Source: Chitinophagaceae bacterium T5-Br10_B2g13 (GTDB lineage: Bacteria; Bacteroidota; Rhodothermia; Balneolales; Balneolaceae). Taken from it: DNA of 34,084 nt. Below the pieces are notes generated by a model. The model was not told the origin of the DNA. It saw only the letters and a program-made list of their open reading frames with translations, and did not search any database. Shown here in pieces: positions 1 through 34,084 of this stretch. The stretch's first letter is position 1. Each line of letters starts with the position of its first letter. The translations under genes and the position numbers were made by a program. The stretch lies in assembly GCA_001564065.1 (NCBI GenBank), contig LKNA01000032.1, positions 1 through 34,084 of the forward strand, written 5' to 3'.

Positions 1-521
1 ATAGCCCATGTTCTGTATGATCTTTAAAGGTTCATCTTTGAGTAGATGGCTCCTAAAAAAATCAAACTGGTGCTCAACTCCGAATGGTATTTGCAGGACT
101 AATTCACCGTGTTTCTCCACTGGTAAATGTGGTGAATACTAATGGACTTAGGTGAGGAATACTCGTGAACCTCGACACTCAATAATGTATTTCTGATTTA
201 ATAATGCTTTAAAAAATGTAATATTACAGCTTTCACTGAAGCTTTGTGTAACCATGAAATGGATACTTTTCTGAAAATTCTCCGTAATGAACAATCGAAC
301 ATAGTGGTTTTTGATGCCTGAGATATAAAATTTAAATTTAATTATTAAAAATAGAGTAGAAATTACATTTCAATGACTCTTTTATTATGAAGCTAGATTA
401 ACAATCAATTAAACAGATCAGCAACAAATTTTTGGAAGCGCTTTGTTAATGTTGGATGAAGGTTCAAATAAGCATAATAGGTTTCAGAAGATTTTTTGTT
501 GAACAATCGGAGGTTAGCACA
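1..521. other. AT-rich leader upstream of the SusC-type gene; no gene seen
   Basis: No convincing coding region was found in either strand. The stretch is AT-rich and holds the control region of the SusC/SusD/sulfatase run. A weak Bacteroidota-style promoter can be suggested: TTTG at 243-246, then 17 bases, then TACTTTTC at 264-271. The spacer is short for the known TTTG/TAnnTTTG consensus, so this is only a hint. An AAGCGCTT palindrome lies near the gene and is listed separately. Confidence 0.5.
434..445. promoter_or_regulatory. AAGCGCTT palindrome, candidate LacI-type operator upstream of susC
   Basis: GGAAGCGCTTTG contains the perfect palindrome AAGCGCTT (436-443), about 78 bases before the chosen susC start. 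Operators of LacI-family regulators often have a central CG inside such a core (known of the family). The same core occurs twice upstream of the sigma factor (30751-30773). No LacI-type regulator is encoded in this window, so the binding protein is unknown. Confidence 0.35.
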
Positions 522-3500
522 ATGGTGAAACGTTACAATGGAAAAATATTAAACTATCTTCTGCTGGCGAGCTTGCTTATTGGTTTGCAGCTTGTTTTTT
601 GCTCAGTATCGTTTGCGCAGAATACGGTTTCTGGCACAGTTACGGATGCCGGTACCGGAGAGCCACTACCAGGTGTGAATATAGTGATTGAAGGTACAGC
701 AAGTGGGACTTCAACGGATGCGAATGGTACGTATGAATTAACTGTACCTTCATTGAATGAGACTCTAATTTTTTCGTATATCGGATATCAAAGGCAAGAA
801 GTTCCTATTGAAGGTAGAACTACCCTTGATATAGTTTTGCAATCAGAGGCACAATTATTTGGAGATGAATTGGTTGTTGTAGGCTACACAAGGCAACGGG
901 CAGCAACGATTTCAGGTGCTGTAGGATCTATTTCAAGTGAAGATTTAACAAACGTAAGTGCAACAAATACGGCTTCCTTATTGCAAGGGCGAGTTTCAGG
1001 TGTCACTGTTACAAGTGGCGGTGGTGCACCTGATGCAGAAGCTACAGTAGTAATTAGAGGAACTGGCACTTTTGGTAATGATCAGCCGCTATATGTTATT
1101 GATGGTATGATTACCAATACAATGTCTTTTATCAATCCAAGCGACATTGAGTCAATTGAAGTATTAAAAGATGCATCTACTGCAGCAATTTATGGAAACA
1201 GAGCTGCAAATGGTGTAGTTATAGTAACTACTAAACGCGGAGATGATATGCCAGGCGTCAGGGTTAATTTTAACAGTAGTATAGGTGGCCAAACTCCAAC
1301 AAATACTTATGATTTCTTGAATGCTAGACAATACGCAGATCATAATAACAGGATGAGAGACAATGATGGACTTCCAAGAGCTCCAGCATATACTGCAGAA
1401 AATTTTGATCCTTCCATTGACACGGATTGGCAAGATGTGCAATTGAATAATTTTACAGAAGCCACTGTCGCTAGAAATAATTTGGCTCTCTCAACAGGTA
1501 CTGAAAATTCAAGTTACTTTTTATCTCTTGAATATTTAAATAGATTAGGCTTGGTAAAAGAGGCAGATTTTCAACGATACGGTTTACGATTGAATTCTGA
1601 TTTTTATTTTGATCGATTTACGGTTACTCAATCCATATCAGCTTCAAGAGAAATAAACAATCCAAACATTTTTTTTGGGAGAGAACGGGGAGCATTACCG
1701 GTTATACCTGTATATGATGAGAATAATTTAGGGGGATTTGCAGGTGTTGACCCTTCTTTCCATGGAGTAGCAAGAGGTATTAATTGGTATGGTGTATCAG
1801 TATTAAATGATCAGGAGATAATTACTGATAGAGTATTAGGAAATATTCAAACTACTTATGATATAGGAAGAGGTTTTGAATATAATCTAAATGTTGGCAT
1901 TAACTATGGAATGATTGATAATGTAAATTTTATGCCTGCTTTTTTCCAAAGTAGATCTCAAGAAGCATTTAATGACAATGCGAACCTCACTGAAAGTGCA
2001 AATAGAACCATAGGGGTATTAATTGAAAATACAGTGAATTATTTTAATATAATTGGTAATCATGAGTTGGATATTTTAGTGGGATATACTCAGGAAAATA
2101 ACAGAACTCGAACAGCATCCGTTTCTGCTACAAATTTTCCTAATAACAGTTTGAGAACGATAGATGCTGCTTTTGAAATCAACAATGCAAGTGGATCTCT
2201 TTTTAGGAATGTACTTCAATCAGGACTTGGTCGTGTAGGTTATAATTATGATAATAGATATTTATTAACCGGAACCTTTAGAGCAGATGGCTCATCGAGA
2301 TTTGCAGAGGGTAATAGATGGGGTTACTTCCCATCCGGATCTATTGGATGGCGTATCAGTGAAGAAGCGTTTGCTCCTGATTTCTTTGATGAATTAAGAA
2401 TTAGGGCCAGTTATGGGCAACTTGGCTCTCAGAATATTGCAGATTTTGCAACTATATCGGGTTTAAATATAAATGCTGATTATTTTTTCGCTGGTGGAGT
2501 ACAAAGTGGCACGGCATTAACTAATCTTAGCAATCCAGATGTAGTTTGGGAGACTTCAACAAACTTAAATTTTGGGCTAGACATTGCATTTTTAAACAAT
2601 AGTATATCACTTAGTATGGATTATTTTGACAATCGATCAGATGGTATACTGGTTGAGGTGCCAATGCCAGTTTTTGGAGGTGTCGGTTCAAGTGTACTAA
2701 CAAATGCAGCTGAAGTTAAAAATAACGGATTGGAATTTGTTGGCTCATATATTAGTCAACCAAGGTCTGATTTCAGTTACTCAATTACTGGTAATTTCAG
2801 TATTGTACGCAATGAGGTTTTAAAATTAGGTGAAGGTGTGAATCCTATTTCTGGTGGTAACTTTACCCAACAAGGGTTTCTAGCAACTCGAACTGCACCA
2901 GGAAGGCCAATAGGTGGTTTCTATGGATTTGTAGTAGACGGTATATATCAAAATCAGGAAGAAATAGATGCTGATGGGCGTGCAAATGCACAACCGGGTG
3001 ATTTCAGATTTAGAGATATAAACGGAGACGGGCAACTGACTGATGCTGATCGCACCTTTATAGGGGACCCTCATCCTGATTTTGAATATGGTTTAAGTTT
3101 CAATGGGTTCTATAAAAACCTTGATTTTAATCTGTTTATTCAAGGCGTGCAGGGAAATGACGTGTGGAATTCAAAAAAGTTTCATTTTATGTTGGATAAT
3201 GCGGGAGGAAATAAAATTACTGATGTTTTGGATTCATGGACTTTGGAAAATCGAGATACAAATGTTCCTAGAGCTACATTTACGGATCCTGCCAACAATA
3301 AACGGCCTTCAACATTTTTCGTAGAAGATGGTTCTTATCTTCGTGTAAAGAACTTACAGGTTGGATACACCCTGCCTAGTTCAGTCATTCAAAGTTTAAG
3401 CGGGGTTGCTGCATTAGATAGCGTCAGATTCTATTTTAGCGGATCGAATTTATTTACAATAACAGGTTATAGTGGGTTCGACCCAGAAATCGGCAGGAAT

Positions 3501-3599
3501 AGTGGTTTCAGAAATACCGGACTATTTGGTCAAGGTGTTGATACAAATGCGCATCCTCAGCCAAGAACACTTATTGTTGGTATTGATATATCATTCTGA
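522..3599 (+). CDS. SusC/RagA-family TonB-dependent outer-membrane receptor
   Basis: This is an outer-membrane beta-barrel that imports oligosaccharides using TonB energy, working with the SusD-like lipoprotein encoded next. The open frame runs from 456, but the ATG at 522 is preferred: a GGAGG-like site lies just before it, and it puts a normal signal peptide first (MVKRYNGK, a hydrophobic stretch, then SFAQ). Counting from 522, a carboxypeptidase-regulatory-like domain covers about residues 34-108. The plug domain follows to about 240 and includes VVVGY, RGTGTFG and PLYVIDG. The rest is the TonB-dependent barrel, ending in the usual terminal Phe (GIDISF). At 1025 residues the length is normal for the family. 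The susD-like gene starts 36 bases after the stop, so an operon is likely. The substrate is not visible from the sequence; the sulfatase downstream suggests a sulfated glycan. Confidence 0.95.
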   Translation: MVKRYNGKILNYLLLASLLIGLQLVFCSVSFAQNTVSGTVTDAGTGEPLPGVNIVIEGTASGTSTDANGTYELTVPSLNETLIFSYIGYQRQEVPIEGRTTLDIVLQSEAQLFGDELVVVGYTRQRAATISGAVGSISSEDLTNVSATNTASLLQGRVSGVTVTSGGGAPDAEATVVIRGTGTFGNDQPLYVIDGMITNTMSFINPSDIESIEVLKDASTAAIYGNRAANGVVIVTTKRGDDMPGVRVNFNSSIGGQTPTNTYDFLNARQYADHNNRMRDNDGLPRAPAYTAENFDPSIDTDWQDVQLNNFTEATVARNNLALSTGTENSSYFLSLEYLNRLGLVKEADFQRYGLRLNSDFYFDRFTVTQSISASREINNPNIFFGRERGALPVIPVYDENNLGGFAGVDPSFHGVARGINWYGVSVLNDQEIITDRVLGNIQTTYDIGRGFEYNLNVGINYGMIDNVNFMPAFFQSRSQEAFNDNANLTESANRTIGVLIENTVNYFNIIGNHELDILVGYTQENNRTRTASVSATNFPNNSLRTIDAAFEINNASGSLFRNVLQSGLGRVGYNYDNRYLLTGTFRADGSSRFAEGNRWGYFPSGSIGWRISEEAFAPDFFDELRIRASYGQLGSQNIADFATISGLNINADYFFAGGVQSGTALTNLSNPDVVWETSTNLNFGLDIAFLNNSISLSMDYFDNRSDGILVEVPMPVFGGVGSSVLTNAAEVKNNGLEFVGSYISQPRSDFSYSITGNFSIVRNEVLKLGEGVNPISGGNFTQQGFLATRTAPGRPIGGFYGFVVDGIYQNQEEIDADGRANAQPGDFRFRDINGDGQLTDADRTFIGDPHPDFEYGLSFNGFYKNLDFNLFIQGVQGNDVWNSKKFHFMLDNAGGNKITDVLDSWTLENRDTNVPRATFTDPANNKRPSTFFVEDGSYLRVKNLQVGYTLPSSVIQSLSGVAALDSVRFYFSGSNLFTITGYSGFDPEIGRNSGFRNTGLFGQGVDTNAHPQPRTLIVGIDISF

Positions 3600-3634
3600 A
3601 ATTTTAAACAAAAGTAAAAATAATGGAATAAATT

Positions 3635-5188
3635 ATGTATACATCTATAGATTTTAATTTGAAAAAAGTAGTTTTATTTATTAGTGCTACTTTCATGTTA
3701 TTAACAATGAATACATGCACTGATGCCGATCTGAATGTCACTAATCCAAATCAACTCACTCCTGATACCTTTTGGCAGTCAGCTGAAGATGCAGAACAAG
3801 GATTAGTAAGTGTTTACGGTCCATTAACTGTGATTCAGAGTTGGGGTAGAATGATGGGAGCAATTTTAACCATTCATCGATCGGATATCGTAGATACAAA
3901 ATCTCAACCAAATGTGTATGATATTGGAACGTTTACACTAACATCGAATGATGCCAGAGTCAATGAAGGTTGGTCGCAGCTAAATGCAATTGTAGCAAGA
4001 GCTAATCAGGTAATTGTTAATGTTCCTGAAATTAATATGGATGACAATAGAAAATCAGAAATTATTGGTGAAGCACATTATTTAAGGGGTTTGGCCCATT
4101 TTTACTTACTTAATATGTGGAGGAATATTCCTCTCATGACAGAACCTGTAAATAGGGTTGAAGATTTAGATGTTGGGCAGGCTACTCCCGATGAAGTATG
4201 GGAAAATATTATTTTCGATTTTCTACGTGCACAGGATTCATTACCAGAATCATGGCCTGAGAGTGATGAGGGAAGAGCAACTTGGGGCGCAGCTACAGCT
4301 ATGTTGGGCAAATCATACTTGTACAGAGAGAATTGGACTGCTGCAGCGGAAGAGTTTAAAAAAATAATTGATTCTAACATTTATCAACTTACTGAAAATT
4401 ACCAGGATAATTTTTTGTCGGAGACAAATAACAATGTTGAATCTGTATTTGAATTACAATATCAAAGTACTCCCGATGGAAATTGGGGACCAAGTGGAAC
4501 GCCTAACCCTCAGAGAGGACAAGCTTGGGAGCCAGATATAGCTCCTCCTGGTTTTACAAGTCAGCAAAGTGTGGACATAAATCAATGGGTATTTGATTTG
4601 TTTATGCAAGAAGAAACCAATGCTGGAGAAATAGACCCTCGGGCATTTGCAACATTGCTTTGGAACTATCCGGGGGCAAGGGTTTACCAGGAAGACTTTG
4701 AAGAAGCAATGAGTGGTAATGACTTGGAAAAGGTTTTTGTAAGAAAATATTTAAATTTTGATCGAACAAGTTCTCTTACACCTGGAGGCTTTTCATATTC
4801 GGATAATAATTACCGAATGATAAGATATGCTGATGTATTATTGATGTATGCTGAAGCTGTAAATGAAGCAAACGGCCCCAATATAGAGGTATTTGATGCA
4901 ATAAATGAAGTGAGAAACAGAGCAGATATGCCCGGATTGTCTTCTAATCTGAATCAATCAGAATTGAGGGAAAGATTACGTGATGAGAGAGTATTGGAAT
5001 TAGCAATTGAAGGTCATCGTGTATTAGATTTAGTTAGGTGGGGCATAATGGCTGATAGATTTGAGAATAATCCCGATTTTCGTTCCAATGCGGGTATGAA
5101 CTTTGAGCGAGGCAAACATGAATATTTACCAATACCACAACAAGACATGGATTCTAATCCTAACTTGGTGCAAAATCCTGGTTATTAA
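3635..5188 (+). CDS. SusD/RagB-family glycan-binding outer-membrane lipoprotein
   Basis: This surface lipoprotein captures glycan and acts as the lid of the SusC transporter encoded just upstream. The N-terminus has a hydrophobic signal ending in a lipobox-like segment with Cys28 (MNTC), consistent with lipidation. The body has SusD/RagB features: an N-terminal TPR-like helical region with GEAHYLRGLAHFYL near residue 150, and the characteristic C-terminal RDERVLELAIEGHRVLDLVR stretch. Its 517 residues match the family. The gene sits 36 bases after the receptor gene and 26 bases before the sulfatase, so the three are probably co-transcribed. The bound glycan cannot be read from the sequence. 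Confidence 0.94.
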   Translation: MYTSIDFNLKKVVLFISATFMLLTMNTCTDADLNVTNPNQLTPDTFWQSAEDAEQGLVSVYGPLTVIQSWGRMMGAILTIHRSDIVDTKSQPNVYDIGTFTLTSNDARVNEGWSQLNAIVARANQVIVNVPEINMDDNRKSEIIGEAHYLRGLAHFYLLNMWRNIPLMTEPVNRVEDLDVGQATPDEVWENIIFDFLRAQDSLPESWPESDEGRATWGAATAMLGKSYLYRENWTAAAEEFKKIIDSNIYQLTENYQDNFLSETNNNVESVFELQYQSTPDGNWGPSGTPNPQRGQAWEPDIAPPGFTSQQSVDINQWVFDLFMQEETNAGEIDPRAFATLLWNYPGARVYQEDFEEAMSGNDLEKVFVRKYLNFDRTSSLTPGGFSYSDNNYRMIRYADVLLMYAEAVNEANGPNIEVFDAINEVRNRADMPGLSSNLNQSELRERLRDERVLELAIEGHRVLDLVRWGIMADRFENNPDFRSNAGMNFERGKHEYLPIPQQDMDSNPNLVQNPGY

Positions 5189-5214
5189 ATTGTGAAATTA
5201 AAAATATTTTAGAT

Positions 5215-6744
5215 ATGAAATATAGTTGTAAATACTTCAGTTTAGTCATAAAAGTAACGCTGCTATTACTTCATATAATCTTATTTGTTTCTATTGGAAA
5301 TTATGCTAATGCCCAGGAACAACCCAATATTGTATTTATTTTTGCTGATGATCTTGGGGACTATGATGTAGGGGCTTATGGTAATAGTGAAGTTCGCACT
5401 CCTAATATTGATGCACTTGCTAGTGAGGGAGTTATGTTTACTCGTGCCTATAATATGGGCTCTTGGAGCCCTGCTGTTTGTGTACCAAGCCGAACGATGT
5501 TAAATACTGGGCAGTTTGTTTGGAATGCACAACGCAACAGTGATGAAAATTATAGATCATGGCATGAAAATAATTATTTCTGGAGTAAAAGACTCGAGCA
5601 GGCTGGCTATAGCACCTATTTTACCGGTAAATGGCATGTGCCCGGTCTAGATCCAAATGACCTGTTTAACCATGTGGTTAATGTTCGTCCGGGCATGCCC
5701 AATCAGACTGAAACAGGGTACGACCGTCCTCATGAAGGGGAGGAAGATCTTTGGAATCCGTATAACCAGAAGTTTGAGGGGTTTTGGAGAGGAGGTATTC
5801 ATTGGTCGGAGGTACTCAGATATGATGCTATTAATTTTATTGAGTATGCTTCACATCAGGAACCCCCTTTTTTCATGTATTTGGCTTTCAATGCCCCTCA
5901 CGATCCCCGTCAGGCCCCAAGGGAGTTTGTCGACTCCTATGATCCGGAGGAACTGAATATTCCCATGAATTTTTTACCGGAATACCCCTATAAGAATCCG
6001 ATTGGTGCTGGTAGAACAGATGATAGATATAGACCTCATCCTCCAGGTACCTCTCAGGAGGTTCTGGACTCGAGTCGTTATTTAAGAGATGAGTGGCTTG
6101 CACCGTTTCCACGTACTGAGTATAATATTGGTGTTCACAGACAAGAGTTCTATGCAATAATATCTCATATGGATGCCCAGATTGGTCTTATTGTAAATAA
6201 ATTAGAAGCCAATGGATTGCTTGAAAATACCATCATTGTATTTACCGCTGACCATGGCCTCGCGGTTGGTCAGCATGGTCTTCTTGGAAAACAAAACATG
6301 TATGAACATTCTCTTAGAGTACCTTTTATCATGAAAGGTCCTGGTCTTCCTACCGGAGATATCAATGAATCTTCTATTTATCTTCAAGATATCGCCCCGA
6401 CTGTAATAGAACTAGCCGGAGGAGAGGTGCCAGAGGCGTATCAGTTTCAATCCTTACTTCCATTGATTCATGGTGAGTCTACTCAACATTATCCTGCCAT
6501 CTATGGTGCCTATCTGCAGAATCAGCGTGCTGTTGTGGAGTGGCCATATAAACTAATCTTATACCCGGATATTTCTAAGGTCCGTTTGTTTAATTTGTTC
6601 GAAGATCCGTATGAAATGGAAGATTTAGCTGAAAGACCAGATTCGGAGTCGATTATCCGCCGGCTTATGCATCGATTAACAAAATTACAACGTGATACAG
6701 GGGATGAATTGGATCTGCATACTTCTTTTTCTGAATGGATGTAA
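5215..6744 (+). CDS. secreted S1-type sulfatase (alkaline-phosphatase-like fold)
   Basis: This periplasmic or exported enzyme should remove sulfate esters from a glycan. A signal peptide ends around YANAQ (residue 34). The metal-site start is seen in FIFADDLG. The sulfatase signature C89-V-P-S-R carries the Cys that a formylglycine-generating enzyme converts to the catalytic residue in this family. Further family motifs are TGKWH, NAPHDPRQAP, and TADHGLAVGQHG followed by LLGKQNMYEHSLRVPFIMKG. Length is 509 residues, normal for family S1. The position directly after susC/susD suggests it trims the imported glycan. Rhamnose catabolic genes farther along make a sulfated rhamnose polymer an attractive but unproven substrate. 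The maturase is not in this window. Confidence 0.93.
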   Translation: MKYSCKYFSLVIKVTLLLLHIILFVSIGNYANAQEQPNIVFIFADDLGDYDVGAYGNSEVRTPNIDALASEGVMFTRAYNMGSWSPAVCVPSRTMLNTGQFVWNAQRNSDENYRSWHENNYFWSKRLEQAGYSTYFTGKWHVPGLDPNDLFNHVVNVRPGMPNQTETGYDRPHEGEEDLWNPYNQKFEGFWRGGIHWSEVLRYDAINFIEYASHQEPPFFMYLAFNAPHDPRQAPREFVDSYDPEELNIPMNFLPEYPYKNPIGAGRTDDRYRPHPPGTSQEVLDSSRYLRDEWLAPFPRTEYNIGVHRQEFYAIISHMDAQIGLIVNKLEANGLLENTIIVFTADHGLAVGQHGLLGKQNMYEHSLRVPFIMKGPGLPTGDINESSIYLQDIAPTVIELAGGEVPEAYQFQSLLPLIHGESTQHYPAIYGAYLQNQRAVVEWPYKLILYPDISKVRLFNLFEDPYEMEDLAERPDSESIIRRLMHRLTKLQRDTGDELDLHTSFSEWM

Positions 6745-6757
6745 TTAAAGAAATCAA

Positions 6758-6792
6758 CTTTATTAAAATAACCATGCCATTGTTTAATAAAG
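6758..6792. terminator. AT-rich inverted repeat after the sulfatase gene
   Basis: CTTTATTAAA (6758-6767) and its exact reverse complement TTTAATAAAG (6783-6792) flank a 15-base loop, starting 14 bases after the sulfatase stop. It could end the susC-susD-sulfatase transcript. The stem is all A/T except one pair and no clear T-run follows, so an operator or chance is also possible. Confidence 0.3.
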
Positions 6793-6934
6793 AAATATTA
6801 ATAACTCATTAAATCCGGGGTACGAAACTTATTAAAACATCAAAGTAGTAATCAGGATCACACAATCCCCATTCTTGAGCCGGTTTTTATTACTGACTTC
6901 TTCGTCTGGAGTCGGAATTCAAATTAAAGTACTT

Positions 6935-9900
6935 ATGAATAATTCTCTCTTTTTAACGAGTAACGACTATTTTAAACTTCTTTTAGCAACCGTCTTCTCA
7001 TTTTCTTTTCTCCAATGTACTCCGTCGGACCGGGATGTGATCGAACTCAGCCCGGATGACAGTATTGTACTGATCGGTAATAACCTGGGCTCACGAATGA
7101 TGTATTTCGGGAATTTCGAGACCGAGCTGCACATGCGCTACCCGGATCACTCGCTACTGATTCGCAACCAGAGCATTCCGGGCGATACCCCTGGCTTCCG
7201 CCCGCACTCCTCGCGAGACAATCCATGGGCATTTCCGGGAGCCGAGCAGTTTCATACAGATCTCGTTACCGACTCCGAAAGCCAATGGGGACATCTCAGC
7301 ACAGGCCACTTCCCCTTCCCGGATGAGTGGATCTCAAAGTTCAACCCGAATGTGCTGATTACTTTTTTTGGATATAATGAGTCATTTCGTGGTCCTGACG
7401 GTGTGGAAACGTTTCAAGCCGAACTGAACGCTTTCATCGAGCACAGTCTTGCCGAGCCCTACAATGACGGCGGTGATACCGAGCTGGTTCTGGTCTCACC
7501 GATCGCTTTTGAAGACCTCTCCGGTTATTACGATTTGTCCGACGGGGTCCGGGAGAATGAAAATCTGGAATTATATACTGAGGCTATGCGGGAAGTGGCC
7601 TCCCGTCATGAGATCTGGTTTGTGGATGTGTTTACCCCAACTCGTCAATGGTATCAGCAAAGTGATGAGCCGCTGACCATCGACGGATCCCAGCTCACTG
7701 AGCAGGGTTATGCCCGCTTCGGTGCGCTGCTGGCCGATGAGATTTTTGGCAACGCCCCGGTCCAGGCAGAATCTCACCGTGAACTGATTCATGCGGCTGT
7801 ACTGGATAAAAACTGGATGTGGCACCAGGACTACAAGATTCCCAACGGCGTTCACGCCTATGGACGGCGCTTTGAGCCGTTCGGCCCGGACAACTACCCG
7901 GCCGAGATCGAGAAGACTCGCCAAATGACCGAAATCCGCGACCGGGCGATCTGGCAGGCCGCACAGGGACAGGTCATGGATGTGGCGGCCGCAGACAGGG
8001 AGCAGACCATCGAACTGCCGCCGATCGAGTCCAATTTTGACCCGGACCGCCATGGCAACCCGGAGTACCTCTACGGGCAGGACGCCATCGAGCGGCTGAC
8101 GGTGCCAGAGGGTTACAGGATCGAGCTGTTTGCATCCGAGGAGGATTTCCCCGAATTGGCCAACCCGGTGCAGCTGTCCTTTGACACCCGGGGGAGGCTT
8201 TGGGTGGCGGTTATGCCCAGCTACCCGCACTACAAGCCTGGCGATGAGCGCCCGGACGACAAGCTGATTATCCTGGAGGATACCAGCGGAGACGGACGGG
8301 CCGACCAGGTGACCACGTTTGCCGACGGGCTGCACCTGCCGCTGGGCTTTGCCTTTGCCCCGGAAGGGGTATACGTCTCACAGGGCCCGAACCTGTTGCT
8401 GCTCACAGACACGACTGGCAACGACAGGGCCGACCGCACAGAAATTCTGTTAAGTGGGTTTGACGACCACGACACCCATCACGCCCACAGCGCCTACACG
8501 ATGGATCCGTCCGGGGCGATTTACATGGCCGAGGGCGTGTTTTTGCATACCAACGTGGAGACCTCCCGGGGGCCGGTGCGGGCGACCAACGGGGGTTTTT
8601 ACCGCTACGCCCCGCAGCGTGGGCACCTGGAGCGCACCGCCCAGTTGTCGATTCCCAACCCGTGGGGGATCGCCTTTGACGAGTGGGGCCAGCAGATCTT
8701 TGCGGTCACCTCCGGCCCGGACGTGCACTGGATGATGCCGGGGACCATTAAACCCCGCTACGGGGTGGCCAGCCCGAATTCACGCAACCTGATTGAGCCG
8801 GACCACCGGGTGCGGCCGACCTCGGGGCTGGAGTTTGTCTCCAGCCGGCATTTCCCTGATCATGTGCAGGGGGATTTCCTGATCAACAATACGATCGGCT
8901 TCCTGGGCACCAAGCAGCATACGCTGTCCGATGAAGGGACCGGCTATGCCAGTCGGCACCGCCAGGACCTGGTGGTCGGGGCCGACCCGAACTTCCGGCC
9001 GGTGGACATGGAGTTTGCCCCCGACGGGTCGCTCTACCTGGTCGACTGGCACAACGTGCTGATCGGCCACATGCAGCACAACGCCCGCGACCCGCTGCGC
9101 GACCACGTGCACGGACGCATTTACCGCATTACCTACCCGGAGCGCCCGCTCCTCGAGCCGGCCAGGGTGCACGATGCGAGCATAGAGGAGCTGTTTGAGA
9201 ACCTCAGGCTTCCGGAGCTGCGTACCCGCGAGCGCACGCGGCTGGAGCTGCGGGGCCGCGTCGCCGGCCAGGTGCTGAGTTACCTGCAAACCTGGGTGGA
9301 CAACCTGGATCAGGCCGGTGAGCGCTACGAACACCACCTGCTGGAAGCGCTCTGGGTGAGCTGGGGGCTGAATCGGGTGGATGAAACCCTTTTGCGGCGA
9401 CTGCTCAATGCTGATGACTACCGGGCCCGGGCGGCGGCCGTCCGGGTGCTGCGCTACGCGGGCCACCAGGTAGCGGACCAGCCGGAGCTGCTGGCCCAGG
9501 CGGCCGGGGACCCTCACGGGCGGGTACGCCTGGAGGCGATCGTAGCAGCCTCGTGGCTGGAGATCGACCAGGGCATGGCGGTGCTCAATGAAGCGGCCGG
9601 CCACCCGCTCGACGACTGGATGGACCAGGCCTACCAGGCGGCGATGGCGCACCTGGTGGGTGAGCCGCCGGCCGACCTTGCAGAAGAAGAGGTGGATGTG
9701 GAGATGGCCGACGCCGAGCTGGAGCTCTACCTGCAGGGGCGGGAGATCTACGGCCGGGACGGCTATTGCGGGACCTGCCACGGAGCGGACGGGCAGGGGC
9801 TGACGGCGGCCGGGTTTCCTCCGCTGGCCGGAACGCGGTGGGTCAACGGAGACCCCGATCGGCTGATTAAGCTGACGCTGCACGGGCTGGCGGGCCCGAT

Positions 9901-10129
9901 GGAAGTGCTGGGCCGGGAGTATCCGGGGAGCGTGCCGATGACCCCGTTCCGGGGCCTGCTGGATGATGAGGAGGTAGCCGCGGTGCTGACCTACGTGCGC
10001 AACTCTTTCGGCAACCAGGCGTCGGTGATCACCGAAGACCAGGTGCACCGGGTGAGAGAGGCGACCAGCGGCCGGAGCGGCTTCTATAGCCCGCAGGAAC
10101 TGCTCGGGGAACACCCGCTGGAAGAGTGA
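6935..10129 (+). CDS. multidomain lipoprotein: SGNH-like, PVC-type sorbosone-dehydrogenase-like propeller, HEAT-like, cytochrome c
   Basis: The frame is open from a TTG at 6875, but ATG 6935 starts a clear lipoprotein signal (hydrophobic run ending FLQC), giving 1064 residues. Residues ~38-270 resemble the SGNH-hydrolase-like domain fused to PVC-type dehydrogenases. The nucleophile region reads GNNLGSR instead of GDS, and the last block reads IDGSQLTEQGY with Gln where His is usual, so hydrolase activity is doubtful. FGYNES preserves the Asn block. Residues ~385-725 form a beta-propeller of the membrane-bound dehydrogenase type (EGYRIELFAS, HHAHSAYTMDPSG, DMEFAPDGSLYLVDWHN). HEAT-like helices follow to ~920. 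A C-terminal cytochrome c has C945-G-T-C948-H949 and a likely distal Met at 1002. Probable role: exported sugar or alcohol oxidation passing electrons to a heme. GC content is far above that of its neighbours, highest at the 3' end, which suggests transfer. Confidence 0.88.
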   Translation: MNNSLFLTSNDYFKLLLATVFSFSFLQCTPSDRDVIELSPDDSIVLIGNNLGSRMMYFGNFETELHMRYPDHSLLIRNQSIPGDTPGFRPHSSRDNPWAFPGAEQFHTDLVTDSESQWGHLSTGHFPFPDEWISKFNPNVLITFFGYNESFRGPDGVETFQAELNAFIEHSLAEPYNDGGDTELVLVSPIAFEDLSGYYDLSDGVRENENLELYTEAMREVASRHEIWFVDVFTPTRQWYQQSDEPLTIDGSQLTEQGYARFGALLADEIFGNAPVQAESHRELIHAAVLDKNWMWHQDYKIPNGVHAYGRRFEPFGPDNYPAEIEKTRQMTEIRDRAIWQAAQGQVMDVAAADREQTIELPPIESNFDPDRHGNPEYLYGQDAIERLTVPEGYRIELFASEEDFPELANPVQLSFDTRGRLWVAVMPSYPHYKPGDERPDDKLIILEDTSGDGRADQVTTFADGLHLPLGFAFAPEGVYVSQGPNLLLLTDTTGNDRADRTEILLSGFDDHDTHHAHSAYTMDPSGAIYMAEGVFLHTNVETSRGPVRATNGGFYRYAPQRGHLERTAQLSIPNPWGIAFDEWGQQIFAVTSGPDVHWMMPGTIKPRYGVASPNSRNLIEPDHRVRPTSGLEFVSSRHFPDHVQGDFLINNTIGFLGTKQHTLSDEGTGYASRHRQDLVVGADPNFRPVDMEFAPDGSLYLVDWHNVLIGHMQHNARDPLRDHVHGRIYRITYPERPLLEPARVHDASIEELFENLRLPELRTRERTRLELRGRVAGQVLSYLQTWVDNLDQAGERYEHHLLEALWVSWGLNRVDETLLRRLLNADDYRARAAAVRVLRYAGHQVADQPELLAQAAGDPHGRVRLEAIVAASWLEIDQGMAVLNEAAGHPLDDWMDQAYQAAMAHLVGEPPADLAEEEVDVEMADAELELYLQGREIYGRDGYCGTCHGADGQGLTAAGFPPLAGTRWVNGDPDRLIKLTLHGLAGPMEVLGREYPGSVPMTPFRGLLDDEEVAAVLTYVRNSFGNQASVITEDQVHRVREATSGRSGFYSPQELLGEHPLEE

Positions 10130-10175
10130 ATTACATAGATAGAATCAGCTGTCAAAATTTGAGATAACAACCATC

Positions 10176-11192
10176 ATGATGAAGAAATATATACTTATAT
10201 CGATCGCTTTAGGACTTATTTTTGGATTGCCATTGGCTCAGGCACAAGAAACAGCTCAATGGATCACGTTTGACTCTTCAGGCGGCCCGGGAAACGGCCA
10301 GCATATTGTGTTGGTCAGCGGGGATGATGAATACCGTTCGGAAGAGGCGATGCCAATGCTGGCAAAGATCCTGTCTGAACATCACGGATTTAAAACCACC
10401 GTCCTGTTTGCAATTGACCCTGAGACCGGTGAAATCAAACCGGATCACCAAACCAACATTCCGGGGATGGAACATCTACAATCAGCTGACCTGATGATCC
10501 TGTTTACGCGCTTCAGGCAGCTTCCGGATGAAGATATGGCCTATTTTGAGCAGTACCTGCTTGATGGCAAGCCGATCATCGGTATACGTACGGCCACCCA
10601 TGCTTTTCATTACCGGGATCATTTGGAGAGCCGGTATGCAAAATACGACTGGCGAAGTGACACACCGGGCTGGGAAGGGGGCTTCGGGCGAAAGATTCTC
10701 GGGGAAACCTGGGTGGATCACCACGGTGATCACGGCACGGAAGGGACCCGGGCCTTAATCGATGGGATTAAGGAACGCTATGATCACCCAGTCATCCGTG
10801 GAGTAACCGATATCTGGGGCCCGACGGATGTGTATGGAACCCGGAAGCTGGAAGGGGATGTGGATATCCTGATCTGGGGACAATCCACCCACGGGATGAC
10901 GCCGGATGCACCGGTGAAGTGGGAAAAGTCGATCATGCCGGTAGCGTGGACAAAAAGCTATGAGCTGGAAGGAGGAGAGACGGGACGTGTTTTCACAACT
11001 ACAATGGGTTCCTCGGTTGATTTTGAAAGTGAAGGTTTGCGGCGTTTGATTGTCAATGCCAGTTACTGGGCCCTTGAAATGGGCGACGCAGTTCCAGAGA
11101 AAAGCAATGTGGATATTGTCGGTGATTACAATCCAACGATGTTCGGGTTTGAAGAATATATTGAGGGGCTTACACCAGAGGATTATAAATAG
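10176..11192 (+). CDS. secreted ThuA-like domain protein
   Basis: A signal peptide (MMKKYILISIALGLIFGLP, cleavage near AQAQ) precedes a ThuA-like, class I glutamine-amidotransferase-like fold. Visible features are HIVLVSGDDEYRSEEAMP, LMILFTRFRQLPDEDMAYF, GKPIIGIRTATHAFHY, and a later GRVFTTTMGSSVDFESEGLRR segment. ThuA-like proteins are linked to metabolism of oxidised (keto) sugars, but the reaction of this secreted type is not established. The gene begins 46 bases after the fusion lipoprotein, in the same direction. ThuA-like and PVC-type dehydrogenase proteins often travel together, so a shared role in periplasmic sugar oxidation is a reasonable inference. GC content is intermediate between the GC-rich gene before it and the AT-rich DNA after it. 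A second ATG at 10179 is an equally good start. Confidence 0.88.
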   Translation: MMKKYILISIALGLIFGLPLAQAQETAQWITFDSSGGPGNGQHIVLVSGDDEYRSEEAMPMLAKILSEHHGFKTTVLFAIDPETGEIKPDHQTNIPGMEHLQSADLMILFTRFRQLPDEDMAYFEQYLLDGKPIIGIRTATHAFHYRDHLESRYAKYDWRSDTPGWEGGFGRKILGETWVDHHGDHGTEGTRALIDGIKERYDHPVIRGVTDIWGPTDVYGTRKLEGDVDILIWGQSTHGMTPDAPVKWEKSIMPVAWTKSYELEGGETGRVFTTTMGSSVDFESEGLRRLIVNASYWALEMGDAVPEKSNVDIVGDYNPTMFGFEEYIEGLTPEDYK

Positions 11193-11661
11193 AATAATGG
11201 GTAATTTTGAAAAGTGATTGAAGTAACGATATTGGGATTTATAAATCTATAGTTGAAAAAATTATCAGAATTAGTATGTTCAGCGGGTTCTTATCCTTCA
11301 ACTGCGAAAGTTGATTAATTAGTGCATCATCAAAAAGTTGAAAGTCAGACAGTTTAGAAATTTCAGCTTTAAAAGAGATATTCAGAAGCCGTAAACTGAG
11401 GTTTAACGACTATAAGTCATTGCCATATGAGTATGTGTTTAGATTTGATCTATTTATTATCGAAAATTACTCGTAAAAATGAGAGAAAGTTTACAAATTC
11501 TGCTATTTTTCTTTGAATTTATAAAGGCAATTATTTCCATCAATTATTGGTAAACTATAGATCGCAATCGTCTCAGAATGATCTAATTAATAAAAATTCA
11601 AATAAAACAGATAAATAGACATATGTCAATCAGATGTGGTGTCAAAGGATGGCTGTTTGGT
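11193..11661. other. intergenic, no gene seen
   Basis: About 470 AT-rich bases between the ThuA-like gene and the ribokinase remnant. Neither strand gives a recognisable protein and no strong hairpin was found. It may contain further decayed sequence too degraded to identify. Confidence 0.4.
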
Positions 11662-11924
11662 ATGGAAAAAACCAGCATCACAGTAATCGGTAGTTCAAAC
11701 ACAGACATTTTTGTCCTGACTTCTCATATTCCCACGACCGGGTAAACGATCCTTGGCGGTGAGTTTTTGATGAATGCCGATGTCAGGAAAGTGAATCAAG
11801 CCATAGCCGCTGCACGATACGTGGGGCGAGTATTTTTGGTGCAAACGCTATCGAAAACATCTGAAAACGGGCATTGTTGTATCGTGCATATTCACAGACC
11901 CTGAAATGGCTTCAGGATTTTTAC
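11662..11924 (+). pseudogene. remnant of a ribokinase (PfkB-family) gene, N-terminal third only
   Basis: Reading from ATG 11662 gives ITVIGSSNTDIFVLTSHIPT, then TG, a TAA stop, then TILGGEFLMNADVRKVNQAIA and AAARYVG. This matches the start of ribokinases, where the stop replaces the Glu of the usual PGETI and NPGGKGANQAVAAAR is expected. In other frames the match continues: FGANAIENI, then TGIVVSCIFTDPEMASGF, as expected before the next ribokinase strand. At least one stop, frameshifts and a small deletion are present, and about two thirds of the gene is missing. It lies only 28 bases before the next gene. The family assignment is from sequence memory and firm for the first 60 codons; the parent sugar kinase could also be a close PfkB relative. 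Confidence 0.8.
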
Positions 11925-11952
11925 TTAAAATTATTCATTTTACAGATTTATA

Positions 11953-14900
11953 ATGGTCAGGCTGGTTACATTAGTTATCTTTTTTGTTTTAATAAATTTG
12001 ATTTTAGGGTGTACACCTAAAGATGAAAGTAAATTATATACAAAATTATTACCGGAAGAAACAGGTATAGACTTTGTAAATTATATAGATGAAAATTCTG
12101 ATTTGAATGTAATTGATTATCCTTTTATGTATAACGGTGGGGGAGTAGGGATTGGGGATATCAATAACAATGGATATCCAGATGTATTTTTAGCCGGCAA
12201 TATGGTGTCCAGTAAGCTGTATCTTAATAAAGGTGATTTTAAATTTGAAGATATAACAGAATCTGCAGGTTTGAAAACTGACAAATGGATAACAGGTGTT
12301 TCAATGGTAGACATAAATAATAATGGTTATTTAGACATATATCTATCGGTTGTTAGTCCTGAAGATGCTCCTGCTGGTGATAGGGCGAATTTATTGTTTA
12401 TCAATAATGGCGACAATACATTCACCGAAAAAGCAAAAGAGTATAACTTAGCAGATACAAGTCATACAACACATGCTGTTTTTCTTGATTATAACAAAAA
12501 TGGATTACTTGATGTATTCTTACTCAATCATTCACCGGGTTCTTTTTCGAGGGATATGTCATCTGGTCAACATTTACCTGGTATGAAAAAGCTATCTACA
12601 GGTTTTGATAGACTCTATAAAAACAAAGGTGATGGAACATTTATAGATGTATCCAAAGAAGCTGGAATAGAACAAAAGCTGGGCTATGGATTAGGTGTAG
12701 TAGTTTCTGATTTCAATAGAAATGGATGGCCGGATATTTATGTTTCCAATGATTTATCACCTAATGATGTGCTTTACGTAAATAGTAAAGACGGTACTTT
12801 TACTAACAAAACTAGCGAATATTTAAAACATACGAGCTTTGCAGGTATGGGAGTCGATGCGGCAGATTTTAATAATGATGGATGGCCAGATATTCTACAG
12901 GTGGATATGATGCCAAAAGATTACAAAGATAGAAAATTAATGAGTGGAGGCACAAGTTATGAAAGATTTAATGAAATGCGTGAACAAGGATTTGATAATT
13001 ACTATTCAAAAAATAGCCTTCAATTAAATAGAGGAATCGATAAAAACGGTGATCTAATATTTAGTGAAATCGGACGTATAGATAATATAGCGTATACTGA
13101 TTGGAGTTGGGGAGCTCTATTTGGCGATTATAATAATAGTGGATACAAAGATATATTAATTACAAATGGTTATCCAAAGGCTGTAAATAACTATGACTAT
13201 TTGGTAAATATTTATGAATCAGGAATGTTTGGTAAAGAAGAAGCCATTGCCAGACGTCAGGTAGAAATACTAGATCAATTAGAAGGAATTGAAATTGAGA
13301 ACTTTCTATTTAAAAATAGTGGAGATTTGAGATTTCAGAATATATCAGAAGAATGGGGTTTTACTGATAAAACATATTCATATGGTGTTGCTCATGCTGA
13401 TTTGAATAATAATGGACGATTAGATGTAATAATAAATAATATAAATAAACCTGCTAGCATCTATAAAAACATGAATATAGACGGTAATGGTTATGGATAT
13501 TTAATGATAGAATTAAAAGGTGACTCATTAAATACAAATGGTATAGGTTCTGAGGTAACCATTTATCATGGAGATAAAAAGCAGTACATTTATCATTCAC
13601 CATATAAAGGATATCAGTCAACTGTTGATAATAGAATACATTTTGGATTGGGTGAGATTACCCAAATCGATTCATTAAAAGTGATTTGGCCAGATGAGAG
13701 ATATCAAGTAAAAAGCGACATCGTAATAAATGAATTTATAACATTGAAACATGCCAACTCAACTTTAAGTGGTTATAATTTTAATGATATTGGTGAAGAT
13801 GATAAATTGTTTACTGAGATAAGTAATGATTCAGGATTAGATTATCTCCACAGTGAAAATCAGTTTATAGATTATAATCTACAACCTTTACTTCCATATA
13901 AACTTTCAAAACTTGGACCCAAAATTGCAGCAGGCGATATTACCGGAAATGGTTTTGACGACATTTTTATTAGTGGTTCTGCAGGAGAAGCGAGTAAACT
14001 TTATATCCAAAACAAAGATGGCTCTTTTAAGCTATCTGAATTTCAACCCTGGGGTTTAGATGCAGATTCAGAAGATTTGGGGGCATTATTTTTTGATGCG
14101 AATGATAACGGTTTGCTTGATCTTTATGTGACGAGTGGAGGGTTTGAATTTTCTCCAGCTTCTTTATTACTCCAAGATCGTCTATATATTAATATAGGTA
14201 ATGGTAGATTTATAAAAGATGAGCTGGCTTTACCAAGAATGTTATCAAGTACCTCTAATGTGGTTGCCGGAGATTTCAATAATAATGGTCTTATGGATCT
14301 ATTTGTAGGAGGGCGTGTAATGCCTGGAAATTATCCATATCCGGCTAGAAGTTATATTTTGGAAAATAAAGGAGGCTATTTTGAGGATGTTACATTTGAA
14401 AAAGCACCTGAATTATTAGAACAAGGCATGATTACAGATGCTATTTGGGTCGATTTTGAAAATAATGGTTATTTAGATCTAATAACAGTTGGTGTTTGGC
14501 AATCTATTAAGTTCTATGAGAATGAAAATTCCTATTTAGTAGACATTACTGATGATCTGGAATTACCACCGCTCAAAGGGTGGTGGTATAGCTTGGAAAA
14601 GGTTGATGTTAATAATGATGGATATCCTGATATTATCGCTGGTAATATGGGACTTAATTATACTTATAAAACATCACCAGAGAAAAGATTTGGGGTTTTC
14701 GCTAATGATTTTAGTCAGAATTTGAGTACAGATATAATTTTTACTGTAAATGAAAATGGGACATTTTATCCATTTTATGGAAAAGCAAAGCTTGGTAAAG
14801 CTATTCCTGAAATAAATAATAGATTTCGAAGTTTTAAATCTTTTTCCGAAGCATCTTTAAATGATATTTTTAATTCTAATCTCATTAATGAAGCATTGCA

Positions 14901-15288
14901 TCATGAAGTGGACACTTTTGCCAGTGTTATCATCAAGAACAATGGAAATAAAAGGGGGTTTACAGTTTCAGAACTACCTATAGAAGCTCAGTTTTCAGCA
15001 ATTAAAGGAATAATTACACATGATTTAAACAATAATGGAATTGAGGATATTATTCTTGCTGGTAATATTTACAATACTGAACCAGACACACCAAGAAATG
15101 ATGCGAGTAATGGTTTGATCATTATAGTAAACGAAGATGGAAATTTGGATTCTATGTCATCATTTGATAGTGGATTTATAGCACCCTATGATGTTAAAGA
15201 TATAAAACTCATTAAAACACCTTTTGGAAAATCAGTATTAGTAGCCAACAATAGTGACTCGTTACAAGTTTTTAGAATTAATATGTAG
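11953..15288 (+). CDS. FG-GAP/VCBS-repeat lipoprotein with central ASPIC/UnbV domain
   Basis: An N-terminal signal ends in the lipobox LILGC, so this is a lipoprotein at the envelope. About thirteen calcium-loop type repeats are visible, such as DINNNGYPDVFLAG, DYNKNGLLDVFLLN, DFNNDGWPDILQVD, DITGNGFDDIFISG and DVNNDGYPDIIAGN, spread over both halves. They should form one or two integrin-like beta-propellers. An ASPIC/UnbV domain lies at about residues 512-600 (GIGSEVTIYHG, SPYKGYQSTVDNRIHFGLG, LKVIWPDE). Proteins of this architecture are common beside SusC/SusD genes in Bacteroidota; their function is not established, with glycan binding or surface adhesion as the usual proposals. The strongly AT-rich composition matches the susC gene rather than the GC-rich genes between them. 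It stands alone, with a decayed kinase before it and a transposase after it. Confidence 0.92.
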   Translation: MVRLVTLVIFFVLINLILGCTPKDESKLYTKLLPEETGIDFVNYIDENSDLNVIDYPFMYNGGGVGIGDINNNGYPDVFLAGNMVSSKLYLNKGDFKFEDITESAGLKTDKWITGVSMVDINNNGYLDIYLSVVSPEDAPAGDRANLLFINNGDNTFTEKAKEYNLADTSHTTHAVFLDYNKNGLLDVFLLNHSPGSFSRDMSSGQHLPGMKKLSTGFDRLYKNKGDGTFIDVSKEAGIEQKLGYGLGVVVSDFNRNGWPDIYVSNDLSPNDVLYVNSKDGTFTNKTSEYLKHTSFAGMGVDAADFNNDGWPDILQVDMMPKDYKDRKLMSGGTSYERFNEMREQGFDNYYSKNSLQLNRGIDKNGDLIFSEIGRIDNIAYTDWSWGALFGDYNNSGYKDILITNGYPKAVNNYDYLVNIYESGMFGKEEAIARRQVEILDQLEGIEIENFLFKNSGDLRFQNISEEWGFTDKTYSYGVAHADLNNNGRLDVIINNINKPASIYKNMNIDGNGYGYLMIELKGDSLNTNGIGSEVTIYHGDKKQYIYHSPYKGYQSTVDNRIHFGLGEITQIDSLKVIWPDERYQVKSDIVINEFITLKHANSTLSGYNFNDIGEDDKLFTEISNDSGLDYLHSENQFIDYNLQPLLPYKLSKLGPKIAAGDITGNGFDDIFISGSAGEASKLYIQNKDGSFKLSEFQPWGLDADSEDLGALFFDANDNGLLDLYVTSGGFEFSPASLLLQDRLYINIGNGRFIKDELALPRMLSSTSNVVAGDFNNNGLMDLFVGGRVMPGNYPYPARSYILENKGGYFEDVTFEKAPELLEQGMITDAIWVDFENNGYLDLITVGVWQSIKFYENENSYLVDITDDLELPPLKGWWYSLEKVDVNNDGYPDIIAGNMGLNYTYKTSPEKRFGVFANDFSQNLSTDIIFTVNENGTFYPFYGKAKLGKAIPEINNRFRSFKSFSEASLNDIFNSNLINEALHHEVDTFASVIIKNNGNKRGFTVSELPIEAQFSAIKGIITHDLNNNGIEDIILAGNIYNTEPDTPRNDASNGLIIIVNEDGNLDSMSSFDSGFIAPYDVKDIKLIKTPFGKSVLVANNSDSLQVFRINM

Positions 15289-15315
15289 ATGCCTAAATAC
15301 AGTTGACGTTTTTAA

Positions 15316-16098
15316 TTAACGTTCTTTGATAAATTGATCCGGCGACAGCCTTGATGGCAGACCCCGGTGTGGTTTACTTCGGTTGTACAACCGCACGGCT
15401 TTGGCAACACCCCGCTGCAGTGACCGGTAGCTTTCGATCGTGTAATGCGCCAGATAGTTATGCTTTATCGTTCGGTTGACCCGCTCGCAATAGGCATTCT
15501 GCCAGGCATAATGGGCCATACTGTGTCTGACGTCACGGCGATCAAGGTAGTTCTTATACGCGGCACTGGTGTATTGAACCCCTCGATCGGTATGAATGAT
15601 CAACTCGCTTACATCCTCGCCCTTTTGGCTGGAAAAGGCCTTGGCCAGGCAGCGAACCTGACTTGCCGAGCTCAAATCCTGGCTGCAATGACTAGCCACG
15701 ATCTGACGGGTATACAAATCGATCACAAAGCTGACGTAGTACCAGCGGCCGCCGCTCCACACATACGTGATGTCGGTTTGCCACACCTGGTTTGGACCGG
15801 TAATAGCCACACCTTCAATTCGGTTTCTGCAGATGCCGACGCCAGCCACGGTAAACGAGCGTGGCGGTGTTTTGAGCCGAAACCCACATTTAAGCAGCAC
15901 TTGCTCGGTCCAGTCGCGACCGCGAGGCATTCGCTCGAGGGTGGCATAGTAAATGTCGCGACATCCCATTTGGCGATGATTCTCGCGAACCTCGCTGGCC
16001 AGCTCTACCGTGTCGAGCAGATCTCGCTGAGCTTTACGCAAGCGAGCAATGCCCTGATGGGCACCCTGCCGGGAAATGTTTTGTATCCACCCGACCAA
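15316..16098 (-). CDS. IS3-family transposase (OrfB, DDE integrase core)
   Basis: The 260-residue protein has an HTH_21-like N-terminal part and an rve-type catalytic core. The DDE triad is visible at D109 (VWQTDITYVW), D171 (IIHTDRGVQY) and E205 (NAYCERVNRTIKHNY), and the tail has the usual YNRSKPHRGLPSRLSPDQF. It should catalyse cut-and-copy movement of its element. The OrfA that normally precedes OrfB and is joined to it by frameshifting is missing: beyond 16098 there is an IS66 scrap instead. No terminal inverted repeats could be matched on the two sides. It is therefore probably a partial or solo copy. GC content is higher than in flanking DNA. The gene ends 28 bases after the FG-GAP gene stop, in convergent orientation. 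Confidence 0.9.
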   Translation of the reverse strand: MVGWIQNISRQGAHQGIARLRKAQRDLLDTVELASEVRENHRQMGCRDIYYATLERMPRGRDWTEQVLLKCGFRLKTPPRSFTVAGVGICRNRIEGVAITGPNQVWQTDITYVWSGGRWYYVSFVIDLYTRQIVASHCSQDLSSASQVRCLAKAFSSQKGEDVSELIIHTDRGVQYTSAAYKNYLDRRDVRHSMAHYAWQNAYCERVNRTIKHNYLAHYTIESYRSLQRGVAKAVRLYNRSKPHRGLPSRLSPDQFIKER

Positions 16099-16149
16099 CT
16101 ACACCTTTCGGGTGATGGATGAGGGTGGTAGTTTGCTTGAAAAAAAACC

Positions 16150-16266
16150 ATGACAACAGCATCCAAGACAAAAACTCAGACTATGTTTGCCCTGGTGGAC
16201 CAGTGGAAGAGTTCTGACATGACACAAAAACAGGTTTGTTTTAAGCTGAGATACCGAGAGTTGTAA
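16150..16266 (+). pseudogene. scrap of an IS66-type accessory gene (tnpA-like N-terminus)
   Basis: A 38-codon frame from ATG 16150 reads MTTASKTKTQTMFALVDQWK then SSDMTQKQVCFKLRYREL and stops. This resembles the N-terminus of IS66 TnpA accessory proteins, which have an F-x-L-V-x-x-W-x-x-S-G-x-S/T-Q-K-x-F-C helix-turn-helix motif. After the stop, another frame gives KFWNRFQ, as expected of the motif that follows, so a frameshift is likely. No tnpB or tnpC follows. It marks a former IS66 insertion beside the IS3-type gene. Confidence 0.6.
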
Positions 16267-16354
16267 ATTTTGGAACCGGTTTCAGTCACCATGGTATGGA
16301 ATCAGAAAATAAATCAACTATTTTAGAAAGAAATTTTAATCAAACAATACTCAA

Positions 16355-17347
16355 ATGACATCCAGAAGATCCTTCATTAAACATTCTGTTTTATCATCAA
16401 CCCTGTTGTTACCGGGTGCTCTTCAGAAAGGGCTCGGAACCATAAAAAAATTGGATCAGCAATCAGGCAGGAGGCCGCTGATCATTTCAACCTGGAATCA
16501 CGGAATTGCTGCCAACGAAAAGGCTTGGGAAGTTCTGCACAGCAACGGCTCCATTCTGGATGCAGTTGAGGAAGGGGTGAAAATAACTGAAGCTGATCCC
16601 GACAGCCGGTCAGTTGGGTTGAACGGGCATCCCGACCGCGAAGGAATCGTTACACTGGATGCATCCATCATGAAAGGTAACGGGGATTGTGGTTCAGTCT
16701 GCTTTGTAAGGCAGATCAAACACCCCATCACACTGGCGCGAAAGGTGATGGAAAAAACCCCGCATGTGATGCTTGCCGGTGAGGGTGCAAGACAGTTTGC
16801 CATAGCCGAGGGAATGCCGATTGAGCAGGAAGAGTTGCATCCCGATTCAGAAGAGGCATACCAAGAATGGCTTGAAGAAAAAGAGTATCGGCCCATCATT
16901 AATATCGAAAATCACGATACGATCGGCATGGTGGGGGTTGATGCAGACGGAACCCTGGCCGGTTCGTGCACAACAAGCGGTCTGGCCTATAAAATGCACG
17001 GGCGCGTGGGAGACAGTCCCATCATCGGAGCCGGACTATATGTGGATGATGAAGTTGGCGCGGCCACAGCCACAGGTATGGGCGAGACGATCATCAAAGT
17101 TTGCGGAAGTTTTCTGGTGGTAGAATTGATGCGCCAGGGGCGTTCGCCGCAGGAAGCGTGCGAGGAAGTGGTCGACAGGCTGATCAAGAAAAATTATGAG
17201 GACATTGAGGATATGCAGGCCGGATTTATTGCCGTGAATAAAGATGGTGAATATGGCGGGTATGCCGTCCATCCCGGATTTAATTATGCAGTACATCATG
17301 AAGGCGGCAACGAAATGGAAGATGCAAAGAGCCGGTTTGAGGTTTGA
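16355..17347 (+). CDS. Tat-exported glycosylasparaginase/isoaspartyl-peptidase-like Ntn hydrolase
   Basis: This enzyme family cleaves the bond between N-acetylglucosamine and asparagine in degraded glycoproteins, or hydrolyses asparagine or isoaspartyl peptides. The precursor self-cleaves before a Thr that becomes the N-terminal nucleophile; here that is Thr189 in ENHDTIGMVGVDADG. Substrate-site motifs are visible downstream: TTSGLAYKMHGRVGDSPIIG and GAATATGMGE. The N-terminus MTSRRSFIKH followed by a hydrophobic stretch is a twin-arginine signal, so the protein is exported folded. At 330 residues it is normal for the family. The cutC gene follows in the same direction about 490 bases later. 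HDTIGM and the GRVGDSPIIGAG segment favour the glycosylasparaginase branch, but plant-type asparaginase activity cannot be ruled out. Confidence 0.88.
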   Translation: MTSRRSFIKHSVLSSTLLLPGALQKGLGTIKKLDQQSGRRPLIISTWNHGIAANEKAWEVLHSNGSILDAVEEGVKITEADPDSRSVGLNGHPDREGIVTLDASIMKGNGDCGSVCFVRQIKHPITLARKVMEKTPHVMLAGEGARQFAIAEGMPIEQEELHPDSEEAYQEWLEEKEYRPIINIENHDTIGMVGVDADGTLAGSCTTSGLAYKMHGRVGDSPIIGAGLYVDDEVGAATATGMGETIIKVCGSFLVVELMRQGRSPQEACEEVVDRLIKKNYEDIEDMQAGFIAVNKDGEYGGYAVHPGFNYAVHHEGGNEMEDAKSRFEV

Positions 17348-17839
17348 GAAGTACGGAATGTGGAGAGTGGATTTTTTAGTATTCTCGTTCCACACCCTGG
17401 ATGGATAACTTTGTTCAGTTTTCCACCGCACTCATCCAATAATTTCCAGATATTTTTAAACTGTTACTAATCACTCAAAGAACTTGTTTCCACCAAAGTT
17501 TAAAGATGCTCTATTGTTTAAAGAACTGAAGCGTGGGAATAAGTTAAAATCAGGATATAGTCAGATGTATATCTCCGGCGCCCATATCCTTCAACAATGT
17601 TTGAACGGATTGATGTCGAGAATCGCCCGATTTGACTACCGGCCTCATAATGTTCAAAGGTTGGTAAAGACAACGACATTTTATGTATCAGGATAGATTG
17701 TTTTATTGATAACTTCCATATTTTTGTAACTCAGTTTTCATTTGATTTGTTAGTTAACTCTACTTGTGAATGAACCAGAAAATTAGAAAACCAGAATTCC
17801 TTACAGTTTTTTTCATTACCTACACACCCCACTCCATAA
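17348..17839. other. intergenic, no recognised gene
   Basis: A 70-codon frame at 17484-17696 exists, but its product matches nothing recognised, has no clear ribosome site and its composition is unremarkable. I treat the stretch as spacer, possibly with decayed sequence. The cutC promoter should lie near its right end. Confidence 0.4.
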
Positions 17840-18577
17840 ATGAACATTCTTCTCGAAACCCCCGTTTTTACTGTTGAAGCAGCCCTGAAAGTGGCTGAAT
17901 ATGGTGCTGACCGACTGGAACTGTGCAGCTCGTTTTATGAAGGCGGGGAAACGCCGGGAGCAGGTCTTTTTTCATATTTGAAAGATAAAATAGGCACTCC
18001 AATTTTTGTGATGATCCGTCCGAGAGGCGGTGATTTTGTGTACACCAGTAACGAAGTGGCAGTGATGAAGCGTGAAATCATTCATTTTTCAGATCTTGGG
18101 GCCGACGGATTTGTGTTCGGAATTTTGAAGGCAGACGGCTCGGTTAACATGGAAGCATGCACCAGTCTGATACAGGCTGCCGAGGGAAAACCGTGTACGT
18201 TTCACCGGGCATTTGATGTGTGCAGTAACCAGGAAACGGCACTTGAAGACATTATGGAGTGCGGGTTTAGCCGCATATTAACATCAGGCGGGAAAAACAC
18301 TGTCACGGAGGGATTGCAGCAAATCATCCGGTTGCTGGAGATTGCGAAAAACCGAATTATCATCATGCCCGGTGGTGGAATGAAACCAGGACATATTGCT
18401 CCCCTCAGAGAAACGGGTTATCTGAAGGAGATTCACGCAAGCTGCAAAAAGATCAGGCTTTCAGAACAGAACTACTTAAATCCCAATCTAACACTAACCG
18501 CCGGTACTGATGAAGAACCTGGTGTGCTAACGGTGGATGAAACTCTGTTTGAAAAGTTTAGAAAGGCCATGCGCTGA
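17840..18577 (+). CDS. cutC: CutC-family protein (TIM barrel)
   Basis: The 245-residue protein shows the CutC family pattern: MNILLETPVFTVEAALKVAE, GADRLELCSSFYEGGETPG, IFVMIRPRGGDFVYT, ADGFVFGIL, CTFHRAFDV, RILTSGG and IMPGGGM. Family members fold as a TIM barrel in the cytoplasm. They were first linked to copper tolerance in E. coli, but that role has been questioned and the enzymatic activity is unsettled. In Bacteroidota the gene is often found near glycosylasparaginase-like genes, as here, which hints at a role in glycan breakdown rather than copper handling (inference). Length is typical. The gene is convergent with the lactate operon on the other strand, with about 200 bases between the stops. 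Confidence 0.9.
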   Translation: MNILLETPVFTVEAALKVAEYGADRLELCSSFYEGGETPGAGLFSYLKDKIGTPIFVMIRPRGGDFVYTSNEVAVMKREIIHFSDLGADGFVFGILKADGSVNMEACTSLIQAAEGKPCTFHRAFDVCSNQETALEDIMECGFSRILTSGGKNTVTEGLQQIIRLLEIAKNRIIIMPGGGMKPGHIAPLRETGYLKEIHASCKKIRLSEQNYLNPNLTLTAGTDEEPGVLTVDETLFEKFRKAMR

Positions 18578-18774
18578 ATCTCTACCAAATTAAATTGAAT
18601 AAATGATATAGCCACTGAAAGCCTTCGATAAATGATGACAGAACCCACTTTCACAAATAGTTATTGTTTCGATCGTTTCGGCTCCCTACCCTACTCGCGC
18701 TGGAAAAGCATCAGCTCAACAAGGAGGGATTTTTTTTGGAAATTATTCTGGCAGAAGTCACTTCGTGAATACAA

Positions 18775-19437
18775 TTATTTGACAACAAAAACATGTAATT
18801 TTCGTGGTCCATGAACTCCTTCAACCCTGTCGAGTTCTATATCGGAAGTTGCAGATGGTCCGGATATCATCGTGATGGGCCGGCCGGAGTTCGTTACGAC
18901 AGCATCAAGCTTTTGAATTGCTTCAGGAAAATTTCCGACGATCTGAGAGGATTTGATCACGCAAATATGAAAATCTGGTAGCAGAGTAAGCGCCCGCCGT
19001 CCCTGTCCGGGACCGGCATCCAGAATGATGGTCCCAGTCTGGGCAACCCCGAGAAAGCACCCGGTCAAAACAGCATCGCAGGTATTCAGTTCTTCTTTAG
19101 AAAGGGGAGGGGAGTCAGGAAATAATGTAGTTTGGGAATTAATTTCTGAAGTCCATGAACTATCCAGGCCAGGAGGTATCACAAGGGACTGCACACCTTT
19201 TCCACTGCATAAGCTTGAAATTTGTTTCCCGATCTTATCACGATCTGATTGTTGAACAACAGCTTTGTATTCACTTACTCTTTCTTGAAACAGGCTGATG
19301 TTTTCATTTTCGGATCGGTCGCTCTTATGCTGATACTCCCGCGGAATGTCGGTGTCCGTAAAACCACTATCTTCGCCGATATTTTTTCCCAGTGAAGATC
19401 GGATACGGTTCAGAATAAGTTCTTTTGAATCTATCAT
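18775..19437 (-). CDS. lutC: LutC-type lactate utilisation protein (LUD domain)
   Basis: This is a subunit of the LutABC system, which oxidises L-lactate to pyruvate. The LUD/YkgG signature appears as GVAQTGTIILDAGPGQGRRA, LPDFHICVIKSSQIV and ISGPSATSDIELDRVEGVHG. The frame can be read from 19455, but the ATG at 19437 is preferred because it overlaps the lutB stop in an ATGA, as at the other two junctions of the operon. That gives 220 residues, normal for LutC. It is the last gene of the kinase-lutA-lutB-lutC run. No clear terminator was found in the 200 bases before the convergent cutC stop. Confidence 0.93.
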   Translation of the reverse strand: MIDSKELILNRIRSSLGKNIGEDSGFTDTDIPREYQHKSDRSENENISLFQERVSEYKAVVQQSDRDKIGKQISSLCSGKGVQSLVIPPGLDSSWTSEINSQTTLFPDSPPLSKEELNTCDAVLTGCFLGVAQTGTIILDAGPGQGRRALTLLPDFHICVIKSSQIVGNFPEAIQKLDAVVTNSGRPITMISGPSATSDIELDRVEGVHGPRKLHVFVVK

Positions 19438-20870
19438 GACCGATCCCTCCACCATTCACGAAAGGTCTGTTTCGGTATCGGTTTCAGATCCCGGATGGAT
19501 GTCCACTTAGAAAGCTCTCCCGGAAGTTTGGAGATGGTGCCATCTTTCACAAACATTTTTTGACTCATTCTGCCCAGCTTTTGCAACATTTCATACTTTC
19601 TCCTGGTTTTGAATGCCTGGCCCATTACCACCATTCCTGCATGAGTAGAATTGGTTTTCTCTTTAAAACCACCGTTCTCTTTATTATTTCTCACCACTCT
19701 TCCCCTCAAATGAACCAGCACTTCCGGAATGTTGATTTTCACGGGACAAACTTCATAACAGGCTCCACACAGAGTGGATGCGTACGGGAGCGAGGCCGCT
19801 GATTTATCATCAAGCCCTTTTAGCTGGGGAGTTAAAATGGCTCCTATCGGCCCGGGATAAACGGAGTGATAGGCATGGCCGCCGGTTCGTTCATACACAG
19901 GACAGATATTCAGGCAGGCGCTGCACCGGATACAGTGCAGTGTTTGCCGTCCGGTTTCATCAGCAAGCACGTTCGTCCGGCCATTGTCTAAAAGGACAAT
20001 GTGGAACTCCTGTGGTCCGTCTCCATCAGTTGTTCCGGTCCAGAATGTGTTGTAGGGATTCATCCGTTCAGCCGTAGATGAACGCGGTAAAAGCTGCATA
20101 AAGACTTCCAGATCCTGCCAGCTGGGAATGATCTTTTCGATTCCCAAAATAGTGATCAGAGTATCGGGCAGCGTGGTGCACATACGCCCATTTCCTTCAG
20201 ATTCCACAACTGCAATGGTGCCGGTATCGGCCACGGCAAAATTCCCACCGCTGATGCCTACATTCGCTTTCAGAAAATTTTTCCTCAGGTACAAACGCGC
20301 AGCCTCAGCAAGATCAGCCGGTTTATCACTTAGGTGTTCAAGGTTCAGTTTATCTTTAAAAAGCCCCCGAATTTCCGAACGGTTTTTATGAATTGCCGGC
20401 ACAAGTATATGTGAAGGCTCATCTCCGGCAAGCTGTACAATCAATTCTGCAAGATCTGTTTCCAGCGCTGAGATCCCTTCCTTTTTGAGAGCTTCATTCA
20501 TCTTGATCTCATCCGTGGTCATCGATTTTACTTTTACGACCTCGGTTTCTCCTTTCTCCTTCACCAGATTTGTAACGATTCGATTTGCCTCGTCTGCATC
20601 GCTTGCCCAGTGAACCACACCGCCGGCTTTTTTAACGGACTCTTCAAGTTGAAGCAGGTAGTGATCGAGGTTGTTCATCACCTTCTCTTTAATCAGTCGA
20701 CCTGCTTCTCGGAGTTCTTCCCAGTCATGTAATTCGGCCGTAACCTGGTCTCGTTTTCCTCGAATGGTTTGCGTTGCATGGCCAATATTTCGTCGCAGCT
20801 GTGTATTTGACAGATATTGCCCGGCACTTTTTTCGAAAGTTGGATTCGATTTGATTTTCTTTTTACTCAT
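19434..20870 (-). CDS. lutB: LutB-type iron-sulfur subunit of L-lactate oxidation
   Basis: This 478-residue protein joins an N-terminal LUD domain (to about residue 300, with ANVGISGGNFAVADTGTIAV) to a ferredoxin-like domain. One cluster site is C313-IR-C316-SA-C319-LNI-C323-P; the second group is C368-GA-C371-YEV-C375-P. It therefore carries 4Fe-4S clusters that pass electrons in the cytoplasmic LutABC complex. A helical C-terminal extension ends at a TGA that overlaps the lutC ATG. Its own ATG overlaps the lutA stop. These couplings mean the three subunits are translated together. Length and domain order match LutB (YkgF). Placed beside a deoxysugar kinase, its job is probably to burn the L-lactate made from lactaldehyde. 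Confidence 0.95.
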   Translation of the reverse strand: MSKKKIKSNPTFEKSAGQYLSNTQLRRNIGHATQTIRGKRDQVTAELHDWEELREAGRLIKEKVMNNLDHYLLQLEESVKKAGGVVHWASDADEANRIVTNLVKEKGETEVVKVKSMTTDEIKMNEALKKEGISALETDLAELIVQLAGDEPSHILVPAIHKNRSEIRGLFKDKLNLEHLSDKPADLAEAARLYLRKNFLKANVGISGGNFAVADTGTIAVVESEGNGRMCTTLPDTLITILGIEKIIPSWQDLEVFMQLLPRSSTAERMNPYNTFWTGTTDGDGPQEFHIVLLDNGRTNVLADETGRQTLHCIRCSACLNICPVYERTGGHAYHSVYPGPIGAILTPQLKGLDDKSAASLPYASTLCGACYEVCPVKINIPEVLVHLRGRVVRNNKENGGFKEKTNSTHAGMVVMGQAFKTRRKYEMLQKLGRMSQKMFVKDGTISKLPGELSKWTSIRDLKPIPKQTFREWWRDRS

Positions 20871-21613
20871 GCTTCACCCCAATTTTCACCGTTTGAAGCC
20901 AGAATTTCGGCCAGGTGAACTGTTTTGATGCCGCTTCGCTGACGGCTCATCGCTCCGCCAATATGCATCAGGCAGGAGTTATCAGCAGCCACACAGACTT
21001 CCGCACCGGTTTCTTTAATGTGATGAATTTTGTCACCCAGCATAGCAGCGGAGGTATCTGCATTTTTTATAGCAAATGTACCGCCAAAGCCACAACATTC
21101 AAGAGCTCCCGGCAGATCCACCAATTCCAATCCTTCTACATTTCGAAGAAGCTTCAGAGGGGCATCTCCGACATGAAGCACGCGCAGCGAATGGCAGGTT
21201 GGATGATAGGTAACCCGGTGAGGATAATAGGCCCCCACGTCAACGAGATTCAATTCGTTAACCAGGAACTGAGAAAATTCAAATACCCGCGGAATTAACT
21301 GTTCCACCCGCTTTTCAAGATCACTGTCTCCAGACAAATTGGCTACTTTCGGATAGAATTCATGGATCATACCAACACACGAAGCAGAGGGGATCACCAC
21401 CGCTTCAGAATCCTGGTATTGGTGAACAAAACGGCGGACCAGCGGAATCGTTTCCTCCTGGTAACCTGTATTATAATGCATCTGTCCGCAGCAGGTCTGT
21501 TCCATATCAAAATCAATAGTGTGACCAAGACGCTCAAACAGATGTACAACAGCCTTACCTGTTCCGGGGAAAAGAGTATCGTTCATACAGGTCAAAAAAA
21601 GAGATATTTTCAT
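20867..21613 (-). CDS. lutA: LutA-type CCG-domain subunit of L-lactate oxidation
   Basis: The 248-residue protein has two cysteine-rich CCG domains: the first with C41-C42-G (MEQTCCGQMHYNTGY), the second with HPTCHSLR and C173-C174-G (LECCGFGGTFAIKN). Such domains bind iron-sulfur clusters in LutA, GlpC and heterodisulfide-reductase subunits. With LutB and LutC it should oxidise L-lactate to pyruvate. ATG overlaps the kinase TGA (ATGA), and its stop overlaps the lutB start in the same way. Length is typical. GlpC- or GlcF-like proteins share CCG domains, but the adjoining lutB and lutC settle the assignment. Confidence 0.94.
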   Translation of the reverse strand: MKISLFLTCMNDTLFPGTGKAVVHLFERLGHTIDFDMEQTCCGQMHYNTGYQEETIPLVRRFVHQYQDSEAVVIPSASCVGMIHEFYPKVANLSGDSDLEKRVEQLIPRVFEFSQFLVNELNLVDVGAYYPHRVTYHPTCHSLRVLHVGDAPLKLLRNVEGLELVDLPGALECCGFGGTFAIKNADTSAAMLGDKIHHIKETGAEVCVAADNSCLMHIGGAMSRQRSGIKTVHLAEILASNGENWGEA

Positions 21614-23064
21614 TTGATGGAATCTGTTTGATGCGTTGATTTAGCCCAGCTGTAGTGACCAATTTGAATATCGGGAAAGGGCTTATGCAGTTTTAATCCG
21701 AGCATACTTTTCACCTCATCTCTGGTAAATGACGATGGCTGTAGAACCAGGGCAGCTCCCAGTGCCGAGGCGTAGGGAGTCGATGCAGTATAAATCTTTT
21801 TATCTGTATTCATTGTGGCCAGTAATCTGCAGAAAAAACGGTTCTTTGCAAAACCACCAGTAATTATCACCTGTTCTGCCGGTGGATCACTATCAGCGAT
21901 CTGCATAGCATCAGTCTGTATAGATACCAGGTCGAGCATGCATTGATGTACCGCCTCTTTATAACTTTTAAATAGGTTTAACTGCCATTTGCCAAGTTTA
22001 GCATGAGGATACGGCCCGGTTTGATGAGCTTTTTCAAGAACCAGCTTTTTTTCCGGACCTTCGTTCAAAGCAAGTTTTTGAATGAGCTTCGGATCTGGCT
22101 CCATTTCAAGGTGAATTGGATCCTTTCCAAAGTATTCTCCCATCTGTTTAACCTGTTGGGAGTATTCTGCACCCAGTAAAAATCTTGATGCTTTTACTGG
22201 ATTCCCATGTATATTTATGTAATGGAGGCAATCACGTTCCAGCTCCTCATACGTCAGCGATCGTGTAGTGAAAGAGTTCATCGCAATACTCCAGGTTCCT
22301 GTTGAGAGCTGGATGAAGGGTTTCTCCAGGGCCATAAGATAGGGTACAAGAGCGGCCGAACTATCGTGGATTCCAATGCCTGTACGAATACTATGGGCCT
22401 CTAGTTCACATGAATAAGTATCTTGAATCGGCTGAACTGAAGGCAATAATTTCTGAAGATTTTCCTCTTTCAGCCATGGATGATATTCATTTTTCCTAAA
22501 ATGCCACATTCCGGTATGACAGCCAAGACTTGTGAGTTCGGCCGATTTTTTTTGTGTAAACAAAAAGCTCAGGTATTGGGGGAGATGAAGCGTTGATTTG
22601 ATCTTTGAAAACAGATCCGGCTTACGGTATTTGAGCCAATATAGCTGGAGTCCCGAATTCAGCATTCCCATTGGGGGAGATGCCGTTTCCAGTGAAAACG
22701 TTGTTTTGCCACCATATATGTTGTAAAACTGGCTGGCAAGATCTACGGGAAAGGGTTTCAGGTAATTATACAGCGGTGTTACGGGTTGATCGTGTTCACC
22801 AACGTGAACCAGTGTGGCTCCATAGGTGGAAAAATTCAGTCCGTTAATCTCATAGTTTTGCGAAGAGACAGCTTCTGTAAACTCCTCCTTCATCCACCGG
22901 GTCAATCTCTGAAGATCCTCACATACGAATCCATCATCATCTTCAGTTTCCTCCAGAGATATCTGTCGCTTATGCACGATAGAGTAGTTTTGATCAAACA
23001 AGAGAAATTTCTTATTGGTTTTTCCAATATCAAAAATTGCGGTGACTGCTGATGAGGATGGCAT
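21610..23064 (-). CDS. rhaB: FGGY-family carbohydrate kinase, probable L-rhamnulokinase
   Basis: The protein should phosphorylate a ketose with ATP in the cytoplasm. The first phosphate-binding motif reads FDIGKTNKKFLLFD, and the C-terminal FGGY domain has STGTWSIAMNS and ITGGFAKNRFFCRLLATMN followed by ASTPYASALGAALV. Length, 484 residues, is typical. FGGY kinases for rhamnulose, fuculose and xylulose look alike, so the substrate is taken from context: an aldolase/dehydrogenase of the rhamnulose-1-phosphate type and a wrecked rhamnose isomerase lie just upstream. The stop overlaps the lutA start, so kinase and lactate genes form one translationally coupled unit. About 120 bases separate its start from the end of the isomerase wreck. 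Confidence 0.85.
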   Translation of the reverse strand: MPSSSAVTAIFDIGKTNKKFLLFDQNYSIVHKRQISLEETEDDDGFVCEDLQRLTRWMKEEFTEAVSSQNYEINGLNFSTYGATLVHVGEHDQPVTPLYNYLKPFPVDLASQFYNIYGGKTTFSLETASPPMGMLNSGLQLYWLKYRKPDLFSKIKSTLHLPQYLSFLFTQKKSAELTSLGCHTGMWHFRKNEYHPWLKEENLQKLLPSVQPIQDTYSCELEAHSIRTGIGIHDSSAALVPYLMALEKPFIQLSTGTWSIAMNSFTTRSLTYEELERDCLHYINIHGNPVKASRFLLGAEYSQQVKQMGEYFGKDPIHLEMEPDPKLIQKLALNEGPEKKLVLEKAHQTGPYPHAKLGKWQLNLFKSYKEAVHQCMLDLVSIQTDAMQIADSDPPAEQVIITGGFAKNRFFCRLLATMNTDKKIYTASTPYASALGAALVLQPSSFTRDEVKSMLGLKLHKPFPDIQIGHYSWAKSTHQTDSIK

Positions 23065-23182
23065 ATTTAAGCTTTCAATATTAAAGTTGGATTATACAAT
23101 TTTGAATAAAAATTTCACGGGATATATGGGCAATCAATTATACAAAGATCGAAATAATTCTTAATCCCAAACCGGTAACTGT

Positions 23183-23642
23183 TCAATCGGCCCCGCGTTC
23201 ATCGATGAGCTTTTTACGTACCCTGAGATTTCTGTAAATCCAATATGGTTTACAGATGCACCGCTACGTATTCTGATTTCACGAAAAAGCGGACGTAAGA
23301 TTGTAAAATTGGCATTTTACAACAGCTCCTTGGCGCAGAGTTCAAATAGTTAGTATTTCGCACAACTTTCAGTTCATCACATTTAACAATCATAGTCTCA
23401 ACGTACGTTATCTGAATTGCTTCTATCGACTTAATTAGATCTTCAAGCATTTCTTTTATTTTATGATCGGCATCAAATACCCAGCTTGGGATTCCAACCT
23501 GAAAATCAGCCAGAAGATCAATAATTGCTTCAGTATCAACATCATTTTCGGAAAGCCGGTCAGCTAGATAATCGTAGAATTCTCTCTGCCCAGTGGAAGT
23601 TTTTTTGTTATCGTTATGAATTTGATCATTAGAAATTCTCAT
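23183..23642 (-). pseudogene. rhaI: L-rhamnose isomerase remnant (RhaI type): two ends kept, centre deleted
   Basis: From ATG 23642 the frame gives REFYDYLADRLSENDVDTEA and then LLADFQVGIPSW, which matches the N-terminus of RhaI-type isomerases (AFxVxxPSW). It then jumps straight to DADHKIKEMLEDLIKSIEAI, like the DQSHNIKxxIEAMIQSV near the C-terminus of the family. Beyond that, the match continues in other frames: NANFTILRPLFREIRIRSGA and finally RVRKKLIDERGAD with a TGA at 23183-23185. So roughly 250-300 codons are missing from a normal ~420-codon gene, and at least two frameshifts follow. The metal- and substrate-binding centre is lost, so no isomerase can be made. Position between the aldolase and the kinase is where the gene belongs. 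The alternative, a 130-residue unknown protein, is much less likely. Confidence 0.85.
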
Positions 23643-23676
23643 AATTTTTTCTACTTCGTCCAGAAATGGGAAGTTG

Positions 23677-23691
23677 TGAACCTCAGGTTCA
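23677..23691. promoter_or_regulatory. 15-base palindrome upstream of the isomerase remnant
   Basis: TGAACCTCAGGTTCA has perfect 7-base arms around one central base. It lies 35 bases before the isomerase start, in the 278-base gap between that gene and the aldolase gene. It could be an operator or part of an internal promoter; no second copy was found in the window. Confidence 0.3.
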
Positions 23692-23920
23692 TCCCGACAA
23701 TCATATAGTGATTTACATCAGAAACGAGATGACATCATTGAATACCAAAATTGCAGGAACAATTGTAAGGTAAAGCCCGAGGAAGGGTATAATTTTTAAT
23801 ACAATTTCAAATATTAGATGATTTATTGCATTTATAAAAAATAACTTATTTAATAATGTCGGATTCATTGCTTTCAGTTAAAGTTATCGAATGGCAATCA
23901 CTGTCTTCAAACAGCACAAT

Positions 23921-26143
23921 CTATCTCATAAAGGCGTCTGTTAAACCGCCATCAACGGGAATAATGTGACCAGTCGTATTTTCGAACCTTGAGCTAAGCA
24001 GTGAATAAATAGCTTCTATTTGCTGTTCGAGGCTGATCGCTTTCTTGGTCAGTGTTCGGTTTGCATAGAAATTAGCAAGTCGATCCCGAAGTACTTCAGT
24101 CTCTACAGAGTTATCAAACTCAATTTCATATTTATTAAGAGAAGCCATCACCCTGTTACGCGGAAACATACTGCTGCCCTCTACAACTGTAGCAGGGGCC
24201 ACGCCGTTGACCCTGATGTTGGGTGAAAGTTCTATCGAAAGTTCTCTCACCAGGTGGTTGGCTGCAGATTTACTGGTATCGTAAGCCATACTTCCTTTTT
24301 TAGCAACTACAGCATTAGCACTTGTTGTAATGACCATGCTGCCATCGCAATCCTGTTTTTTCCAAACCGCTGCTACTTCATCAGCCACAATAAAGTTCCC
24401 CTTCACATTAACGGCAAACGAGTGATCCCATGCACTATCGGGCAGATGACCGTCTTCATCCGGAGTGGGAAACAGTCCTGCCGTAACCGCCACCATATCC
24501 ACGCCGCCATAAGCGAGAATGGTCTGTTTGATAGCTTCTCGTACTGACTCCCGGTTGGTTATGTCGCATTCCAAACCAATCACATCACCGCTGCCGCTGA
24601 TTCCGGAGCCGGCAACACCAATCCCCATGCCGATATCTTCAAGGACTTCGTCGGCAGTCTCTTGTGCATCTTCCTCATTGAGATCAAGACATGCAACAGT
24701 TCCGCCATTCTCAATTAGTTTTGGCACCAGGGCTTTTCCAATTCCGCTGCCGGACCCGATAACGAGAACTACTTTACGGGAGAGTTCACTTTCAGGTGGC
24801 ATACGCTGCAGTTTGGCCTCTTCAAGAGCCCAATACTCAATATCAAAGGCTTCCTGTTTAGGCAGGGCAGTGTACGACCCGATCGATTCTGCTCCTCTCA
24901 TCACTCCGATAGCAGCAGTGTAGAATTCGGCTGTAACCCTCGATTCACTTTTCGACTTACCCCAGGCAATCATGCCAATCCCCGGAATAAGAATAACCGT
25001 TGGGTTGGCACCCCTCATATCGGGTGATTCTTCATCTTTGCACTGGTTGTAGTAAGCCGCATAATCTTTACGGTAGTCCGCGAGTCCATCTTCAATTTTT
25101 TTCTTCAGTTGCTCCGAATTTTCTTCTTCTGGATTCCAGTTCACATAGAGCGGTTTAATTTTTGTTCGCAGAAAGTGATCGGGGCAGGAGGTGCCGAGTT
25201 CAGCTAGACGTTCTGCATCATTTGAGTTAATGAACTGCAGCGTCAGGTCATCATCTTGGTAGGTTCCGATAAAGCGATTCTCTTCGTTCAGCAAACCCCG
25301 GATGTAAGGGAATATATCCGCAATCGCGTCATGTCTTTCATCCTCTGTTAGAGATGAATACTTCTCTCCGCCAAATGAAGAGTGGCCTTTTTCATGATTT
25401 GCTACATACTCGGCTGCTTTATTGATAAGCTCGAGACTTAATTCGTAGCATTCTTTATCATCATCAGCCCAGTTGATCAGCCCGTGACCGCCCAGAATAA
25501 TCCCTTTAATTCCTGGATTTTTTTTGATGGTTCTTTGCAGAGCGAGGCCAAGTTCAAAACCGGGTCTCATCCATTCAACCCAGGCCACCTCATCGCCGTA
25601 AATTTCTTTCATGATCTCCTTGCCATTATCAGCTGTGGCGAGTGAAATTATTGGAACAGGATGTGTGTGATCAACAATTTTATAGGGTATAAAACTATGC
25701 AGTGGCGTGTCGATCGATGGGGTCCTTGGATTCAGATCAAATGTACAGTGCGCATACATTTGAACCATTTCATCTTCTGCAGGAGTTTTAAGACCGGTAT
25801 TTTCCTTGCTGTTATAAATTTCCTGTAGCGAAATCAGGCGATCCTGGTAAAGAGATGCAAAATTCGGTCTTTTTGCAGTTCGCAAATCGCCGCCAGATCC
25901 TTTTACCCATAGTACATTTACATCTTCCCCGGAAATGGGATCTTTTTCAACCAGTTTACTTGAAGTGTTTCCCCCGCCGGTATTATTGATGTAGGCGTCG
26001 CTGCCCAGTAGATTGGAGCGGTAAACCAAGCGGCCAACCGGTTCAAGGCTTTTGGCATGTTTATCATCCCACTTATTCTCTACTTGCCTGAAGTAATCTG
26101 TGGTACTGCTTATTGTAGAATCTTTTTGTTTTGTTTTTTCCAT
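23921..26143 (-). CDS. rhaD: bifunctional rhamnulose-1-phosphate aldolase / lactaldehyde (alcohol) dehydrogenase
   Basis: This 740-residue fusion should split L-rhamnulose-1-phosphate into dihydroxyacetone phosphate and L-lactaldehyde, then oxidise the aldehyde to L-lactate with NAD. The N-terminal class II aldolase domain keeps metal-binding histidines: H159-T-H161-P and GGH220G. The C-terminal SDR domain begins near residue 455 with VIGSGSGIGKAL (cofactor loop 463-469) and has the catalytic Y621-DTS-K625. The end, GHIIPVDGGLTDAFM, is typical of SDRs. A glycine/serine-rich stretch at about 505-522 (MGIGVAGSGISGSGD) looks like an insertion. Length and order match the known aldolase-ADH fusion family. 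L-fuculose-1-phosphate is the main alternative substrate; the adjacent RhaI remnant argues for rhamnose. A perfect 18-base palindrome abuts the start codon. Confidence 0.9.
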   Translation of the reverse strand: MEKTKQKDSTISSTTDYFRQVENKWDDKHAKSLEPVGRLVYRSNLLGSDAYINNTGGGNTSSKLVEKDPISGEDVNVLWVKGSGGDLRTAKRPNFASLYQDRLISLQEIYNSKENTGLKTPAEDEMVQMYAHCTFDLNPRTPSIDTPLHSFIPYKIVDHTHPVPIISLATADNGKEIMKEIYGDEVAWVEWMRPGFELGLALQRTIKKNPGIKGIILGGHGLINWADDDKECYELSLELINKAAEYVANHEKGHSSFGGEKYSSLTEDERHDAIADIFPYIRGLLNEENRFIGTYQDDDLTLQFINSNDAERLAELGTSCPDHFLRTKIKPLYVNWNPEEENSEQLKKKIEDGLADYRKDYAAYYNQCKDEESPDMRGANPTVILIPGIGMIAWGKSKSESRVTAEFYTAAIGVMRGAESIGSYTALPKQEAFDIEYWALEEAKLQRMPPESELSRKVVLVIGSGSGIGKALVPKLIENGGTVACLDLNEEDAQETADEVLEDIGMGIGVAGSGISGSGDVIGLECDITNRESVREAIKQTILAYGGVDMVAVTAGLFPTPDEDGHLPDSAWDHSFAVNVKGNFIVADEVAAVWKKQDCDGSMVITTSANAVVAKKGSMAYDTSKSAANHLVRELSIELSPNIRVNGVAPATVVEGSSMFPRNRVMASLNKYEIEFDNSVETEVLRDRLANFYANRTLTKKAISLEQQIEAIYSLLSSRFENTTGHIIPVDGGLTDAFMR

Positions 26144-26161
26144 ATTATTAGCGCTAATAAT
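26144..26161. promoter_or_regulatory. perfect 18-base palindrome touching the aldolase start codon
   Basis: ATTATTAGCGCTAATAAT is its own reverse complement and ends exactly where the aldolase ATG (26143-26141, minus strand) begins. It occupies the place of a ribosome binding site, and none is visible. A bound repressor there would block transcription or elongation, and in RNA it could fold to hide the start codon. The AGCGCT centre is shared with the sites near 436 and 30754. Confidence 0.55.
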
Positions 26162-26599
26162 TTAATAGTGAATGTATTTAAATTGTTTTAGTTATGGAAA
26201 CTAGTGAAAAGTAAATATTAAGCTTGGTTTTTAAAGTTACAGAGGCATTTTTTTAAAAAGGCACAAGTTATAAATAAAACCACTACTGCTGTTTTAAAAT
26301 CTCATCCAGCAAAAAACTGCCAAGAGTCTTGATATCATGTTGGCGTGATGCAAAGAGATTTTGTTTTTAGTGCTTTGTTCTTAAAGATTTCAAAATCATC
26401 TTCTATAAGAAGAGAGACAGTGAGATCAGCCATCTACTGATATCAAGGCAAATTTCATCACTATAAAAATCAATGGAAAGGCTGGTTAAAGCATACTCGA
26501 TTTAAGATTGAGAGTATAGATTTACCACCAAACTTAATTACTATCAGTTTTTGTCTGATGTTTATATGACTTAGCCAAATTCTGTATGAAGAAGAGAGC
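26162..26599. other. upstream region of the deoxysugar operon; no gene seen
   Basis: AT-rich, with no open frame of note. It should carry the aldolase promoter on the minus strand. The right part may contain the badly decayed N-terminal half of the IS4-type transposase recognised from about 26600, but no convincing match could be read. Confidence 0.35.
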
Positions 26600-27136
26600 G
26601 ATCGTGCTGTAAAAGTTGCTCTACTACGATGGACTCCTTCTGGCGTATGACTATATGACGGATGGGTAACCTCACGACTCTACCATAGCAAAGGACTTTG
26701 TCGTTGCCAGCTGATGCTGTTATTGTGGCCGAACAGGCCTATTTACACTTTCCAACAACTTAAAGTGGAAGACTGAGGGAGTTACCTTGTGAACATTTTA
26801 AGCAATCAGTAAAATGTAAGCGTGAAGACGAGACTCCCCATGCTCAAGGAACATACCACCTAGATACCCTGGTTGATGAATATCTATTGTTGAGTTATCA
26901 ACAGGCGTTTGAAAAAAAACGCTAAGCTACGGCGAGTGGTTTACGATTCTGAAAAATATCAAACCATTATATTGGCTACCATAAAATTTACATGGACAGC
27001 AAAGACGATTTGCAAACTATTCAAAGCCCGTGGGCAGTGTGGCCCTCTCTTTGTAGAGGTAAAACAGCTGCTGAAAATAAATCTATTTTTGGGCAATTCG
27101 ACCAACATTATACTCATTCAGATTTGGAAACAATGA
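26600..27136 (+). pseudogene. decayed IS4-type transposase, C-terminal half
   Basis: Three frames piece together a DDE transposase of the IS4 type. One gives YYDGLLLAYDYMTDG, stop, PHDSTIAKDFVV. The next gives DAVIVAEQAYLHF, like the DRAYVDF block that carries the second catalytic Asp; here that Asp reads as Glu. From 26909 a frame gives LRRVVYDSEKYQTIILAT and then LLKINLFLGNSTNIILIQIW, matching the family's RVVxYDSE and IKxFLGTSxNAVxxQIW motifs. Stops and frameshifts break it throughout, so it is inactive. The 75-codon open frame at 26909-27136 is part of this wreck and not a gene of its own. It separates the regulator gene from the operon it probably controls. Confidence 0.75.
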
Positions 27137-27423
27137 TTACAATGTTGATTTGAAAGTACCTGAATGTATGAGCAAAGTATTACTGTTTCTGTCAAATGTG
27201 GTGGCTATAATGCGTCTAAAACTCTTTGTGAAAGTAGATGTAAAGAAAACTGATGGACACTCTCTTTGAACCACTCAGGCAGTTTTGGAATTCGCCAACA
27301 AACAGACATATTTATTTGAATGGAGGTGAACTTTGAAACGTGAAAAAATCTGTTCGAAACGAGAAGAATTGAATATTTCTTCCAGATTCCAAAACGTTTT
27401 GGGCAGCTATTGGAAGGTATGTT
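27137..27423. other. spacer between the dead transposase and the regulator gene
   Basis: No gene seen. It lies downstream of the regulator (minus strand) and of the transposase wreck. Part of it may be the degraded transposase tail or element end. Confidence 0.3.
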
Positions 27424-28392
27424 TTAATCTCCTGCCAATCTTTTAGCAGTTTTTTGGTCGGTAATTAAAACATGAATATAGCCACCAATTAAGGCTCCTT
27501 TAATGGCGGCAAACTTTTCTTTACCACCGGCAATGCCAATCACATTTTTAACATCTTTCAATTGTTCAAGCGTCATACCAATGAAACGATTTTGGAAATC
27601 AGTTTTAACAATTTTACCGTTCTTATCAAAAAAATTCAATCCAATATCTCCTACGGCTTTCGAATTAGTTATTTCTTTTTGTACATCGTCAGATATCTCA
27701 GCATTTTCTTTTTTCAAAACGTTGTTAGTGCATATAGCCCCAATTCCCACATAAGCTTTGTTGATTTTTGGGAACAGATTTAGAGCGCTTTTAACTCGAC
27801 GATCTGTAAGCAATACGTCTTTAATTTCAGGAGTGTCTACTATACCTGGTGATTGAAGCAAAGTTAATTTTGCATTTAATGATTGAGAGAAGCGCCTAGA
27901 AATATCCATGGCATGTGCTTTCGCTTCCGGCGGGCCAAATCCTCCGAGCATTTGTACAATATGTATATTGTCAGTTTGTAATGCTCCAATTTTATCTGCC
28001 ATTACTTGAAGTGTAGTTCCCCACGTAACTCCAATTATATCTCCCTTGGTAACTGTTCTTCGTAGATGTTTTGCTGCAGCGTCTCCCAAATGTGATTTAA
28101 TCAGATTATCGTTCTGACTGGTACCAGATTGACCTACCTCCACAACTATAACCTCATTCAAACCATATTTTTCCTCGATCCTTGATTCTAAATCAACATA
28201 GTTGCCCTCAGGATAGGAAACAGTAATGGTTACAACCCCATTACTTTTGGCCTGCTTTAAAAGACGAGAAACCTTTGGTCTGGATATTTCCAACCGATTG
28301 GCAATATCCTGTTGGGTATACTCATGATCGTAATAAAGAGTGCTTACCTTACTCAGCAGGCGAATATTTGGAGTATCAGCGGGTCGAACCAT
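27424..28392 (-). CDS. SorC/DeoR-family sugar-responsive transcriptional regulator
   Basis: An N-terminal helix-turn-helix lies at about residues 24-52 (YTQQDIANRLEISRPKVSRL). The rest is the SorC-type sugar-binding domain, with GDIIGVTWGTTLQVMA, MLGGFGP, AYVGIGAI and IGIAGGKEKFAAIKGALIGG. At 322 residues it has the usual length. In this family a phosphorylated sugar bound by the C-terminal domain changes DNA binding. It points the same way as the aldolase/kinase/lut operon and sits about 1.3 kb upstream of it, so control of that operon by a sugar-phosphate intermediate is likely (inference). A dead IS4-type transposase now fills the gap. A palindrome at the aldolase start is a candidate target, although its AGCGCT core is more typical of LacI-family sites. 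Confidence 0.9.
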   Translation of the reverse strand: MVRPADTPNIRLLSKVSTLYYDHEYTQQDIANRLEISRPKVSRLLKQAKSNGVVTITVSYPEGNYVDLESRIEEKYGLNEVIVVEVGQSGTSQNDNLIKSHLGDAAAKHLRRTVTKGDIIGVTWGTTLQVMADKIGALQTDNIHIVQMLGGFGPPEAKAHAMDISRRFSQSLNAKLTLLQSPGIVDTPEIKDVLLTDRRVKSALNLFPKINKAYVGIGAICTNNVLKKENAEISDDVQKEITNSKAVGDIGLNFFDKNGKIVKTDFQNRFIGMTLEQLKDVKNVIGIAGGKEKFAAIKGALIGGYIHVLITDQKTAKRLAGD

Positions 28393-28680
28393 TCGAGAGT
28401 TATTAATTAAAAATTTTAAGTTAAGAAATTAAAAGGTAAGAAGATATACACAATCAGTATCACACTCTCTTCCATGTGAAGGCTCATGATCAGGTATATG
28501 GTGCAATGTCAAAATCAGTGAATATGTATCAAGTTAAAAACAATGTCTTTCTACTTGATTATAGACATCATAAAAAAAGAAATAGCAAGCATACGTATAT
28601 ACTGCTTTTGTGACCATTTTTACGGTTTATGATTTAATTATAAAGAACTTGTGAGCGTTCGTCTGTTCGCGTAATGTTCG

Positions 28681-28714
28681 GCTATACGGCTATACGGCTA
28701 TACGGCTATACGGC
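28681..28714. repeat. tandem repeat, four copies of GCTATACG
   Basis: Four exact 8-base units (GCTATACG) followed by GC stand in tandem in the noncoding DNA upstream of the SorC-type gene. Such short repeats can change copy number by slippage. No role can be assigned. Confidence 0.85.
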
Positions 28715-28923
28715 TTTTAAACTGAAACGCACGGTTCACCACAGGATAGTTCAAAGTTATTCTAGTCCTAGCTTGTAGTGGTCACTCTATATCCAATAAA
28801 CACAATTTAATAGTCTTAGACCTGAATCCGTGATCTAACGATTCAGAATTGTTCTTTAACGTACTTATTTCGTGTTTGAGTTACCAGACAACGTTTGGCT
28901 AGACTATTTTGAGGCCGAATAGG

Positions 28924-28954
28924 GTGCGAAATTGTAATAAGCCGTATTTTGCAC
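28924..28954. other. imperfect hairpin
   Basis: GTGCGAAAT and ATTTTGCAC form a 9-base stem with one mismatch around a 13-base loop. It lies about 115 bases from the transposase stop and may belong to the IS1380-type element end or act as a terminator for the transposase transcript (minus strand). No T-run was seen. Confidence 0.3.
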
Positions 28955-29068
28955 GATTTTAATCCATTAATCGAGCAAAATGCCGAGTTTTAGATACACG
29001 TCTTCCACTCGATGGTTGGTCGACATCGTATATTCTGATTTGCAGGTGTGGTGAAGGGCTTCAGGGAA

Positions 29069-30433
29069 TCACCCATCGGGTCCGCGGGCCAGAGCCATGG
29101 CCGTGGATGCCCACCCATGGCCCTCGAAGATACGAAGGAACCGGCGGCGGGCATGGCGGATGATCCGACCGGCCATATAGATCAGATTCTGCATGACCGT
29201 TCGTAGCCTCAGACGCTTGCTGGCTGACTTACGCCCGGGCACCAGCCCGCTTTTCAGCGATTGCTGGCCGATCGCTCGCAGCAGGTTGTAAGCGACCATC
29301 CCCATGTTGAGCAAGTGCTGATTGACGGAAAACTTTCCCGAGGCCAGCCGCTCCATATCCAGATCGGTTTTAAACTCACTGTGGTACTGCTCGCTGGTTC
29401 CCCGCTGCTGATAAAAGCGTTGAATCTGCTTTGGGCTCCAATTCAGAGACGTCCAGTAGGCTTCGACGGTGACCTCAGGCTCAAAAAGAAACTGTCCGTC
29501 GGGGGCGGCAAACCGCTCGATTACCCGAAAGGTAACGCGCAGCTGCTTTTCGGGCTCACCCGGCAGCCCAAGCTGACGCTCTCCATACCAGGCACGGGCA
29601 CCGATGTCGATTTTCTGGTATGGGAATTGGTCTCCGGTTTCCGTTTGGCGTTGCTTCGACTGGCGTTTGGCCAGCTCGAGCCATTCGTGGGGATCTTCTT
29701 TGCGAAGATTACGCTTGATCAAAAAATCGGTATCGTCCATTTGATCCAGCATCTGAAGGTTGTCGGTGGAATCATGGCCTGCATCAGTGACCAGAAGCCG
29801 GCGATGGGATGTGGCTTTTTCTGCCATCGCCATGGTCTGCTTGAGCCACTGACGGGTGCCCTCGCAGTTGCAGTGGGAGCTGCCTTTGCGCAGTTCGTTA
29901 TTGAGCATAAAACCGAACGGGCCGATGTAGGCAAAGATAGGCGCATACCCATTGAACTTTTTGTAGGTGCAGCTAACGCCCTCTTTTTTCGTATCGGAGT
30001 TATCCATTGGGGAGACATCTACATGGACCACGCAGTAGTCGGTTCCGTGAAGCCTCTGCCCTAGAAAATCCTGGTTTTGGCGCAACTGCCGGATGGTAAA
30101 GTTGCGAAGGACATCGCCCAGCTGCTCAGGCAACGTTTGAGTGCGCTGACGCAGACTCTCGGGCGAGGGCAGCCGATCAAGGCGCAGAGCCTGAGAGAAA
30201 AACGGTTCGTTGCGATAGTCACCAATGGCATCAAACTGGGGTTTGCCCACGGTAATCAGCCCAATCATTGAGCGGATGATGTCAATGTCCGGAATCCGGT
30301 CTTTGCGCATCGGCTGCCGGCAGACCGACGCCAAATGGTTGTGTAATTTTTGTTCAGCCAGCTGATCGCCAATAAATGCCAGACCGGCCGTGGACGTGAT
30401 GGGTGTGGAGGTAAGCTCAAATTCGAAATTCAC
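29069..30433 (-). CDS. IS1380-family transposase
   Basis: This 454-residue DDE transposase matches the IS1380 family. It has the N-terminal GLAFIGDQLAEQKLHNHL region, a first catalytic Asp in VVHVDVSPMDNSDTKKEG (D139), a second in LLVTDAGHDSTDNLQ (D217), and the C-terminal QRGTSEQYHSEFKTDLDMER block that holds the acidic partner (E348 or E353). GC content is well above that of the flanks, as expected for a recent arrival. Reading frame and motifs are intact, so it may be active. Inverted repeats at the ends were looked for and not found by eye. It is inserted between the SorC-type regulator and the sigma factor gene, whose promoter region begins just beyond 30433. Confidence 0.92.
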   Translation of the reverse strand: MNFEFELTSTPITSTAGLAFIGDQLAEQKLHNHLASVCRQPMRKDRIPDIDIIRSMIGLITVGKPQFDAIGDYRNEPFFSQALRLDRLPSPESLRQRTQTLPEQLGDVLRNFTIRQLRQNQDFLGQRLHGTDYCVVHVDVSPMDNSDTKKEGVSCTYKKFNGYAPIFAYIGPFGFMLNNELRKGSSHCNCEGTRQWLKQTMAMAEKATSHRRLLVTDAGHDSTDNLQMLDQMDDTDFLIKRNLRKEDPHEWLELAKRQSKQRQTETGDQFPYQKIDIGARAWYGERQLGLPGEPEKQLRVTFRVIERFAAPDGQFLFEPEVTVEAYWTSLNWSPKQIQRFYQQRGTSEQYHSEFKTDLDMERLASGKFSVNQHLLNMGMVAYNLLRAIGQQSLKSGLVPGRKSASKRLRLRTVMQNLIYMAGRIIRHARRRFLRIFEGHGWASTAMALARGPDG

Positions 30434-30613
30434 AGCAACAATAATTAATCGTTTGTGTTCACCTGTTGGATGAAGGTAACAATTACGATAACTTCATGAA
30501 AATATTAAGGTTACAATCTATAAATCAAATTAACTCACGGAATCAGGTTAGAGAAAAGAATGGGGTTGGCTGATATTTTATTTGCACTTTTAATCAGTTT
30601 TAATTAGTATAAA

Positions 30614-30643
30614 GAACATATGTTCATAATTGAACAAATGTTC
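30614..30643. promoter_or_regulatory. two GAACA(T/A)ATGTTC palindromes, candidate operator pair
   Basis: GAACATATGTTC (30614-30625, perfect palindrome) and GAACAAATGTTC (30632-30643, one mismatch from symmetry) repeat at 18-base spacing. They lie about 180-210 bases before the sigma factor start. Two near-identical dyads close together are what a dimeric regulator binding cooperatively would need. The regulator is unknown. Confidence 0.5.
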
Positions 30644-30750
30644 ATACTGATTGAGCCAACGCTTCACATATAAAAAACTCAATCCTTAAGAATTAGAAAT
30701 TAGAAGCCCTTCAACATATGCACCATGGGTTCCGGCTTAATAAGCAATCA

Positions 30751-30773
30751 TAGAAGCGCTTATAGAAGCGCTT
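30751..30773. promoter_or_regulatory. tandem TAGAAGCGCTT boxes upstream of the sigma factor gene
   Basis: TAGAAGCGCTT occurs at 30751-30761 and 30763-30773, each holding the palindrome AAGCGCTT, 12 bases apart. They end 50 bases before the preferred sigma factor ATG. The same core precedes the SusC-type gene. A LacI-type or other dimeric regulator could bind here. A longer open frame from 30725 would include these boxes as coding sequence, which is one reason to prefer the later start. Confidence 0.5.
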
Positions 30774-30823
30774 CCAGAAATCAAAATAATATTTGTCTAC
30801 TGGATGAATCAAACCCTATAAAT

Positions 30824-31390
30824 ATGCACAAAAAAGCTACTACCAAAGATCAAACGGAATCAGATTTATGGATAAGTTTATTAAATGGGAATAAGAAAGC
30901 ACTTGCCTCTCTGTACCTTAAAAACCACCAGATGCTTTTTAAGTATGGTTACAAAATTACACCTAAAGAAGGTTTTGTTGAAGACTGTATACAGGAACTT
31001 TTTCTTAGGATTTGGGAAAATCACAATTCTTTAAGTGAAGCTAAATCTGTTAAGGCGTATTTGTGTATCTCTATGAGGAGAACAATTTTTAAAAATCTCC
31101 GAAAGTTGAGAAATCAAAAAGACAGAAACCAGATATACGCAAAAGAGTATGATCGGCAGCCTCTATGCATGGAAGAACTGTTGATTGAGATTGAAAATGA
31201 CAAGGAAATTCAGGAAAAACTGAATAATGCTATCGATTCGTTGAGTAAAAGTGGCAGGAAAGTTATTTATCTAAAATATTACAATGGTATGTCTAATACA
31301 GAAATAGCAAATGAAATGGATATAAATCGACAAAGTGTCTACAATCATGTTTCTGAAGCAATTAAGGCAATGCAGCAGTTTGTAAAATAA
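30824..31390 (+). CDS. ECF-type RNA polymerase sigma factor
   Basis: This alternative sigma factor should direct RNA polymerase to a special promoter set. Sigma region 2 lies at about residues 23-65 (LYLKNHQMLFKYGYKITPKE, DCIQELFLRIWENHNSL). Region 4 is C-terminal (LSKSGRKVIYLKYYNGMSNT, then EIANEMDINRQSVYNHVSEA). The frame is open from ATG 30725, but starting at ATG 30824 gives 188 residues, the usual size of Bacteroidota ECF factors, and leaves the AAGCGCTT boxes outside the gene. In Bacteroidota such genes are commonly followed by a FecR-like anti-sigma gene and a SusC-type gene; here a terminator follows at once, and then IS21 debris. It may be an orphan or the survivor of a disrupted locus. 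Its targets are unknown; the SusC-type gene in this window shares the upstream AAGCGCTT motif. Confidence 0.9.
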   Translation: MHKKATTKDQTESDLWISLLNGNKKALASLYLKNHQMLFKYGYKITPKEGFVEDCIQELFLRIWENHNSLSEAKSVKAYLCISMRRTIFKNLRKLRNQKDRNQIYAKEYDRQPLCMEELLIEIENDKEIQEKLNNAIDSLSKSGRKVIYLKYYNGMSNTEIANEMDINRQSVYNHVSEAIKAMQQFVK

Positions 31391-31410
31391 TTGACCTGGG
31401 AAAAATGATG

Positions 31411-31434
31411 ACTCTTTTGAAAATAGAGTTTTTT
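31411..31434 (+). terminator. probable intrinsic terminator of the sigma factor gene
   Basis: Twenty bases after the sigma factor stop, ACTCT and AGAGT, extended by TTT/AAA with one bulge, form a hairpin followed at once by a run of T. Stem is short but position and T-run fit a Rho-independent terminator. Confidence 0.55.
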
Positions 31435-31739
31435 GGGAATCTTGTGGAAAGTGGGGCTAGCTGTATAAAATAGAACTGTATGGCATTGTGTTAATATTGA
31501 TAGCTCTTCGAAATATGCATACTGCAAACTTTGCCCCATCATGGCACGAGAGTGTTCTTCTGAATTTAGTTTTCCTCTTTTTGAGATTTAGTGCATTTGA
31601 TGAATTGCAAATTATTCTCCAAATGGAATAATCTATGGCAGGTAAATCAAATTCACACCTGTTGGTCCCCGGTGCTTACATTCAGCTTTTGGAATCGGTG
31701 TTGATTACAGAAACAATCGACTGGTGTAAAAACTTGCCT
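31435..31739. other. noncoding stretch with a short unrecognised frame
   Basis: A 45-codon frame from ATG 31635 to 31772 (MAGKSNSHLLVPGAYIQLLE at its start) has no recognised relative. Because IstB-like sequence begins close by, this may be rearranged IS21 debris. Nothing else was seen. Confidence 0.3.
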
Positions 31740-31953
31740 GACGACATTAAGCTGGCCAGAATCACTGACTAGATCTTATGGAACTGACGTAAAACCGCTA
31801 CGATCACCGGGCTATTATATAGCCAGTTAGTTGCCCATTAATAGCTGGTTTGATTTGTTTTCTAAGGAGACGATTGTCAACGCGATATTTCACCGATTAA
31901 TGCATGCCTTCCACAAAGTTGAATTGACAGGAGAAAATTTTGTAAGAAATGTA
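31740..31953 (+). pseudogene. istB: remnant of IS21-type istB (ATPase helper of transposition), C-terminal part
   Basis: One frame gives LDLMEL, stop, NRYDHRAIII. After a one-base shift, the next gives IAS, stop, LPINSWFDLF and then IFHRLMHAFHKVELTGENF. Together these match the IstB C-terminal segment, which in the family reads like DRYxRxSTIIASQLPVxxWxD followed by ILDRLxHxxHRIELKGES. Two stops and a frameshift are visible and no intact Walker motifs or istA were found, so it is dead. The flanking AT-rich DNA may hold more of the same element. Confidence 0.75.
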
Positions 31954-32549
31954 GTTACTCAACAAAAGGTGCAACATCAGTTAAATATTTGTTATTGAAA
32001 ATATAAGATTATATAGCAGACTTTCTAAAAACTTCAGGAAGGGTTATGCATTGAATAATGTTTTATTCTGCTCGTTGTGATATCCTAAGGCAATCAAGCT
32101 CACGGTGCACACGGTAGAACAAAATTCAAATGGTATGTTTTAATAAGTTGGTATTAAAAATGCTCGAAGTTAGAACTGCAAGAAATGAAATATCTAGCAT
32201 AATCAGTCCTAAAATAGATTCGAAAACAGAAATTGCATTAAGGATAGTTTTACAGTGAAACACCGCATTCCCTGCCTGCAGATGCAGATAAATCCACTTA
32301 GATGCATTTACTATTAGAAATGAAATTAAATTGAAAAAAAAATAAAGAATGGAGAATTTGTAGTAAGCATGCTCATACGTTTGAAGTCGACCTATTTACT
32401 GACTAAACTATTCATGATGACGATAAGTTCTAGATGAATACGACGAGACTTGATTCACTCTCAAAATTTGAACCAGTTAGAATTAAGTTTTTTACTCCCA
32501 TTTCAAGCAGCTACCAGAAAAAACCTTTACCCATACCTTTACCCACTGC
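31954..32549. other. AT-rich region without a recognised gene
   Basis: About 600 bases with no open frame of note on either strand. At its right end a 12-base direct repeat (ACCTTTACCCAT then ACCTTTACCCAC, 32523-32546) sits against the long hairpin. It probably consists of decayed mobile DNA. Confidence 0.35.
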
Positions 32550-32596
32550 AAACAAATAAACCCCTAACTATATAATAGTTAGGGGTTTATTTGTTT
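32550..32596. terminator. perfect 22-base-arm hairpin, bidirectional terminator-like
   Basis: Arms 32550-32571 and 32575-32596 are exact reverse complements around the 3-base loop ATA. The core is CCCCTAACTAT / ATAGTTAGGGG, with A-rich outer flank on the left and T-rich on the right, so both directions end in a T-run in RNA. It is a strong terminator candidate for either strand. The truncated primase/helicase-like gene begins right after it, so it may also mark the edge of an inserted or deleted segment. Confidence 0.8.
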
Positions 32597-32676
32597 TACT
32601 GAGTACCTCGGGCCGGTCGTTTCCGTTCTTTCTGGACGACTACCGCAACCACGAGACCAACTCCCAGGCCCCGGAT

Positions 32677-33630
32677 ATGACCAGTAACATCCTGAACTGG
32701 TACCACCGCATTGGCACAGTCATGGCCAAGAAGAGCACCGACCACCAAACCATTGAAACGCCCATGAAGGCGTGCGTGGTGATGACCGGTAACGACAAGC
32801 CGAATGACGCGGCCGTGCTGAGCCGACTGGTGATTCTTAACTTCAACAAGTTTCTCAAGCGCGAGGAGCTGCAAACCGTTAGCGAGGTAGCCGAGCACAC
32901 CGACCGGTTCTCCAAATTCCTGGGGTTGATTCTTCAAAACTATCCAACGATTCGGAAAACTTTTTTTGCCCGGCTACAGAGCAATCAAAATTATTTAAGC
33001 GATCAGGGTTTTGAAGGACGAACCGTGAACAACTGGGCTATCATACTGGCCGGACTGGAGTGCGTAAACAATCTTTTGCCTGGACTCTCCATATGGTTTG
33101 AAAATTTTGAGGGCTTTAGAAGCGAAATTTGCAGCGCCATCCGAAAAGAGCAGTCGCTGCACACTGAGCACAACCCCATCCATGAGTTTTTCCAAAGCAT
33201 GGAGCACTATGCCACCCAGCGGTTCGATCCATCGTCCGAGCCACCGGGCAAATATTTTACGCTGGACCACCGGCACTTCCGCATTAAAGAGTTTGAAGTC
33301 GTCCGCGATCACACTGGAGCCGTGATCTACCAGGGACCGATACTGGCCATTCATTTAAAACGAGTCTGGAACGCCCTGCAGGATATCCGCGCATCCATCG
33401 CCTCAGAGATCTCCATGTCTGTATTGGAATCCCACTTGATGAACAGCAGCTATTTCTTAGATAAAAGCGTGCAAATGCTTCTCACCAAATCGATGGGAGC
33501 CAAAAAAGAGGGTAACGTTCGATGCTATATTCTCAACATAGACGAGCTTTTGTCTAAAGGAATGATGGAAGAGCTCATCGAAAAAGCCAGAGAGTACGAA
33601 AAAACCCGAGTCCAACGGTTAACTTTTTAA
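32677..33630 (+). CDS. 5'-truncated primase/helicase-like protein of a mobile element
   Basis: The frame can start at ATG 32677 (317 residues), but similarity to an ATPase core begins upstream in the same frame: about 32620-32676 reads SFPFFLDDYRNHETNSQAPD, with no start codon and no Walker A. The hairpin at 32550-32596 stands where the missing two thirds or so should be. The next blocks, MKACVVMTGNDKPNDAAVLS and RLVILNF, resemble the sensor/arginine-finger region of phage- and element-borne primase-helicases. The C-terminal part (about 100-317) is not recognised beyond a possible winged-helix-like region. This reads as the surviving tail of a replication gene of an integrative element or prophage, probably non-functional. 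Composition is more GC-rich than the DNA before it. The family call is moderate; another element-borne AAA+ ATPase is possible. Confidence 0.6.
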   Translation: MTSNILNWYHRIGTVMAKKSTDHQTIETPMKACVVMTGNDKPNDAAVLSRLVILNFNKFLKREELQTVSEVAEHTDRFSKFLGLILQNYPTIRKTFFARLQSNQNYLSDQGFEGRTVNNWAIILAGLECVNNLLPGLSIWFENFEGFRSEICSAIRKEQSLHTEHNPIHEFFQSMEHYATQRFDPSSEPPGKYFTLDHRHFRIKEFEVVRDHTGAVIYQGPILAIHLKRVWNALQDIRASIASEISMSVLESHLMNSSYFLDKSVQMLLTKSMGAKKEGNVRCYILNIDELLSKGMMEELIEKAREYEKTRVQRLTF

Positions 33631-33640
33631 AACAATAAAT

Positions 33641-33714
33641 CCCCTCCTTTTGAAGGAGGGGCCAGGGGTGGTTGTTTTTTTTCAACAATGAGAACTCTCC
33701 CCTAACAAGGGGAG
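33641..33714. repeat. pair of palindromic CCCCT-type intergenic repeats
   Basis: Two related units follow the primase-like gene. The first has the hairpin CCCCTCCTT-TTG-AAGGAGGGG (33641-33661) followed by CCAGGGGTGGTTG and a run of eight T. The second has CTCCCC-TAACAA-GGGGAG (33697-33714) followed by ATTTAGAGGGGTGTTC. Units of this kind are dispersed in many Bacteroidota/Balneolota genomes. The first could also act as a terminator. Confidence 0.7.
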
Positions 33715-33741
33715 ATTTAGAGGGGTGTTCAGACGAAAAGG

Positions 33742-33816
33742 CGTCATCCCGTACTTGATACGGGATCTCCCATTTTTGCATAGTCAGGAGATGCCGGATC
33801 GGGATCCGGCATGACG
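33742..33816. repeat. cloverleaf-like composite palindromic repeat
   Basis: An outer stem CGTCAT/ATGACG encloses three hairpins: ATCCCGTA-CTTGA-TACGGGAT, then ATCTCC paired with GGAGAT, then ATGCCGGATC-GG-GATCCGGCAT. Neighbouring stems share bases at their edges, so they are alternative or slightly trimmed pairings. Repeats opening with CGTCATCCCG and closing with CCGGCATGACG are widespread dispersed intergenic elements in bacteria. Confidence 0.75.
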
Positions 33817-33889
33817 GAATAGTTAATGAATGTTCATCTAAGTGCTAGAGAAATCCTTAAAAAAAGAAACATAAAAACAGACAAATCAC

Positions 33890-34029
33890 TGCTAACTGCT
33901 AAAAACTCTAAAAAAACCATTCATATACTATCAAAAACATCGCTTCTATTAAAAACAACTACTGCTAAACACTGCTAAGAGGTGCTAATGGCTGCTTAAA
34001 TTCTTAGCACCGATTAGCACTCTTTAGCA
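33890..34029. repeat. TGCTAA box array with 3+3 dyad symmetry at 10-base spacing
   Basis: TGCTAA occurs at 33890, 33897, 33963, 33973 and 33983; its reverse complement TTAGCA at 34004, 34014 and 34024. The last three direct and the three inverted copies each repeat every 10 bases, one DNA turn. They are mirror images about position 33996. Each box is preceded on its own strand by a variable base pair, often C or G. The arrangement fits a protein-binding array: a replication origin, a recombination or excision site, or an operator. No protein gene overlaps it. Confidence 0.8.
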
Positions 34030-34084
34030 TTTTGTTAATTAAACTGCTTAGCCAATAATCGATTAATACAGTCAAGAAAGCCCA

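Follow-up and report, generated by a model that had tools for sequence, protein, structure and literature searches.

TGCTAA boxes at the end of the contig

The window, by which we mean the whole stretch of 34,084 nucleotides that was analysed, is one whole contig (G000:C152) of a 258-contig genome. Near its 3′ end it carries part of a helicase gene, dispersed repeats and a dense group of TGCTAA hexamers; the boxes of the central row are named d1 to d4 and i1 to i3.

32599..33630, + strand: SF3/D5-like helicase gene, C-terminal ~343 residues of ~780 aa (74% and 73% identity to the Rhodohalobacter halophilus relative)
33700..33839, no strand: dispersed repeats between helicase stop and array
33890..33895, + strand: left outer box TGCTAA, -73 from d1
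33897..33902, + strand: left outer box TGCTAA, -66 from d1
33903..33962, no strand: AT-rich spacer, candidate melting region, 25% GC against 43% in the window
33963..33968, + strand: core box d1, TGCTAA
33973..33978, + strand: core box d2, TGCTAA
33983..33988, + strand: core box d3, TGCTAA
33993..33998, + strand: core box d4, degenerate (TGCTTA), filling the 10-bp lattice
34004..34009, - strand: core box i1, inverted, 11 bp after d4
34014..34019, - strand: core box i2, inverted
34024..34029, - strand: core box i3, inverted
34030..34084, no strand: right AT-rich spacer, start only, 31% GC; the contig ends before the right inverted group of the relatives
34045..34050, + strand: direct TGCTTA at +82, a box present in 8 of 12 anchored arrays

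The eight exact TGCTAA boxes of the preliminary description were all recovered at its positions (direct at 33890, 33897, 33963, 33973 and 33983, inverted at 34004, 34014 and 34024), together with the near-match TGCTAG at 33843, and the six central boxes do share the common centre 33996. The exact mirror of three and three boxes claimed for these six has to be qualified: they are symmetric but form only a subset of a larger site, in which the core row comprises seven boxes, four direct (offsets 0, 10, 20, 30) and three inverted (41, 51, 61), with the strand switch between 33998 and 34004. Since the window is one whole contig, the array is cut at 34084, 55 bp beyond the last exact box. A search with the region 33700-34084 showed that 33700-33731 and 33736-33839, or parts of these segments, also occur at 18 further places of the genome.

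Over the whole window TGCTAA is not enriched (20 copies found, 18.73 expected); 8 of the 20 copies fall within its last 195 bp. The 454 bp 3′ of the helicase stop contain 8 boxes and four same-strand pairs exactly 10 bp apart, whereas 5000 dinucleotide shuffles of this stretch gave at most 3 boxes and no same-strand 10-bp pair. As none of the 5000 shuffles matched the number or the spacing of the boxes, the earlier judgement that they are unlikely to have arisen by chance holds. A more permissive test gave a weaker result: in 3 of 300 shuffles the most frequent 6-mer, whatever its sequence, rose to 8 copies.

The helicase gene and its relatives

The replication-type gene fragment already noticed beside the boxes turned out to be the C-terminal part of an SF3/D5-like helicase gene, with a match to the relative that begins at 32602. 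The relatives carry the segments KFGxRGTGKSS, FFLDD and VMTGN, which we take to be Walker A, Walker B and the SF3 sensor, respectively. The window copy is kept from FFLDD onward and has neither the N-terminal part nor the KFGxRGTGKSS segment; because it begins only after the presumed Walker A segment, it must be truncated or mis-assembled. Just before the truncation point, at 32524-32597, there are two copies of CCTTTACCCA 12 bp apart and a hairpin-like sequence, possibly a scar. Further upstream, a DDE transposase gene (29069-30433, Pfam DDE_Tnp_1_4) adjoins a sigma-70-like gene (30725-31390).

The family phrog_1139, annotated as DNA primase, matches the window ORF (E 2.8e-7) and, across the helicase part, the R. 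halophilus relative (E 7.6e-18). Pfam and NCBIfam gave no match to the helicase, and a search of PDB sequences returned a single one at E 0.85. A second match to the helicase in the window's own genome was absent at E 1e-10. Among 128 genomes of the order, 10 were found to carry the helicase, the window's own included, which besides the window amounts to 11 genes in 9 genomes. Ten of these 11 relatives come from Rhodohalobacter halophilus (NZ_MDWE01000002.1), R. sulfatireducens, Gracilimonas (four genes, three of them in the same MAG) and MAGs labelled Balneola (one), Balneolaceae (two) and 'Bacteroidetes bacterium' (one). Plasmid and phage records contained matches to the helicase core at 20-27% identity (4 and 12 records), none of which spans 80% of the protein, and no helicase relative was detected among 63 candidate stretches of viral contigs.

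Conserved geometry of the array

Ten of the 11 relatives have the array 3′ of their helicase gene, and it also lies behind the truncated gene of the window. Absence of the array from close relatives which keep the element had been named beforehand as an argument against a specific role; with one relative of 11 lacking it, the outcome favours such a role. Counted from the first base of the helicase stop codon, the first box follows after 28-232 nt in nine relatives and after 262 nt in the window; in G015, which has a 99-aa gene between helicase and array, it follows after 1059 nt. With a second array in G117 and one on contig C200 of the window's own genome, 13 arrays are available. The comparison of geometry comprises the 12 that have an anchored core; it leaves out G124, the contig of which ends after the first core box, although its three boxes fit the geometry.

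Anchoring was done on a direct row at 10-bp steps, with the one-base variants TGCTAG, TGCTAT, TGCTTA, CGCTAA and TGCTCA allowed, and the occurrence of direct boxes at 0/10/20/30 in all 12 anchored arrays is therefore partly given by construction. Most boxes outside this row are likewise displaced by no more than 1-2 bp. The inverted core boxes are at 41/51/61 in 9 of the 12 arrays, the exceptions being G015 (41/51/62) and G057 and G119:C23, which have a single inverted core box, at 51. The position of d4 is occupied in the other 11 anchored arrays by TGCTAA (6), CGCTAA (4) or TGCTCA (1). Left boxes are found at -72 to -74 and at -65 to -66 in all 11 anchored arrays that reach that far, and the left spacer measures 60 bp with 20-38% GC (33-38% in G015, G057 and G119:C23). 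On the right, a further inverted group near +135, +145 and +153 would fall beyond the contig end of the window. Seven of the 11 arrays reaching there have three boxes at +134/135, +144/145 and +152/153; G018 has the first and the third, G015 has three boxes shifted about 11 bp closer, and in G057 and G119:C23 the group comprises two boxes, at +134 and +142. In the last three arrays the right half is offset by about 10 bp.

The plan common to the arrays is thus a left pair, a 60-bp spacer, the core set, a second spacer and the right group, with up to 13 boxes. Boxes on the left side point to the right and those on the right side point to the left; the exceptions are the box at +82 and, in G057, another at +101. 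Several arrays belong to close relatives (the five Gracilimonas arrays are mutually 93-97% identical), and the number of independent lineages is therefore small. The four-base spacers between boxes vary between lineages and are mostly non-complementary, which marks the box spacing itself as a conserved trait. No exact DnaA box was found in the 12 anchored arrays; matches with one mismatch occur in six of them, at differing places.

Occurrence of the pattern in other genomes

A search pattern of two phased direct and two phased inverted boxes was found at 10 places in 7 of the 128 genomes of the order, and the reversed pattern, used as control, at none. Eight of these places lie behind a helicase gene, the other two being G000:C200 and G117:C3:406290. 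In 395 genomes drawn across the phylum, partly overlapping the 128, nothing new was detected. The preliminary description had taken recurrence of the same spacing at many unrelated places as evidence against a specific role; no match outside this array set was found in the 128 and 395 genomes, and nine stretches in viral contigs do match, in other contexts, which we judged by eye to be unrelated. Two viral contigs (L070 7009-7047, L076 2117-2176) show phased TGCTA repeats, apparently within coding sequence of genes that, by eye, are perhaps replication genes.

A candidate for the box-reading protein

Only one of the 11 helicase relatives, G019, has no TGCTAA boxes. We compared its helicase in an alignment of nine of the 11 relatives and the window piece, which left out G116 (L052, in-frame TGA) and G117. 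In the N-terminus (42-56%), the middle part (55-62%) and the core (59-66%), the G019 protein is as similar to the others as these are among themselves. In residues 601-779, however, it shows 30-37% identity (9 pairs), compared with 45-53% among the array-bearing helicases (23 pairs, core identity 62-70%); if only the last 90 residues are compared, the two ranges overlap (31-43% for G019, 41-57% for the array-bearing ones). Since this C-terminal part is divergent in the only member that lacks the boxes, the comparison suggests, from this one lineage, that the C-terminal domain of the helicase reads the TGCTAA boxes. Downstream of the divergent G019 helicase (L051 12600-13160), copies of TCCGCA/TGCGGA were seen as possible alternative iterons. 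This candidate was unconvincing, since its 7 copies in 900 bp were reached by 12 of 300 shuffles and its 6 copies in 608 bp by 15 of 300.

Other genes of the module offer themselves less readily. The small genes preceding the helicase form two groups in the 11 relatives with no BLASTP match between the groups. The small HTH-like protein of G019 resembles three array-bearing ones at 41-54% identity; because it falls into an array-bearing group, this protein neither tracks the boxes nor explains their loss in G019. Integrase and 430-462-aa genes also vary, and the helicase is common to modules with both.

Arrays without a helicase

A complete array with all 13 boxes was found at G117:C3:406290-406346 (L077, about 9199-9432), where the 19 kb read contain no helicase gene. 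On one side it is bordered by a gene for a tyrosine integrase of 434 aa, on the other by one for a type IIG restriction enzyme, and one helicase island is present elsewhere in the G117 genome. Its homology to five helicase islands (90-92% identity) starts at most 4 bases from the end of the helicase stop codon, spans the array and ends at the following repeat. At the same aldo-keto reductase locus, G119 and G057 have related integrases but no array, and integrase and array may therefore have joined separately in G117. A clean empty site for this island was not found. The second array in the window's own genome (G000:C200:1-215, L019) differs from that of the window; its contig starts inside the array, which is followed by an XRE-type gene and a ZorB-like/type I restriction region.

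Loci such as that of G117 could belong to islands that have an origin module and no initiator, either as non-autonomous satellites replicated in trans by a co-resident helicase island, or as decoys that titrate the initiator of an invader, a defence by origin mimicry. We consider this idea speculative and rather unlikely; the G117 array may equally be a decaying remnant.

Genes surrounding the arrays

PADLOC models matched 7 of 10 nearby genes, which had been chosen for scanning by eye: a CBASS cyclase, a SAVED-HNH effector and a type I methyltransferase in G018, Drt2 in G015, the type IIG restriction enzyme beside the helicase-less array of G117, and ZorB-like and type I restriction genes on C200. 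In G018 a Na/Ca exchanger gene stands between the array and the defence genes. Some or all of the defence genes near arrays may be island cargo. Phage structural genes were not recognised by eye among the ORFs read near the arrays.

In Gracilimonas, a repeat (TATATGAGTAAAC.GGAATAAAACAGCATT with flanks) occurs 3′ of arrays (L053:12928 and 13548, L038:6146 and 6659, L077:8893, L083:6736-6976), sometimes twice, around an XRE-type gene. It is also seen in G114 behind a different module, which by eye contains integrase and primase-like genes.

Interpretation of the array

The preliminary description had offered an origin, an excision or attachment site and an operator as possible roles. The first is best supported, because an initiator-type helicase gene lies just 5′, the spacing is conserved and the C-terminal domain has diverged where the boxes are missing; attachment site and operator fit less well. 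The TGCTAA boxes are most probably the iterons of the replication origin of a Balneolaceae integrative genomic island, placed 3′ of its initiator helicase gene. The island copy in the window is damaged or mis-assembled, with its helicase truncated and the presumed origin cut by the contig end.

Phased direct repeats flanking a centre, as present here, resemble the arm sites of integrases, and the array could accordingly be part of an attachment or excision complex, with arm-type or excisionase sites for the tyrosine integrase of the island. Such an integrase is encoded in the module of 5 of the 11 relatives (in three of the five, G018, G124 and G019, downstream of a tRNA-Arg or tRNA-Met gene), in a sixth relative (G119:C28, L047) an integrase gene lies beyond a 430-aa gene, on the opposite strand, and the helicase-less array of G117 adjoins one. 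However, the integrase of the modules sits at the end away from the array, and the array is kept in the 6 of 11 relatives in which a 430-462-aa gene replaces the integrase; tblastn with eight integrases detected none in the stretches read for 5 of these 6 modules (G118 being cut by its contig). Integrases of array-bearing members differ down to 22-28% identity, and G019 has an integrase and no TGCTAA array. Furthermore, boxes of other families stand upstream of the integrase gene (GGTACAT/ATGTACC) or of the 430-aa gene (GGTAACT, at ~11-bp steps), as seen at L044:7220-7395, L053:7540-7780 and L048:7275-7340, which argues against the TGCTAA boxes as arm sites. As far as the compared sequences go, the array does not track the integrase, and we regard a role in attachment or excision as improbable. 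A search of tRNA tails and direct repeats did not find an attL/attR pair; only a 16-bp near-repeat from tRNA-Arg to the integrase was present in G018 and G124, with no far copy.

Phased inverted boxes are likewise common in operators, and XRE-type genes downstream of arrays in G119 (L053) and C200 could point to an XRE or HTH protein regulating the helicase or cargo genes. We hold this to be very improbable, since the array sits behind the helicase gene, the presence of boxes does not follow the type of small HTH-like protein, and the next gene differs between members: on the helicase strand it encodes DUF2779 (G015), a Na/Ca exchanger (G018) or, in C200, an XRE protein, on the other strand an XRE protein (G119:C36) or a BsuPI protein (G116). 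A partition (centromere-like) site or an incompatibility or decoy locus, for which phased direct repeats are usual, would agree with such repeats in the array and with the existence of a copy without helicase; against it, the array is closely linked to the helicase gene and no ParA/ParM-like gene was recognised by eye among the ORFs read beside arrays, and we give this reading very little credit. The 26-nt arms in the window are 85% complementary, which would agree with an RNA or DNA hairpin (a terminator-like cruciform). However, in most arrays 0-2 of the 4 spacer bases are complementary, with all 4 pairing in a single spacer pair of C200, G057 and G119:C23, and no Rfam family matched the window at gathering scores, which leaves the hairpin with a negligible probability.

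For an island origin, the following sequence of events can be proposed. The C-terminal domain of the helicase would bind the 6-bp boxes, and two helicase assemblies, of an oligomeric state that we presume, would be laid head to head on one face of the DNA. Head-to-head loading would suit the site, because the left boxes point right and the right boxes point left, with the exceptions named above. The assemblies might then melt the AT-rich spacer, and copying of the excised island would start at the array.

If this is true, the Balneolaceae island family acquires a concrete replicon, the origin of which is very regular and has up to 13 boxes, and a testable DNA-reading domain. It would also provide a natural origin copy without helicase, useful for tests of helicase placement and of islands that parasitise or block each other via their origins, and the pair of helicase and array could serve as a marker for finding such islands.

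Comparison with known replication systems

In the literature searched, with partial coverage, we found no description of the TGCTAA array or its element. The closest parallel is offered by SaPI and other PICI elements. The PICI origin directly follows the 3′ end of the initiator gene and has its iterons in two sets, one on either side of an AT-rich region (PMC6092414), and the SaPI Rep helicase reads its iterons through the C-terminal domain (PMC7581432). The array described here is alike in its place 3′ of an initiator helicase gene and in its short iteron sets beside an AT-rich region. It differs in having up to 13 boxes (a left pair, a phased core of 4+3, the +82 box and a right triplet), in its occurrence in Balneolaceae, and in a helicase without Pfam or NCBIfam match or meaningful PDB-sequence match.

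A second parallel is Cch2 of SCCmec, a D5-type helicase reported to bind, also by the isolated C-terminal domain, to a repeat downstream of its own gene, a putative origin as in our case (PMC7581432). SCCmec differs in that its site consists of three iterons (AAGTG) in a 23-bp repeat region and in its recombinases, CcrAB or CcrC. The RepA-ori of PLE in Vibrio cholerae is also a modular replicon in which the DNA-binding domain of the initiator covaries with the origin (PMC8263062). Unlike the helicase reported here, its initiator belongs to the RepA_N family, with no helicase or primase activity predicted, and its three iterons are semi-palindromic and ~30 bp long (PMC7145576, PMC8263062). By analogy, the Balneolaceae array would represent a helicase-linked iteron origin of the kind known from SaPI/PICI and SCCmec.
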